Below are positions 1 through 64,000 of a stretch of DNA of 64,000 nt, one piece after another; the stretch's first letter is position 1; every line of letters starts with the position of its first letter. Under the pieces are notes generated by a model that was given only the letters and a program-made list of their open reading frames with translations, had not been told where the DNA came from and ran no database searches. A program made the translations under genes and the position numbers. The stretch spans positions 1 through 64,000 of the forward strand of contig CAJXKK010000011.1 in NCBI GenBank assembly GCA_913055615.1, given 5' to 3'. The stretch comes from an uncultured Ectothiorhodospiraceae bacterium. GTDB lineage: Bacteria; Pseudomonadota; Gammaproteobacteria; XJ16; Halofilaceae.

Positions 1-98
1 TCCTCGATCTGCGGCAGCCGCATAAAGGTGGAACGGCCCGCGAACCGCGGCAGTTCACTGCCACCGATCGGGCGGAAAAAAGAATCCTCGTACACCAT
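1..98 (-). CDS. Ureohydrolase (agmatinase/guanidinobutyrase-like), 5' part only
   Basis: Only the first 32 codons are present; the gene runs off the left edge. The start at 96-98 is preceded by AGGAGA with good spacing. The translation begins MVYEDSFFRPIGGSELPRF and continues AGRSTFMRLPQIE. The 'PRFAGxxTFMRLP' stretch is typical of the N terminus of agmatinase, guanidinobutyrase and guanidinopropionase proteins, Mn-dependent (sometimes Ni) enzymes that remove urea from guanidino compounds. It is the last visible gene of the creatininase operon, 54 bases after the preceding dehydrogenase. Inference: it hydrolyses a guanidino intermediate of that pathway. The metal-binding residues lie outside the window, so substrate and even activity cannot be judged. 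Confidence 0.55.
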   Translation of the reverse strand, partial: MVYEDSFFRPIGGSELPRFAGRSTFMRLPQIE

Positions 99-152
99 TT
101 CCGGTCTCCTTGCTGATCTGCGGAATACGCACGGCGGATGCCCCGCCGGCGG

Positions 153-908
153 TCAGTACATGACGCTGCCGCCGTTGACCCCGAACGTCTGCCCCGTGAT
201 GAATGTCGCCTTCGGCCCCGCGAGAAACGCCGCCACAGCGGCGATCTCATCGGGGCGGCCAATCCGGCGGAGCGGGATGTCGCTCTCCTGCGCCCGTTGT
301 TCGTCGCTCATCACATCGGCACCGAGCATGTCGGTGTCCACCGGTCCCGGTCCGACCGCGTTCACGAGGATGTCGGGGGCGAATTCCAGCGCCCAGGTAC
401 GGGTCATGGCGCCGATTCCGGCTTTCGATGCACAGTAGGCCGTATTGCGCGCGCGTCCGAGATAGGCAAGATCGGACGCGATATTGATGATGCGGCCCCC
501 GCCGCCCTGTTCCACCATCCAGCGGATCGACTCGCGGCCGACCAGAAAGGTGCCGCGCAGATTGACCCCGATCACACGGTCAAAATCGGCCACCTCGGTA
601 TCCAGCAGCGGCTGTTCATGGAGGATGCCGGCGTTGTTGACGACGACGTCGAGACCGCCCAGGACGTCAATGGCACCGGTCACCAGCGCCTTGCACTCAT
701 CCTCTCGCGATACATCGGCCTCGATCGCCGCGGCGGCGGCGTCGCGCGTCCACAGTTCATCGCGCGTGGCCTCGGCTTCTTCCCGGCTGCCGTGGTAACC
801 GAACGCCACGCGCGCGCCGTCGTCCGCAAGCGCCATCGCGATGGCCCGGCCGATCCCGCGTGAGCCGCCGGTAACCAACGCGCGCACACCCGCGAGTGAT
901 CCACTCAT
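153..908 (-). CDS. Short-chain dehydrogenase/reductase (SDR), 251 aa
   Basis: A classical SDR of normal length. Visible motifs are the nucleotide-binding TGGSRGIG (residues 13-20), NNAG (91-94), catalytic Ser145 and the Tyr158-x3-Lys162 pair (YCASK). It resembles the FabG/3-oxoacyl reductase branch, but this branch includes many sugar and alcohol dehydrogenases, so the substrate is unknown. Its ATG overlaps the stop of the upstream SDR by four bases (ATGA type), so the two are translationally coupled. It is the sixth gene of the creatininase operon. An NAD(P)-linked oxidation of a product of the pathway is an inference from position only. Confidence 0.85.
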   Translation of the reverse strand: MSGSLAGVRALVTGGSRGIGRAIAMALADDGARVAFGYHGSREEAEATRDELWTRDAAAAAIEADVSREDECKALVTGAIDVLGGLDVVVNNAGILHEQPLLDTEVADFDRVIGVNLRGTFLVGRESIRWMVEQGGGGRIINIASDLAYLGRARNTAYCASKAGIGAMTRTWALEFAPDILVNAVGPGPVDTDMLGADVMSDEQRAQESDIPLRRIGRPDEIAAVAAFLAGPKATFITGQTFGVNGGSVMY

Positions 909-1684
909 GCCATTACCTCCCCGCGATCAATCGGGATCGCCTGGCCGGTCACGTTCGCCGCGGCATCCGACGCCAGGTAGAGATACAGCCCGGCCACATC
1001 GTCCGGTTCCATGAGACCGCCCAGCGACTGGTCGGCCGCGAGCTCCGCCGCCATCTCCTCCTCGCTCACGCCCTTCTCCTCGGCCATGACGGCCAGCGAA
1101 CGCAGCGAGGCCTCGGTCTTCACCCAGCCGGGACAGACCGCATTGACGCGCAGGCCTTTGGGACCCAACTCGCGCGACAGCGTCCGGGCGATGCCGATCA
1201 GGGCATGTTTCGACGCCGCATAGCCGGCGAAACCCGGAACGGCGGTCCGCCCCCAGATCGAGGACGTGATGAGGATGCGCCCGCCCGCGCCCATTTTCTG
1301 GACCGCCGCGCGCGTCACCCACCATGTGCCCAGCACATTCACGTCGATGATCCGGCGGAACGCGTCATCGACGGCCGTGTGCACTTCGCCCACCGGGGTC
1401 GGCAGCTCGATACCGGCGTTATTCACCAGTACATCGAGCGTCCCGATCCCGTCGAGCGCCTTGCGTACCGCCGCTTCGTCAGAGATGTCGCATCGCTGGG
1501 CCCGCACCCGGGTGCCCGCTTCCTCGCCGATGGTTCGCGCCGCCTGCTCCACCGTGGCGTCCTCGGCAATGATCGCGACCCTTGCGCCAGCCAGGGCGAA
1601 AGCCCGCGCAACCGCATAGCCGATCCCCCGGCTGGCACCAGTGACCAGTACGGTCTGACCGCTGAAATCGAAGCCCACGCTCAT
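905..1684 (-). CDS. Short-chain dehydrogenase/reductase (SDR), 259 aa
   Basis: Second SDR of the operon, in the same superfamily as its downstream neighbour but clearly diverged from it. The cofactor motif TGASRGIG is at 15-22, NNAG at 88-91, catalytic Ser142, and Tyr155-x3-Lys159 (YAASK). An acidic and helical insert (about 200-222) replaces the usual short substrate loop. The TGA stop overlaps the ATG of the next SDR, and the start follows the creatininase gene by 55 bases. Two paired SDRs suggest either a two-step oxidation or a heteromeric enzyme; the sequence does not decide between these. Substrate unknown. Confidence 0.85.
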   Translation of the reverse strand: MSVGFDFSGQTVLVTGASRGIGYAVARAFALAGARVAIIAEDATVEQAARTIGEEAGTRVRAQRCDISDEAAVRKALDGIGTLDVLVNNAGIELPTPVGEVHTAVDDAFRRIIDVNVLGTWWVTRAAVQKMGAGGRILITSSIWGRTAVPGFAGYAASKHALIGIARTLSRELGPKGLRVNAVCPGWVKTEASLRSLAVMAEEKGVSEEEMAAELAADQSLGGLMEPDDVAGLYLYLASDAAANVTGQAIPIDRGEVMA

Positions 1685-1739
1685 GACGATCCCCTGCCCT
1701 GTTCCGATCGATAGTCGGCCGCGAACACGGCGGTCGTAT

Positions 1740-2507
1740 TCACTCGATCAACTCGTGACGCACGGCGGCCGCCATATCCCCCCGGTACTGCTCGGCCATC
1801 AGCGCACCCTTCTCGGCCGACGCGGCCGCCGCCGAGGTCAGCGATCCCGTCCCCGGCACCCACTCGGGTCTGGCGGGCCAGACGTCGTATGGCGGTGCAT
1901 CCATCGGTGCGTTATCGGGGATACGGTCGCTGCGCACGAGTTGCGGGTAAAAGTGCAGCATCAAGGACGTCTCCAGCACGGCCGCGTGTTCCAGTTCGAT
2001 CCCGGGATACCCGTCCGGGAAAACCCGTTCGAGCGTCTCGCGGTTGAGGAATTCCCAGTGCTGCAGACACATCACCCGAAAGCCCGGATCCCCGACCTCC
2101 CGCATGGCGAGATCAATGCCCTCATTGAGAAACCACAGGTTCTCGAAGTGGCCGTCGATCACGCAGACCCGGCGCACACCGTGGCGCGCGAGTTCGCGTA
2201 TCACGTCGCGGATGACGGCGCTGAGGGTCGCGCCGTCGAGCCCGGTGCTTCCAGGGAAGGACGGACCACCGCCCGATCTCGGCATCGACTTGTAGCCATA
2301 GTTCACGGTCGGGGCGACGATGCCGTCGACCTCCCCCGCCACCATCTCCGCAATGGCGGTTGGCAGCAGATGATCCACCCCCATCGGCAGATGCGGGCCG
2401 TGCTGCTCGGTCATGCCGGTCGGCAGGAACACCACGGTGTCCTCGCGTAGACGCTCGGCAAACTCGGGCCAGGTCATCTCGGCCATCATCACGGTCGCGG
2501 AATTCAT
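1740..2507 (-). CDS. Creatininase family amidohydrolase (creatinine amidohydrolase-like), 255 aa
   Basis: Length and numbering match Pseudomonas creatininase, which interconverts creatinine and creatine. The five residues that bind the two metals in that enzyme have counterparts at the same numbers: Glu34 and His36 (TEQHG), Asp45 (VDHLLP), His120 and Glu122 (GHFEN). The conserved SGGGPSFPGSTGLDGATL block (78-95) and the LETSLML block (178-184) are close to true creatininases rather than distant family members such as MftE. One difference stands out: the first active-site Trp is kept (Trp151), but the second (Trp174 in the Pseudomonas enzyme, on the lid) aligns with Ile170. The enzyme may therefore act on a related cyclic amide. 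It is encoded after the ABC ATPase and before the SDR pair. Confidence 0.8.
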   Translation of the reverse strand: MNSATVMMAEMTWPEFAERLREDTVVFLPTGMTEQHGPHLPMGVDHLLPTAIAEMVAGEVDGIVAPTVNYGYKSMPRSGGGPSFPGSTGLDGATLSAVIRDVIRELARHGVRRVCVIDGHFENLWFLNEGIDLAMREVGDPGFRVMCLQHWEFLNRETLERVFPDGYPGIELEHAAVLETSLMLHFYPQLVRSDRIPDNAPMDAPPYDVWPARPEWVPGTGSLTSAAAASAEKGALMAEQYRGDMAAAVRHELIE

Positions 2508-2557
2508 GGATACTCCGTCACTCTGAAATGGTTCATCGCCGGCTCAACGGTGCCGGT

Positions 2558-3391
2558 TCAGTGGTCGGTGTCATCGCCTCCCTGCTCCCGCATCAACTTC
2601 AGGATATGACGCTCGAGATCGCCGTAACCGTCGAGGCCGATCAGGTCTTCCTTTGTGGTGATCCGTTTGCCCCGCTTGAAATCCGGGATGATCTCCTCGT
2701 GCACGGTACCCGGATGGCGGGACATGAATTCGATCCGATCGCCAAGGAAGATCGCTTCCTCGATGTCATGAGTCACCATGAGCACCGTTGTGTTCGCGGC
2801 CTCGACGATGCTCATCATCAGTTCCTGCATGTGCCACCGCGTCTGGGCATCGAGTGCACCAAAGGGCTCGTCCATCAACAGGATGGTGGGATCATTCGCG
2901 AGCGTACGGGCAATCGCGACGCGCTGTTTCATCCCGCCGGATAACTGCTTCGGATACGACTGACTGAATTTGGTGAGGCCGACAAGCTCGATGAAATGGG
3001 CGGCGCGCTCGCGGCGCTCCTTCTTCGGCACCGCGTTCAGGCGCATCCCGTATTCGACGTTCGCCTGCACGGTCAGCCAGTCGAACGAGGTGTAGGCCTG
3101 AAAGACCATGCCGCGCTCACGGTCCGCGCCGGCGATCGGGTGACCGTCCAGCATCAGCTCGCCCGAGGTCGGCTCCTCCAGGCCCGCGACCATGCGCAGA
3201 ACGGTCGATTTGCCGCAGCCCGAAGGGCCAAGCAGGACACAGACCTCATTCTCGGGCGTCTCGAAAGAGACCGCCTTGATCGCCTCGATATCGTCCCCGT
3301 GGCGCACGCGGAACGTCTTGCTCACGTCCTGCAGGTGCAACTTCGCCGATACGCCCGCGGTTGTCGTCGCACTCGTCATCTGCGGCTCCAT
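2558..3391 (-). CDS. ABC transporter ATPase (SsuB/TauB/ThiZ type), 277 aa
   Basis: Cytoplasmic ATPase of an import system. Walker A GPSGCGKST (55-63), Q-loop Gln98, signature LSGGMKQR (150-157), Walker B LLMDEP (171-176) and the switch His in THDIEEA (about 207-213) are all intact. This branch serves the nitrate/sulfonate/taurine/pyrimidine uptake systems that use NMT1-like binding proteins, which fits the binding protein and permease encoded upstream. A tail of about 30 residues after the catalytic core, ending in an acidic stretch, is ordinary for this group. It lies 92 bases after the permease gene and 50 before the creatininase gene, inside one operon. Confidence 0.92.
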   Translation of the reverse strand: MEPQMTSATTTAGVSAKLHLQDVSKTFRVRHGDDIEAIKAVSFETPENEVCVLLGPSGCGKSTVLRMVAGLEEPTSGELMLDGHPIAGADRERGMVFQAYTSFDWLTVQANVEYGMRLNAVPKKERRERAAHFIELVGLTKFSQSYPKQLSGGMKQRVAIARTLANDPTILLMDEPFGALDAQTRWHMQELMMSIVEAANTTVLMVTHDIEEAIFLGDRIEFMSRHPGTVHEEIIPDFKRGKRITTKEDLIGLDGYGDLERHILKLMREQGGDDTDH

Positions 3392-3483
3392 CGTTTTCCC
3401 ACCGCCGGGCTGCCCGGGGCGTCCTGTCGGTCACGGCTATCGCGGTACGCGTGCGGTCGATTCATGATCTGCACGACCGGCTC

Positions 3484-4308
3484 TTAGCGTTCGCCCTGGT
3501 CGAGATAGGGGAACAACACGCGATACAGCCAGCGGAACATCACATCGAACAATAGCCCCAGTACACCGATCGTCAGGATGCCGGCCATGATGTCGTCGGT
3601 ATGCAGGAACCGCCGCGCGCGCATCATCATGGCACCTATACCGGTGGTCGAGGCGATGATCTCGGCGATCACGAGGTAGGTCCACGCGATCGCCAGCATC
3701 TGCCGCATGGCGATCAGGACGTTCGGCAGAACGGCGGGCACGACCACGGTCCAGAGGATCTGCGAACGGTTCCCGCCGAGTGTCATGGCCGTTTCGATCA
3801 GCTCGGTGCGGACCTGTGCGGTGTGATCCATGATCAGCGTGATCAGGAAGAAGATCACCCCGAGGAACAGCAGCGCGAGCTTGGGTTCCTCGCCCGTGCC
3901 AAACCACATCAGCAGAATCGGAATAAATGCCGGTGCCGGGAGGTAACGCCACGCCGAAACGAATGGGTTGGCGAACGCCTCGACCGCCTTGAACGACCCC
4001 ATGAGGATACCGAGGGGAATGGCGATGACGCAGGCCACTGCGAAACTGCCGAGAATACGGGCGATACTGATACCGACATCGGACAGAAAGCCTCGTTCGG
4101 CGAACAGTTCGTAGAGCGTAATCAGGACGTCGACCGGTGACGGCACCAGCAGCGGATTCACCCAGCCACTGAGAACGGCGATCTCCCAGATCCCGAAAAA
4201 GATCACCCAGATCGAGACGCCAAGAATCAGTCTCCATGGCTGCCCCAGGGGCGTAAGGAACTCGAACCACCGGCGACGGTAGACGCTGCTTCCGGAGCGC
4301 ACTGTCAT
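3484..4308 (-). CDS. ABC transporter permease (SsuC/TauC-like), 274 aa
   Basis: Inner-membrane permease with six predicted hydrophobic segments and the EAA-type loop (TLGGNRSQILWTVVVPAVLP), which contacts the ATPase. It belongs to the BPD_transp_1 family of nitrate/sulfonate/pyrimidine importers. The reading frame is open for 34 codons further upstream, but the ATG at 4306-4308 is preceded by GGGAGG with proper spacing and gives a normal-length N terminus, so this start was chosen. The gene sits between the binding-protein gene, beyond a terminator and a 280-base spacer, and the ATPase gene. It imports the substrate delivered by the periplasmic protein encoded at 4639-5721. Confidence 0.9.
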   Translation of the reverse strand: MTVRSGSSVYRRRWFEFLTPLGQPWRLILGVSIWVIFFGIWEIAVLSGWVNPLLVPSPVDVLITLYELFAERGFLSDVGISIARILGSFAVACVIAIPLGILMGSFKAVEAFANPFVSAWRYLPAPAFIPILLMWFGTGEEPKLALLFLGVIFFLITLIMDHTAQVRTELIETAMTLGGNRSQILWTVVVPAVLPNVLIAMRQMLAIAWTYLVIAEIIASTTGIGAMMMRARRFLHTDDIMAGILTIGVLGLLFDVMFRWLYRVLFPYLDQGER

Positions 4309-4590
4309 GCACTGCCTCCCTGTCGCTGTTGCCGCACTCCCGAGGCGCCTATTCCGGGAATCCGTGCCATAGCCAGCCCACGGAACAGCGGACCCGGCTG
4401 TTCGGCGCATCCATCCGCCTCATCCCTCCCGTGCTGACGCGCGGGATCGCTCCTGACGAGTCCGCGAGCGATCGCGGGGCGCCCACGGTCGCCCTCATGC
4501 GAGTCGGGCGAGCGCTCGGGGTGGTCGCTGTGGGACATGTGCATCAGGAACATGGTTTTCCCCGACCGGCTTCCGGAGTGCGGCGGCACG
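4309..4590. other. Untranslated spacer inside the transport operon
   Basis: Roughly 280 bases between the terminator behind the binding-protein gene and the permease start. No convincing gene is seen on either strand; open frames here are short and lack ribosome-binding sites. It is probably the leader of readthrough transcripts reaching the permease. Confidence 0.5.
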
Positions 4591-4627
4591 AAAAAAGCGG
4601 GAGGACCGGCGTTCGGTCACTCCCGCT
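4591..4627 (-). terminator. Rho-independent terminator after the binding-protein gene
   Basis: On the minus strand the stem AGCGGGAG / CTCCCGCT (4620-4627 with 4596-4603) closes a 16-base loop and is followed by a run of T (complement of 4591-4596). It lies 12 bases beyond the stop of the binding-protein gene. Because permease and ATPase genes follow on the same strand, it probably acts as a partial terminator that keeps the binding protein in excess. Confidence 0.8.
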
Positions 4628-4638
4628 CAGGACCACGC

Positions 4639-5721
4639 TCAATTGGCCGAAATCGACTGGCGGAATCCCTCATCGGCCAGTTCCCGGGTGAGACTGCAGT
4701 CATAACCCGCCTCGGGGTCGTAGACCTCATCCATCAGACCGAGCTTGACCCACCACTCGTTGGTCAATTTAACGCTGTCCGCCATCGATCCATTCTCGAT
4801 GCCATGCGGCGGATCCCCGTCGAGTGCTCCGCAGATCCGTGCCACCTCATTGAAGTCCAGCATATACAGACCGTCCTCGAGGTATTTGCCGTTCGTACCG
4901 ACTACGGACTCCACATCAGCCTTTGACCATTGCAGATAGTCGGCGAACAACTGATTCACCTCGTCGGTATTCTCATGCCAGTACTGGACCCCCTCGAACC
5001 GGGCCTTGATCATATCCTTCGCCGCGGTCCGCCGGTTCTTGATGAATTCCGTATTCATGTACATCGCGTCCATGAAAATACCGGTATTCAGATAACGGGG
5101 CTGGCGGGTATCCGCCACCACCTTCGCCTCATCGATATTGTCGAGGACTCGCGTCACCCAGGGCTCGTACATGTAGGCCGCGGCAAGATCGCCGGACATG
5201 GCCGGACCAACCGCCTCGTCGGCATTGAGATTGACCCAGTTCACGTCATCTGGGGAGAGACCGATGCTGTCGAGCCACATGCCCGCCAGGATCTCGCCGA
5301 TATAGGCCTGCGGAGCGGCGACCTTGCGTCCCTTCAGTTCTTCGGAGCCCAGGTCTTTGGTCATAACGACCTTGTCCACGCCGTAGGAGATATTCAGCAT
5401 CGACACGAGCGCCACGTCGGTATCTCGCGCGATCGTGAACGGGGTGTATTCCGCCGTGCTCAGGTACACGTCGATCTGCCCGGCGGCCAAAGCGGCGTGC
5501 CCGCCCAGGGGATCCTCGAAAATCGTGAGGTTCAGATCGTATTCCTCTGCAAGGCCCTTTTGACGGGCCACCTCGAGGAAAGAGAAACCGGGCCAGGAGA
5601 CGTTGAGACCGATATCCACGGTCTCTTTGGCCTGTGCCGGCGCAACCCCGGCCATCAGCCAGGAGGAAGCGGCCAGAACCGTGGCCAGCAGGGAATGTCG
5701 TTTGGAGAAAGTCCAGCTCAT
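4639..5721 (-). CDS. ABC transporter substrate-binding protein, NMT1/THI5-like, 360 aa
   Basis: Periplasmic binding protein. A Sec signal peptide covers about the first 30 residues (basic SKRH, hydrophobic stretch, cleavage near AQA-KE). The body has the NMT1/SsuA-like features: a WPG motif near the start of the mature protein, a GQIDVYLST segment, and a long helical C-terminal domain. Family members bind pyrimidine precursors, nitrate, taurine, sulfonates or hydantoin-like compounds. The ATG at 5719-5721 was preferred to an in-frame TTG at 5736, because a G-rich Shine-Dalgarno stretch precedes it. It is the first gene of the operon, divergent from the LysR regulator. Given the creatininase downstream, a cyclic or guanidino nitrogen compound is the likely ligand, by inference. 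Confidence 0.88.
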   Translation of the reverse strand: MSWTFSKRHSLLATVLAASSWLMAGVAPAQAKETVDIGLNVSWPGFSFLEVARQKGLAEEYDLNLTIFEDPLGGHAALAAGQIDVYLSTAEYTPFTIARDTDVALVSMLNISYGVDKVVMTKDLGSEELKGRKVAAPQAYIGEILAGMWLDSIGLSPDDVNWVNLNADEAVGPAMSGDLAAAYMYEPWVTRVLDNIDEAKVVADTRQPRYLNTGIFMDAMYMNTEFIKNRRTAAKDMIKARFEGVQYWHENTDEVNQLFADYLQWSKADVESVVGTNGKYLEDGLYMLDFNEVARICGALDGDPPHGIENGSMADSVKLTNEWWVKLGLMDEVYDPEAGYDCSLTRELADEGFRQSISAN

Positions 5722-6069
5722 CGTGGTACCCCCCAAGGCAGGAACCTTGTTTTGTCCGTTCCGCCGCGACGGCGGGCCGTGTGTTCAATCATGGCCGGAT
5801 TCTCCCCGGCGCGTTCACCGCCCGACCGTCGCGCTTCACCCATGCAGCCATGGGACGGATTCGAGTGTGGCCCCGAATTCCGTCTCCGACCATTCCCGTA
5901 TTTCAAAGCGGAGTTTGCCGGGCGACAAAGTAATGCCGCTCCGACCTCGGGAACGGCCCTGCGGGGTCGGGCCAATTCCGATCCCGCCGCGTTTCTGCCA
6001 GGATGGGCGACGAGGGTGACCGGGCCGTGCCTGCACACGAATGACCGGCCCAGCCATGGTCGATACCGC
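5722..6069. promoter_or_regulatory. Divergent control region between the transport operon and LysR gene
   Basis: A 348-base gap between two divergent starts, the usual place for LysR-type control of the neighbouring operon. I see no gene and could not single out one T-N11-A operator or a strong sigma-70 promoter with confidence. The sequence is less GC-rich around 5870-5930, which would suit a promoter. Confidence 0.5.
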
Positions 6070-7026
6070 ATGACGGCAAGGCATACCAACGTCCCGAACC
6101 TGACCGACTTCGATCTGAAGCTGCTCCGGGTCTTTCACGCGGTCGTCCAGTGCCAGGGGCTTGCCGCCGCCCAACCGGTGCTCGGTCTGTCGCTGTCCAC
6201 CATCAGTATCCAGTTGAAACAGCTTGAAGAGCGGCTTGGCTTCACGCTCTGCGAACGAGGCCGCAAGGGGTTCGCGCTCACCGAGGAAGGTGAACGCATC
6301 CACCAAAGCCTTAAGCCGCTGTTCGAATCCATCGGCGGTTTCCGCGATGTCGTCGCGGAAGTACGCGGCAGCCTCAGCGGCGATCTGCATTTCGGCGTCG
6401 TCGACGCACTGGCGACCAATCCGGACGCTTCGCTGCCGGCGGCTTTCCAGGCATTCGCCCGACAGGCACCGGACGTGCACCTGCATGTCGACGTTTCCTC
6501 GCCGGAAGAACTGAGCCAGGGGCTCGTCGAAGGCCGCTATCACTGCATCCTCACGCCCGTTCTGCCGGAGCCGGATTCGCTGGAGAGCGTTCCCGTATTC
6601 GAGGAGCTGCAGCGCCTCTACTGCGGCGCGGATCACCCCCTGTTCTCCGAGGACGATCCCGAACGGATTCTGGAGGCTCTGGAATCCGCGACCTTCGTCG
6701 GTAAAAGCTATGTCTCGCTGCCCTCGATCTGCGACCCGCGCCCACAGGTGGAGGGGCCTGTCGTATCGCACATGGAGAGCAACGCCCTGTTGATACTCAG
6801 CGGCAGCTATGTGGGCTATCTGCCCGAACATTTCGCGGCCCACTGGGTTCACGAAGGCCGGATGCGCGCGCTCGCGCCGGACCACCTCGCATTCGCGACG
6901 CGTTTCTATCTTGCGACACACAAGTACCACTGCTCGCGGTCGGTGCAGGCGTTCCGTGACTGCATGCTGGAGGTGCTGAAGCCCGGCACGGCAACGGCGA
7001 ACCCGGCCCCGGGCACATCCGACTGA
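6070..7026 (+). CDS. LysR-family transcriptional regulator, 318 aa
   Basis: N-terminal winged helix-turn-helix (about 14-73, with the STISIQLKQLEERLGFTLCER recognition part) followed by a LysR substrate domain (about 95-300). The open frame extends far upstream without a stop, but the ATG at 6070 places the HTH at the usual distance from the N terminus, so it was chosen. It is transcribed away from the binding-protein/creatininase operon, the classical LysR arrangement, and is probably its inducer-responsive activator. The inducer is unknown. Downstream lies a hairpin with a T-rich tail (around 7107-7137) that can end its transcript. Confidence 0.88.
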   Translation: MTARHTNVPNLTDFDLKLLRVFHAVVQCQGLAAAQPVLGLSLSTISIQLKQLEERLGFTLCERGRKGFALTEEGERIHQSLKPLFESIGGFRDVVAEVRGSLSGDLHFGVVDALATNPDASLPAAFQAFARQAPDVHLHVDVSSPEELSQGLVEGRYHCILTPVLPEPDSLESVPVFEELQRLYCGADHPLFSEDDPERILEALESATFVGKSYVSLPSICDPRPQVEGPVVSHMESNALLILSGSYVGYLPEHFAAHWVHEGRMRALAPDHLAFATRFYLATHKYHCSRSVQAFRDCMLEVLKPGTATANPAPGTSD

Positions 7027-7044
7027 GACCGTCACGCCTCGACC

Positions 7045-7076
<32 letters not shown>

Positions 7077-7098
7077 GAATCCACGGTTGCCGGAACCC

Positions 7099-7158
7099 GA
7101 TACAGACAAAGCCCGGCTGGTCAGCCGGGCTTTGTTTGTGTGGCGTCCCCAAGGGGAT
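7099..7158 (-). repeat. Partial duplicate of tRNA-Glu 3' end plus terminator
   Basis: About 59 bases match 7269-7327: the hairpin AAAGCCCGGCTGGTCAGC... and then the last 18 bases of the tRNA-Glu gene (TGGCGTCCCCAAGGGGAT on the + strand). The rest of the tRNA is missing. Between the copies (7159-7268) lie two GC-rich hairpins and no gene. The hairpin copy has T-rich sequence on its + strand side and can also serve as terminator of the LysR gene. Best explained as the remains of a tandem tRNA-Glu copy. Confidence 0.75.
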
Positions 7159-7268
7159 AGCGCGGCCCGTCCATGGGCCGCGTCCTTCGGACTCGCTTCG
7201 CTCGCGCCGGATTGCTCCCGGCAATCCGGTCGAACCCGGAGGGGTTCTGCCGCACCCTCGCAAACCCC

Positions 7269-7304
7269 ATACAAAAAAAGCCCGGCTGGTCAGCCGGGCT
7301 TTGT
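7269..7304 (-). terminator. Rho-independent terminator of tRNA-Glu
   Basis: Read on the minus strand, the stem AAAGCCCGGCTG / CAGCCGGGCTTT is followed by a run of seven T. It begins a few bases after the CCA end of the tRNA gene. Confidence 0.85.
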
Positions 7305-7309
7305 CTGTA

Positions 7310-7385
7310 TGGCGTCCCCAAGGGGATTCGAACCCCTGTTGCCGCCGTGAGAGGGCGGAGTCCTCGGCCACTAGACGATGGGGAC
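7310..7385 (-). tRNA. tRNA-Glu (anticodon CTC)
   Basis: A 76-base cloverleaf with encoded CCA. The acceptor stem pairs GTCCCCA with TGGGGAC, the T arm has the GGTTCGAATCC consensus, and the anticodon loop reads CTCTCAC, with CTC as anticodon for GAG codons. Many gammaproteobacteria use only the TTC isoacceptor, so a CTC species fits a high-GC genome rich in GAG. A strong terminator follows. Confidence 0.92.
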
Positions 7386-7421
7386 CTTGTTCAGTTGTAG
7401 GCGTGCCGTAATCCCCGGAAA

Positions 7422-7518
7422 CGTAGCCCGGATGAAGGCGAAGCCGGAATCCGGGAAGCGCGGCCGACCTGGACACTGACCATCCCCGGATTCCGCCTTC
7501 GGATGCATCCGGGCTACG
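7422..7518. repeat. REP doublet, family A (GTAGCCCGGAT type)
   Basis: Two inverted copies of the family A repeat: GTAGCCCGGATGAAGGCG at the left and its complement ending CATCCGGGCTACG at the right, about 30 bases apart. It can fold into a long hairpin between the tRNA gene and the macro-domain gene. Confidence 0.85.
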
Positions 7519-7652
7519 CGCTTCGCCGCTCGCCCCGCCGAGCGGGGCTCTTATGGTATTGCAGATCGCTCGATTACGAAACACCCCGGTTCGACGCGAG
7601 AGCGTTTTGCACGGATAATTGTCGCGTGGCCACGCACCTGCGGGAGGTCGCC

Positions 7653-8198
7653 ATGCGTGTGGAGCGTAACGGTCAGTCGATCGAGACTTGCCGGGGCGAT
7701 ATCACGCGGCAAGAGGTCGACGCGGTGGTGAACGCCGCCAACGCCCAGCTTGCCCCCGGCGGCGGTGTCGCGGGGGCGATTCATCGGGCGGCAGGGCCGG
7801 AATTGTGGGAGGCCTGTAGGCCGCTCGGCGGCTGCGGCGTCGGTGAGGCCAAGGTCACGGACGGGTTCGGATTGCCGGCACGCAAGATCGTGCATACGGT
7901 CGGACCGGTGTATGCCCGAGATGAACCCTCGGCTGAACTGCTGGCGGCCAGCTACCGCAACAGTATCGCCGCCGCCGATGGCGTGGCGGCCCGCTCGATT
8001 GCCTTCCCGGCGCTGAGCACCGGGGCCTTCGGGTACCCGATGGAGGCCGCGGCGGAGGTCGCGTTCCGGGCACTGATCGAGGGCCTGCCGGGCTGCGCCT
8101 CGCTGCGCGAGGTCCGCATGGTCCTGTTCGCCGATGCCGATGTGGCCGTCCACGACCCGGTCCTGAGGCGGCTGGCGAGCGCTGCCGGCTGGGAATAG
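7653..8198 (+). CDS. Macro-domain protein, O-acetyl-ADP-ribose deacetylase type, 181 aa
   Basis: A single MacroD/YmdB-like domain of normal length. Signature segments are GDIT (15-18), NAAN (27-30), GGGVAGAIHRAAG (36-48) and ALSTGAFGYP near residue 125, which together form the ADP-ribose pocket and active site. Such enzymes remove acetyl or ADP-ribosyl groups from ADP-ribose derivatives. The start at 7653 follows GGGAGG at the right distance; the open frame extends upstream into the REP doublet without a better site. Single-gene unit, followed by a methyltransferase gene on the same strand. Confidence 0.9.
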   Translation: MRVERNGQSIETCRGDITRQEVDAVVNAANAQLAPGGGVAGAIHRAAGPELWEACRPLGGCGVGEAKVTDGFGLPARKIVHTVGPVYARDEPSAELLAASYRNSIAAADGVAARSIAFPALSTGAFGYPMEAAAEVAFRALIEGLPGCASLREVRMVLFADADVAVHDPVLRRLASAAGWE

Positions 8199-8340
8199 CC
8201 ACCGTCCGGCCGGGATTACGATCCGGTAACCCCGCGGCCACGGGGTGGCGTTATCCCATACCATCGGGTAGCCTCGCGAATCATTTTGGGTGGCCGGTGG
8301 CCGACAGGTTTTCAGGCCGATCAATCGGCGGGGAGTTGCA

Positions 8341-8982
8341 GTGGATACCCAGGGCGTTCGCGACGCGTATCGACGCTACGCACGGCATTACGATCTCTGT
8401 TTCGGCGCCATTTTCCATCCGGGCCGCAAAATGGCCATCGAACAGATGGGGATCCAGCCCGGCGAGAGCGTGCTCGAGGTCGGCGTCGGTACCGGGCTTT
8501 CGATCCCGGAATACCCGGAAGGGGTTCACGTGACCGGCATCGATGTGTCGACGGACATGATCGAGATCGCCCAGGAGCGGGTCGAGCGGCTGGAACTGCC
8601 GAACGTCAGCCTGATGGAGATGGACGCCGAGAACATGGATTTCGGCGACGGCCAGTTCGATCATGTCGTCGCGATGTATGTCCTGTCGGTCGCACCCTAC
8701 CCGGATCGCGTGATCAACGAGATGCGGCGGGTCTGCTCAAAGCAGGGCGATCTGTTCATCGTCAACCACTTCCGCCACCGCAATCCGCTCATCAGCGGTG
8801 CCGAGAAGATGATCGCGCCGCTGTCGAAACTGGTCGGTTTCCGGCCCGATTTCGCGATGGACGAGTTCGTCGACCAGACCGATCTGGAGGTGATCGACAC
8901 GAAGCCGGTCAACCTGTTCGGCTACTGGACCCTCCTGCGCGCCAGCTGCGAGCCCCGCTCGGCCCGCTTCGCGGCGGCCTGA
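8341..8982 (+). CDS. SAM-dependent methyltransferase, PmtA-like (phosphatidylethanolamine N-methyltransferase), 213 aa
   Basis: Class I methyltransferase with SAM motif VLEVGVGTG (44-52) and the acidic post-motif GIDVS. The order of motifs and the DAYRRYARHYD start resemble the Rhodobacter-type PmtA, which converts phosphatidylethanolamine towards phosphatidylcholine at the membrane. The GTG at 8341 was chosen because GGGAG lies five bases upstream; the frame is open further upstream but without a site. Generic methyltransferases of quinone or lipid pathways are an alternative. Confidence 0.75.
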   Translation: MDTQGVRDAYRRYARHYDLCFGAIFHPGRKMAIEQMGIQPGESVLEVGVGTGLSIPEYPEGVHVTGIDVSTDMIEIAQERVERLELPNVSLMEMDAENMDFGDGQFDHVVAMYVLSVAPYPDRVINEMRRVCSKQGDLFIVNHFRHRNPLISGAEKMIAPLSKLVGFRPDFAMDEFVDQTDLEVIDTKPVNLFGYWTLLRASCEPRSARFAAA

Positions 8983-9536
8983 GCCGCCCCTTCCCCGGTT
9001 TTCCGCTTGAACGACCCGCCCCGGCATGGAGTTGTCGGGCTGGATTTTCCGGCGTGGTTTTCGGTTCTCGTCAAGGCGCAAAGGGACGCAAAGAAACAGG
9101 GTGAATCAAAGACGATCTTCCGATCAGAGCGTACCGGCACCGTTTCTGGATCAAATCGCGCGCATGCGCTGCGCGCAAACGCGACTACTCGGGATGCGCC
9201 TTCCCTGATACGTAGGCGCGTCTTCGCCGCAAGGCGAATGCACGCATCGCGCGGCCAAACTGTCCGCCTCATCGAAGCTGCTGGATATCCACGAACTAGC
9301 GCGCCGGCTTGCCCAACAAATCATAGTGCCGATCCACGGCCGTTCGCGAGCAAGCTCGCTCCGACAGCGCCCTGAGAACCACCTGTAGGAGCGGCCTTGG
9401 CCGCGAACCGATTTCGGCTGCCCCGCATTCTCCGCACCTACGCGTGACCCCGATTGTCTTTACCTCCCTTTCCTTCGCGCCCCTTGGCGCCCTGCGCGCC
9501 TTGGCGAGAACCCGAAACCCACGCCGGCCAGGGCAA
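8983..9536. repeat. Intergenic repeat cluster (families F, D, C)
   Basis: No gene is seen. It holds a 'GGTTCTCG...GCAAAG' repeat near 9060-9098 with an inverted partner near 9475-9518, a family D unit (GTAGGCGCGT...) near 9210-9245, and an inverted family C pair (CGCGAGCAAGCTCGCTCC / TGTAGGAGCG) at about 9345-9410. Position between convergent genes is typical for such elements. Confidence 0.7.
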
Positions 9537-10583
9537 TCAGCCCTCGGCCTTCCGCCGTTTGCGGACCGCTTCCGCGATCTCGTGCAGGACGCCTTCGGTA
9601 CGCTCCCAGCCCATGCAGGCATCGGTGATGCTCTGGCCGTAGGTGAGTTCGCCGTCGCCGCTCTGCTTGCCCTCGACCAGATGGCTCTCGAGCATCATGC
9701 CGAAGATGCGGCGATCGCCGCGCCCGACCTGGTGGGCTATGTCGAGCGCGACGTCGGCCTGGCGCTCGGGTTTCTTGCGCGAGTTCGCGTGGCTCGCGTC
9801 AATCATGATGCGCTGCGGCAGACCGGCGTTCGCCAGCATCTCGGCGACGTCGTCCACACTCGAGGCATCGTAGTTCGGCTGCTTGCCGCCGCGCAGGATC
9901 ACGTGGCTGTAGGGATTGCCGGTCGTCTCCACGATCGCGGAGCGGCCCTGGGCGGTCACGCCCAGGAAATGGTGCGGCTGTGACGCGGAGCCGATCGCGT
10001 CGACCGCGATCTGGACGTCGCCGCCGGTCCCGTTCTTGAACCCGACCGGGCAGGAAAGGCCGGACGCGAGCTCGCGATGCACCTGTGACTCGGTGGTCCG
10101 CGCGCCGATCGCCCCCCAGGTCACGAGGTCGGCGACGTACTGCGGGCTGATCAGGTCGAGGAACTCCGTACCCGCCGGCAGCTGCATGTCGGCGAGATCG
10201 AGCAACAACTGCCGCGCGGCCTCGAGGCCGGCGTTGATATCGAAGCTGCCGTCGAGATGGGGGTCGTTGATCAGGCCCTTCCAGCCCACCGTCGTGCGCG
10301 GTTTCTCGAAATACACACGCATGATGATGAGCAGATCATCGCCCAGTTCCGCCCGCATCCGCTGCAGGCGCGTGGCGAAATCGCGCGCCGCTTCCGGATC
10401 ATGGATCGAACAGGGCCCGACGATGACCACCAGTCGATCATCGGTCCCGTCCATGATCCGCTGCACCTGCTCGCGTCCGAAATGGACGGTCTCGGTTGCC
10501 TGATCGGTCGGTTGCGCCATCTCGGCGGGTGATTTGAGTTCCCTGATCTCGCGGATGCGCAGATCACCGGTCTGGTACGTCAT
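9537..10583 (-). CDS. aroG: 3-deoxy-7-phosphoheptulonate (DAHP) synthase, type I, 348 aa
   Basis: Catalyses the first step of the shikimate pathway, from phosphoenolpyruvate and erythrose 4-phosphate. Length and sequence fit the E. coli AroF/G/H class: GPCSIHD metal/PEP segment (about 56-62), the FEKPRTTVGWKGLINDP block, and the ILRGGKQPNYD and DASHANS blocks. N-terminal residues carry the feedback-regulation extension, so it is probably inhibited by an aromatic amino acid; which one cannot be read from the sequence. It starts 18 bases after hisG on the same strand and is probably co-transcribed with it. Confidence 0.93.
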   Translation of the reverse strand: MTYQTGDLRIREIRELKSPAEMAQPTDQATETVHFGREQVQRIMDGTDDRLVVIVGPCSIHDPEAARDFATRLQRMRAELGDDLLIIMRVYFEKPRTTVGWKGLINDPHLDGSFDINAGLEAARQLLLDLADMQLPAGTEFLDLISPQYVADLVTWGAIGARTTESQVHRELASGLSCPVGFKNGTGGDVQIAVDAIGSASQPHHFLGVTAQGRSAIVETTGNPYSHVILRGGKQPNYDASSVDDVAEMLANAGLPQRIMIDASHANSRKKPERQADVALDIAHQVGRGDRRIFGMMLESHLVEGKQSGDGELTYGQSITDACMGWERTEGVLHEIAEAVRKRRKAEG

Positions 10584-10601
10584 AAGCGTCCTCGTGCGCG
10601 G

Positions 10602-11246
10602 TTATTCAGTGGGTGCCGCGACCGCCTGGGCGATGGCATCAATCATGCCCCGGACCTCGGCGTTGCGCGTCTTCATCGCGGCTTTGTTGACGATCAGCCG
10701 ACTGGTGATGTCGGCAATGGTTTTGTACGGCTCGAGGCCATTCGCGCGCAGCGTGTTGCCCGTGTCAACCAGATCGACGATCCAGTCGGCGAGCCCCACC
10801 AGCGGCGCCAGCTCCATCGAGCCGTACAGCTTGATGATTTCGACCTGTCGGCCCTGCCGGGCGAACCAGTCGTGCGTGACCCGCGTGTACTTGGTCGCCA
10901 CTCGCGCCCGGCCCACGGGTCCTTCGCCGCCCCCGGCCGGGCCGGCCAGCATCAGCCGGCAGGCGGCGATGCCGAGATCCACCGGCTCGTAGAGCCCGTC
11001 GCCCCCGTGCTCCAGCAACACATCCTTGCCGGCGACACCGATATCGGCCCCGCCGTACTGGACATAGGTGGGCACGTCGGAGGCGCGGACGATGACGAAG
11101 CGCACGTCGGGCCGATTCGATGGCAGAATCAGACGCCGGCTCGAATCGGGATCCGTCTCGGGTTCGATCCCCGCCTGCGCGAACAGCGGCAGCGTCTGCT
11201 CCAGGATTCTACCCTTGGACAGGGCGATCGTCAGGGGACGGGTCAT
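10602..11246 (-). CDS. hisG: ATP phosphoribosyltransferase, short form, 214 aa
   Basis: First enzyme of histidine biosynthesis. At 214 residues it is the short form, which lacks the C-terminal regulatory domain and needs HisZ as partner; no hisZ is in the window. The family signature [19 protein letters not shown] is clear, as is the N-terminal ALSKGR PRPP-site segment. The gene lies between murA and aroG and not beside hisD or hisC. The murA-hisG neighbourhood is known in other proteobacteria. Confidence 0.94.
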
Positions 11247-11430
11247 GGCCTGGTGTCCTTTAACGCAGGTTCGTGGATCTTTCTCGGCGAGCCGTCGTGG
11301 TGAGCGGCAAGGCGCGCCGACGAGTAATACCGCATCATATTGCGTGGAGGCGCAACGCGGCCAGGCGCCTCGAGGGCCGTCGAAAAGACGGCGAACTTGT
11401 GTTCAGGGGCACCCGCTCCTGTCCGCCCGC

Positions 11431-12780
<1,350 letters not shown>

Positions 12781-12855
12781 TCAGCGGCAACGCCGGCCAG
12801 AGGCCGCGCCCGTGACGCCGGGGCGGCCTCAACGGGCGGAGCCCTCGACCGGGAC

Positions 12856-13509
12856 CTACGAGCCGGCCTCGATATCCTCGTTGTTGCGGTTTTTCTTACG
12901 CAGTGTCGATACCAGACCGTCGACGCCGTTGCTGCGGATCTCGCTCGAGAAAGTCGAGCGATAGTTGGTCACCATGCTGATGCCGTCGATAACGATGTCG
13001 TACACCTTCCATTGGCCATCGTGGAACCGCAGGCTGTAATTGACCGAGAATTCCGGTCCATCGGACTGAATGACACGCGAGCGAACCTTGACGCGGTCAT
13101 CACGATCACCGGTCTGCAGCGGCAGCAGTTCGAGCTGCTCGTTGTTGTACTCCTTGAGCGACTGGGCATAGGTCCGCAGCAGCAGCTCGCGGAACTCCGT
13201 CACCAGCGCGCGTTTCTGGTCGTTGCTGGCATCGCGCCAGTAGCGGCCGACGGCGAGCTTCGTCATGGTGATGAAATCGAGCGTGGGCGCGACGATTTCG
13301 TCCATCTTCTGGCGCAGGAACGCCCCCTCGTCGTCGACTTCATCAATGTCCTCGCGCAGCACATTGAGCATGCGACCGGTCACGTCCCGCACCATGGCCT
13401 GCGCCTGCTGCGGATCCGGTTTTGCGGCCGCGTTCAGCGGTGCGGCCAGCAACATGCCCAGTAACAGGACGCTCAGGCCACGCGTGGTCGCTCGCCACGT
13501 AGTCATCAT
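12856..13509 (-). CDS. mlaC: Mla periplasmic phospholipid-binding protein, 217 aa
   Basis: Tol-pal-independent phospholipid shuttle between the outer-membrane MlaA complex and the inner-membrane MlaFEDB transporter. A signal peptide covers about the first 27 residues (hydrophobic LSVLLLGMLLAAP, cleavage near NAAA). The MlaC/Ttg2D fold is recognisable from MDEIVAPTLDF, KLAVGRYWR and the C-terminal YDIVIDGISMVTNYRSTF segment. The ATG pair at 13504-13509 follows GGAG; the upstream frame has no site. It is divergent from mlaA, but mlaF, mlaE and mlaD are not adjacent. Confidence 0.92.
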   Translation of the reverse strand: MMTTWRATTRGLSVLLLGMLLAAPLNAAAKPDPQQAQAMVRDVTGRMLNVLREDIDEVDDEGAFLRQKMDEIVAPTLDFITMTKLAVGRYWRDASNDQKRALVTEFRELLLRTYAQSLKEYNNEQLELLPLQTGDRDDRVKVRSRVIQSDGPEFSVNYSLRFHDGQWKVYDIVIDGISMVTNYRSTFSSEIRSNGVDGLVSTLRKKNRNNEDIEAGS

Positions 13510-13692
13510 CGATCGATCTCCATGCTTATGTGCATCGCAGGGATGCCTCCAATGGTCCGATTCTACCACGGTGTGCGTCGCCTGAGCGCTCCCGCCGCTG
13601 GCGCCGGAGAGGCCGGATTGGCTAGGATGCGACAGCCAAGTCCATCAAGGGGCGCTGTGCACGCCCCACCGCCCGACCGGACAGACCCACTC

Positions 13693-14478
13693 ATGGATCA
13701 CAAAAGCTTCGCGCTCGCACTGATCGCGGTCAGCATACTCATCACCGGCTGCGCCACGGCACCGGAGCGCGACGGCGGGGCCAACGACCCGCTGGAACCG
13801 CTCAACCGGCGTGTTCACGCCTTCAACCAGGTCTTCGACCGCAACATTGCGCGGCCGGTCGCGCGCGGTTACGACGCCGCGCTCCCGCAACCCGTGAACC
13901 GAGGCATCAGTAATTTCTTCCGCAACCTCAGCGAGGTCGGCGTGCTCGTCAACAGCGCCCTGCAACTCAAACCGCGCGCCACGGTCATCACCGCCAACCG
14001 GCTGCTGATCAACACCACCTTCGGCATCGCCGGCTTGTTCGATGTCGCTGCCATGATGGGCGCCAGACAGAAGGACGAGGACTTCGGCCAGACACTGGGC
14101 TATTGGGGTGCCGATACCGGGCCTTACCTGGTGCTGCCGTTCCTCGGCCCAAGCAGCCTGCGCGACGGCACCGGCCTGCTGGTGGACAGCACCTGGGATC
14201 CCGTCTACGTCGACGACGCGGGCACGGAGATTGGCCTGACGGTGCTGCGGATCGTCGATAAGCGCGCGCGCCTGCTGGGTACCACCGACCTGCTTGACAC
14301 GGCCGCCGTCGACGCCTACGCGTTCAGGCGCGACGCGTGGTTGCGCCGGCGCGTCAACCAGATCTATGACGGTGAGCCGCCACCCGAGGCGCTGCCGGAC
14401 ACCGGCAGCGACGAGGGCGAAGACGATTTCGATCCCTTCTCGGATGAAGACGACAACCTCTTTGAAGACGGCGGCTGA
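13693..14478 (+). CDS. mlaA: Outer-membrane lipoprotein MlaA (VacJ), 261 aa
   Basis: Removes misplaced phospholipids from the outer leaflet of the outer membrane and passes them to MlaC. A lipoprotein signal ends in the lipobox LITGC (Cys20). The conserved NDPLEPLNRRVHAFN segment and the GYWGADTGPYLVLPFLGPSS segment identify the family. The C terminus carries a long acidic tail (about 230-261, rich in Asp and Glu) that is not part of the core. The ATG at 13693 places the lipobox correctly; upstream codons do not. It stands divergent from mlaC across a 183-base gap that must hold both promoters. Confidence 0.94.
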   Translation: MDHKSFALALIAVSILITGCATAPERDGGANDPLEPLNRRVHAFNQVFDRNIARPVARGYDAALPQPVNRGISNFFRNLSEVGVLVNSALQLKPRATVITANRLLINTTFGIAGLFDVAAMMGARQKDEDFGQTLGYWGADTGPYLVLPFLGPSSLRDGTGLLVDSTWDPVYVDDAGTEIGLTVLRIVDKRARLLGTTDLLDTAAVDAYAFRRDAWLRRRVNQIYDGEPPPEALPDTGSDEGEDDFDPFSDEDDNLFEDGG

Positions 14479-14487
14479 ACCGATCCC

Positions 14488-15456
14488 ATGCTGACCTCCA
14501 TCGTCGCCGTCGTATTCGGGCTCGCCCTGCTCGTGTGGAGCGCCGACCGTTTCGTGCTGGGCGCCTCGGCCACCGCACGCGACCTTGGCGTATCGCCGCT
14601 CGTGGTCGGCCTGGTGGTCGTGGGCTTCGCCACCTCTTCGCCCGAGATGCTGGTCGCCGGCTTTGCCGCGTGGCAAGGCAACCCCGGGCTCGGCATCGGC
14701 AATGCGGTCGGCTCGAATATCGCCAACATCGCCCTGATCCTCGGTGTCTCCGCGATCCTGCGACCGCTGATCAGTTCATCGAATATCCTGACGCGCGAAC
14801 TCCCGCTGCTGGTCGGCGTGACGGCGGTCGCGGTGTTGCTGATGCTCGACGGCGGTCTGAGCCGCGGTAACGGTGTGCTGTTGCTGTTGCTGATGGCAGG
14901 CGCGCTGGCCTTCATCCTGCGCCAGGCCGTAAGCCAGCAGAAAGGCGACGACCCGCTGGCGGCGGAACTCTCCGGGCAGATACCGAGCGAGCTGCCGCTG
15001 CGCCATGCGATTTTCTGGCTCGTGCTCGGCTTCGTGCTGCTGATGCTGAGTTCGCGCATGCTGGTCTGGGGCGGCGTCAATATCGCCGAGACGCTAGGGG
15101 TCAGCGATCTCGTCATCGGCCTGACCATCGTCGCCGTCGGCACCAGCCTGCCGGAACTCGCGGCCGCCGCGGCCGCCGTGCTCAAGGGCGAGCATGATCT
15201 CGTCCTCGGCAACGTGATCGGCTCCAACCTGTTCAATACGCTCGCCGTACTCGGCCTGCCCGCCCTGATCGCTCCTGGCGCCATTCCCCCCGAGGTGCTC
15301 ACGCGCGACCTGCCGGTGATGTGTGTCCTCACCCTGCTGCTGGTCCCGACCCTGTTCCATCGACGCGGGCGCAGCGGTCGTATCGGCCGCGTCGTGGGCG
15401 TGCTGCTGGTCGCGGGCTTCGTGGGCTACCAGGGGTGGTTGTTTATGACGCTTTGA
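14488..15456 (+). CDS. Calcium/sodium (K+-dependent) antiporter, YrbG-like, 322 aa
   Basis: Ten or so transmembrane segments in two homologous halves, each with an alpha repeat: GFATSSPEMLVAG and GNAVGSNIANIALILG in the first, GTSLPELAAAAAAVLKGE and GNVIGSNLFNTLAVLG in the second. This is the CaCA family. In E. coli the equivalent yrbG stands directly before kdsD, as here, so synteny supports the call. The start lies nine bases after mlaA, so the two are probably co-transcribed. Ion specificity cannot be read from sequence. Confidence 0.92.
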   Translation: MLTSIVAVVFGLALLVWSADRFVLGASATARDLGVSPLVVGLVVVGFATSSPEMLVAGFAAWQGNPGLGIGNAVGSNIANIALILGVSAILRPLISSSNILTRELPLLVGVTAVAVLLMLDGGLSRGNGVLLLLLMAGALAFILRQAVSQQKGDDPLAAELSGQIPSELPLRHAIFWLVLGFVLLMLSSRMLVWGGVNIAETLGVSDLVIGLTIVAVGTSLPELAAAAAAVLKGEHDLVLGNVIGSNLFNTLAVLGLPALIAPGAIPPEVLTRDLPVMCVLTLLLVPTLFHRRGRSGRIGRVVGVLLVAGFVGYQGWLFMTL

Positions 15457-15458
15457 AG

Positions 15459-15696
15459 GGCGGCAGGCGGCAGGCGGCAGGCGGCAGGCGGCAGGCGGCA
15501 GGATTGTAGGCCGGTTTTCCCCGGCGTTCCCAGCGCTCAGAAAATGCGTATTCACCCGCCGCCGGGGAATGCCGGCATTGCGCGGTGACATGTTCCGGGC
15601 CGATATCCATCGCCGCGGACTGCGCAAAGCCGGCCTACGTCCTCGCCCTTCCCCCCTGCCGCCTGACTCCTGTCGCCTGCCGCCTGCCGCCTGCAT
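15459..15696. repeat. Composite element, complete copy 1 (core with heptad arrays on both sides)
   Basis: Six GGCGGCA heptads (15459-15500) stand directly after the antiporter stop. A core of about 134 bases follows (15506-15639), starting GTAGGCCGGTTTTCCCCGGC and ending AAAGCCGGCCTAC, and then six heptads of the CCTNNNN form (15655-15696). The two arrays are in inverted orientation. No gene is contained. It separates yrbG from kdsD, which are close in other genomes. Confidence 0.8.
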
Positions 15697-15740
15697 TACA
15701 CTGACGCGCGAACCGCCTTCCCCCGCCGGAGCCGATCCCC

Positions 15741-16748
15741 ATGGACACCCCTGCCCCCGCGCCCGAACTGTCCGAGGCCGAACGCACGCGACTGCGCGAA
15801 CTCGGGCTCGCGGTCATCGATACGGAGGCCAGGGCCGTGGCGGCGCTGGCCGATCGCATCGGCGGGGACTTCACCCGCGCCTGTGAGCTGATGCTGGCCT
15901 GCGATGGGCGCATCGTGGTGTTCGGCATGGGCAAATCCGGGCACATCGGCGGCAAGATCGCCGCCACGCTCGCCAGCACCGGTTCGCCGGCGTTCTTCGT
16001 CCACCCCGGCGAGGCCGGCCATGGCGACCTCGGCATGGTCATGCCCGACGACGTTGTCATCGCGCTGTCCAATTCCGGCGAGACCGCGGAGATCCGCACG
16101 CTGGTGCCGTTGCTCAAGCGCCAGGGCATCCCGCTGATCGCCCTGACCGGCCGCCCGCGATCCTCGCTGGCGGAAGCAGCGACCGTCCATATCGATGTCG
16201 GCGTGGCCGAGGAGGCCTGCCCGCTTGGCCTGGCACCGACGGCGAGTACCACCGCGGCCCTCGCGATGGGCGATGCGCTCGCCATCGCCCTGCTGGAGAA
16301 CCGGGGCTTTACCGCCGAGGACTTCGCGCGCTCGCACCCCCAGGGCAGCCTCGGCCGGCGTCTGCTGCTGCACGTCGGTGATATCATGGCTGACGGTGAC
16401 GCGGTGCCGCGCACTCCGCTCGGCGCCCCCTTCGGCGAAGCCCTGGTCGAGATGAGCACGAAGGGTCTGGGGACGACGGCTGTAGTCGATCCCGAGGGCC
16501 GCGTCGCGGGGATTTTCACGGACGGTGATCTGCGGCGTACGCTCGACCACCACAACGATCTGCAGGCACTGGTGATCGACGACGTCATGACCGCCTCCTG
16601 TGTCACCGTCGGCCCGCAGATGCTGGCCGCGGAGGCGCTGGCACTGATGGAGGAGCGGCGCATCAACGCGCTGCTGGTCGTCGACGCCGACGGGCGCCTC
16701 GCCGGGGCACTCAATATGCACACGCTGTTGCGCGCGGGGGTCGTATGA
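15741..16748 (+). CDS. kdsD: Arabinose-5-phosphate isomerase, 335 aa
   Basis: Converts ribulose 5-phosphate to arabinose 5-phosphate, precursor of the Kdo sugar of lipopolysaccharide. SIS domain (about 50-190, with GMGKSGHIGGKIAATLASTG and the HPGEAGHGDLGM segment) followed by two CBS domains (about 215-330). Length and order match E. coli KdsD. It begins the kdsD-kdsC-lptC-lptA-lptB unit and has a repeat element instead of a simple spacer upstream. Confidence 0.95.
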   Translation: MDTPAPAPELSEAERTRLRELGLAVIDTEARAVAALADRIGGDFTRACELMLACDGRIVVFGMGKSGHIGGKIAATLASTGSPAFFVHPGEAGHGDLGMVMPDDVVIALSNSGETAEIRTLVPLLKRQGIPLIALTGRPRSSLAEAATVHIDVGVAEEACPLGLAPTASTTAALAMGDALAIALLENRGFTAEDFARSHPQGSLGRRLLLHVGDIMADGDAVPRTPLGAPFGEALVEMSTKGLGTTAVVDPEGRVAGIFTDGDLRRTLDHHNDLQALVIDDVMTASCVTVGPQMLAAEALALMEERRINALLVVDADGRLAGALNMHTLLRAGVV

Positions 16749-16788
16749 TCGCCCGGCGCGGGACCGGAATCACGGGAGTACGGGGCGT

Positions 16789-17352
16789 ATGAGCGACGTA
16801 TCGGGCCGGGTTCCGGCCGCAGTGATCGAGCGGGCGCGGCGCGTGCGCCTCGCCGTCTTCGACGTCGACGGCGTGCTGACCGACGGCCGCGTCGTGCTCG
16901 GCGACGACGGCTATGAGTACAAGGCGTTCCACACCCATGATGGCCTGGGCATGCGCCTGCTCCAGGACAGCGGTGTCGACGTCGCGATCATCACCGGGCG
17001 GACCTCGACCGTGGTCAGCCGCCGCGCCGAGGAACTGCGCATCCGCCACCTCATGCAAGGGCGTTCCGACAAGGCCGCGGCGCTGGCCGAGCTGCTGGAC
17101 CGGCTCGGTATCGAGGCGGAAGCCGCCGCCTACGTCGGCGATGATGTGGTCGACCTGCCCGCCATGCAGCGAGTCGGTCTCGGCATCGCCGTGGGCAGCG
17201 CCACCCCGATGACCCGCGCGTACGCGGACTACGTCACCTGCGCACACGGCGGTGGCGGCGCCGCACGCGAAGTGGCCGAACTGATCATGGCCGCCCAGGG
17301 CACCCTCCAGGCAAGGCTGGCCCGCTACCTGGAAGCGGAAGCGACGCAATGA
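16789..17352 (+). CDS. kdsC: Kdo-8-phosphate phosphatase, 187 aa
   Basis: HAD-superfamily phosphatase that releases phosphate from Kdo-8-phosphate. The nucleophile motif DVDGVLTDG, a Thr-containing motif II (IITGRTS) and motif IV (YVGDDVVDLPAM) are visible, and no cap domain is present, as expected for this tetrameric group. The gene follows kdsD by 40 bases. Between it and lptC lies about 100 bases that contain only a doubtful 30-codon frame. Confidence 0.95.
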   Translation: MSDVSGRVPAAVIERARRVRLAVFDVDGVLTDGRVVLGDDGYEYKAFHTHDGLGMRLLQDSGVDVAIITGRTSTVVSRRAEELRIRHLMQGRSDKAAALAELLDRLGIEAEAAAYVGDDVVDLPAMQRVGLGIAVGSATPMTRAYADYVTCAHGGGGAAREVAELIMAAQGTLQARLARYLEAEATQ

Positions 17353-17452
17353 ACGCGTCGCCGACCCGTAATGCGCGCAGGCGCTGGTGGACGGATTGCG
17401 CCCCTGTCGCAACGGCGGCCGAACCCCGCCCGATCACGTGATCGCTTAGCCC

Positions 17453-18028
17453 GTGCGCGCCCTCACCCGTATCATCGTCATCGCCCTCATACTCGCCGCC
17501 GGCACCGGTCTCTATTGGGTCGACACGCTGCGGCGCGCCGGCCCCGAGCCGGCAGCGGACGCAAAGACGCCGCATGAACCGGACGCCTATTTCGTCGACT
17601 TCACGCTGCGGCGGTTCGAAAATGCCGGGATACGGACCTATCGCCTCGCCGGGGAACGGATGACGCGCTTCGCCGACGACCGCAGCACGCTGATCGAGCG
17701 CCCCGACCTCGATTACCGGCCCGTGGAGGCCGCACCGTGGCAGGCGACCGCGGCGCGGGCGAAGACCGAGCCGGACAGCGACCGCGTCGAGCTGATCGAT
17801 GACGTCGTGCTGCGCCAGATACCGGAGAATGAACCGCCCATGACCATCCGCACCAGCCGCCTGACCGTGCTGACCGAAGCCGGCCGCGCCGACACGGACC
17901 GCCCCATCACCGCCGAGAGCCGCGCGTGGGAGATCGACGCCACCGGGATGACCGCCTGGTTCGACCGCGACCGGGTCGAGCTCCATCATGAGGTCAATGG
18001 CCGCTATGAACCGCAATCGACACGCTGA
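17453..18028 (+). CDS. lptC: LPS export protein LptC, 191 aa
   Basis: Single-pass inner-membrane protein that takes LPS from LptB2FG and passes it to LptA. One N-terminal membrane segment (about 5-23) is followed by a periplasmic beta-jellyroll, weakly conserved in sequence as usual for this family. The start is a GTG at 17453; no ATG in frame gives the membrane segment. The 3' end overlaps the lptA start by about 40 bases. Identity rests on topology, length and place between kdsC and lptA. Confidence 0.88.
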   Translation: MRALTRIIVIALILAAGTGLYWVDTLRRAGPEPAADAKTPHEPDAYFVDFTLRRFENAGIRTYRLAGERMTRFADDRSTLIERPDLDYRPVEAAPWQATAARAKTEPDSDRVELIDDVVLRQIPENEPPMTIRTSRLTVLTEAGRADTDRPITAESRAWEIDATGMTAWFDRDRVELHHEVNGRYEPQSTR

Positions 18029-18581
18029 AGCCCCGGCAGCCAAACGGGGCTGGCCGCTTGCGCCGCTACTGATCGCGGCTGTGCTCGCCGGGGCCCCGGC
18101 CATGGCCCGCGAGGATGACCGCCAACAGCCGGCGACGATCAAGGCCGACCGCGCGGAGATCGACCGCGCCAGCGGCGAATCGCTGTATCTCGGCAACGTG
18201 GTGTTCGAGCAGGGCACGCTGCACCTCACGGGGGACCGTCTCGCGATCGCCACGCGCGACGGCACGGTCGACCAGGCCAAGGCGCAGGGGGAGCCCGCGC
18301 GCATCCGCCAGGAGACCGACGAAGGGCAGCTGGTGCGCGCCCACGGGCGCACGATCGATTACGACGCGGGCGAGGGCCTGATCGTCCTCACCGGCAATGC
18401 CGAGCTCCAGCGCGAGGGCGAACGCTTCGCCGCCGGCCGGATCCGCTACTGGCCCGACAGCGGCCGCGTCGAGGGCACCGGCGGTGACGATGGCGAACGG
18501 GTGCAGATCCGGATCGAACCGGAATCGGGTAACGGCGGCGGTGAAGGGGACGGGGGCGGCGAGGGAGACGACGCACCGTGA
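17988..18581 (+). CDS. lptA: LPS-binding periplasmic bridge protein LptA, 197 aa
   Basis: Forms the periplasmic bridge that carries LPS to LptDE. Signal peptide with a hydrophobic stretch (about 21-36) and cleavage near AMA-RE, then an OstA-like repeat domain ([26 protein letters not shown] and following). The last 20 or so residues are a low-complexity Gly/Glu/Asp tail not shared with E. coli LptA. Three in-frame ATGs (17988, 17997, 18006) are possible starts; the last two are closer to the signal peptide and a GAGG precedes 17997. The stop overlaps the lptB GTG. Confidence 0.9.
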
Positions 18582-19303
18582 GTGAACTGCTGGTCCGCGA
18601 CCTCGCCAAACGCTACCGCCAGCGCGACATCCTCACCGGCATCTCGCTGGAGGTCGCCAGCGGCGAGGTCGTCGGTCTGCTCGGGCCCAACGGGGCCGGC
18701 AAGACGACCTGCTTCTACATGATCGTGGGCCTGATCCGCGCCGACGGCGGCCGCATCGAACTCGACGGTCGCGACCTTACGCCGCTGCCGATGCACGCCC
18801 GCGCCCGCCTCGGCGTCGGCTATCTGCCGCAGGAGGCCTCCGTATTCCGCAAGATGACGGTGGCCGACAATATCCGCGCCGTGCTCGAGACCCGCCGCGA
18901 CCTCGACCGCCCCGGCCGGCGCGAATGGCTGGAGGAACTGCTGGGCGAGCTGCAGATCGGGCATATCCGCGACAGCGTCGGCATCAGCCTCTCCGGCGGC
19001 GAGCGCCGCCGCGTGGAGATCGCGCGGGCGCTGGCCGTCGAGCCCCGTTTCATGCTGCTGGATGAGCCCTTCGCGGGCGTCGATCCGATCTCGGTGATCG
19101 AGATCCAGCGGATCGTGTCGCACCTCGCCGGGCGCGGCATCGGCGTGCTCATCACCGATCACAATGTCCGCGAAACCCTCGGCATCTGCGAACGCGCCTA
19201 TATCCTCTCTGACGGCGGCGTGATCGCGAGCGGCGGTGCCGATGCGATCCTGGCCGATGAACGCGTCCGTCGGGTCTATCTGGGCGAGAATTTCACGCTA
19301 TGA
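18578..19303 (+). CDS. lptB: LPS export ABC ATPase LptB, 241 aa
   Basis: Cytoplasmic ATPase that powers LPS extraction with LptF and LptG, whose genes are not in this window. Walker [10 protein letters not shown], the LptB-typical CFYMIVGL after it, signature [15 protein letters not shown], Walker [14 protein letters not shown] and the His switch TDHNVRETL are all intact. The GTG start overlaps the lptA stop (GTGA). rpoN follows after about 120 bases, as in E. coli. Confidence 0.97.
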
Positions 19304-19422
19304 CGCGTAAGTTCTCGACAGGCCGCGGCTTTTCATGGAATCTCCTGCTCGCGGTTCCTGCATGGGTCTCTATAAATGCAGTACCATAACCACAACGCAC
19401 CCGCGAGGCGACGCCAGGCGCC

Positions 19423-20874
19423 ATGAAGCAGACTCTGCAGATCCGGCTCGGTCAGCAGCTGACGATGACACCGCAGCTGCAACAGGCGATCCGCCTGCTG
19501 CAGCTATCGTCGCTTGAACTGCAGACCGAGATCCAGGAAACGCTCGAGTCGAACCCGATGCTCGAGACCGACGAGGAAGGCGCTGGCGAAGAACATGCGG
19601 GGGACGAGGATCTCGGTGCGCTTACGGCGCAGGAGCCCGCCAACGGCGGCGCCGACGATACCCCGGTCGACGGCGGCGGCAACGGCCTGGAGGAGGACTT
19701 CTCCAGCGCCTGGAGCGTGGCCGGCCACGGGGTCGCGGCGGGCGAGGACGACCGGGATTTCTTCGAGACGCAGAGCGCCGGCGCCGACTCGCTGCGCGAT
19801 CACCTGCTGGAACAGCTCCATCTCAGCGCCCTCGCCGACCGCGATCGCGCGGTCGCGGCGGCGATCATCGAATCGGTCCGTGATGACGGTTATCTCGGCG
19901 ACCCCCTCGAGGAGATCGTCGCCGGGCTCGCCCGCGAGGGCATCGAGATCGACCCGGACGAGGCTGAGGTCGTACTCCACCAGGTCCAGCACTTTGATCC
20001 CCCCGGGATCGCCGCACGCGACCCGCGCGAATGCATGCGGATGCAGCTCGCCCTGATCGAGGCGGACTGGTCCGGTCTCGACACCGCCCGGCGGATCATC
20101 GATGACCACCTGGAACTGCTGGCCGCCCACGACTTCAACGGCCTGCGCCGCGCCCTCAAGGTATCCGAGGACGAGCTCGCGGCCGCCATCGCCATCATCC
20201 AGTCGCTCGACCCGCACCCGGGCTCGCAGATCTCGAGCGCGACGCCCCAGTACATCGTCCCGGATGTCTTCGTGCGCAAAGAGCGCGGCGTCTGGCGCGT
20301 ACGGCTCAACCCGGACATCGCGCCGCGCCTGCGGATCAACCCCACTTATTCCGGCATGGTCAAGCGCGCGGACCGCAGCGCCGACAACACCTTCCTGCGC
20401 GATCACCTGCAGGAGGCGCGCTGGTTCATCAAGAGCGTGCAGAGCCGCAATGAGACCCTGCTGCGCGTCGGCACCGCGATCGTCGAGCGCCAGCGGGCCT
20501 TCCTCGAGTATGGCGAAGAGGCCATGAAACCGCTCGTGCTGCGCGACATCGCCGAGCAGCTCGACATGCACGAGTCGACGATCTCGCGCGTGACCACCGA
20601 GAAATACATGCACACGCCGCGTGGCATCCTCGAGTTCAAGTACTTTTTCTCGAGCCATGTCAGTACCGCCGAGGGCGGCGAGTGTTCCGCCACCGCGATC
20701 CGTGCGATGCTGAAAAAACTCGTCGACGAGGAAGACGGGCGCAAGCCGCTGTCCGATCATCGGCTGGCCAATATCCTCGTGGATCGCGGCATCAATGTTG
20801 CACGCCGCACGGTGGCGAAGTATCGCGAGGCGATGGCGATCCCGCCATCGAATGAGCGCAAACGGCTGACGTAG
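19423..20874 (+). CDS. rpoN: RNA polymerase sigma-54 factor, 483 aa
   Basis: The Gln-rich region I (QQLTMTPQLQQAIRLLQLS) binds activators, an acidic region II follows (about 40-115), and the core-binding and DNA-binding domains end in the RpoN box ARRTVAKYRE. Slightly longer than E. coli RpoN mainly through region II. Directs transcription from -24/-12 promoters together with AAA+ activators. Followed by hpf and ptsN, the usual modulators encoded with it. Confidence 0.97.
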   Translation: MKQTLQIRLGQQLTMTPQLQQAIRLLQLSSLELQTEIQETLESNPMLETDEEGAGEEHAGDEDLGALTAQEPANGGADDTPVDGGGNGLEEDFSSAWSVAGHGVAAGEDDRDFFETQSAGADSLRDHLLEQLHLSALADRDRAVAAAIIESVRDDGYLGDPLEEIVAGLAREGIEIDPDEAEVVLHQVQHFDPPGIAARDPRECMRMQLALIEADWSGLDTARRIIDDHLELLAAHDFNGLRRALKVSEDELAAAIAIIQSLDPHPGSQISSATPQYIVPDVFVRKERGVWRVRLNPDIAPRLRINPTYSGMVKRADRSADNTFLRDHLQEARWFIKSVQSRNETLLRVGTAIVERQRAFLEYGEEAMKPLVLRDIAEQLDMHESTISRVTTEKYMHTPRGILEFKYFFSSHVSTAEGGECSATAIRAMLKKLVDEEDGRKPLSDHRLANILVDRGINVARRTVAKYREAMAIPPSNERKRLT

Positions 20875-21003
20875 GGGGTCGATCCGGCGCACCATTGAGT
20901 GAACGCGCGGCCGGTGGCGGCCTGCCACCACCGGGCCGGCCAGGGCTCCGGCGGTGAACGGATCGGCGTACGCGCCAGCGCAAAGCAGAAAGGAGTGAGG
21001 ACA

Positions 21004-21315
21004 ATGAATCTATCGGTTACCGGCCATCATATGGACGTTACGGATGCATTGAGGAGTTACGTCAGCGAAAAAATGGAGAAGCTCGAACGACATTTCGATC
21101 AGGTCACCGATATCCACGTTATCCTCAGCGTCGAGAAGCTCCGGCAACAGGCGGAGGCCACCATCGACCTCACCGGCACGAAGGTGCACGCCGAAGCCGA
21201 GTCCGGCGACATGTACGCCGCCATCGACGGGCTGATCGACAAACTCGACCGGCAGGTGCTCAAGCACAAGGAGAAACTGCGCGACCACCACAAACGGGAG
21301 AAATTCGCGACCTGA
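21004..21315 (+). CDS. hpf: Ribosome hibernation promoting factor, short form, 103 aa
   Basis: Binds the 30S decoding region and promotes 100S dimers in stationary phase. The S30AE fold is evident from MNLSVTGHHMDVTDALRSYV and the basic C-terminal helix. At about 100 residues it is the short gammaproteobacterial form, which needs RMF in E. coli. A good AGGAG at 20991-20995 precedes the ATG at 21004. It lies between rpoN and ptsN as in other proteobacteria. Confidence 0.94.
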   Translation: MNLSVTGHHMDVTDALRSYVSEKMEKLERHFDQVTDIHVILSVEKLRQQAEATIDLTGTKVHAEAESGDMYAAIDGLIDKLDRQVLKHKEKLRDHHKREKFAT

Positions 21316-21328
21316 CGCGGAGGCATCC

Positions 21329-21814
21329 ATGACCGGGCCCGCTCAACTGCTGTCCCCCGAGCGCGTGCGCTGCGGCGAACCGCTCGCGAGCAAGAAACGC
21401 GCGCTCGAGCGCGCCGCCGAACTGCTGTCCCCGGCGGTGCCCGGCATGACGCGCGTCGAGATCTTCGACGCGCTGTTTACGCGCGAACGTCTTGGCAGTA
21501 CCGGCCTGGGGCACGGCATGGCCCTGCCCCACGGCCGGGTCGCCGGTGTCGATGCCCCCGTGGCCGCCTGCCTGACGCTGGCGAACCCGATCGATTACGA
21601 CGCCCCGGATCGCCAGCGGGTCGATGTCCTGTTCGTGCTGCTGGTCCCGCGCGACTGCAGCGACGAGCACCTTCGGATCCTCTCCAGCCTCGCCGAGATG
21701 TTCAACGACGAGTCGCTGCGCGACTCCCTGCGGTCACAGACCGACCCCGAGGTGCTGATCCAGTACCTCGCCGACTGGTCACCCTCCGCCGACGCCGCGC
21801 GCACGGCCGGGTGA
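21329..21814 (+). CDS. ptsN: Nitrogen-regulatory PTS EIIA component, 161 aa
   Basis: EIIA-Ntr of the regulatory phosphotransferase system. The phosphorylated His is residue 68 in GLGHGMALPHGR. In relatives it controls potassium uptake, the stringent response or sigma-54 related functions according to its phosphorylation state. The stop overlaps the start of hprK (GTGA), so the two are coupled. Confidence 0.94.
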   Translation: MTGPAQLLSPERVRCGEPLASKKRALERAAELLSPAVPGMTRVEIFDALFTRERLGSTGLGHGMALPHGRVAGVDAPVAACLTLANPIDYDAPDRQRVDVLFVLLVPRDCSDEHLRILSSLAEMFNDESLRDSLRSQTDPEVLIQYLADWSPSADAARTAG

Positions 21815-22779
21815 GCCCGGCCGGTATGGACCGGGGCCCCACACTCGCGGCCTTCTTCGACCGGCTGGCCGATACGCTGGGGCTACAGGCGCTGGTGCTC
21901 GACCGCCAGCGCGCGCCGGCCCTGCCCGAGGCCAACGCGGCCGCGGACCCACCGACGCTGGTCGGGCACCTCAACCTCATCCAGGCCAACCGGATCCAGA
22001 TCCTTGGCCATACCGAACTCGATTTCTGGATGGCCCAGAACGAGGCCGGCCGGGCCGATCTGCTAGAGCGCCTGTTCGAGGACCGGCTCTGCGGCGTAAT
22101 CGTCACCGACGGCCTCGCGCCGCCGGACCCGATCGTCGAGCGGGCCCGCGCGACCGGCATACCGCTACTGGGCGCGACTGCCGGCTCCGAACGGGTGATC
22201 CGCACCCTGCGCCGCACCTTCAGCCGAGACCTCGTGGTCCGCACGGTGCAACACGGGGTGTTCATGGACGTACTCGGTATCGGCGTACTGGTTTCCGGTG
22301 CGAGCGGCGCCGGTAAGAGTGAGATGGCGCTGGAACTCGTATCGCGCGGTCACAGCCTGGTCGCCGACGATGCGCCGGAACTGTGCCGCCCGATGCCCGA
22401 TACGATTGAGGGGAGCGCCCCGGATATCCTCCAGGACTTCCTCGAGGTCGGCGGGCTCGGCGTACTCAACATCCGCCGCATGTACGGCGACGCCGCGATC
22501 CGCCAGCGCAAGCGGCTGCAGCTGATCATCCACCTGGAACCGCTGACGGGTGCGCTGCGCGAGCAGATCGACCGCCTCAACGGCAACCTGTCGAGCACGG
22601 AGATCCTCGGCGTGGAGATCGACACGATGACCCTGCCGGTCGCACCGGGGCGCAACCTCGCGGTGCTGGCCGAGGCCGCGGTCCGCAATTTCCTGCTGGC
22701 TCAGCGCGGGTACAGCGCCGCCAGCGATCTGATGGCCCGCCAGCAGCGGGCGATGGAGGACAACGGCGAATGCGACTGA
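21811..22779 (+). CDS. hprK: HPr kinase/phosphorylase, 322 aa
   Basis: Phosphorylates a regulatory Ser of HPr with ATP and also removes it. The Walker A GASGAGKS (163-170), the His in TVQHGVFMD (148) and the C-terminal HprK signature (GGLGVLNIRRMYGD) are present. Typical of many alpha-, beta- and some gammaproteobacteria but absent from E. coli. Starts at a GTG overlapping ptsN; an ATG five codons later is an alternative. Its 3' end overlaps rapZ by ten bases. The HPr encoded at 24394 keeps the target Ser46. Confidence 0.94.
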   Translation: MSPAGMDRGPTLAAFFDRLADTLGLQALVLDRQRAPALPEANAAADPPTLVGHLNLIQANRIQILGHTELDFWMAQNEAGRADLLERLFEDRLCGVIVTDGLAPPDPIVERARATGIPLLGATAGSERVIRTLRRTFSRDLVVRTVQHGVFMDVLGIGVLVSGASGAGKSEMALELVSRGHSLVADDAPELCRPMPDTIEGSAPDILQDFLEVGGLGVLNIRRMYGDAAIRQRKRLQLIIHLEPLTGALREQIDRLNGNLSSTEILGVEIDTMTLPVAPGRNLAVLAEAAVRNFLLAQRGYSAASDLMARQQRAMEDNGECD

Positions 22780-23654
22780 TCGTGGTCAGCGGTCTGTCCG
22801 GTTCCGGCAAAAGCGTGGCGCTCAACACGCTCGAGGATGAGGGCTTCTACTGCATCGACAATCTGCCGACCGGCCTGATCGGCCCGCTGGTGGAACAGCT
22901 GCTCAGCGGCAACATGGCCATCCATGAGCGCGTGGCCGTGGGGATCGATGCCCGCAGCGACGTCAGCGACCTGCGCGCGTTCCCGGATCTGCTCGACCGG
23001 CTGCGCAAACGCGATGGCCTGAGCGTCGAGGTCGTGTTCCTGCAGACCGCCGCCGAGACATTGCTGCGCCGTTTCTCGGAGACGCGGCGCAAGCACCCGC
23101 TGTCCCGCGATGGCATGCCGCTGGTCGAGGCCATCGACCGCGAGCAGGATATCCTCTCGGGGATCAGCGACCGGGCCGATCTTTTGATCGACACCACCCT
23201 CCTCACCCTGCACGGCCTGCGCGCGCAGCTGCGCGAGCGGCTACTGCCGGATGACCCGCACGGCCTGTCCCTGCTGCTGCAGTCGTTCGGCTTCAAGAAC
23301 GGCGTGCCGCTGGATTCGGACTTCGTGTTCGACGCGCGCTGCCTGCCCAATCCGCACTGGGAGCCGCGCCTGCGGGCCCTGACGGGCACCGATCAGGAGG
23401 TCGTGGCCTACCTGGAGGCCAGCGACGAAGTCGAACGCATGTTCGAATCGATACGCGACTTCCTCGAGCGCTGGCTGCCGGCCTTTCAGGCCGAGAACCG
23501 CGCTTACATGACGGTCTCCATCGGTTGCACCGGCGGTCAGCACCGCTCCGTCTATCTCGCGCATCGCCTCGCGAGTTACTTCCGCGACCATATCGAGCAG
23601 GTCTCCGTACGCCACCGCGAACTCCCGGGCAGCGACCGGGTCAGCCGCCCGTGA
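22770..23654 (+). CDS. rapZ: RNase adapter protein RapZ, 294 aa
   Basis: P-loop protein; Walker A GLSGSGKS (8-15) and the C-terminal GCTGGQHRSVYLA segment, which belongs to the domain shown in E. coli to bind RNA and glucosamine 6-phosphate. In E. coli it directs RNase E to a small RNA controlling glmS. The reading frame overlaps hprK by ten bases. The place between hprK and EIIA-Man is the common one in proteobacteria with a regulatory PTS. Confidence 0.93.
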   Translation: MRLIVVSGLSGSGKSVALNTLEDEGFYCIDNLPTGLIGPLVEQLLSGNMAIHERVAVGIDARSDVSDLRAFPDLLDRLRKRDGLSVEVVFLQTAAETLLRRFSETRRKHPLSRDGMPLVEAIDREQDILSGISDRADLLIDTTLLTLHGLRAQLRERLLPDDPHGLSLLLQSFGFKNGVPLDSDFVFDARCLPNPHWEPRLRALTGTDQEVVAYLEASDEVERMFESIRDFLERWLPAFQAENRAYMTVSIGCTGGQHRSVYLAHRLASYFRDHIEQVSVRHRELPGSDRVSRP

Positions 23655-23883
23655 TGCGCCGTACGCGCGCGGCTCCGTCCTGTGCAACCGTTGGCCTGGC
23701 GGGCGGACTCGGTTATGTTACGCATGTGTTTCATCGACCCGCAGCCATGCGCCCACACCGGATTACCGATCAGACCATTCGCGCTGGCATGCCGCCAGTC
23801 CCGGCACATCCGGTCAACGCCACCGCGCGGCGTCGCCCCGGCGCAGCCCTGTCATCGATTCCGCGATGGCGTAGCCGACACTC

Positions 23884-24291
23884 ATGAGTGTCGCGCTGGT
23901 GACCATCACCCATAACGGCATTGGCAAGGCCATCGTCGACGCCGCCGAGTCGATCCTCGGCACCCCGACCATCACGGTGCGCCACTGTTCCTTCATCGCC
24001 GGCGATGACGTCGAGCAATTCGAGCGCCGGGTGATGGATACGGTACGCGAGGCCGATGCCGGCGACGGTGTTCTGGTCCTGACCGATCTGATCGGCGCCA
24101 CGCCATGCAATGTCGCCCAACGACTGGCGCCAGCGCATCACGTTCGCGTACTCTCCGGCATCAGTCTGCCGATGGTGCTGCGCGTATTCACGTACGCGCG
24201 CTGCGATCTGGCACAGTTGGTCGAACGCGCCAGCGACGGCGCCCGCGTGGGCGTAATCGAATGCGGCCCATCGGATCAGGCACCATCGTGA
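23884..24291 (+). CDS. PTS EIIA component, mannose family, 135 aa
   Basis: Stand-alone EIIA-Man domain (ManX N-terminal type). The likely phosphorylated His is residue 10 in VALVTITHNG, and the VLVLTDLIGATPCNVA segment is typical. No EIIB, EIIC or EIID of a mannose transporter is encoded nearby, so it is a regulatory rather than a sugar-transport component. It stands 229 bases after rapZ; that gap shows no gene. Confidence 0.9.
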   Translation: MSVALVTITHNGIGKAIVDAAESILGTPTITVRHCSFIAGDDVEQFERRVMDTVREADAGDGVLVLTDLIGATPCNVAQRLAPAHHVRVLSGISLPMVLRVFTYARCDLAQLVERASDGARVGVIECGPSDQAPS

Positions 24292-24393
24292 TCGTCGTCG
24301 CGCGACGGCCGCTGCAAACGCTCAACCGGACGTCGTCCGGAAACGGGATCACCCTGATGAAAGCCGCAGCCACCAGGCCCGGGAGGCGGATCG

Positions 24394-24663
24394 ATGCAGA
24401 CGGCTGAAGTCCGCATCATCAATAAACTGGGACTCCACGCCCGCGCCGCCGCCAAGCTCGTCAGCCTCGCCTCGACGTTCGAGAGCGCGATCGATATCGA
24501 GAAGGACGGCCGCCGGGTCAACGGCAAGAGCATCATGGGCGTCATGATGCTCGCCGCCAGCCAGGGCAGCACCCTCACCCTGCACATCGAAGGCCCCGAC
24601 GAAGACGAGGCCCGACGCCAGCTCGTCGACCTGGTCGAGGACTACTTCGGCGAGGGCGAATAA
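24394..24663 (+). CDS. ptsH: Phosphocarrier protein HPr, 89 aa
   Basis: Both regulatory residues are present: His15 in GLHARAA, phosphorylated by enzyme I, and Ser46 in GKSIMGVMMLA, the target of HPr kinase. Length is normal. In related organisms ptsI (enzyme I) follows directly and mgtE comes after it. Here a repeat element and then mgtE follow, with no ptsI. Could also be called NPr by position. Confidence 0.93.
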   Translation: MQTAEVRIINKLGLHARAAAKLVSLASTFESAIDIEKDGRRVNGKSIMGVMMLAASQGSTLTLHIEGPDEDEARRQLVDLVEDYFGEGE

Positions 24664-25028
24664 CCCACACCCCGCGTTCTCCGGCGCCCGGCGCCGTGCA
24701 CATCACCTCTGCCGCCGCGCCAGGGCCGCGCGCTACGCCTCACACGCCCTCCGGACGCAGGCCGGCCTTGCGCGTTCCGCACCAATCGATACCGGCCGAA
24801 ACATGTCACCGCGCAATGCCGCCATTCCCCGGCGCCATGTGTCGGTCGATGCCCGAAAGGCACCGAACGCCGGGGAAAACCGGCCTACGTACCCCTTCGC
24901 CCTTCGCCCTTCGCCCTTCGCCCTTCGCCCTTCGCCCTTGGCCCTTGACCCTGCCGCCTGCCCCGCTTACGCCCCACTCCCCCATTCCCGTACACTCGTG
25001 ACAACCGCCCGCTGCACCGGAGACGGCC
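24664..25028. repeat. Composite element copy 2 in the ptsH-mgtE gap
   Basis: No gene is seen in these 365 bases. A core in reversed orientation begins GCAGGCCGGCCTTGCGCG (24757) and ends ACCGGCCTACG (about 24889); ten heptads of CCTTCGC, CCTTGGC, CCTTGAC, CCTGCCG and CCTGCCC follow in one register (24894-24963). It lies where enzyme I would be expected. Confidence 0.78.
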
Positions 25029-26387
25029 ATGGCCGAGACCTCCCCCGCCGACCGCAATGCCGAACGCCTGTCGGCCGTCGAGGAACTGCTCGAGGGCGGG
25101 ACCGCCCGCCAGGTCGAGCAGACGCTCACCGCGCTGCACCCGGCCGAGATCGCGGACCTGCTCGAATCCCTGCCACGTCCGCAGCGCACGCTGCTGTGGG
25201 CGCATGTACCGGCGGACGTCGACGGCGAGGTCCTGCTCGAGGTCGGTGAGGACGTCCGCGAGACGCTCCTGGACGACATGGACCCCGGCGAGGTGCTGGC
25301 CGCCACCGAGCAGCTCGACATCGACGACATGGCCGACTTCGTCCAGTCGCTGCCGGAGACAGTCGTCCGCGAGGTCCTCGCGGGCATGGACAAGCAGAAC
25401 CGCCGGCGCCTGGAAGAGGTGCTCGCCTGGCCGGAGGACAGCGCCGGTGGCCTGATGAACGTCGACGGCGTGATGGTGCGCGCCAACGTCACGCTCGAGG
25501 TGGTGCTGCGCTACCTGCGCTCGCGTGGCGAACTGCCGCCACACACCGATCGCCTGGTGGTCGTCGACCGCTATGGCCGCTTCCGCGGCGTCCTCGGCAT
25601 CGACACCCTGCTGACCAGCGATCCGGCGGTGCTCGTATCGGAGGTGATGGACCGCGATATCGAGCCAATCGCACCCCAGACGACGGCGAGCGACGTTGCC
25701 CGCCAGTTCGAGGACCACGACCTGATCTCGCACCCGGTCGCCGATGCCGACGGCCGCGTGCTCGGTCGCATCACGATCGACGACGTTGTCGACGTTATAA
25801 GGGAAGATGCCGAAAATTCGATGATGCGCCGTGCCGGCCTGGATGCCGAAGAGGACCTGTTCGCCCCCATCCGCCAGGCCTCGGCGCGGCGCGCGGTCTG
25901 GCTCGGTATCAACCTCATGACCGCCTTCCTCGCCGCCTGGGTCATCGGGCAGTTCGAGGCGACGCTGCAGGAAATCGTCGCGATGGCGATCCTCATGCCC
26001 ATCGTCGCGAGCATGGGCGGCATCGCCGGCACCCAGACCCTGACCATCGTCATCCGCGGTCTCGCCCTCGGGCAGATCACCCGACGCAATACGCGCCCGC
26101 TGATGATCAAGGAACTGGCGGTCGCCGCCGCCAACGGCCTCGTCTGGGCGGCACTGCTGGCCGTGGTCGCCCTCATCTGGTTCGGCAACGGGCCGCTGGC
26201 GCTGATCCTGTGCATCGCGCTCGTCCTCAACCTCGCGATGGCCGCAGCCTCGGGCGTACTGATCCCGGTGCTGCTGCAGCGCATGGGCATCGACCCCGCA
26301 TTGGCCGGCGGCGTCATCCTGACCACCATTACCGACGTCGTCGGCTTCGGCGCCTTCCTTGGCATGGGCGCCATGATCTTCCTGTAG
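25029..26387 (+). CDS. mgtE: Magnesium transporter MgtE, 452 aa
   Basis: Homodimeric Mg2+ channel. N-terminal superhelical MgtE_N domain (about 20-130) and a CBS pair (about 135-255) sense cytoplasmic Mg2+ and close the pore; five membrane segments (about 285-450) form it. The pore signature region with AWVIGQFEATLQEIVAMA and GNAG-type equivalents (GGIAGTQTLTIVIRG) is present. Length is normal. Preceded by the heptad array of a repeat element that ends about 65 bases before the start. Confidence 0.94.
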   Translation: MAETSPADRNAERLSAVEELLEGGTARQVEQTLTALHPAEIADLLESLPRPQRTLLWAHVPADVDGEVLLEVGEDVRETLLDDMDPGEVLAATEQLDIDDMADFVQSLPETVVREVLAGMDKQNRRRLEEVLAWPEDSAGGLMNVDGVMVRANVTLEVVLRYLRSRGELPPHTDRLVVVDRYGRFRGVLGIDTLLTSDPAVLVSEVMDRDIEPIAPQTTASDVARQFEDHDLISHPVADADGRVLGRITIDDVVDVIREDAENSMMRRAGLDAEEDLFAPIRQASARRAVWLGINLMTAFLAAWVIGQFEATLQEIVAMAILMPIVASMGGIAGTQTLTIVIRGLALGQITRRNTRPLMIKELAVAAANGLVWAALLAVVALIWFGNGPLALILCIALVLNLAMAAASGVLIPVLLQRMGIDPALAGGVILTTITDVVGFGAFLGMGAMIFL

Positions 26388-26535
26388 GCAGGCGGCAGGA
26401 TCGTAGGCCGGTTTTCCCCGGCGTCCGCAACATTCCCGTTCGCATCGCCATTTCCCGCCGGGGAATGCCGGCATTGCGCGGTAAGGTGTTCCGGCCCGTG
26501 CCCATTGGCGCGGACCGCGCAAAGCGGGCATACCA
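26388..26535. repeat. Composite element copy 3
   Basis: It begins directly after the mgtE stop with a short remnant of the heptad array (GCAGGCGGCA), then the core from GTAGGCCGGTTTTCCCCGGC to AAAGCGGGCATAC, and abuts the stop of the convergent PerM-like gene. The right-hand heptad array is missing. Confidence 0.75.
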
Positions 26536-27633
26536 CTATCGGGAAGGTGCGGGTTCGTCCTCCGCTTCCGCCTTTTCCTCCGGCGGCTGCACACGTGGCC
26601 ACGCATTGAGCACCGCCTGCACCAGCGTCGCCAGCGGGATCGCGAAGAACACGCCCCAGATGCCCCAGAGCCCCCCGAAGAAGAGCACCGCGACGATGAT
26701 GGCCACGGGATGGAGATTGACCACCTCGGAGAACAGCACCGGCACCAGCACATTGCCGTCCAGCAGCTGGATAATCTGGTACGCCAGCAACAGCCACCAG
26801 AACTCCGGCGCGAACCCCCACTGGAAATATCCGATCAGCGCGATGGGTATGGTCGCCGAGATGGCGCCGACATAAGGGACGATCACCGAGATCCCGACCA
26901 CGAACGAAAGCAGCAGGCTGTAATTCAGCCCCATCAGCGCGAAGGTGACATAGCTGACCACCCAGACGATCGCGATCTCGACCACCTTGCCGCGGATGTA
27001 GTTGCCGATCTTGTCGTCGACCTCCTGCCAGACCTGGAATGACAGCTCGCGCCGCCGCGGCAGGAAATCCTGCGCCCAGGCGATCATGCGGTCCTTGTCC
27101 TTGAGCATGAAGAACACGAGCAGCGGCACCAGGATCACGTAGATGATGAACGTGAAAATGCTGACTGCCTGTGACAGGGACACGGACAGCACCGCGCGGC
27201 CGAAATCGGCCACCTCGGCATGCAGCGTGCCGATCAGTTCGCGCATCTGCTGTTCCGTGAACAGCGTCGGGTACATCTCGGGCACGCGCAGCAGCGCCTG
27301 CTGGCCCTGCGAGACCATACCCGGTACCTCCCGTATCAGCTGGGCCACCTGGCGCGACAGCAGCGGCGCGAGGCCGAGCAGGATAATCACGGCCAGGAAG
27401 ATGAAGCCCAGCACCACGAAACTCACCGCCGCGAGACGCGGCACGCCCCAGCGCTCGAGCGCCATGACCACGCCCTCGAGCAGATAGGCGAGGATCAGGG
27501 CGACCAGTACCGGCGCCAGGATATCACCGGCGAACAGCACCACCGAGAAACCGGCGACGAGCAGGATGACCAGGATGACGGCCTGCGGATCGGAGAAATT
27601 GCGCCGGTACCAGGCGTGGATGACGTCGAGCAT
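26536..27633 (-). CDS. AI-2E/PerM family membrane protein, 365 aa
   Basis: Inner-membrane protein with about seven or eight hydrophobic segments. The RDFSDPQ-like start (YRRNFSDPQAVILVIL), the central helical part, and FMLKDKDRM and GISVIVPYVGAIS segments fit the AI-2E family transporter (PerM) group, whose members have been linked to autoinducer-2 export or Na+/H+ exchange. The start at 27633 gives the N terminus usual for the family; a start 12 codons upstream (27669) is possible. The C terminus ends in an acidic tail. Function in this organism unknown. Confidence 0.85.
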   Translation of the reverse strand: MLDVIHAWYRRNFSDPQAVILVILLVAGFSVVLFAGDILAPVLVALILAYLLEGVVMALERWGVPRLAAVSFVVLGFIFLAVIILLGLAPLLSRQVAQLIREVPGMVSQGQQALLRVPEMYPTLFTEQQMRELIGTLHAEVADFGRAVLSVSLSQAVSIFTFIIYVILVPLLVFFMLKDKDRMIAWAQDFLPRRRELSFQVWQEVDDKIGNYIRGKVVEIAIVWVVSYVTFALMGLNYSLLLSFVVGISVIVPYVGAISATIPIALIGYFQWGFAPEFWWLLLAYQIIQLLDGNVLVPVLFSEVVNLHPVAIIVAVLFFGGLWGIWGVFFAIPLATLVQAVLNAWPRVQPPEEKAEAEDEPAPSR

Positions 27634-27770
27634 GTTCGGGTCGGCCCTGTTCGCGCACGGAGCGGTCATAGTAACCCGAACACCGCCGCGGGCTCACTCG
27701 GTGGGCGGTGGCAGCCGCATTCCGGTCGCTGTGGCATAATCACACCGCTGGCACAGCCCCGGAGAAGCGC

Positions 27771-28217
27771 ATGAGCCCTACCCGCCCCCTGTCGCTGGCG
27801 GTCGCCGCCCTGGTTCTGATGGCTCCGGTCGCCGGCATGGCCGAGGTCTACAAGTGGGTCGACGAAGACGGAGTCACCCACTACTCGCAGCAACCGCCCC
27901 CGGAAGGCGAGGCAACGGTCATTACGTCGGATGGAGACACCGCGTCTTCCGCGCAGGACGATGCGGATGCCGCCGCGGACGGGCCCGACGAGAACAGCGC
28001 GGACACGGAAGACGGTGACGGTGACGGTGAGCAGCAAACGATCGCCAAGCTGTGCGAAGAACTGCGCGAGCGGCAGGGGATCCTCGAGAGCGACCGGCCG
28101 ATCCGTATCAAGGCCGAGGATGGCACGCTGACCGAACTCGACGACCAGGGCCGCGCCCGGCGCCTGGAGCGCGTCCAGAGCCAGCTGCAGGACCACTGCC
28201 AGGACCGGGGCACGTAA
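27771..28217 (+). CDS. DUF4124 domain protein, secreted, 148 aa
   Basis: A signal peptide (about 1-24, cleavage near GMA-EV) precedes a short DUF4124 domain recognised by [21 protein letters not shown] very acidic linker follows (about 57-85, mostly Asp, Ala and Glu), then a charged C-terminal helix ending in a Cys. Such proteins are common in Gram-negative bacteria and of unknown role, often with a coiled-coil tail. ATG at 27771 follows GGAGAA. Single gene before proS. Confidence 0.85.
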
Positions 28218-28315
28218 ACCGCTCCGGCGGCACACGGCGGTCACCGCGCTTCCCGCGCGCCCCGCCGGTTCCTTACAATCGGGCGCCCTCGCCCCGCCAT
28301 GGAGCAGACCGCCCG

Positions 28316-30034
28316 ATGCGCGTCTCCGAGTTTTACCTCAACACCCTGAAAGAGACCCCGGCCGACGCCGAGATCGTCAGCCACCAGCTGATGATGCGCG
28401 CCGGAATGATCCGCCGCCTGACCGCCGGCATCTACAGCTGGCTGCCGCTGGGCCTGCGCGTGTATCGCCGCATCGAGAACATCGTGCGCGAGGAAATGGA
28501 TGAAGCCGGGGCGCTCGAACTGCTGCTGCCGGCCGTCCAGCCCGCGGAGCTGTGGCAGGAATCGAAGCGCTGGGACGAATACGGCCCCGAACTGCTGCGG
28601 ATCCGTGATCGTCACGAGCGCGACAACTGCTTCGGCCCCACCCACGAGGAGGTCATCACCGACATCGCGCGGCGCGAACTCAAGAGCTACCGCCAGCTGC
28701 CGCTGAACTTCTACCAGATCCAGACCAAATTCCGCGACGAGATCCGACCGCGCTTCGGCGTCATGCGCTCGCGCGAGTTCGTGATGAAGGACGCCTATTC
28801 CTTCGATCTCTCGGCCGAGGGGCTGCAGGCGAGCTACGACCGCATGTACGACGCCTACCGCCGGATCTTCGACCGCCTCGGGCTCGAATACCGCGCGGTC
28901 GAGGCCGACTCGGGGGCCATCGGCGGCTCGCGGTCGATGGAATTCCACGTCCTGGCCTCCAGCGGTGAGGACGCCATCGCCTACTCGGACACCGGCGAGT
29001 ATGCGGCCAACGTAGAACTGGCCGCGGCGCAGCCGGACCCGACGCCACGTCCGGCGCCGACGGCGGAGATGGCCACGGTCGACACGCCCGGTGTGCAGAC
29101 GATGGACGACCTGGCGCGCCAGCTCGATGTGCCGCTCGCGCGCTGCCTCAAGACCCTGCTGGTCGAGGGCGCCGAGGGCGGACTCGTCGCGCTGGTCCTG
29201 CGCGGCGACCACCAGTTGAACGCGATCAAGGCCGAGGGGCTGGCGGCCGTCGCCGATCCGCTGACCATGGCGAGCGATGCGCGCATCCGCGAGGTGGCCG
29301 GCACCGGCGCCGGCTCGCTGGGCCCGGTCGGGCTCGACGTCCCGGTCATCGCCGACCATGCGGCCCTGCCGCTGGCCGACTTCGTCTGCGGCGCGAACCA
29401 GGCCGAAAAACACCTGACCGGCGTCAACTGGGGCCGCGACCTCCCGGAACCGGAGGCGGCCGATCTGCGCGACGTGGTGGAGGGCGACATCGCGCCGGAC
29501 GGCGGCCGCCTCGATATCCTGCGCGGCATCGAGGTCGGGCATATCTTCCAGCTCGGGCAGAAATACTCCGCGGCGATGGGCGCGGAGGTGCTGGACGAGG
29601 ACGGCAAACCCGTGACGCTCTATATGGGCTGTTACGGCATCGGCGTCACCCGCCTGGTCGCGGCCGCCATCGAGCAGGGCCACGATGAGCGCGGCATCAT
29701 CTGGCCGGCCGCCATCGCGCCCTTCGAGCTCGCCATCGTGCCGATCAACATGCACAAGTCGCACCGGCTGCGCGAGGCAGTCAAGTCGCTGTACGGCGAG
29801 CTCCAGGCGGCCGGAATCAGCGTCCTGCTCGACGATCGCGAGACGCGCCCCGGCGTGAAGTTCGCCGACATGGACCTGATCGGCATCCCGCACCGCATCG
29901 TGCTCTCCGACAAGGGGCTGGACGCCGACACCGCCGAATACAAACCGCGCGCCGCGGCCGAGCCCGAGAACATCCCGCTCAATGGCCTCACGGGCTTTCT
30001 ATCCGAGCGGATCGCCTCGGAGAAGCAGGCATGA
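28316..30034 (+). CDS. proS: Prolyl-tRNA synthetase, bacterial type, 572 aa
   Basis: Class II synthetase: motif 1 near 40-60, motif 2 ([17 protein letters not shown]), motif 3 in the region after the insertion, and a C-terminal anticodon-binding domain (about 475-570). The INS editing domain, which hydrolyses Ala-tRNA-Pro, is present between motifs 2 and 3 (about 225-400). The ATG at 28316 gives the standard N terminus [15 protein letters not shown]. The stop overlaps the start of alaX by four bases. Confidence 0.96.
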
Positions 30035-30747
30035 CCACCGAGCTCCTGTTCCGCGAATCGCCGTATGAGACCCGATTCGAGGCGACGGTCGAGGCCATCG
30101 ACGGCAACGACATCGTGCTCGACCGGACGCTGTTCTACCCGCACGGCGGCGGCCAGCCCGGCGACAGCGGGATCCTCACCCTCGCCGACGGGGGCACGCT
30201 CACCGTCGCCGATACCCGCAAGGGCGAGGCCGGCGCGGTGGTGCACCGCGTCAGCGCGGGCACGACCCTCCCCGCGGTCGGCGACCGCGTCAGTGGCGAG
30301 ATCGACTGGTCCCGGCGCCACGCGCACATGCGTATGCACACCTGCATGCACCTGCTCTCGGTCGCGATCCCGGCCCCGGTCACCGGCGGCTCCGTCGGTG
30401 CCGACAAGGGCCGGCTGGACTTCGACCTGCCCGAGAGCACGCTCGACCGCGAGACCGTGACCGCATCCCTGAACGCCCTGATCACGGCCGATCACCCCGT
30501 AACCGCCGAGTGGATCACGGAGGCCGAACTCGACGCGCAGCCGGACCTCGTCAAGACGCTGTCCGCGCAGCCGCCCCGCGGCGAGGGCGACATCCGCCTC
30601 ATCCGCATCGGCGATGTCGACCTCCAGCCCTGCGGCGGCACCCACGTCGCCAGCACCGCCGAGATCGGCCGCGTCCGCGTCGCCAAAATCGAAAAGAAAA
30701 GCCGCCACAATCGGCGCGTCAGTATCGTCTTCGATCCAGAGGGGTAA
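30031..30747 (+). CDS. Alanyl-tRNA editing protein AlaX, 238 aa
   Basis: Free-standing relative of the AlaRS editing domain that deacylates mischarged Ser- (or Gly-) tRNA-Ala. The zinc ligands are visible: the [10 protein letters not shown] segment (HxxxH type) and the Cys and His of CGGTH. N-terminal [15 protein letters not shown] segment is typical. At 238 residues it is the AlaX-M class, with the N-terminal OB-like part. Overlap with proS means the synthetase, with its own editing domain, and this trans-editing enzyme are made together. Confidence 0.9.
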
Positions 30748-30787
30748 TCACCTGACGATCGCGCCCGGGCAGAATCCGGTGTTGTTT

Positions 30788-30834
30788 TGGTTCTCGCAAA
30801 GACGCAAAGAACGCCAAGGCCCGCAAAGACAACG
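30788..30834. repeat. Family F repeat (GGTTCTCGCAAAGACGCAAAG)
   Basis: A short unit rich in GCAAAG, similar to units at about 9060-9098 and, more diverged, 41259-41400. It stands between alaX and the REP island. This sort of repeat is widespread in bacterial genomes; no function is known to me. Confidence 0.65.
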
Positions 30835-30840
30835 TAGCCC

Positions 30841-30982
30841 GTAGCCCGGATGAAGGCGCAGCCGGAATCCGGGACGTCGAGGTCCGAACCGACGCATCCA
30901 TGTCATCCCGGTACCACGCCTCCATCCACCGCCGCGGCATATCCCCCCTCCCCGGATTCCGTTTCACTCCATCCGGGCTACG
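30841..30982. repeat. Family A REP doublet, copy with conserved spacer (1 of 3)
   Basis: The left unit GTAGCCCGGATGAAGGCG and the right unit CACTCCATCCGGGCTACG flank a spacer that begins ACGTCGAGGTCCGAACCG. The same element, with nearly the same spacer, recurs at 31876-32017 and with a diverged right part at 30995-31132. Confidence 0.85.
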
Positions 30983-30994
30983 AACCACGACCCC

Positions 30995-31132
30995 GTAGCC
31001 CGGATGCAGGCGCAGCCGGAATCCGGGACGTCGAGGTCCGAACCGACGCATCCATGTCATCCCGGCGCCCCGTTTCACCGCGGCGCCATAGCAACCCCTC
31101 CCCGGATTCCGTTTCACTCCATCCGGGCTACG
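30995..31132. repeat. Family A REP doublet, copy 2 of 3
   Basis: Same ends and same left half of the spacer as the neighbouring copy; the right half of the spacer differs (CGCCCCGTTTCACCGCGG instead of TACCACGCCTCCATCCAC). Confidence 0.85.
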
Positions 31133-31146
31133 AAGCACGACCCTCC

Positions 31147-31855
31147 GTAGCCCGGATGCAGGCGCAGCCGGAATCCGGGAATCACCGGCACGGATTCCAT
31201 AACGATCCGGCCCAGGCTACGATCCGCATACTTTCAACCATGCCAGGGACGGCCATGGTCGCGTATCGCCGCAATTTCGTGCCCGGCGCCTCATACTTCT
31301 TCACGGTCACCCTCCGGGATCGCCGCGCCGATCTCCTTATCCGACACGTGCGCGAACTCCGGGCGGCATACTGCGAGGTCGCCCGCAAATCCCCGTTCAC
31401 GACCGATGCCATCGTCATCCTGCCGGATCACCTGCACGCCATCTGGACGCTTCCACCGGGTGACAGCGATTATCCTGGCCGCTGGCGGTCCATCAAATCG
31501 GGCTTCGTGCGTCGTCTTGCCCGGGCTGGCGCAGTCATCGGCCGCAACCACCGGAACGAGGCGCGCGTCTGGCAGCGCCGCTACTGGGAGCATACGATCC
31601 GCGACCATGACGACCTCCAACGGCACATGGACTACATCCACTACAACCCGGTCCGGCACGGACTCGTCTCAACAGCCGCTGACTGGCCATACTCATCAAT
31701 CCATCGCTTCATCGAGAAGGGCGATATCGCACCGGACTGGGCCTCATCGCCGGACGACCAGACCATGCCCGACCGCGGTGAACCCCGGTGACCACGCCCA
31801 GGCACACCGCCATACCAACCTCCCCGGATTCCGTTTCACTCCATCCGGGCTACGC
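31147..31855. mobile_element. REP-flanked RAYT unit (family A)
   Basis: A left family A unit (31147-31179) and a right unit (about 31822-31855), inverted to each other, enclose the RAYT gene and nothing else. The arrangement is the one expected for a REP-associated tyrosine transposase with its own substrate repeats. Three further doublets lie within 310 bases on either side. Confidence 0.8.
31255..31791 (+). CDS. REP-associated tyrosine transposase (RAYT), 178 aa
   Basis: A Y1/HUH-type nuclease related to IS200/IS605 TnpA that acts on single-stranded REP hairpins. The two metal-binding His form DHLH (59-61), and the YIHYNPVRHGL segment (from 127) carries the catalytic Tyr; WxxxxWEH also fits the family. 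The N terminus (YRRNFVPGASYFFTV) is typical. ATG at 31255 follows AGGGA; another ATG is five codons upstream. Intact, so it may be active on the family A repeats around it. Confidence 0.92.
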   Translation: MVAYRRNFVPGASYFFTVTLRDRRADLLIRHVRELRAAYCEVARKSPFTTDAIVILPDHLHAIWTLPPGDSDYPGRWRSIKSGFVRRLARAGAVIGRNHRNEARVWQRRYWEHTIRDHDDLQRHMDYIHYNPVRHGLVSTAADWPYSSIHRFIEKGDIAPDWASSPDDQTMPDRGEPR

Positions 31856-31875
31856 ACTACGCGCCCCGTAGCCCC

Positions 31876-32017
31876 GTAGCCCGGATCCAGGCGCAGCCGG
31901 AATCCGGGACGTCGAGGTCCGAACCGACGCATCCACGTCATACCGGTACCACGCCTCCATCCACCGCCGCGGCATATCCCCCCTCCCCGGATTCCGTTTC
32001 ACTTCATCCGGGCTACG
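31876..32017. repeat. Family A REP doublet, copy 3 of 3
   Basis: Nearly identical to the element at 30841-30982 through ends and spacer. It ends just beyond the dinB stop and may work as a transcription stop or mRNA stabiliser for dinB. Confidence 0.85.
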
Positions 32018-32031
32018 GTGACTCGAATGCT

Positions 32032-33102
32032 TCACCCCCATAACGCCGGCTGATGCGCCTCGCGGGGTTCGAGGTTGGAGACGGTGACGCCGAGCAGGCG
32101 GACGGCGGCGTGTTCGGGTAGCGCGCGCTCCAGCAACAGGCCGAGCAGCGGGCGCAGATCCTCGAGCGTCGCCAGTCCGCCCGGCGCGGTCCAGCTGCGC
32201 GTCACGATCGAGAAATCGGCGAACCGCACTTTCACCGTGACCGTGCGCGCGATCACCTCGAGCGCCTCCAGCCGTTCGGCCACGCGCCCGGCCAGCCGCT
32301 CGAGCTCGGCCTGCATGTCCGCCGACTCGGTCATATCGGTCGCGAAGGTGTTCTCCTGGCCGATGGATTTACGCACCCGCCGGCTCTGCACCGCACGATC
32401 ATCGATGCCGCGCGCCAGCCAGTAATAGCGCTCACCCGCCTTGCCGAAGCGCTCCACCAGCGCCTCGCGCGACCACGCCCGCAGGTCGGCGCCGGTCTCG
32501 ATGCCGAGTGCGCTCATGCGGGCGGTCGTCGCCGGGCCGATCCCGTGGATGCGGCGTACCGGCAACGACTGCACGAACGCCTCGCCGGCCTCCGGGCGGA
32601 TCACGAACAGCCCGTCGGGCTTGTCCTGATCGGAGGCGAGCTTGGCCAGGAACTTGTTGTATGACACCCCGGCCGAGGCCGTGAGCCCGAGTTCCGCCCG
32701 GATGCGCTCACGGATCTCGCGGGCCATGCGGGTCGCCGAACCCTCGCAGCAGGGACTGTCGCTCACATCCAGATACGCCTCATCCAGCGACAGCGGCTCG
32801 ATGCGATCGCTGTACGCGGCGAAGATCGCCCGGATCGCGCGCGATACCTCGCGGTAGGTCTCGAAGCGGGGGTGGACGAAGACCAGGTCGGGACACAGGC
32901 GCAGCGCACGCGCCGAGGGCAGCGCCGAGCGCACACCGTATTCGCGCGCCTCATAACTCGCGGCCGCCACGACGCCCCGCCCGTTGGGCGAGCCCCCGAC
33001 CGCCAGCGGTACGCCGCGCAACGATGGATCGTCGCGCTGCTCGACGGAGGCGAAGAACGCGTCCATGTCGACATGGATGATTTTGCGGACCCGGTCGTTC
33101 AT
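32032..33102 (-). CDS. dinB: DNA polymerase IV, 356 aa
   Basis: Y-family translesion polymerase. The catalytic acids are in IHVDMDAFFASVEQ (start) and LSLDEAYLDV; the GRGVVAAASYEAR finger segment, helix-hairpin-helix and little-finger domain follow, and the tail ends without an obvious clamp-binding box. The ATG at 33102 gives the usual N terminus; the frame is open further upstream into a REP unit, which argues against the longer start. No LexA box is evident upstream. Confidence 0.95.
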   Translation of the reverse strand: MNDRVRKIIHVDMDAFFASVEQRDDPSLRGVPLAVGGSPNGRGVVAAASYEAREYGVRSALPSARALRLCPDLVFVHPRFETYREVSRAIRAIFAAYSDRIEPLSLDEAYLDVSDSPCCEGSATRMAREIRERIRAELGLTASAGVSYNKFLAKLASDQDKPDGLFVIRPEAGEAFVQSLPVRRIHGIGPATTARMSALGIETGADLRAWSREALVERFGKAGERYYWLARGIDDRAVQSRRVRKSIGQENTFATDMTESADMQAELERLAGRVAERLEALEVIARTVTVKVRFADFSIVTRSWTAPGGLATLEDLRPLLGLLLERALPEHAAVRLLGVTVSNLEPREAHQPALWG

Positions 33103-33126
33103 GACGACCGCAGGCGTGTCGCCGAG

Positions 33127-33196
33127 CGATCGCGAGCAAGCTCGCTCCTGCACGGCGCAGCGCCACCCCCTGTAGGAGCGAGCTTGCTCGCGATCA
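33127..33196. repeat. Family C REP doublet (GTAGGAGCGAGCTTGCTCGCGA)
   Basis: CGCGAGCAAGCTCGCTCCTG on the left and TGTAGGAGCGAGCTTGCTCG on the right, inverted, about 20 bases apart. This family resembles the REP sequences described in Pseudomonas. It lies just upstream of dinB. Confidence 0.85.
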
Positions 33197-33353
33197 AGAC
33201 GTACCAACAGGCCGACCCCCTTGGCCATCCACGCAGCGCCCACCCCCGATCGATCACGAAGCGCGCAGAAAGCAGACAGCGGCGGCCTGTCAACATGCTG
33301 TTAGAATGCGCCGACAACGACATAATCGAAAACGAGTCCCATGGGAGGATTTC

Positions 33354-34334
33354 ATGGCCGCAATGCAAACACGATGTTGGCTGACAGCCGGGCTGACCGC
33401 CCTGACGATCACGGCGGCCGGTTCCGTACATGCGGCCGGATCCTTCATCAGCATCAGTACCGGCGATGTCAGCGGCATGGACTATCAGGCCGGCGGTGCG
33501 ATCTGTTCACTGGTGAACGCGCAACGCAACGACCACCAGATCCGGTGCACGGTCAAGAGCTCGCCGGGCGGCGTCGAGAACCTCCTCGCGCTGCGTCAGG
33601 GCGAACGCGAATTCGGGATCGTGCAGTCCGATGTGGTCCAGCAGGCATGGCGCGGCAATGGCCCGTTCCGGGAGGTCGGCGAGTTCCGGGGTCTGCGGAC
33701 CGTCTTCGCGCTGCACCCCGAGAACCTGATCCTGGTCGCGCACTCCGACACCGATATCGAAACCGTCCGGGATCTGCGCGGCCAGCGCGTCAATATCGGC
33801 CCGGAGACATCCGGCGAGGCCGTCACCATGATGACCCTGATGGATGCACTCGGCTGGACGGTGGACGACTTCGCCAGCGCGGAACGCCTCGGTATCACGG
33901 AACAGGTCGACGCATTCTGCGAAGAGGAAATCGATGTCGCCGTGTTCGTGACCGGTCATCCGAACAACTCGGTGCGCGAGACCCTCGCCTGCGGTGGCTC
34001 CATGATCCCGGTGGAAGGCCCCGCCATCAATCGCCTCGTGCGCTCGGCATCGTACTACGATACGACCGTCATCCCCGGCGGCACGTACAGTGACGAATCC
34101 AGCGAGATCCCGACGTATGGCGTGCGGTCACTGCTGCTGTCGTCCACGAACACTTCGCAGCGGATCGTGCGTGAAGTCACGCGCTCCGTGTTCGAGCAGT
34201 CCGGGCAGTTCCGCGACTGGCATCGCGCCTTCGAAAGCCTTGAACCCGCCGGCATGGCACGTGGCGTGGCCGCGGTTGACGCGCCGCTGCACCCCGGCGC
34301 CCGCGACTGGCTCGAGGACGAGGGCCTACTCTGA
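33354..34334 (+). CDS. TAXI-family TRAP transporter solute-binding protein, 326 aa
   Basis: Signal peptide of about 27 residues (cleavage near VHA-AG) and a TAXI-type domain: the ISISTGDVSGMDYQAGGAIC start, SSPGGVENLLALRQGEREFGIVQSD, and LRGQRVNIGPETSGEA. In related systems these proteins deliver organic acids or glutamate to a fused TRAP membrane protein; no TRAP permease gene is adjacent here, so it is an orphan or works with a distant partner. ATG at 33354 follows GGGAGG. A perfect inverted repeat lies 12 bases downstream. Confidence 0.88.
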   Translation: MAAMQTRCWLTAGLTALTITAAGSVHAAGSFISISTGDVSGMDYQAGGAICSLVNAQRNDHQIRCTVKSSPGGVENLLALRQGEREFGIVQSDVVQQAWRGNGPFREVGEFRGLRTVFALHPENLILVAHSDTDIETVRDLRGQRVNIGPETSGEAVTMMTLMDALGWTVDDFASAERLGITEQVDAFCEEEIDVAVFVTGHPNNSVRETLACGGSMIPVEGPAINRLVRSASYYDTTVIPGGTYSDESSEIPTYGVRSLLLSSTNTSQRIVREVTRSVFEQSGQFRDWHRAFESLEPAGMARGVAAVDAPLHPGARDWLEDEGLL

Positions 34335-34346
34335 CCCCGCCGGCGC

Positions 34347-34378
34347 GCCCATCTGTTGCATAAACGCAACAGATGGGC
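34347..34378. terminator. Perfect 13-bp hairpin after the TAXI gene
   Basis: GCCCATCTGTTGC and GCAACAGATGGGC around a six-base loop. No T run follows on either side, so it may be a weak or factor-dependent terminator or an mRNA-stabilising hairpin. Confidence 0.55.
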
Positions 34379-34435
34379 GGCGCCCTCCTACGACTCTTCC
34401 CTGATCAATCCCGCCTCTTGCCACTTGAAACAAAT

Positions 34436-34450
34436 GTAATGCTGCATTAC
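34436..34450. promoter_or_regulatory. 15-bp palindrome upstream of the porin gene
   Basis: GTAATGCTGCATTAC is a perfect 7-1-7 palindrome about 160 bases before the porin start, in an AT-richer stretch that also holds TTTATAA near 34533-34539. It could be an operator for porin control. No factor can be named from it. Confidence 0.4.
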
Positions 34451-34611
34451 GCTCACTTCACCCTGTCACGTTTGGGGCATTGTAAGTCGCATCCGTGAAT
34501 GGTTGTGGCGCACCCGCAACAGCCGTGATAGGTTTATAAGCGGTGGATTCAGTACCCAAGGGTGCATGGTCCACAGAAGCTTCTGTCCAAAACACCAATG
34601 GGATCATTGAA

Positions 34612-35757
34612 ATGACCATGAAGAAATCCCTGATTGCTCTCGCCGTATCCAGCGCCGTCGTGGCGCCGGCCTCCGTCCAGGCGGCCGAGGTGTACGGTTC
34701 CCTTAACACGACTTTCGAAACCGCCAGCAGCGACAACGGTGGCACCTTCGCCATCTTCAGCAACGGCGACGAAAGCGGCATGTCCGACACGCTTGAGTCC
34801 CGCATCGGTGCCAGTGGCTCCGAGGACCTCGGCAACGGTCTGACGGCCGGTTACACGTTTGAGTTCGGCATCGGCACCAGTTCCGGCGGCGCCGGCGGTG
34901 CTTTCTCCGAAGACTCTACCGTCAACACCCGCCTGTCGAACGTTTCGCTTAGCGGCGATTTCGGTACGGTCAAGCTCGGCACCCAGTGGGGCGTGCTGTA
35001 TGAATACGCCGGCTGGAACCACTACCGCACCGACGGCCACGGTGGCGCCACCCACTACTACATGATGAGCAGCTTCGTTGGCCCGTTCGCCACGAACGAC
35101 GATCCGTCCGGCCTGCGTATCGACAACGCCCTGACCTACACGTACGGCGGCGGTGGTTACTCCTCCGACCCGTTCACGTTCAGCGTGCAGCTGCGTTCCG
35201 ATGCCCAGAGCGAGAACGGTGCGCAGACCACTGCAGGCATCAACGATGATGAAACCATCGACGCGGCGATCATCGGTGCCCAGGGAACGTTCGGTGACTT
35301 CACGGTCAACGGTACGTTCTATCAGGAGCAGAACTCGAGCACCGGCGGGGCCAACATCCCCGAGCCGAGCATGGTGACCCTCGGTGGCCGCTGGTCGAGC
35401 GGTCCGTTCTATGTCGGTGGTACGTTCTTCTCGGCTGACACCGACATCAGCAACCCGGGTCAGGCCCAAGCCGACAGTCCGAGCGCGTTCAACGTGCTGG
35501 CCGGCATGGACTTCGGCAGCGGCTTCAGCGGCTACTTCGGAGTCGGCAGCGGCGACGCCGACCGCGGCGATGGTGACGGCGACCTGAGTACCGTCTTCCT
35601 GCAGGCGCAGAAGGAGTTCAGTTCCCGCACCAAGCTCTATGCCGAATTCGAAACGGCTGAAGTCGATGGTGTCGGCATCAACACGAACACCGGCAACGCC
35701 GATGGTTCCGATGCCGAGCAGCAAGTGCTGGCCGTTGGCCTGAAGCACAGCTTCTAA
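34612..35757 (+). CDS. Outer-membrane trimeric porin, 381 aa
   Basis: Signal peptide (MKKSLIALAVSSAVVAPASVQA) and then a beta-barrel starting AEVYGSLNTTFE and ending in the C-terminal Phe (GLKHSF) that is recognised for outer-membrane insertion. Of the general Gram-negative porin type (Porin_4/OmpC-like), rich in acidic residues. It begins at 34612 or six bases later. A strong terminator follows at once, and the leader is long, as expected for a heavily expressed single gene. Solute preference unknown. Confidence 0.92.
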   Translation: MTMKKSLIALAVSSAVVAPASVQAAEVYGSLNTTFETASSDNGGTFAIFSNGDESGMSDTLESRIGASGSEDLGNGLTAGYTFEFGIGTSSGGAGGAFSEDSTVNTRLSNVSLSGDFGTVKLGTQWGVLYEYAGWNHYRTDGHGGATHYYMMSSFVGPFATNDDPSGLRIDNALTYTYGGGGYSSDPFTFSVQLRSDAQSENGAQTTAGINDDETIDAAIIGAQGTFGDFTVNGTFYQEQNSSTGGANIPEPSMVTLGGRWSSGPFYVGGTFFSADTDISNPGQAQADSPSAFNVLAGMDFGSGFSGYFGVGSGDADRGDGDGDLSTVFLQAQKEFSSRTKLYAEFETAEVDGVGINTNTGNADGSDAEQQVLAVGLKHSF

Positions 35758-35783
35758 GTCCTCTCGGACAACGAGGCCTGTAT

Positions 35784-35817
35784 GGAAAAGGCGCCCTCCG
35801 GGGCGCCTTTTCCTTTT
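35784..35817 (+). terminator. Rho-independent terminator of the porin gene
   Basis: A 13-bp perfect stem (GGAAAAGGCGCCC / GGGCGCCTTTTCC) with a four-base loop TCCG, followed by TTTTG, about 27 bases after the stop codon. Confidence 0.92.
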
Positions 35818-35876
35818 GTGACAAAGGAAACCGCACCCCGCTTGGCAGCACGCGCCACGGGTGCTAGCCTGGGCAC

Positions 35877-36197
35877 ATGAGCATGAAGCAAACCATCGAA
35901 GAGAAACTCGGGACACGCTTTGAACCGGAATGGCTCGAGGTATTGGACGAGAGCCATAACCACAACGTGCCACCGGGCGCGGAGTCGCATTTTCGGGTGA
36001 CGCTGGTCAGCGACGGTTTCGCCGAACAGAACCTGCTCGCGAGACACCGCGCGATCAACGCGACCCTGGCCGACGAACTCGCCGGCCAGGTGCATGCCCT
36101 CGCGATCCACGCGTATACGCCGCAGGAATGGCAGGCCCGCAACGGCACGCCCGAATCCCCGCCTTGCCTCGGCGGCGGTAAAGCCGATCGCGGCTAG
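35877..36197 (+). CDS. BolA family protein, 106 aa
   Basis: Single BolA domain: SHNHNVPPGAESHFRV near 26-41 and the HRAINATLADELAGQVHALAI segment with its conserved His and the final YTPQEW. In other bacteria BolA proteins bind monothiol glutaredoxins with a shared iron-sulfur cluster or regulate cell shape genes. The C-terminal 15 residues are outside the fold. There is no clear Shine-Dalgarno sequence, but two ATGs in frame (35877, 35883) fit. Confidence 0.92.
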   Translation: MSMKQTIEEKLGTRFEPEWLEVLDESHNHNVPPGAESHFRVTLVSDGFAEQNLLARHRAINATLADELAGQVHALAIHAYTPQEWQARNGTPESPPCLGGGKADRG

Positions 36198-36225
36198 CAG
36201 CCTGTCGGAATCAACCGAGCACACC

Positions 36226-36352
36226 CGTAGGCCGGCTTTTGCGGAAGGCAACAGCCGGCAGTCGCGCCCCCCACACCGAAATCCCCGGCTGGCTCCTGCC
36301 GCGTCGCCTTCGGCTCCTCGCAGCGATGCCTTCGGTCGCAAGCCGGCCTACG
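36226..36352. repeat. Family B REP doublet
   Basis: GTAGGCCGGCTTTTGCGGAA with AACAGCCGGC on the left and TTCGGTCGCAAGCCGGCCTACG on the right, inverted. Lies between the BolA gene and the end of the convergent TPR-sulfotransferase gene. Same family as the repeats around 53.4-54.1 kb. Confidence 0.8.
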
Positions 36353-36405
36353 CACTCAATCCGACCGCGCATCGCACTGCGAAGCGGCGTGATCGTAGCC
36401 CCCAA

Positions 36406-38181
36406 TCAGGTCGCGGCGCTTTGCTCGCCACCCGATGATTCCATCGCCTCGTCGTACCCGAAATAAGGCAACAGCGGACCGATCTCTTCGCGGAACGGCT
36501 CCAGCCAGGCTGCATAACGCTGCCAGCGAGCAATCGACGAGCTGTACAGCCCCTTCGTGACCTGTTCATAACTGGGCGTCGTCACCATGCCGGTCTTGTT
36601 GGCACGGGCCGCGTACTCCGAAACATCCGCGTGCCAGTCGAGACCGATACCCTCGAGGGCGCGAGTGACTTCCCCCTGGAAGTCGGTCACGAGCTCCTCG
36701 TAACGCAATCGGATCGCCTGCTCCGGACAGGCCTGCTCAAACAACTGCATCATTCTCAGCAGGCGAGCGCAGAGCGTGGCGGTCGATCCGAGTTCCAGGA
36801 AATGCACGCTCGCCGGATTCAGCTGGAAGTCCTGCATGTAACTGCTCAGCGCGGCATCGTAGGGATGGCGCAGCGCGATGATTACCCGCGCGTCGGGGAA
36901 CACCTTCGGCAGGACATCGAGGTGCGCCGCGTGCAGCGGATTCTTGTCGATCACTATCCGGCCATCGGTCAGATCGATGTGTCGATCGACGTAGTCCCAG
37001 TAGACCCGCCGCGCCTCGCCCGGCGAACGACCGGCGGCGATCGCGGACTCCGCCATGCGCAGCGTATCGAACTCCTCCAGCACCTGGGTCTCGGGATGCG
37101 CGCCTAGCATCCGGTCGAGCAGCGTAGTCCCCGAGCGCGGCAGACCGACGAGAAAGACCGGTGTACGGCGCTCGTCGCGTACCGCCTCACGATCCGTCTG
37201 CATGGGTGAAGCGATCCCCCGCTCGATCTTCTCCGCGACGTACTCGAGGTATTTCCTGCTTCGCAGCCGGACCGCTACATCCTGTTTCGCGCGTGCGCGG
37301 TTCGCCCGCTCGAATGCCGCCATGGCCTCGTCCATTCGACCGGACCGGTCGAGGAGGTTGCCCTGGCGGTAGCCGAGAAAATCCTGTCCCGTGCGTCGAT
37401 GCGCCTCGTCGAGCAGTTCCAGTGCCTCTTCATATCGCTCTTCGCGCACGAGCAGCTGCGCCCGCAACCCTTGCGCCTGCGCGGCCCCTTGCGCCGCCTC
37501 ACCGAAGGCATCCGCCGTTGGCAGCCACTCGGCCGCCTCGTCGGCACGATTGTTCTGCTCCAGGAAACCAGCGAATTCGAGGCGCAGCCATGGATCGTCG
37601 GGATCTTTTGAGACCAGCGTCTGGTAGGCGGTGTACGCCTGTTCGGCCCAGCCAAGAATACCGAGCAGAATCGCGCGGTTGTGCTCAGCACCCGCCCACT
37701 CGGGGTCCACTTCGAGCAGACGCTCCAGGCTGTCGAGCGCCTCACGGTTGCGACCGTGATCCATCTGCGCCATGGCCATGTTGTACAATGCCGTCGGGCT
37801 ATCCGGCGAGCGTTTCAGAACCCGCCGAAAGGTCTCGACGGCCGCGTCGAACCGGCCCTGCATGTGCTGCGCATTTCCCAGGCCGAGCCAGCCCTCGATG
37901 CGTTCCGGCACCATCTGCACGGCCCGTCTGAGGTGTTCCTCGGCGCGGCGGGAATCGCCCAGTTGCGCCTCCACGAGGCCGGCGAGCAGCGAGACCTCGC
38001 CCGGGACCGAGGCCATGTCGAGCAGTGGTGCCAGCAGACTCTGCGCCTGCCGCGGCTTACCGCCCTCATAAGCGGCGATCGCCTGCTGCCAGGCCTCCTG
38101 TGGCGTCGCCGGCGGCTTCGCCTTGTTACCGCTTGCCGGCTGTTGCCGCCCGGCCGGGCGACTCTTTTTACTGCGCCCCAT
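36406..38181 (-). CDS. TPR-repeat sulfotransferase (first of two paralogues), 591 aa
   Basis: A basic, low-complexity N terminus (about 1-25), TPR repeats (about 30-290), and a sulfotransferase domain (about 335-560) with the PAPS 5'-phosphosulfate loop GLPRSGTTLLDRML and the 3'-phosphate binding segment VIIALRHPYDAALS. Such cytosolic enzymes move sulfate from PAPS onto an acceptor, protein or glycan; TPR may bring the acceptor. No sulfate-activation genes lie nearby. A paralogue with the same plan is at 54072-56120. Confidence 0.88.
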   Translation of the reverse strand: MGRSKKSRPAGRQQPASGNKAKPPATPQEAWQQAIAAYEGGKPRQAQSLLAPLLDMASVPGEVSLLAGLVEAQLGDSRRAEEHLRRAVQMVPERIEGWLGLGNAQHMQGRFDAAVETFRRVLKRSPDSPTALYNMAMAQMDHGRNREALDSLERLLEVDPEWAGAEHNRAILLGILGWAEQAYTAYQTLVSKDPDDPWLRLEFAGFLEQNNRADEAAEWLPTADAFGEAAQGAAQAQGLRAQLLVREERYEEALELLDEAHRRTGQDFLGYRQGNLLDRSGRMDEAMAAFERANRARAKQDVAVRLRSRKYLEYVAEKIERGIASPMQTDREAVRDERRTPVFLVGLPRSGTTLLDRMLGAHPETQVLEEFDTLRMAESAIAAGRSPGEARRVYWDYVDRHIDLTDGRIVIDKNPLHAAHLDVLPKVFPDARVIIALRHPYDAALSSYMQDFQLNPASVHFLELGSTATLCARLLRMMQLFEQACPEQAIRLRYEELVTDFQGEVTRALEGIGLDWHADVSEYAARANKTGMVTTPSYEQVTKGLYSSSIARWQRYAAWLEPFREEIGPLLPYFGYDEAMESSGGEQSAAT

Positions 38182-38249
38182 GCGTGCGTTCTCCCGATCC
38201 GATTCGCGCGACGGACCTTAGCACAGCTTGCGCCCGTCGCCCCGGGGTG

Positions 38250-38284
38250 GCTGAATGGCCCGGGAACGAGTCGGCCCGGGCCAT
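38250..38284. other. Inverted repeat between divergent genes
   Basis: ATGGCCCGGG and CCCGGGCCAT surround about 11-15 bases in the gap between the TPR-sulfotransferase and glutamate dehydrogenase genes. A possible operator or RNA hairpin. Confidence 0.35.
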
Positions 38285-38344
38285 GTATTGCCGGGACTTG
38301 CGCCGGCACAACGAGGAAAACAACACCAATAACAGGAGGGGCTC

Positions 38345-39763
<1,419 letters not shown>

Positions 39764-40293
39764 CGGAAGTGCGTACGAAGGCCTACCCCGTCGTCGACCG
39801 GGCCGCTACCGTCACTTCATTTCCTTGCGATAACGGGGTTCTCTCGCGTTCGCGACGGCGGGCGCGCGGTGCCGTGCCCGTCATTGCGGGCGCAGCCACC
39901 GCTGCGAGGAGCCGAAGGCGACGCGGCAGGCGCCAATCCCGTGCCGGCGGAGCGCTTCGGTGGCGCCTCGGTTTGGCGGAGTCCGCGGGGATCGGATGCG
40001 GGACATCCGTAAGACGGTACGGGCGGTCGACGTGCCGTACCGTCACTGGATCGCCACGCTCCCTTCGGTCGCTCGCGATGACGGTGTTTTCTCGTTTTCG
40101 CGCGGGCAGGCGCACGCCGCGACCTGCCGCCTGCCGCCTGCCGCCTGCCGCCTGCCGCCTGCCGCCTGCCGCCTGCCGCCTGCCGCCTGCCGCCTGCCGC
40201 CTTGGCCCTTGGCCCTTGGCCCTTGGCCCTTGGCCCTTGCCGCCCCGCGGATTCCCTGCTTCACTGCGCGCTTTCCAGACCAACGGAGCCGCC
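39764..40293. repeat. Repeat region before tatD: ATTGCG-type inverted element plus heptad array
   Basis: No gene. An inverted pair, CGTCATTGCGGGCGCAG (39880) and TCGCTCGCGATGACG (to about 40083), resembles the widespread 'GTCATTGCGAG' intergenic repeats. Eleven CCTGCCG heptads (40123-40199) continue without loss of register into five CCTTGGC heptads (40200-40234). The array ends 60 bases before tatD. The composite-element core is absent here. Confidence 0.8.
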
Positions 40294-41079
40294 ATGGACC
40301 TCGTCGATATCTGCGCGAACCTGACCCATGAATCGTTTCATGACGATATCGATGCGGTGCTTGCGCGGGCCCATGAGGCCGGGGTGAACCACCTCGCGAT
40401 CACCGGCGCCGACGAGGCTGGCAGCGAGGCGGCACTGGACATCGCGCGACGTGATCCGGACGCGCTGCGCGCGACCGCCGGCGTGCATCCGCATGTCGCG
40501 GTCGATGCAAGTGAGCGGGTGATCGATCATCTGCGCGCGCTGGCGCAGCATCCGCTGGTGAGCTGCGTCGGCGAGGCCGGTCTCGACTTCAATCGCGATT
40601 TCTCGCCCCGGGCGGCCCAGGAGCGGCTGTTCGAGGCGCAGCTCGAACTCGCCGCCGAACTGGGCCTGCCGGTCTTCGCGCACGAACGCGATGCCCATGA
40701 GCGCTTTATGGCGATCCTGCGCGAATGGCGCGACCGTATCCCCGCCATCGTGGTGCACTGCTTCACGGGGACGGCGGAGGCGCTCGGCAACTACCTCGAG
40801 ATGGACTGCCATATCGGCATCACCGGCTGGATCTGCGACGAGCGCCGCGGCGCGCACCTGCTGGAATGCACCCACCGGATCCCGGACAACCGCCTGATGG
40901 TGGAAACGGATGCCCCCTATCTGATGCCGCGCGACCTGAAACCCAAACCGAAGACCCGCCGCAACGAACCGGCCAACCTGCCCCACATCGTCCGCCGCAT
41001 CGCCGAGGCGCGGGGCGAGTCTCCCGAGACCACGGCCGAACACACGACCGCGACCGCGCGGCGCTTTTTCGGCTTCTGA
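40294..41079 (+). CDS. tatD: TatD family DNase, 261 aa
   Basis: TIM-barrel metal-dependent hydrolase with 3'-5' exonuclease activity in E. coli. Visible ligands: ICANL at the start, GVHPH, VGEAGLDFNRD, AHERDA, HCFTG and ETDAPYL. The ANLTHE start instead of the usual H-x-H is as in E. coli TatD itself. The reading frame extends far upstream, but the ATG at 40294 follows CGGAG and starts with the conserved DLVDICANL. Confidence 0.93.
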   Translation: MDLVDICANLTHESFHDDIDAVLARAHEAGVNHLAITGADEAGSEAALDIARRDPDALRATAGVHPHVAVDASERVIDHLRALAQHPLVSCVGEAGLDFNRDFSPRAAQERLFEAQLELAAELGLPVFAHERDAHERFMAILREWRDRIPAIVVHCFTGTAEALGNYLEMDCHIGITGWICDERRGAHLLECTHRIPDNRLMVETDAPYLMPRDLKPKPKTRRNEPANLPHIVRRIAEARGESPETTAEHTTATARRFFGF

Positions 41080-41677
41080 GCCGGCCTCCCGCCCAGTCGC
41101 ATTTCGTAGCCCGGATGAAGCGAAGCGGAATCCGGGACCGCACACCCCGGATTACGGCTACGCCTCCATCCGGGCTACGGTTCTGGATCACCGCGCTCGC
41201 GGCGTTAGGGTTTACGCATGGATTCAACCCGCACGAACCGAATCCGGCGTGGCTTCGGGTTCTCGTGGAGGCGGGGAGAGCGCCGAGTACGCAAAGAGAG
41301 CGAAAGACGGTAAAACCGCGCAGAGCCGCCCCCTGTCTCTCGAATTCTTTGCGCTCCCTGCGTGCTCCGCGCCTCTGCGAAAAAAACGATCCCCGCATCC
41401 CGAGTGCGTCCCCATTTGCCGGGCTGCCCCGGCGGACCGTATCGCAGGGATTCACCGTATCGACCGCGCCGGGCAAAGCCCGCCTACGAGTCAGCGCCCG
41501 AAGCGCCGGATTCCGACCCGAGGCACCACCGCGCGCGTTCGCCTTCGGGGAAAACGCGCCTACGCCTGACTCCTGCCGCCTGCCGCCTGACTCCTCGACC
41601 TGACGTGACACCGGATCACCGCTCCGGCACAATCCGGAGGTTCGCAGGCCGCCGCAGCGATGGAGATTTCCGGCCCG
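41080..41677. repeat. Intergenic repeat cluster (families A, F, D and heptads)
   Basis: Without a gene. A small family A palindrome (41105-41179), a diverged family F stretch (about 41259-41400, rich in GCAAAG and its complement), a family D unit ending AAAACGCGCCTACG (about 41536-41568), then heptads of the CCTNNNN form (41569-41605) just before the phosphofructokinase gene. Confidence 0.75.
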
Positions 41678-43662
<1,985 letters not shown>

Positions 43663-43809
43663 GGCGCTTTGCCCGTCCAGGCACGGTTGCCGCCAGCGCG
43701 CATCGCCCTGATCGCGTCGGGCGGCACCGGATGTGCACGATCGCGAGCAGGCTCGTGCGCCTGTGGAGACGTTGCCGGGGGCTTGAATAAGCCTCAAAGC
43801 CGGTAGCTT

Positions 43810-43898
43810 CCCCGGATTCCGCCTTCGGCTCCATCCGGGCTACGGGTCATTCGTCGAGAGTCCTGTAGCCCGGATGCAGCCGAAGGCGGAATCCGGGA
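43810..43898. repeat. Family A REP doublet, outward-facing
   Basis: The order of units is reversed compared with the RAYT island: CCCCGGATTCCGCCTTCGGC...GGGCTACG first, GTAGCCCGGATGCAGCCG second, with about 20 bases between. It lies between adk and the convergent GGDEF-EAL gene and could act as a two-way terminator. Confidence 0.85.
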
Positions 43899-43911
43899 AT
43901 ACCCCTCCCGA

Positions 43912-45657
43912 CTACAAAGGGGCCGTCAGGCGGCGCGGGCTGGCGATCAGGAACCCCTGCACGAAGTCGATGCCGAGCGCGGTGAGGGCATCCAGCACAT
44001 CGCCGGACTCGACGCTCTCGGCGACCACCTCCTTGCCGGCGGCGTGGCCGATTTTCATGATCGCCTCGACGATCGTGCGGTCGAGTTCATCGTCGATCAT
44101 CGCACGCACGAACGAACCGTCGATCTTGAGGTAATCGGCCGGCAGGGACTTGAGGTAGGCGAAGGAACTCAGCCCGCTGCCGAAATCGTCCAGCGCCACC
44201 GCACAGCCGAGTTCGCGCACGTGCGACATGAAGCGCAAGGCGGCGCTCATGTTGGCGATCGCGGCGGTCTCGGTGATCTCGAAACAGATCCGCTCCCCCG
44301 CCACGCCCGACTCGATCAGCCGCTCGCCGACGTAATCGGGGAGCGTATCGTCCGACAGCGAGGTGCCGGAGAGGTTGATGAACCAGCGCCCCCCCGTCCG
44401 GGGTCTCTGGCCGATGGCGCGGAACGCGTGATCGATGACCCAGCGATCCAGCAGCGGCATGAGCTCGAACTGCTCCGCCGCGGGGATGAACAACCCCGGC
44501 TCCACCAGACGGCCATCCGATTCCTCCATACGCACCAGCAGTTCGGAGTGCGGGTAATCCCCCGGCGCGGCCGCGCGATCGATCGACTGCTCGAACAGCA
44601 CGAGTTCGTCGTTCTGCAGCGCGTGCTGCAGGCGCGCCACCCACTGCATCGCGCCGCGGCGGCGGGCCAGATCGGCATCCTCCTCCGTATACAGGCGGAT
44701 GCCGTTCCGGCCGAGGTCTTTCGCCGCGTGGCAGGCGATATCGGCCCGGCGCATGACCTCCGCCATCCCCAGACCCGCCTCGCCGATACCGACGACGCCG
44801 ATACTGATGCCAATCCGGTAGCTGTGCCCCTCCCAGGAGAAATGCCAGGCGTTGACCGCGCGGCGCATCTGCTCGGCGATGCGCCAGGCGCGGCTCGCGG
44901 GACAGTGCTCCAGCAGAACCGCGAACTCATCCGGTCCGACCCGGGCGAGCGTGTGCCCGGCGGGCACCAGCCCCGCGATCACGGAGGCGAGCTGGCGGAT
45001 CAGCTCGTCGCCGGCATGGTGGCCGCAGTTCTCGTTGATGACCCGGAACTGGTCGACATCGAGATACAGGAAGGCATGACCCACATCGCCGATGGCGGTG
45101 CAGGCCTGGGCAAGATCGAGCTCGAGCTGCTGGCGATTGGCGAGGCCGGTCAGCGAGTCGCGCGATGCAACCCGCTCGAGTTCGGCCGCCACCAGCCGAT
45201 GATCGCGCCGGTTGTCGGCCTCGCGCAGTTCACGCTCGACGGCCGGTCCGAGGCGCGAGAGATTGTCCTTGAGGACATAGTCGTTGACACCCGCCTTCAT
45301 CGCATCGACCGCGCGGGCGTCGGCGAGATTCGCCGATACGAGGATCACGGGCATATCCATGCCGCGCTCGTGAACCGCATTGAGTACGTCGTCGGGTGAG
45401 AACTGCGGCATATTGTAGTCGGTGATGATGAGGTCCCACTCGGCCTCATCGAGGGCCTCGCGCAGCCCCCGCGGGTAGTCCACCCGCCGATACGTCGTGT
45501 CAAAGCCGGCCCGGCGCAGCTCGCGGACCAGCAACAGGGTGTCGTCCTCGGAATCCTCCGCGACGAGCAGACGCAGCGAGCGTCGGTGTTCCGGCCCTCC
45601 CGAAGGACCTGCAGAGGCGGCGCGGTCGACCTCACCGCGACCGGTATCGATTGCCAT
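43912..45657 (-). CDS. Receiver-GGDEF-EAL protein, cyclic-di-GMP related, 581 aa
   Basis: Domains: CheY-like receiver (about 27-150, with the AEDSEDD acidic start, phosphorylatable Asp in LIITDYNMP and Lys in DYVLKDN), GGDEF domain (about 165-330) and EAL domain (about 345-580). The diguanylate cyclase site is altered to GPDEF. In the EAL domain the signature reads ELL, while DDFGSG, KIDGSFV and the final QGFLIASP are kept. It is thus more likely a phosphodiesterase or a c-di-GMP/GTP sensor than a cyclase. Its neighbour upstream is a decayed histidine kinase. The ATG at 45657 follows AGAGG. Confidence 0.88.
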   Translation of the reverse strand: MAIDTGRGEVDRAASAGPSGGPEHRRSLRLLVAEDSEDDTLLLVRELRRAGFDTTYRRVDYPRGLREALDEAEWDLIITDYNMPQFSPDDVLNAVHERGMDMPVILVSANLADARAVDAMKAGVNDYVLKDNLSRLGPAVERELREADNRRDHRLVAAELERVASRDSLTGLANRQQLELDLAQACTAIGDVGHAFLYLDVDQFRVINENCGHHAGDELIRQLASVIAGLVPAGHTLARVGPDEFAVLLEHCPASRAWRIAEQMRRAVNAWHFSWEGHSYRIGISIGVVGIGEAGLGMAEVMRRADIACHAAKDLGRNGIRLYTEEDADLARRRGAMQWVARLQHALQNDELVLFEQSIDRAAAPGDYPHSELLVRMEESDGRLVEPGLFIPAAEQFELMPLLDRWVIDHAFRAIGQRPRTGGRWFINLSGTSLSDDTLPDYVGERLIESGVAGERICFEITETAAIANMSAALRFMSHVRELGCAVALDDFGSGLSSFAYLKSLPADYLKIDGSFVRAMIDDELDRTIVEAIMKIGHAAGKEVVAESVESGDVLDALTALGIDFVQGFLIASPRRLTAPL

Positions 45658-45718
45658 CGCTAACCTCTTCTCACTCCGACACGGCAACCGCACCTCGCCC
45701 GGAAACCCCGATCAATGG

Positions 45719-47811
45719 TTACCGGCATTCGTTACTGCGCCCCCTCGATACTGCCGATTCACCCGGCCAGGCCGTCTCCGCCCACACGCGCGACGGTGGC
45801 GAGACCGACGCCGACGCCGACGAAGTCCTCATCCTTGTGCAGGCGCTGGAACGGCCCGAACAGCCGCTTCCCCGTAGGCCGAGTCGAAACCGACGCCATT
45901 ATCGTCCACCACATACCATACCACGCCCGCGCACGACTCCCCGTAAAACCTGATCCGGGCCGTCGCCTCATGGACGGTATACTTCCAGGCGTTGGCGAAC
46001 AGGTTATCGAGCACGATCCGCAGCAAGCGCGCATCGTCCTCGGCCTTCACCCCAGGGGCGATCTCGACCCGCACATCGCGGCCGCTGTGGTCGTCGTTGC
46101 GCAGCTCGGTCACGACCTCATCCGCGAGGGCCAACAGATCGGCCGATTCACGCTGGATCTCCCTCTGCGTCAGCCGCGACAACGAGAGCAAATCGTCGAT
46201 CAGGGTCTGCATGCGCTCGGCCGCCGTGCGCACCCGGGCGAAATAATCACGACCGGTATGATCGAGCACCGCGCCGTGATCCTCCTCCAGCGCACGCGCG
46301 AAACCGCGCACATGACGCAGCGGCGCCGCGAGGTCATGGGAGACCGGATAGCTGAAGGCCTCCAGCTCCTGGCTGGCGGTTTTCAGCTCGGTCGTGCGGG
46401 CACTGACCAGCTCTTCCAGGCGATTCTGCTGATCGCGCAGTTCGCGCTCCGCGCGTTTACGCTCGCTGATGTCCACCAGCGTCGACCGGGTGACCCGCTC
46501 GCCCCGCCGACGGATATGGCGCACCATCCACTGCACGGTAATGGTCCGGCCGTCGGCACGGCGCATGTCCGCCGCGTATGCCGCCGGCGCATCGAGCCCG
46601 GCATCACGCGCTTCGTGGCATTCGCGCAGCCGCTCGATCTCATAGTCCTCCACCACATCCTCCAGGCGCTCGCGGCCGAGCAGTTCCGCCGGCGTACCGA
46701 ACCCCAGCATCTCCGCGGCCGTCAGATTGGCGAAGATCATGCGCCAGCCGTGGTCGATGATGATCCCCTGGATCGAGCCCTCGATCAGGTCGCGGTAGCG
46801 GGCCTCGCTGTCGGCGATCTCCCGCGAGCGCCGCTTGATGGCGGTGATGTCGATCCGCAGGCTGACCGACTCGCCATCGGGCATGCGCCGCTCGACCATG
46901 TAGAGCCAGCGCCCGTCCGCCACCTGCTCCTCGCGCGCATGACCGCCACAGCGGTGATGCTCGAGCCGCTCCGCCACCCAGTCCGACTCGCGCCCGGCAG
47001 CGCCCACGCACTGCCCGGCCGCCGCGCTCGCCTGCAGCAGCTCACGGTAGGTGACGCCGCGCTCGAACAGCTGGCGGATCAAGGGGAGCATCGCGCGGTA
47101 CGCCTCGTTGGCCATCACCAGGCGTTACTCCGCGCCGTAGAGCGCGAAGCCCTGATCCAGCGCCTCGATCGCGTGCGCGAGACGTCGTTCCGCCTGACTG
47201 AGCCTTTGATGGATACGCTGGTGCACCACGTTCGCCATACCGGGTGCGAGCGCCAGCAGCAACACCTGCCCGGTCATCACGCCCGCTACCGACAGACTGC
47301 CCGGAGGGGACCACGCGGCCACGGCGAGCGCATGCGCGCCCAGCGCTACCGCCGTGATCAGATGACCGGAGCGCAGCTGATGGGGCCGCATGCGCACGAA
47401 CGGGCCACCGCTGATGAACAGCAGCAGCGCGGTCACGGTGACCGCGCCCCACAGCAGCCAGCCGCCGCCCCCGGTGTCGAGGATCGAGGCGAGCAGATAT
47501 CCGGCGATGATCAGCCCCGCGATCGAGCACACGAGCGTGCGCAGCGGATGCAGCCCGAAGAACACGCGGATGCCACAGAACAGCGCCGCGGCCGCCAGCA
47601 GTTGCAGGAGCACCGTCGCCGGCGTGATCGGCGGTGCGAGGAACTGCGCCAGCAGTCCCGCCGCCCAGGCGAGCGCAAACAGCAGGAACGCGATCAGCCA
47701 GCCGGCGACACCGTGACCGCCGCCCGGCAGACTGCGCAGCCAGCCGATCACCGCGGCGGTCAGCAGTGTCGTCGCGGTGGCGCTCGTCAGCGCGAGGGTG
47801 AGCGGGCTCAT
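45719..47811 (-). pseudogene. Membrane PAS-histidine kinase, inactivated by several lesions
   Basis: The order of parts is six or so membrane segments (from 47811), a PAS_7-like domain, a second PAS (EARYRDLIEGSIQGI), a HisKA domain with FSYPVSHDLAAPLRHVRGF and a HATPase domain with DDNGVGFD. Three lesions: an in-frame TAA at 47125-47127, in the middle of what should read '...FALYGAE-x-RLVMANEAY'; a shift of +1 in a GGGG run near the G1 box, since the next part (GKRLFGPFQRLHKDEDF, GVGVGLATVA) is in another frame; and loss of about 20 bases before a residual RVWAE in a third frame. Probably once the sensor for the downstream receiver-GGDEF-EAL protein. A single sequencing error would not explain it. 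Confidence 0.82.
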
Positions 47812-47845
47812 CGCCCGGGGCGGTCCGGACCGCGACGGTGATGCG

Positions 47846-49243
47846 TCACCGCGACAACCGGTTCCAGGCGTCCAGTGCGGCGACCTTGTAGGCCTCCGCC
47901 AGCGTGGGATAGTTGAACACGGACTCGATGAAGTACTCGAGCGTGCCGCCCAGCTCCATCACCGCATGGCCGATGTGGACCAGCTCGGTCGCGCCCTCGC
48001 CCTCGATATGCACACCCAGCAGCGTGTGATCCTCGAGGCTGAACAGCATCTTGAGCATGCCCTGTTCCAGACCGAGGATCTGGCCGCGCGCCGTCTCGCG
48101 GAAGCGGGCGATGCCGCTCTCGAAGGGGATACCGGCATCCTTGAGTTCCTGCTCGGTGCGCCCCGCCAGGCTGATCTCGGGTACGGAGTAGATCCCGAAG
48201 GGGAAGTTCTCGAGCCGTTTCTGCGGCTCACCGGTCAGGGCATGGCGCGCGGCCCGCCGGCCCTGCTCCATCGATGTCGAGGCGAGTGCGGGGAAGCCGA
48301 TCACATCGCCGACGCCGTAGATATGCGGCACACTCGTCTGGAAATGCTCGTTGACCTCCAGCCGCCCCCGCTTGTCCGCCTCCAGCCCGGCATTCTCCAC
48401 TTTGAGCGAATCGGTGTTGCCCTGGCGCCCGGCGCAGAACAGCGCCAGGTCCGTCACCACACGGCGGCCGCTGGCGAGCTGCGTGATGATCTTGCCGTCG
48501 GTGTCCTCGCGGACCTCGGACACCTCCTCGCCGAGGCGCATGATCATCCCGCGATCACGCATGTGGTGCTGGAATTCCTGAACGATTTCCGCGTCGACGA
48601 ACGACAACAGCTGGTCACGCGCCTCGATGACCGTCACGTTGATATCCAGGGCGCTGAAAATGGTCGCGTACTCGATCCCGATCACGCCGCCGCCGATTAC
48701 GGCCATCGAGCGCGGGAGTTTATCCATGCGCAGGATGTCATCGCTGTCCATGATCTTGCGGCGATCGAACGGGATATGGCTCGGACGATGCGGGCGCGTC
48801 CCGACCGCGAGCACGACGTGATCGGCGGTGTAATCGACGGCGTCATCGTCCGCGGCGCTCTCCGTCACGCGCACCGTGTGGTCATCGACGAAGTGCGCCT
48901 GGCCGCTGATCACATCAACGCCGTTGCGCATCAACTGGTGCTGCATCACCTCGATCTCGTGCTCCAGCGTCATCTGCAGACGCTGCTTGAGATCCTGGAC
49001 GGTGATGTCCTTTTTCACGCGGTAGGCGCGGCCGTAGAAGCCCCGTTCGCGCCAGCCGGTGAGGTTGAGGACCGTCTCGCGCAGGGTCTTGCTCGGGATG
49101 GTGCCGGTATGGACGGCGTTACCGCCGATCACATGCTTGCGCTCGACCACGGCCGCGCGTTTGCCCAGCTTCGCGGCCTGGACGGCGGCTCGCTGGCCCG
49201 AAGGGCCGCTGCCGATGACGAGGAGATCGTAGTGTTGGCTCAT
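47846..49243 (-). CDS. sthA: Soluble pyridine nucleotide transhydrogenase, 465 aa
   Basis: FAD flavoprotein that balances NADH and NADPH in the cytoplasm. The FAD motif GSGPSGQRAA, then GGNAVHTGTIPSKTLRE, where the redox Cys pair of related disulfide reductases is missing as in true SthA; NAD motif GGGVIGIEYATIF and the C-terminal dimer domain follow. ATG at 49243 is preceded by AGGAG; the frame upstream is not conserved-looking. The gene ends 34 bases before the kinase pseudogene. Confidence 0.94.
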   Translation of the reverse strand: MSQHYDLLVIGSGPSGQRAAVQAAKLGKRAAVVERKHVIGGNAVHTGTIPSKTLRETVLNLTGWRERGFYGRAYRVKKDITVQDLKQRLQMTLEHEIEVMQHQLMRNGVDVISGQAHFVDDHTVRVTESAADDDAVDYTADHVVLAVGTRPHRPSHIPFDRRKIMDSDDILRMDKLPRSMAVIGGGVIGIEYATIFSALDINVTVIEARDQLLSFVDAEIVQEFQHHMRDRGMIMRLGEEVSEVREDTDGKIITQLASGRRVVTDLALFCAGRQGNTDSLKVENAGLEADKRGRLEVNEHFQTSVPHIYGVGDVIGFPALASTSMEQGRRAARHALTGEPQKRLENFPFGIYSVPEISLAGRTEQELKDAGIPFESGIARFRETARGQILGLEQGMLKMLFSLEDHTLLGVHIEGEGATELVHIGHAVMELGGTLEYFIESVFNYPTLAEAYKVAALDAWNRLSR

Positions 49244-49412
49244 GGACCACTCCTGCTGGCTTGTTCTTGTCGAATGTCCCCTCGCGGCCCCGCCGGGTGG
49301 ACGGTGTGGGGCAGCAGGCATCACGCACGGGCCAACGCGGGCACGCTGTGCGCCGCCGATTTTTCACATTCGGGGAAAACAAGTCCAGCGGTGGACAATG
49401 GGCCGCGGCGAC

Positions 49413-49877
49413 TCACGCCGCGTCGGCACGCCCCTGCGCGCGGGGCGCGGCCAGCGCACCGAGCCGCTCGAGCAGATCGGACGCCGTCACCTGCAGGCCG
49501 CCGTCGGCCCCGACTTGCTCGACCGCCGCGCACATGCGGGGGCCAATGGCGTCCGCGAGCACGGCGACAGTCGGCGGCGTCTCCATACCCCGCACCCGCT
49601 CCACCAGCTCCAGCCCGGCGCGCCCGGTACAGGCCACATCGAGCAGCAACGCATCCGGACGGAACCGGCGCAAGGCGCGGCTCGCCGCGGCGGCGTTGGC
49701 ATAAAAACTGAACTGCACGGCCGGATCAGCGCGACAGGCCCGCTGCAGGGCGAGCAGGGTAGAAGACCGGGTCGTCACCAGCATAATCCGGCGATGACCG
49801 CGGGTCTGCGGCGCCGCCCGCGGCGGCATATGGTGTTGTGTATGGGCTTCGGTAGGGGTCTGGATCTGCGTATTCAT
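49413..49877 (-). CDS. Receiver-like single-domain protein, degenerate, 154 aa
   Basis: After a Gln/His/Pro-rich N terminus (about 1-28) comes a CheY-like fold: IMLVTTRS, then the DALLLDVACTGRAGLELVERV segment with a possible phosphorylation Asp, then VAVLADAIG. The acidic pair that normally follows beta-1 is replaced by Thr-Thr, and the Lys of beta-5 is not evident, so phosphorylation is doubtful. GGAG nine bases upstream supports the ATG at 49877. It stands between the sthA promoter side and dnaE2. Function unknown. Confidence 0.6.
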   Translation of the reverse strand: MNTQIQTPTEAHTQHHMPPRAAPQTRGHRRIMLVTTRSSTLLALQRACRADPAVQFSFYANAAAASRALRRFRPDALLLDVACTGRAGLELVERVRGMETPPTVAVLADAIGPRMCAAVEQVGADGGLQVTASDLLERLGALAAPRAQGRADAA

Positions 49878-49971
49878 GGCGAACTGCTCCGTAATCGTGC
49901 AATCAGGCATCAGCCTCTCGCCATACCCCTCGCATAATGCGTGCCATGTCTCGCAGAGGCTCAGTCCCCGA

Positions 49972-50174
49972 CGCAGGCTGGCCTTGCGCGTTCCACGATG
50001 GTGGATACCGGTCTGAAGCATTCCACCGCGCAATGCCGGCATTCCCCGGCGGCCGATGTCGTGCACCCCAGAGATGTGACGGACGCCGGGCAAAACCGGC
50101 CTACACAACAATCTCAGTCCGCAGCCCTTGGCCCTTGGCCCTTGGCCCTTGGCCCTTCGCCCTTCGCCCTGCCC
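49972..50174. repeat. Composite element copy 4
   Basis: Reversed core from GCAGGCTGGCCTTGCGCG to AAAACCGGCCTAC (about 50105), then after 20 bases seven heptads (50126-50174: four CCTTGGC, two CCTTCGC, one CCTGCCC). The array ends six bases from the dnaE2 stop codon. Confidence 0.78.
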
Positions 50175-50179
50175 CCTTC

Positions 50180-53100
50180 TCAATGAAAATCCCGAGACGA
50201 AACATCCAGCCGCCCCAGCCACCCGCTGGCATCCTCCAGCGTCTCCGCGACCACATGCACCACGGATTCCTGCCGCTGCACGCGGCCCGCCACGCCCACC
50301 AGGCGACCGCCGTACAGGGTCGGGCGATACTGCCGGCCGACGCCCTGGCGGACGATCACATTGATCACGCCGGTCTCATCCTCCAGCGTCAGGAAGGTCA
50401 CGCCGCTCGCCGTCGACGGCTGCTGGCGCGTGATGACCAGCCCGCCCGTGACGACACGTGCACCGTCGGCCAGCCGACAGGCGTCGTCAGCGGTCCGCCA
50501 GTGGGCGAAGCGCGCCCGCAGCAGTGCCAGCGGATGCCGCCGCAGCGTGAGCCCGGTACTGGCGTAATCCGCGCGGATCGACTCACCCTCGCGTGGTGGC
50601 CGCAGCGCCGGTCGGGGCTGCTGCGCCTCGTCGTCCCCGAACAGCGGCAAAGCCGCCTGCACCCCGTGGGCAGCCCAGCGCGCCGCCGTGCGGTCACCGG
50701 CCAATCCGCGCAGGGCATCCGCCTCGGCCAGCGCGTCCAGATCGCGCCGGTCCAGCCCCGCCCGCTCCGCCAAGTCCGCGGTATCGGCGACCGCCGCCCC
50801 CACGGCCGCGATCCGCGCACGCGCCCCGGCCGACAGCCCGCGCACCCGGTCCAGCCCAAGGCGCAGGGTCGCGCCGCCGCTGCCATCCGGCTCCAGCGTG
50901 GAGACGGCCTCGCTCGCGCGCACATCCACCGGGCGCACCTCGACACCCTGCTCGCGCGCGGCGCGCACCAGCTGCGACGGCCCGTAGAACCCCATCGGCT
51001 GGGCGTTGAGCAGCGCGGCGGTGAAGGCCGCAGGGTGATGATGCTTGAGCCAGGCCGAGGCCCAGGCCAGCAGGGCGAAACTCGCGGCATGCGATTCCGG
51101 GAAGCCGTAGCCGGCGAACCCGCGGATCTGCGCGAACATGCGGCGGGCGAACTCGGCCGTGTAGCCATTGGCCGTCATGCCCTCGACCAGGCGCCGCTCG
51201 AACGGCTCCAGATCACCGCTCTTGCGCCAGGCGGCCATGGAGCGGCGCAGCCGATCGGCCTCGCCCGGCGAAAAGTCTGCCGCCACCATGGCCATCTCTA
51301 TCACCTGCTCCTGGAACAGCGGCACCCCCAGGGTGCGCCCGAGCACGCGCTCGATCTCCGGCCCACCGTATTCGATCGGTTCCAGCCCCTGGCGGCGGCG
51401 CAGGTAGGGATGGACCATCTCGCCCTGGATCGGCCCCGGGCGCACGATCGAGATCTCGATCACCAGGTCGTAGAAGGTCGCGGGTTTGAGGCGCGGCAGC
51501 ATGGTCATCTGCGCGCGCGACTCGATCTGGAACACGCCGATCGTATCGGCGCGCTGGATCATGGCGAAGACATCCGGGTCCTCGCGCGGGATCGCCGCGA
51601 GCGTGTACCGGCGGCCGTAGAACGCCGCGATGCGGTCGAAGGCGTCATGGATCGCCGTCAGCATGCCGAGCGCGAGGCAGTCGATCTTCAGCAGCCCGAT
51701 CGCGTCGAGGTCGTCCTTGTCCCACTGGATCACCGTGCGGCCGTCCATCGCCGCATTCTCGATCGGCACCAGATCGGTCAGCGGCTGCCGCCCGATCACC
51801 AGCCCGCCGACATGCTGCGACAGGTGGCGCGGGAAGCCCTGGATCTGCTCGGCCAGGGTCAGTACGCGATGGATCACCGGGGCGTCGGGATCGAAACCGG
51901 TCTCAAGCACCCGCTCGCGGTCGATCGTGCGGCCATCACGCCCGGCGCCCGCCCGCGCCAGCCGATCGACCTGGGCCGGCTCCATGCCCAGCGCGCCGGC
52001 AACATCACGCAGCGCGCTCTTCGGCCGGTAACAGATCACCGTCGCCGCCAGCGCCACATGGTCGGCGCCGTAGCGGCGGTAGACGTACTGGATGACCTCC
52101 TCGCGCCGGTGATGCTCGAAATCAACGTCGATATCCGGCGGCTCACCGCGCTCGCGCGAGATGAAGCGCTCGAACAGCAGCGCGCTGGTGGAGGGGTCCA
52201 CCGCGGTGATGCCGAGGCAGTAACAGACCGCCGAGTTCGCCGCCGAGCCGCGCCCCTGGCAGAGGATCCCGCGCTCGCGGGCGTAGCGCACGATATCGTC
52301 AACCGTCAGGAAATAGGCCTCGTAACCGAGCTCCGCGATCAGCGCGAGTTCGTGCTCGAGTTGATCGCGCACGCCCGGCGGCACCCCTTCGGGCCAGCGC
52401 TCCGCCACGCCGGCCTCGACCCGCGCGCGCAGCCAACCGCTCAGGGTGTAACCGGCGGGGACGCTCTCCTGCGGGTATTCGTAGGCCAGTTCATCAAGGG
52501 AGAAGCTGCAGCGCCGCGCGAGTTCGACCGTGGCGGCCACGAGTCCGGTGCCATACAGCCGGGCCAGGCGCGCGCGGCCGCGCAGATGGGCCTCGCCGTT
52601 GCCCGCCAGCGCCGTGCCGGCGGCGGCGACCGTCGTGCCGAGACGGATCGCCGTCAGCGCATCGGCCAGCGCCCGCCGCCCGCGGGCGTGCATGTGCACA
52701 TCGCCCAGCGCCACCCGATCGATCCCGGTCTCCCTCGCCAGGCGCTCAAGCGAACGCAGGCGCACGGACTCACCGGGACCGAGATGGCGCACCACGCCGA
52801 TCCGGCAGCGCTCCCCGAAACAATCCCGCAGCCAGACGCCATCGGCCACCGCCCGGGCCTCCTCCCGCCCGGGCAGCCAGAGCGCGAGACACCCCGGCAG
52901 CCCGTCGGCGAGCATCGTGCGGTCGAGCCGGTAAGAACCCTTCCGCGCCTCACGCCGCGCCGCGCTGATCAGCCGCGAGAGGCGCGCATAACCGCCCCGG
53001 TCCATCGCCAGCACGACCAGCCCCAGACCACAGTCCAGCTGGAAGCGGCTGCCGACGATCAGATGCAGCCCGCAATCCCGCGCCGCCGCGTGCGCACGAA

Positions 53101-53266
53101 CCACCCCCGCGAGCGAGCACTCGTCCGTGAGCGCCAGCGCCGAATACCCCAGCCGCGCCGCCCGCTCGACCAACTCCTCGGGGTGCGAAGCACCCCACAG
53201 AAAACTGAAATTCGAGACCGCGCACAGCTCGGCATACGCCGGTGCGGTTTGTGCCGGTAGCGACAT
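50180..53266 (-). CDS. dnaE2: Error-prone DNA polymerase DnaE2 (ImuC), 1028 aa
   Basis: C-family polymerase of SOS mutagenesis, working with ImuA/ImuB. PHP domain at the start (AVSNFSFLWGASHPEELV), palm acids in PPDIDVDFEHHRREEV, then the HhH and OB domains (ETGVINVIVRQG), ending without the tau-binding C-terminal domain of DnaE1, as expected. ATG at 53266; a GTG four codons upstream is possible. In the usual cassette it follows imuB directly, but here about 3.2 kb with other genes separate them. Confidence 0.95.
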   Translation of the reverse strand: MSLPAQTAPAYAELCAVSNFSFLWGASHPEELVERAARLGYSALALTDECSLAGVVRAHAAARDCGLHLIVGSRFQLDCGLGLVVLAMDRGGYARLSRLISAARREARKGSYRLDRTMLADGLPGCLALWLPGREEARAVADGVWLRDCFGERCRIGVVRHLGPGESVRLRSLERLARETGIDRVALGDVHMHARGRRALADALTAIRLGTTVAAAGTALAGNGEAHLRGRARLARLYGTGLVAATVELARRCSFSLDELAYEYPQESVPAGYTLSGWLRARVEAGVAERWPEGVPPGVRDQLEHELALIAELGYEAYFLTVDDIVRYARERGILCQGRGSAANSAVCYCLGITAVDPSTSALLFERFISRERGEPPDIDVDFEHHRREEVIQYVYRRYGADHVALAATVICYRPKSALRDVAGALGMEPAQVDRLARAGAGRDGRTIDRERVLETGFDPDAPVIHRVLTLAEQIQGFPRHLSQHVGGLVIGRQPLTDLVPIENAAMDGRTVIQWDKDDLDAIGLLKIDCLALGMLTAIHDAFDRIAAFYGRRYTLAAIPREDPDVFAMIQRADTIGVFQIESRAQMTMLPRLKPATFYDLVIEISIVRPGPIQGEMVHPYLRRRQGLEPIEYGGPEIERVLGRTLGVPLFQEQVIEMAMVAADFSPGEADRLRRSMAAWRKSGDLEPFERRLVEGMTANGYTAEFARRMFAQIRGFAGYGFPESHAASFALLAWASAWLKHHHPAAFTAALLNAQPMGFYGPSQLVRAAREQGVEVRPVDVRASEAVSTLEPDGSGGATLRLGLDRVRGLSAGARARIAAVGAAVADTADLAERAGLDRRDLDALAEADALRGLAGDRTAARWAAHGVQAALPLFGDDEAQQPRPALRPPREGESIRADYASTGLTLRRHPLALLRARFAHWRTADDACRLADGARVVTGGLVITRQQPSTASGVTFLTLEDETGVINVIVRQGVGRQYRPTLYGGRLVGVAGRVQRQESVVHVVAETLEDASGWLGRLDVSSRDFH

Positions 53267-53321
53267 GCAACACCCCACAAGGCCAACTCACGACGGGAGC
53301 CCGCCACCCCGCCAGCCGACC

Positions 53322-53415
53322 AAGCCGGCTGTTGCCTTCGGCAAAAGCCGGCCTACGACGCCCCCGGGCCGACCACACGTAGGCCGGCTTGCGACCGACG
53401 AGAGGCCAGCCGGCA
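53322..53415. repeat. Family B REP doublet, downstream of the second RAYT
   Basis: AGCCGGCTGTTGCCTTCGGC / AAAAGCCGGCCTACG on one side and GTAGGCCGGCTTGCGACCGA / CCAGCCGGC on the other. Same layout as at 53981-54070 on the other flank of the RAYT pseudogene. Confidence 0.85.
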
Positions 53416-53442
53416 GATCACCCGAGATCAACCGACAAACGC

Positions 53443-53959
53443 CTACAGGTCACCACCGTTCGCCAATACGGCCGCTTCCACGTCTTCCGGATCCGCAATC
53501 CCCCAATCCGGCGCATACCAGCCATCCCGTATATAGCGATGGACCGAACTCGCCGACCATTCCGTCGCCTTGCCGACCAGCCCATGCCGAACCGGGTTGT
53601 AATGCACATAATCCAGATGCATCCGCAGATCGCGCTCATCCCGAATCAGATGCTCCCAGAAACGCGCCTGCCAGAACGGCCCGGTTACACCACGGCGTCG
53701 CATCGTTTCAGTGGTGCGACGCTTGATCCGTTGCCAGCGACGCGAGAAATCGTCGACCCCTGCCGGCAGATGCCAGATGCAATGCAGATGATCCGGGAGC
53801 ACCACCATCGCTACCGTCTCGAATGGCTGCTCTTTAGCGACATCGCGATAGCTCGAGCGGAACGCATCCAGACCGCAATCGGACGCCAACCACCCCCGCG
53901 GTCACGACCGTGAAGAACCAGGTACCACCCGAGACACGGGCGCGCACGTATCGACCCAT
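53443..53959 (-). pseudogene. RAYT transposase, frameshifted
   Basis: A strong start (GGAGGGAGAA then ATG at 53957-53959) opens MGRYVRARVSGGTWFFTVVT, the RAYT N terminus. The rest (WLASDCGLDAFRSSYRDV, LPDHLHCIWHLP with both His, YVHYNPVRHGLVG with the Tyr) is in another frame. The switch lies at a GGGGG run near 53895-53902; removing one G joins the two parts without other defects. Otherwise the protein would be about 172 residues. It may be a recent inactivation, a programmed slip or a sequencing error. Confidence 0.85.
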
Positions 53960-53980
53960 TTCTCCCTCCGTGGATGAAAC

Positions 53981-54070
53981 GCCGGCTGTTGCCTTCGGCA
54001 AAAGCCGGCCTACGAATCCTCCCTGCAGCCCCGTGTAGGCCGGCTTGCGACCGAAGGGAGCCAGCCGGCA
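53981..54070. repeat. Family B REP doublet, upstream of the second RAYT
   Basis: The layout equals that of 53322-53415, in the same orientation, so the RAYT lies between two direct copies of a family B doublet. It ends two bases from the stop of the TPR-sulfotransferase gene. Confidence 0.85.
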
Positions 54071-54071
54071 C

Positions 54072-56120
54072 TCACTCCTGCGGTGCCAGCGGTCCCAACG
54101 CCTCCAGCAGCGGCTGGAGTTCGTCCTGGTAGCGCCGCCAGCGCCCCACGGCGCTGGCGTACAGCGGCTGGCGCACCTGGGTCGCGCTGGCGGTGCGCAC
54201 CGAGCGTTCGTTGCGGTGAAACGCGAGACAGGCGTTATCCCAATCCAAGCCGCAATGCGCCAGCAGCCGCGCGACCTCTGACTCCGGCTCTGCCACAAGC
54301 GCCTCGTAATCGATCTCCAGCAACTGCTCCGGTGACAGCACCTCGCGCCAGTGCGCCGTCAAGCCGTGATAGGCACGGTAATAACGCCCGAGCTCCTCCA
54401 GGTCGTAGGTGAACGCCTGCCGGCCGGCGAACAGGTAACTGAAACAGGACAGGCATGTATCCACCGGATCGCGGCGGACATGAACGATGCGCGCGTGCGG
54501 CAGGGCCGCGGCGATCAGGCCGCAATGGACGAAATTCCCCGGCAGCTTGTCCGTCACCCGATCGGCCTCGATGGCCGGATCGATCAGCGATCCACAATAG
54601 CGGCGACCGATCTCAGCGGCCGTCGCCCCGTCGAGGGCCTCGATCCACTCGGGGAAGGCCTGCCCGAAGCGGCCGTCGTAATCGGCCACCACCGTCCCGA
54701 GATCGCGCCGCTCCCCGGCCCCGTGCACGCGCGGATGGCTCGCCAGGATCTGCTCGATCAGGCTGGTCCCCGAACGCGGCATGCCGACGATGAACACCGG
54801 CACGTCGCTGTCATGGCCCGCCCCGGCGAGCACCTCGATGCGCTCGCGCGGGAACGCCCGGGCAATGGCCGCGAAGCGGCGCTCGTCGGCACCGACGTCG
54901 TAGTCGAACGTCTGCCGGCACAGCCGCGCACCCTCGCGGTAATAACCGAAGATCCGTTCCGGCGCCTCGCCCGCATCCGCCGCCAGCTTGCCCGCGGCGT
55001 AATAGAGCGAGGCCGCCTCCGCCGCCGCCCAGCCGCGCTGTTCGAGCCGCGCCTGCACGGCGGCGAGCTCCGCCGCGGGATCGGCCGGGCGGCGCAGGAT
55101 CGCCAGGTGGTACACCGCCTCGGTGTACTCCGGGCGTAGCTTGAGCGCCTGGCGGTAGGCCGCGTCGGCTTCGTCGAACCGACCACCATCGGCCAGCGCA
55201 TTGGCCAGCGCGTTGTGCACCTCGGGCTGCTCCGGATCGATCGCGACCGCCTCACGGCAGAGTCCGATCGCCTCGTCGACCCGGCCCAGCTCGCGCAGGG
55301 TCGCCGCCAGTTGCATCAGGAGATCGGTGCGGTGCGCATCCTGCGCCAGGCCGGCGCGGGCGATTTCCTCCGCGTCGGCCAACTTGCCGCGGCGTCGCAG
55401 CAGGTTGCCGAGGTTGTTGTGGATACCGGGGTCATCAGGCTGCAGCTCCAGCGCCCGCCGGTAGGCCGCCTCGGCCTCTTGCAGGCGATGCAGTTCCGTG
55501 AGTACGTTACCGCGGTTCGTCTGGAAACCGGCATGGTCGGGATCGATCGCCACCGCCTGATCGTAGGCGGCGAGTGCCTCTTCCATGCGCCCCTGGGCCA
55601 TGAGGACATTGCCCAGCCGGTTGTGGGCTTCGCCCAGACGCGGATGCCGCTGCAGCAGATCGCGGTAATGGCGCTCCGCTTCCGCCGGCGCGCCGGCGCC
55701 CTCATGGGCGATGCCCAGATTGAACAGCGCCTCGAAGAAATCCGGTTTCGCGCGCAGCGCCGCCCGGAATTCCCGCACGGCCTCATCGAAACGCTCGAGC
55801 TGCGTGAGCATCAGCCCGAGATTGTTCCGCGTTGCCGGATTGTCGGGTTCGATCTTCGCCGCACGGCGATAGGCACGGACCGCCTCCTGCACCTGACCGA
55901 GCCCCTGGGCAGAGGTCCCCATCACGTTCCAGCCCACGGCCAGCCCGGCCCAGCGCTCCGTGAACGCGCGCGCACCATCCAGCGCCTCCTGCAGACGCCC
56001 GTCGCGATACAGTTCGACCAGGCGCGACGCCTCGGCCTGCGCCCTGGCCTCGGCAGCAGCCCCGCGCGGCGCGCGCCCGCTCTTCTTCGGCTTCTTCCCG
56101 GTCTTGCCGCTGCGACTCAT
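54072..56120 (-). CDS. TPR-repeat sulfotransferase (second paralogue), 682 aa
   Basis: Lys-rich N terminus, nine or so TPR units (about 25-345; repeated signatures such as NLGNLLRRRGKLADAE), and a C-terminal sulfotransferase domain (about 440-675) with the PAPS loop GMPRSGTSLIEQILASHPRV and VHVRRDPVDTCLSCF. Same plan as the protein at 36406-38181 but with more repeats. Located between dnaE2 and imuB, whose products it has no known link with; it probably arrived by insertion into the mutasome cassette. Confidence 0.9.
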   Translation of the reverse strand: MSRSGKTGKKPKKSGRAPRGAAAEARAQAEASRLVELYRDGRLQEALDGARAFTERWAGLAVGWNVMGTSAQGLGQVQEAVRAYRRAAKIEPDNPATRNNLGLMLTQLERFDEAVREFRAALRAKPDFFEALFNLGIAHEGAGAPAEAERHYRDLLQRHPRLGEAHNRLGNVLMAQGRMEEALAAYDQAVAIDPDHAGFQTNRGNVLTELHRLQEAEAAYRRALELQPDDPGIHNNLGNLLRRRGKLADAEEIARAGLAQDAHRTDLLMQLAATLRELGRVDEAIGLCREAVAIDPEQPEVHNALANALADGGRFDEADAAYRQALKLRPEYTEAVYHLAILRRPADPAAELAAVQARLEQRGWAAAEAASLYYAAGKLAADAGEAPERIFGYYREGARLCRQTFDYDVGADERRFAAIARAFPRERIEVLAGAGHDSDVPVFIVGMPRSGTSLIEQILASHPRVHGAGERRDLGTVVADYDGRFGQAFPEWIEALDGATAAEIGRRYCGSLIDPAIEADRVTDKLPGNFVHCGLIAAALPHARIVHVRRDPVDTCLSCFSYLFAGRQAFTYDLEELGRYYRAYHGLTAHWREVLSPEQLLEIDYEALVAEPESEVARLLAHCGLDWDNACLAFHRNERSVRTASATQVRQPLYASAVGRWRRYQDELQPLLEALGPLAPQE

Positions 56121-56207
56121 CAGAATATCCCGTCAGCCCATGATCCAGAGCGGCTCATGGTACCGATCCCGCGCAGCCGAGCCATTCCCGACCGCGTTGA
56201 CCAGCGA

Positions 56208-56240
56208 TGCGCGCGTTCGCTTCGCGAAAACGCGCCTACC
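56208..56240. repeat. Family D repeat unit
   Basis: GCGCGCGTTCGCTTCGCGAA then AACGCGCCTACC: one palindromic unit of the GTAGGCGCGTTTTCGC family. Confidence 0.7.
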
Positions 56241-56256
56241 TCCAGCCTTCCACCCT

Positions 56257-56455
56257 GCAGGCCGGCCTTGCGAGGTCCGTGGGACCGGATCGCGCCCGAT
56301 GCATGTCACCGCGCAATGCCGGCTTACATTCCCGACCCCTCGCCCCTCGCCCTTCGCCCTTCGCCCTTCGCCCTTCGCCCTTCGCCCTTCGCCCTTCGCC
56401 CTTCGCCCTTCGCCCTTGGCCCTTGGCCCTTGGCCATCAGCCCTTGGCCCTGCCA
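56257..56455. repeat. Composite element copy 5, truncated core with longest heptad array
   Basis: Reversed core start GCAGGCCGGCCTTGCGAGG, cut off after CGCGCAATGCCGGC; then about 16 heptads (56338-56455; mostly CCTTCGC, with CCTCGCC at the start and CCTTGGC at the end). It ends ten bases from the imuB stop. Confidence 0.78.
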
Positions 56456-56465
56456 CCTCAACCAA

Positions 56466-57929
56466 TCACGCAAACAACCCATGCAGATACCACATCACCG
56501 GCACCCGCCGTTCGCGGTAGATCCACAGCAGCGAACCACCGGGGTTGCGCGCGACGAAGTAATCGCGTTCGACATCATCACCATCCCACCAGCCCGTCTC
56601 GATGCGCTCCGGTCCGTCCAGCAGGTCGAGCTGACCCTGGCACAGTGGACGGCGCTGTCCATCGAGCGGCAATACACCCGGCTGCGCCAGCAGCCACAGT
56701 GGCCGAGGCGGCGCCTCGACAGGCTCGTGAACGGGCGTGCCACCGGGCGCCGTGCGCTGCCAGGCGCGCTCCGGGCGGTGCTCGGCGACCAGCGCCAGAC
56801 CATGCACCGCCTCCCGCCCGAGGCGCGCGCGCAGCCGTTCCAGCAGGCGCTCAGGCGGCTCGGTACCGGCATCGGTCAGCAGATCCGTTACTGGCGGGTG
56901 GTAGCCCACCGGCGCCCTGGTGCGGACACCGACCGCGACCACGGGGCCCTGCAGCGTCGTCCGCTCGAGCCGCTCACGCGCGAGCGCCTGCATGTGTTGC
57001 GCCTCGCGCGTGGGCGTTGCCAGGCCGACCTCGACCGCGAGCACGTCGCCGCGCCGGGGGTAGAGATCGATGCGGAAATCCTGGATACCCGCATCGCGGG
57101 CGCGCAGCCAGGCCTCCAATTCCCACAGCAGCCGCTCGACCGCCAGGATGGGCAGATCCAGCGAGGCTGCTTCCTCCGGCAACGTAACGACGCCCTCGAA
57201 ACGCCCTGGCGGCTGGAAGCGCGGCGGCGATTCTTCACGCTGGCCGCGTAACCGATCCAGGCAATCCAGGAAATCCCGACCGAGACGCCGCGTGACGCCC
57301 TCGCGCGGCAGCGCGAAACAGCCGGCCAGCGTGCTCACGCCCCAGCCCTCCAGACGCTCGCTGGTGCGCCGATCGATCCCCGGGCCGCGGCATGGCAACG
57401 ACCCCAGCGCCTCCGCCAGCGCATCCCGGTGTTCGATGCGACCGCCGCCGCGGTGAGCCAGCAGCCGCGCCGCGGCCGGGGTCGGCGCGATGCCCTGCCA
57501 GGCCTCACGGCCCAGCGTTCCCAGCATCGCGCCCACCTCCGCGAGCAGCGCATCCAGCCCGCCGAACAGCCGCCGGCTGCCGCCGATCTCCAGCAGCACG
57601 TCCGTCGGCGGCTGCAGCGAGACGTAATCCGTGAAGTAAAAACAGGCGGCACCGAGGCGCTCCAGCGCGGCCCGCTCCGCGGCCGGATCCCGCTTCAGTG
57701 TCCGCAGTTCGGGTGCGCGGACGCGGGCGGCGTCGGTACCCATGCCCGTGCGTACCCCCGCGCGCAACGCTACGTCGTTGGAGGCAACCACCACCTCATG
57801 CGCACCCGCCGCTTCAACCACCGCGACCGGTTCCGTGCGCGCCGCCGACAGTGCGATCTCGAGCGCCAGTCGCGGGCAATACAGATCGAGCCAGAGCATG
57901 TTCGTCCAGGCTTCATCCGGTGCATCCAT
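56466..57929 (-). CDS. imuB: Y-family polymerase-like protein ImuB, 487 aa
   Basis: Hub of the ImuA-ImuB-DnaE2 mutasome; binds the beta clamp. It has the Y-family layout from MLWLDLYCPRLALE, but the catalytic acids of true Y-family polymerases are not kept (WLDLYCP instead of D-x-D; no S-L-D-E-A block), as is usual for ImuB, so it is a non-catalytic scaffold. The C-terminal part (from about 330) carries the ImuB-specific RPLWLL...VPLD-like region and YFVARNPGGSLLWIYRE. ATG at 57929; an ATG ten codons later (57899) also fits. Confidence 0.92.
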   Translation of the reverse strand: MDAPDEAWTNMLWLDLYCPRLALEIALSAARTEPVAVVEAAGAHEVVVASNDVALRAGVRTGMGTDAARVRAPELRTLKRDPAAERAALERLGAACFYFTDYVSLQPPTDVLLEIGGSRRLFGGLDALLAEVGAMLGTLGREAWQGIAPTPAAARLLAHRGGGRIEHRDALAEALGSLPCRGPGIDRRTSERLEGWGVSTLAGCFALPREGVTRRLGRDFLDCLDRLRGQREESPPRFQPPGRFEGVVTLPEEAASLDLPILAVERLLWELEAWLRARDAGIQDFRIDLYPRRGDVLAVEVGLATPTREAQHMQALARERLERTTLQGPVVAVGVRTRAPVGYHPPVTDLLTDAGTEPPERLLERLRARLGREAVHGLALVAEHRPERAWQRTAPGGTPVHEPVEAPPRPLWLLAQPGVLPLDGQRRPLCQGQLDLLDGPERIETGWWDGDDVERDYFVARNPGGSLLWIYRERRVPVMWYLHGLFA

Positions 57930-58471
57930 GCCGTGACAGAAAAAGAACGGAAACCGGGCCGGGGCTCACCGGATTACGCTGCATCCGGTACGGCCGTCGC
58001 AGACGCCGGGGAACGCCGCTCCTCTTCCCGGGTGCAACATGCGAGACGGCAATGGACACGCCATTCGCGAGCAAGCTCGCTCCTGCGATTCATTGCCGGC
58101 CACGTGGTATTCCTGCCGCTCGGCCGTAGGCGCGTTTTCGCCGAAGGCGAATGCGCGCGCTCGTGCGGTCGACTCGGAATCGGGCGTTTCGGGCGTACCG
58201 CGCGCATTCGACCGGTGCGGTGGTCCGGTCAAAGACGCGCCTACGGATGTGCGGCGGCTGGCCCCAGACGCCGGTCGGCTTGCGACCGAAGGGAGCCAGC
58301 CGGCATAACGCCTCGGCGATCCGCCCGAACGCCGGCTGTTGCCTTCGGCAAAAGCCGGCCTACGGTGCATCCATCTTCGGCCACCCACGTAGGCCGGCCT
58401 TGTCCAGCGCGCAACGGGCAACGTTTCATCGGCCGCGGCGGTTGGCGCGCTGGGCAATGCCGGCATCCCCC
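57930..58471. repeat. Repeat mosaic between imuB and imuA (families C, D, B, composite)
   Basis: No gene. In order: one family C unit (about 58067-58087), a family D unit and its distant partner (about 58126-58157 and 58233-58248), a family B doublet (58271-58364), and a fragment of the composite element core (58389-58470, copy 8). imuA and imuB touch or overlap in most genomes, so this is an insertion hot spot. Confidence 0.75.
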
Positions 58472-59161
58472 TTAACCGGTACCGACGGTGACCATGCCGC
58501 GGGCGGGGCGGCCGGGGGCGAACAGCTCCGAGGCGGAGAGGTTCAGGGCATCGCCCGGCCAGGCACCGCGATGCTTGAGCGGGGTCAGCGCGAGCCCGCC
58601 GCGGTGGGCGGCGAGCGACAGCCGCAGCGCGGCATGCGAGGGGGTCGAACCGGCCTCGGGTTCGCGGAACAGGAACCCGAGGCTGCCGCCCGCCTCGGCC
58701 GCCAGTTGCAGACGCCGCGACTGTTTCGCGTCGAGCGCACCGGGCCACCCAAGCACGGCGGCGCAGGTACCCGATCCGAGCGCCTGTTCCAGCGCCCACA
58801 GGCGCTCATCGGCGTTGCGCGGGTGGACCACCAGCGTATGTGTGAGATCCATACCGCAGGCATATAGCCCGGCGGCATGGGGTACATGCGGCGGATCAAT
58901 CCAGGCGACCCAGCGGGCGCCGCGCGACAGTCGCGACAGCGCCGGCATCAGCAGCCGCAGCTCGCCGATACCGGCACGCTCCGGCAGGAGCTCGGTGAGC
59001 GCGCCGCGCGGCCAGCCGGCGCCCGGCAGCGCCGCATCCAGGCGCTCAAAGCCGGTGGCTTCCCCCGCGTCGTGGGCCGAAGCACCGCGGCCCTGCCAGA
59101 TATCCGGCCGCGTCAGCAGCCGCTGCAGGGCGGGATCGAGATTCGATTGGCTTTGTTCCAT
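58472..59161 (-). CDS. imuA: SOS mutagenesis protein ImuA, 229 aa
   Basis: RecA/SulA-like accessory protein of the ImuA-ImuB-DnaE2 mutasome. The family start LDPALQRLLTRPDIWQGRG and GFERLDAALPGAGWPRGALTE, LPERAGIGELRLLMPAL and WIDPPHVPHAAGL segments are clear. ATG at 59161 follows GGAG; the open frame upstream is not supported. No LexA box could be found upstream of this gene, although the cassette is SOS-controlled in other bacteria. Confidence 0.9.
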   Translation of the reverse strand: MEQSQSNLDPALQRLLTRPDIWQGRGASAHDAGEATGFERLDAALPGAGWPRGALTELLPERAGIGELRLLMPALSRLSRGARWVAWIDPPHVPHAAGLYACGMDLTHTLVVHPRNADERLWALEQALGSGTCAAVLGWPGALDAKQSRRLQLAAEAGGSLGFLFREPEAGSTPSHAALRLSLAAHRGGLALTPLKHRGAWPGDALNLSASELFAPGRPARGMVTVGTG

Positions 59162-59597
59162 GGCGGAACTCCACTGTCTGCCGTCGATCCCCGGGGTTCC
59201 GAAAGAGCCGGAGCGCGGCATCGAACAAAAGCACGGCCTCCCTTGCCACGCATTGATGAGTCCCGGCATCGCCGGTTGTCACGTAGCCCGGATCACAATC
59301 CGGGAAAATCCTTGTCGACCGCGTTCCCCTACGCACGGTAGGCCGACTTGCGACTGAAGGGAGCCAGCCAGCGGTCAAGGCTACGAACCGCGGGACAACC
59401 CCGCGCCGGTTCGCGGGCAAGCCCGCTCCTGCCAGGTCGCATCATCCGTCGCGGCAAACGCCCGCCCTGTAGGAGCGAGCTTGCTCGCGAACCGGGATCG
59501 GGGCCTAGGCTCCATGCCCGGGACGCTCGCGTTCGCCTTCGGCGAAAACGCGCCTACGAACCTTCGCCCTTCGCCCTTCGCCCTTGGCCCTTGGCCC
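59162..59597. repeat. Repeat mosaic between imuA and lexA
   Basis: No gene. A partial family A unit (about 59282-59305), a family B unit (about 59338-59372), a family C doublet (59407-59496), a family D unit (about 59524-59558), and five heptads (59561-59597, CCTTCGC and CCTTGGC) that reach the lexA stop. Confidence 0.75.
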
Positions 59598-60209
59598 TCA
59601 CCCACTCTCCGGCGTAGTCCGCACGACACCGACCGCCAGGCCCTCCAGCACCAGCTCACGCTCACGCAGGTCGACGCGGATGGGCTCGTAGTCGGGGTTT
59701 TCCGCGAGCAGTTCCACTCGGTGGCCTTCACGCTTGAGACGCTTGACCGTTACCTCCTCGTCGACCCGGGCAACAACGATCTGGCCGTTGGCCGCCTCGG
59801 CCGCCTGGTGGACGGCAAGCAGATCGCCATCGAGGATGCCGACGTCCTTCATGCTGTCGCCGCGCACACGCAGCAGGTAATCGGCGTGCGGGTGGAACAT
59901 GGCCGGATCGACGCGGTAGCGGCCCTCGAGGTTCTCGGCGGCCAGCAGCGGCGCGCCGGCCGCGACCCGGCCGACGAGCGGCAGATCACCCTCGGCGCCC
60001 TCGGCCAGGCGGATGCCGCGCGAAGCGCCCCGCGTGAGTTCGATCGCGCCCTTGCGCGCCAGCGCCCGCAGATGGCTCTCGGCGGCGTTTGCGGAGCGGA
60101 AGCCCAGCTCCCGGGCGATCTCGGCCCGCGTCGGCGGGGCGCCGCGTGTCTCGATCCGGTCACGGATCAGGTCCAGGATTTCCTGTTGACGGGGAGTCAG
60201 GTCGTTCAT
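59598..60209 (-). CDS. lexA: SOS repressor LexA, 203 aa
   Basis: Winged-helix N terminus (about 1-65) with [19 protein letters not shown] and [13 protein letters not shown], and a self-cleaving C terminus: cleavage bond Ala84-Gly85 in VAAGAP, catalytic Ser119 (GDSM) and Lys156 (TVKRL). RecA on single-stranded DNA triggers cleavage. The upstream region has two LexA boxes, so it is autoregulated. imuA, imuB and dnaE2 follow on the same strand. Confidence 0.96.
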
Positions 60210-60211
60210 GG

Positions 60212-60227
60212 CTGTATTTCCGTACAG
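60212..60227 (-). promoter_or_regulatory. LexA box 1 (CTG-N10-CAG)
   Basis: CTGTATTTCCGTACAG is a full gammaproteobacterial LexA box. It ends three bases from the lexA start codon, so it covers the ribosome-binding region. Confidence 0.85.
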
Positions 60228-60233
60228 TTATGG

Positions 60234-60249
60234 GTGGGATTATATACAG
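60234..60249 (-). promoter_or_regulatory. LexA box 2 (imperfect)
   Basis: On the minus strand CTGTATATAATCCCAC: one perfect half (CTGTATATA) and one changed half (CAC for CAG). Centre distance from box 1 is 22 bases, or about two helical turns, as in other lexA promoters. Confidence 0.7.
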
Positions 60250-60272
60250 TTTTGGCGTGTTGGCAATCCCCC

Positions 60273-60570
60273 GGCAGGCGGCAGGCGGCAGGCGGCAGGC
60301 GGCAGGCGGCAGGCGGCAGGCGGCAGGCGGCAGGCGGCAGGATTGTAGGCCGGCTTTGACCGGCGCCCGTCAGATTTCAGATGTGCACCGGCATCAGCCG
60401 CCGGGGAATGCCGGCATTGCGCGGTGACATGTCCCGGGCCGATATCCACCGTCGAGGACCGCGCAAAGCCGGCCTACGTCCTCGCCCTTGGCCCTTGGCC
60501 CTCGGGCCTCGGGCCTCGGGCCCATGGTCCTGACTCCTGTCGCCTGCCGCCTGACTCCTGCCGCCTTCCC
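60273..60570. repeat. Composite element, complete copy 6
   Basis: Left array of nine to ten GGCGGCA heptads (60273-60340), core from GTAGGCCGGCTTTGACCGGC to AAAGCCGGCCTAC (60346-60478), right array of about twelve heptads in one register (60485-60570; CCTTGGC, CCTCGGG, CCTGACT, CCTGTCG, CCTGCCG). Like copy 1 it has both arrays, inverted to each other. It lies between lexA and gltA, whose starts diverge. Confidence 0.82.
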
Positions 60571-60735
60571 CCGTTACTCCGCGGGCGCATGATGGTGATA
60601 GGATGATTCGCGCTATTCGGGTGGCGGCCCGCGCCGCGACGCGGCCGTACAACCCTCGCCGGACATACATGCCGTGCGTTGCGGTTCCATGATCGCCACC
60701 GCGCGGCTCTCGATTTCGCGTCAAAGGAGACCTTC

Positions 60736-62046
60736 ATGGCGAACGATGCAAAAGAGTCGGCCACGCTGACACGTGCCGATGGCACCAGCGCCGAACTCCC
60801 GGTCTACAACGGAACCTACGGCACCCCGTGCATCGATGTCCGGAGCCTGCCCGGCGGCGCCGGCGCTTTCACCTACGACCCCGGCTACGCCACCACCGCG
60901 AGCTGCAGCAGTTCCATCACCTACATCGACGGTGAGAACGGCATCCTCATGTATCGGGGTTATCCGATCGAGCAGCTCGCCGAGAACTCGACCTATCTCG
61001 AGGTGTGCTATCTGCTGCTCTACGGTGATCTGCCAAACCAACAGCAGATGGACTGGTTCGACAACTCGATCAAGCACCACAGCATGGTGCATGAGGCGAT
61101 GCGCCGGTTCTACGAAGGCTTTCGCCATGATGCCCATCCGATGGCGATCATGGAGACCACGACCGCCGCGTTGTCGGCGTTCTATCACGACAAGATCGAC
61201 ATCACCGATCCCGAGCACCGCGAGATCTGCGCCCATCGGCTGATCGCCAAGATGCCGTCGATGGCGAGCTATGCGTACAAGCATTCCATCGGGCAGCCGT
61301 TCCAGTACCCGATCAACGATCTCGGCTTCGTCGAGAACTTCCTGCGCATGATGTTCTCGGTACCGGCCGAGTCCTACACCGCCAATCCGGTGTTCGTGCG
61401 TGCGCTCGAGCTCATCATGATCCTGCATGCGGACCACGAGCAGAACGCCTCGACCTCGACGGTACGGCTGGTATCGAGTTCGGGCGCCAACCCGTTCGCC
61501 TCGGTCGCCGCCGGTATCGGCTCGCTCTGGGGTCCGGCTCATGGTGGCGCCAACGAGGCCGTGATCAACATGCTCGACGAGATCACGAACTCGGATGCGA
61601 CCGTCGACGACTTCATGAAACGGGCCAAGGACAAGAATGACCCGTTCAAGCTCGTCGGCTTCGGCCACCGCGTCTACAAGAACTATGATCCGCGTGCAAA
61701 GATCATCCGCGGCGCCTGCCACGATCTGCTCAACGAACTCGACGCGGACAACGATAACCGGCCGCTGTTCGAGACGGCGATGGAGGTGGAACGGATCGCG
61801 CTGGAAGACGAGTACTTCGTCGAGCGCAAGCTCTACCCGAATGTCGATTTCTATTCGGGCATCATCCTGCGGGCGATGGGTATTCCGCTGAACATGTTCA
61901 CGGTGATTTTCGCGATGGCCCGCACGGTCGGCTGGATCGCGCACTGGAACGAGATGATGGAAGACCCGGAACTGCGTATCGGCCGTCCACGCCAGCTCTA
62001 TACCGGGCCTGAGAAGCGGGATTACACGGATATCGGGAAGCGTTGA
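60736..62046 (+). CDS. gltA: Citrate synthase, type II, 436 aa
   Basis: Condenses acetyl-CoA and oxaloacetate at the entry of the citric acid cycle. Catalytic residues are in [11 protein letters not shown] (His), [13 protein letters not shown] (His) and NVDFYSG (Asp). The extended N-terminal beta domain (about 1-60) is that of the hexameric, NADH-sensitive Gram-negative enzyme. AAAGGAGA precedes the ATG. Confidence 0.96.
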
Positions 62047-62550
62047 AGAGGCAGGGCTGAGGGCTGAGGTTATTATGTAGGCCGGCCTTGCCCGGCGTCC
62101 GTGGCAGTTCGGGCGTTGACGGGCAGCCGCCGCTGGAGAATGCCGGCATTGCGCGGTGCCATGTGCCGGGTGGTATCCACTGCCGCGGACCGCGCAGGCC
62201 GGCCCACGTCTGCGGGCGAAGGGTGGCCGTATGCGCGTTTTCGCCGAAGGCGAACGCACGCGTCCCGGGCAGCGAGCCGAGGCCCCGACCCCGGTTCGCG
62301 GGCAAGCCCGCTCCTACAGGGCCGTATCGTCCGTCTCGGCAAACGCCCCCGTAGGAGCGGGCTTGCCCGCGAACCGACCGGGGCTTGCCCGCGGTTCGCA
62401 GCCCCGTCCGCCGGCTGGCTCCCTTCGGTCGCAAGCCGACCTGCATCAGCGTATTCCGGAGAGTCGAGCGTAGGTCGGCTCTTGCCGAAGGCAACAGCCG
62501 GCATCCGCGGTTGATCGACCGTCACGACATCCCGGCGACGGCCTCTCGGA
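62047..62550. repeat. Repeat mosaic between gltA and the YceI gene
   Basis: No gene. Two AGGGCTG-type heptads (about 62052-62068) and composite core copy 7 (62077-62208), a family D unit (about 62228-62262), a family C doublet (62294-62378), and a family B doublet (62411-62502). The D, C and B units occur in the same combination near 59.3-59.6 and 58.1-58.4 kb. Confidence 0.75.
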
Positions 62551-63174
62551 TCATCCGTCTTCCTGCCGCCGTGCCTCGAGTTCGAAACGCAGCTCCACGG
62601 CATCGCCGACGATGTCGTCCTCGACGCCGTAGGTCATGTCCCACTCGCTACGCTGGATCGTCGTCTCGGCGGAGATGCCAATCACGTACGGCGGATCGCT
62701 GAACACGCCGCCGCCGAATGGGTACTCGCCCATCTGGTTGATACGGACGTCGAGCGTGACCGGGCGGGTCTCACCGAGCAGGGTGAGATCGCCGCGCAGT
62801 TCTCCCCGGCCCTCGCCTTGCGGCTCGTATCCGGTTGCGACGAAACGGATATCGGGATGCGCATCGACGTCCAGGAAATCGCCATCGCGTACGTGCTTGT
62901 CGCGTTCCTCGTGCGCGGTGAACACGCTGCCGGCCTGCACCGTCACCTCGCCGGATTCGAGCTCGCGCGTTTGCGGGTCGTAGACGAACTGGCCTTCGGC
63001 CTCCTCGAACAGCCCCATCACATCGGCGAAGCCGGCGTGCGCGACGCTGAACGCGATCGAGAAATGCTCGGGGTCGATCACCCAGGTCCGCGGCGCCGCG
63101 GTTACCGACAGCGGCAGCAGCAGCGCAGTGGCCAGCGCCACTCTCCCCGTGCGAAATAATCTCCCACAATGCAT
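62551..63174 (-). CDS. YceI family periplasmic protein, 207 aa
   Basis: Signal peptide (about 1-27, cleavage near VTA-AP) and a lipocalin-like YceI barrel: TWVIDPEHFSIAFSVAHAGF, the KHVRDGDFLDVDAHPDIRF segment and TYGVEDDIVGDAVELRFELEA. Members bind polyisoprenoids or amphiphiles in a periplasmic tunnel. The second ATG (63174) has AGGAG seven bases upstream; the first (63180) is too close to it. Function here unknown; no cytochrome b561 partner is nearby. Confidence 0.9.
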   Translation of the reverse strand: MHCGRLFRTGRVALATALLLPLSVTAAPRTWVIDPEHFSIAFSVAHAGFADVMGLFEEAEGQFVYDPQTRELESGEVTVQAGSVFTAHEERDKHVRDGDFLDVDAHPDIRFVATGYEPQGEGRGELRGDLTLLGETRPVTLDVRINQMGEYPFGGGVFSDPPYVIGISAETTIQRSEWDMTYGVEDDIVGDAVELRFELEARRQEDG

Positions 63175-63281
63175 GGCCATTCTCCTGTCGTGTTACGGGT
63201 TGGAACGTATGCAGCCGTCGCGGTTCCATGCGCAGCGGTCATGAATCGAGCATAGACGTCCGTCATGGAGGCGCCCATCCA

Positions 63282-63995
63282 TCACGTCTGCGCCACCGGT
63301 TCCGCCCGCAGCAACGCGCCGGCATCCACCGCGAACGAGCCATACAGCAGGACTGCGGCGATCGCGCAGGCGAGCGCCGGCAGTGGCGGCCCGACCCAGG
63401 GGAACAGCGAGCCTGCCAGCGTCGCGACCTGCACCACACAGATCACCCGCCGCCGCTGGCTCGGCGGCAGCGGCTGGCGCAGCGCCGGTAGCCACCATGC
63501 GGCGGCGAGGAACGCGTAACGCGGCAGCCCCAGCAGCAAGACCCAGAGGCCGGCGCGGTCATATGCGAACACCAGAATCGCCAGCACCAACGCGAGCGCG
63601 GCGTCCAGTTCCATATCGAACCGCGCGCCGAAGTCGCTTGCCGTACCCGTGCGGCGGGCAACCGCGCCATCGACGCCGTCGAGCAGCAGCGCGATCAGTG
63701 CAAGCGCGAATGGCCAGGCGGTACCGGTTTCCGCATCCCCCGCCAGCACCGTCACACCGAAACCGACCAGCAACGCGAGCAACCCGCCACGCAGGAGCGT
63801 CACGCGATTCGCCAGCCCCAACGCGCCCGTCATCGCCGACCGCCGCCAACCAACCCGAAGCAACGCCGAGAGCACAATCATTGCAACACCGGCCGCGATG
63901 ACGAACACGAACGGCAACGCCAAAAGCGAGGCCAGCAACGCCGCGGCCACCAGCGTCACCGCCGCGGCCACCACCAGCTCGGATGTCCCCGTCAT
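63282..63995 (-). CDS. CDP-alcohol phosphatidyltransferase family protein, 237 aa
   Basis: Integral membrane enzyme with about six to eight hydrophobic segments. The complete catalytic motif D-G-x2-A-R-x8-G-x3-D-x3-D is seen at residues 109-131 (Asp109, Gly110, Ala113, Arg114, Gly123, Asp127, Asp131). It joins a CDP-activated lipid with an alcohol; whether glycerol phosphate, inositol, serine or another alcohol is not readable. The gene starts five bases from the right edge; an ATGA at the start might overlap the stop of an unseen upstream gene. Confidence 0.85.
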   Translation of the reverse strand: MTGTSELVVAAAVTLVAAALLASLLALPFVFVIAAGVAMIVLSALLRVGWRRSAMTGALGLANRVTLLRGGLLALLVGFGVTVLAGDAETGTAWPFALALIALLLDGVDGAVARRTGTASDFGARFDMELDAALALVLAILVFAYDRAGLWVLLLGLPRYAFLAAAWWLPALRQPLPPSQRRRVICVVQVATLAGSLFPWVGPPLPALACAIAAVLLYGSFAVDAGALLRAEPVAQT

Positions 63996-64000
63996 GACGA

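Follow-up and report, generated by a model that had tools for sequence, protein, structure and literature searches.

The window, as we call the whole 64,000-nucleotide stretch analysed, starts at the first base of a contig (C11) from an uncultured Ectothiorhodospiraceae bacterium, and at this contig end lies an operon of seven intact minus-strand genes. They encode a periplasmic substrate-binding protein (SBP), an ABC permease and ATPase, a creatininase-family enzyme, two short-chain dehydrogenases (SDR1 and SDR2, whose genes share a 4-bp overlap) and a ureohydrolase, with a regulator gene diverging from the operon (Table 1). A close creatininase homologue, an NMT1-like importer, two SDRs and the start of an agmatinase-family enzyme had been recognized in a first-pass annotation, and all are present and colinear. 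The terminal 77 bases of another contig (C57, carrying locus L009) are identical to the start of C11, which identifies the two as overlapping neighbours, and the joined reading frame encodes a complete arginase/agmatinase-family ureohydrolase of 320 amino acids. Since the ureohydrolase is completed on C57 and is followed there by a SRAP gene and then by unrelated genes, these seven genes make up the complete operon, which has no creatinase. No creatinase, urease or hydantoinase was seen in the operon or in the 10 kb to the left of the ureohydrolase, and the sequence left of the window contains no creatinase or N-carbamoylsarcosine pathway adjoining the operon, in agreement with the earlier remark that no creatinase was visible. 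With the ureohydrolase completed and the divergent LysR gene in place, the description of the locus as a complete uptake-and-degradation unit also holds. A search of the window and L009 against Rfam returned a tRNA and neither a guanidine riboswitch nor any other RNA element, and no tRNA-linked att repeat of at least 14 bases was found around the cassette.

Table 1. Window coordinates of the operon, its regulator and the interval between them
Feature	Position	Strand	Basis
LysR-type regulator, divergent from operon	6070..7026	+	Pfam HTH_1, LysR_substrate
CAAA-N6-TTTG dyad, candidate LysR operator, between regulator and operon	5904..5917	.	Intergenic alignment
SBP, NMT1/SsuA type	4639..5721	-	PF09084, PF13379, TIGR01728
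ABC permease, TauC/SsuC type (ORF open from 4410)	3484..4308	-	PF00528, TauC-like
ABC ATPase, taurine/nitrate type	2558..3391	-	PF00005
Creatininase-family amidohydrolase, Trp174 to Ile	1740..2507	-	TIGR04448, 340 bits
SDR1, SSIWG signature	905..1684	-	PF13561/PF00106
SDR2, S(D/E)LxxLGR signature	153..908	-	PF13561/PF00106
Ureohydrolase start (320 aa overall), continuing in L009 to 9694	1..98	-	77-bp overlap, joined frame

A scan for relatives that used one genome per species retrieved 19 loci, from Halomonadaceae, several alphaproteobacterial families and Oceanospirillaceae (Oceanospirillales), many of these organisms being salt-loving or marine. The order SBP, permease, ATPase, creatininase, SDR1, SDR2, ureohydrolase is found in 19/19 as far as the contigs reach (that of L022 ends inside SDR1); the SBP gene comes first in every locus, and the permease and ATPase are likewise kept in all. 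Such conservation of a seven-gene order is far beyond chance, and the cassette has probably spread by horizontal transfer. The regulator is the only further gene that recurs with the seven across the 19 loci: orthologues of the window LysR protein (71–75%) are encoded in the six halomonad loci L010–L015, and in other lineages a TetR-type regulator takes its place. The CAAA-N6-TTTG dyad is kept across seven aligned halomonad-type intervals between regulator and operon, within variable flanks, and is a possible LysR operator.

Trp174 in the creatininase family

The creatininase-family enzyme exceeds the curated cut-off of TIGR04448 (EC 3.5.2.10; 340 versus 235 bits) and is approximately 48% identical to the creatininase of Pseudomonas putida. 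In the numbering of the latter, the metal-site and catalytic residues E34, H36, D45, H120, E122 and H178 are all kept, as is W154, with W174 replaced by isoleucine and D175 by glutamate. W154 and W174 are the aromatic residues that close over the substrate, and crystallographic work points to a role of Trp174 in creatinine binding.

To place these substitutions in context, 73 creatininases gathered from gammaproteobacterial, Burkholderiales-order, alphaproteobacterial and phylum-wide genome samples and from plasmids were aligned. Trp174 is present in 18 of 18 sequences that comprise the copies linked to creatinase or to creatinine deaminase/hydantoinase, the P. putida reference and two unassigned copies, and is missing from all of the remaining 55, including the window copy; the context labels were assigned by neighborhood BLAST alone, and for L155 the creatinase-like protein matches at only 38%. 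The copies that lack Trp174 belong to two types of gene cluster with an SDR pair, module B (29 copies) and module C (21, some of these 50 having lost parts at contig ends), or are accompanied by an isochorismatase or GbuA-type gene (5 copies). Fourteen relatives have asparagine in place of the metal-site residue H120. In the phylogenetic tree, whose deepest forks are weak and on which both Trp174 state and gene context are clustered, the window copy falls in a clade of 22 rows (support 100/100) that is sister to module C (95/89), and the creatinase-linked copies form with the P. putida enzyme a separate supported clade (98/90) that does not include it. By this evidence the window's creatininase is of a distinct kind, separate from those of the creatinine pathway. 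Because the cassette enzyme does without a pocket residue kept by every creatinine-pathway copy examined, its substrate is most likely not creatinine.

The ureohydrolase and creatinine breakdown

The best PDB match of the ureohydrolase is the 3-guanidinopropionase GpuA of P. aeruginosa (3nip; 465 bits, 64% identity); scores are far lower for GdmH (7esr, 147 bits) and MetCaCb/MfmAB (8snf, 8x3g; 70 bits). All metal ligands of the arginase family and the catalytic histidine are kept. The equivalent of GpuA Tyr157, a specificity determinant that is methionine in GbuA, is tyrosine in the window and in all B1 ureohydrolases and phenylalanine in two B2 copies. Around it, the sequence is not the same in halomonad, alphaproteobacterial and oceanospirillal copies, and fine specificity may therefore differ among lineages. 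The ureohydrolase tree is poorly resolved, and an arrangement with all cassette copies in one clade without GpuA is not rejected (p-AU 0.33). The comparison supports assignment of the window enzyme to the guanidino-acid type.

The first-pass annotation had proposed that a ureohydrolase could replace creatinase by releasing urea from creatine or from another guanidino acid. The guanidino-acid part of the proposal agrees with the similarity to GpuA, but a replacement of creatinase in creatinine breakdown is not supported, given the loss of Trp174 and the presence of a creatinase elsewhere in the genome. One of the six Creatinase_N proteins of the window's genome, encoded on contig C1, is a true creatinase, with a score of 575 bits to 1chm and a 63% match to a creatinase linked to creatininase, and the cassette copy is the single creatininase. 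Across the 18 cassette genomes searched, creatinase is encoded in 10 and not in 8; the cassette thus occurs irrespective of whether creatinase is encoded, which counts against the ureohydrolase as a substitute for creatinase. The genomes of Aidingimonas lacisalsi (cassette locus L015) and Oricola nitratireducens (L028) each encode, besides a cassette copy with isoleucine, a second creatininase over the cut-off (L171 and L170, respectively) that has W174 and an adjoining creatinase.

These data bear on the alternative that follows from the first-pass proposal, in which the creatininase would convert creatinine to creatine, the ureohydrolase would split creatine into sarcosine and urea, and the SDRs would be accessory. 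Such a route is in line with the TIGR04448 score, the kept metal ligands and W154, the eight cassette genomes without creatinase, the SoxB-type sarcosine oxidase encoded in the window's genome and the similar size of guanidinopropionate and creatine. We nevertheless regard it as unlikely: W174 is found in no SDR-linked copy and H120 is lost in the 14 relatives mentioned above, creatinase is present in the window's genome and in over half of the cassette genomes, the genomes of L015 and L028 keep a W174 creatininase beside creatinase, and the nearest characterized ureohydrolase is a guanidinopropionase rather than a creatine hydrolase. Furthermore, two SDRs are always there, yet plain creatinine offers such enzymes no step.

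The dehydrogenase pair and the proposed route

In both SDRs, the cofactor motifs and the YxxxK catalytic motifs are intact. A SIWG-type SDR1 signature is present in most module B and C relatives, and the S(D/E)LxxLGR signature of SDR2 is common to the two modules; as the signatures are so largely common, they suggest that modules B and C have the same core reaction. The combination of SDR1, SDR2 and creatininase with a ureohydrolase recurs in rearranged order in other Alphaproteobacteria-type genomes (L133, L136, L137, L153). Module C, whose members come from the Burkholderiales-order sample and from further gammaproteobacterial genomes, typically encodes an SBP, an FA-desaturase-type protein, SDR1, SDR2, an EamA transporter, the creatininase, an isochorismatase-family protein nearest to biuret hydrolase and an MBL-fold lactonase-like protein, with a CDA-type deaminase in some clusters. 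The biuret-hydrolase-like amidase thus takes the place of the ureohydrolase, and a ring containing an N-C(=X)-N unit would accommodate both the guanidino hydrolase of module B and the carbamoyl hydrolase and deaminase of module C. A plasmid of Salipiger carries the trio of SDRs and creatininase with an NtaA-type monooxygenase and no adjoining ureohydrolase, and its binding protein is of the urea-carboxylase-associated type (TIGR03427, over cut-off).

The linkage of SDRs and creatininase is tight in modules B and C and independent of gene order. It argues against a division of duties in which the creatininase would supply creatine to the distant creatinase while the SDRs and the ureohydrolase processed a guanidino alcohol or acid that is unrelated to creatinine and enters through the shared importer. 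The single creatininase and single creatinase of the window's genome would suit such an arrangement, but with W174 lost and eight cassette genomes devoid of creatinase we consider it very improbable.

Another possibility is suggested by IolN, the 3-dehydro-scyllo-inosose hydrolase, which acts after two dehydrogenations. By analogy, the creatininase-family enzyme might cleave a C-C or lactone bond after double oxidation by the SDRs, with the ureohydrolase stripping a guanidino side group. Two dehydrogenases with a creatininase-family hydrolase do reproduce the logic of the IolN route, lactonase-like MBL proteins occur in module C, and the window enzyme has a weak match to the IolN model (NF041098, 76 bits versus a cut-off of 245). 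The sequence is, however, much nearer to creatininase, and the exchange of the guanidino hydrolase for a biuret-hydrolase-like enzyme in relatives fits amide-ring chemistry, so this scheme appears improbable as well.

The explanation that we favor, with a probability of roughly one half, is that the operon is a catabolic cassette for a hydroxylated cyclic guanidino compound other than creatinine. It draws directly on the integrity of the operon, its conservation, the intact catalytic residues and the separation of its creatininase from those of the creatinine pathway. In the order of steps that we infer for a substrate of this class, the NMT1-type ABC system would import a cyclic guanidino compound with one or more alcohol groups, and SDR1 and SDR2 would oxidize its hydroxyls with NAD(P). 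The creatininase-family enzyme would then hydrolyze an acyl-N bond, opening the ring to a short guanidino acid, from which the GpuA-like ureohydrolase would release urea as a presumed product; a small amino acid or keto acid would be left. Judging from the GpuA-like pocket, the guanidino acid should be approximately the size of 3-guanidinopropionate. The nearest structural guess for the substrate is either a ring of the dihydro-isocytosine type, which would open to an acid like 3-guanidinopropionate, or an analogue of creatinine that is hydroxylated. Urease and allophanate hydrolase are both absent from the window's genome, so that no nitrogen would be gained from urea, and the host probably benefits from the carbon skeleton with its amino group instead.

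Several observations run against the favored explanation. The ligands of NMT1-type binding proteins and of SDRs are very diverse; one Salipiger cassette includes a monooxygenase and lacks an adjoining ureohydrolase; the ureohydrolase pocket varies around Tyr157 from lineage to lineage; and the host lacks both urea-processing enzymes.

Significance and relation to known systems

The copies of this lineage pass a curated creatininase cut-off and yet most probably do not act on creatinine; the Salipiger plasmid copy, for one, carries the annotation creatininase and the GO term for creatinine metabolism. Trp174 together with the neighboring genes separates the two kinds of creatininase, and the genomes that have both provide a built-in experimental control. 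That the trio is conserved while its terminal hydrolases are exchanged points to a nutrient route, so far undescribed, for cyclic compounds of the guanidino or ureido type. More broadly, and with somewhat less than an even chance of being right, we suggest a new catabolic route, spread among marine, halophilic and other Proteobacteria, by which a hydroxylated cyclic guanidine would be opened through the action of two SDRs and a creatininase lacking Trp174. The opened product would have two possible fates, a guanidino branch ending with a guanidinopropionase-type ureohydrolase and a ureido branch ending with a deaminase and a biuret-hydrolase-type amidase. If this is true, the parent compound is an unrecognized nutrient.

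No paper in the literature searched treats creatininase together with guanidinopropionase or with Trp174, and no description of a module B or module C gene cluster was found there. The initial impression that the unit was of an unfamiliar type was right. Background on guanidino chemistry is given in parts of PMC12508155 and PMC9772407.

Compared with creatinine pathway I (creatininase, creatinase, sarcosine oxidase; for example in P. putida), the operon has in common an enzyme of the TIGR04448 family, with 48% identity, the metal-site residues and W154; it differs in having neither an adjoining creatinase nor W174, in the addition of two SDRs and a ureohydrolase, and in the position of its creatininase, which the supported clade with the creatinase-linked copies does not include. 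Its likeness to 3-guanidinopropionate utilization in P. aeruginosa lies in the ureohydrolase (64% identity to GpuA, with the catalytic residues and Tyr157) and in LysR regulation, as in the gpu locus; that locus is not known to include a creatininase or SDR pair, whereas the present operon additionally encodes an enzyme of ring-opening type and two dehydrogenases. The ureohydrolases for guanidine and metformin (GdmH; MetCaCb/MfmAB) are likewise arginase-fold enzymes that hydrolyze guanidino compounds, but they match the window enzyme far more weakly than GpuA does (147 and 70 versus 465 bits), and the operon has no guanidine riboswitch. The IolN-type inositol route, finally, also joins two dehydrogenases to a creatininase-family hydrolase; the enzyme described here, in contrast, fits the true creatininase model and is accompanied by a guanidino hydrolase and an NMT1 importer.

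Cassette creatininases and the Salipiger plasmid

In a sub-clade of 14 cassette creatininases (L016-L028 and L092, the Salipiger plasmid locus), the metal-site residue His120 (P. putida numbering) is replaced by Asn, while the remaining metal-site residues are all retained. The plasmid cassette lacks an adjoining ureohydrolase gene, and a monooxygenase gene is placed between its importer and creatininase genes.

Coordinates of features in the window and the compared loci
Feature	Locus	Positions
tRNA gene, after LysR gene	window	7313-7385
Macro-domain-like protein (judged by eye), after LysR gene	window	7503-8198
Creatinase region, window's genome	L169	7479-11096
NtaA/DmoA-type FMN monooxygenase	L092	6590-7903
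Asn120 creatininase, example	L018	10001-10780
Module C loci	L065, L066, L099-L117, L129-L131	
Recurrent ~255-aa protein, L066 copy	L066	6796-7563
Argininosuccinate-lyase-family gene	L157	1-1173
Two ureohydrolase genes side by side	L133	6012-7924

The window's flank and its genome

On the opposite side of the operon, a search detected no repeat of the window tRNA of at least 14 bases. Elsewhere in the same genome, the creatinase gene is followed by those for a binding protein of the polyamine type and an AraC regulator resembling GlxA, in a region devoid of creatininase.

Other settings of the SDR1-SDR2-creatininase trio

Module C, of which a literature search gave no description, comprises genes for an SBP, an FA-desaturase-type protein, SDR1, SDR2, an EamA transporter, creatininase, a biuret-hydrolase-like isochorismatase and an MBL-fold lactonase-like protein. 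Adjoining or close to the lactonase-like gene, 10 of these loci (L066 and nine others) encode a recurrent protein of ~255 residues, whose L066 copy has no match in Pfam or NCBIfam. On the short contig of L157, the lyase-family gene lies immediately upstream of the trio, where the importer would be. At L133, the trio precedes the two ureohydrolase genes, one product being similar to the P. aeruginosa 3-guanidinopropionase GpuA and the other only ~35% related; the pair could form a heteromer.
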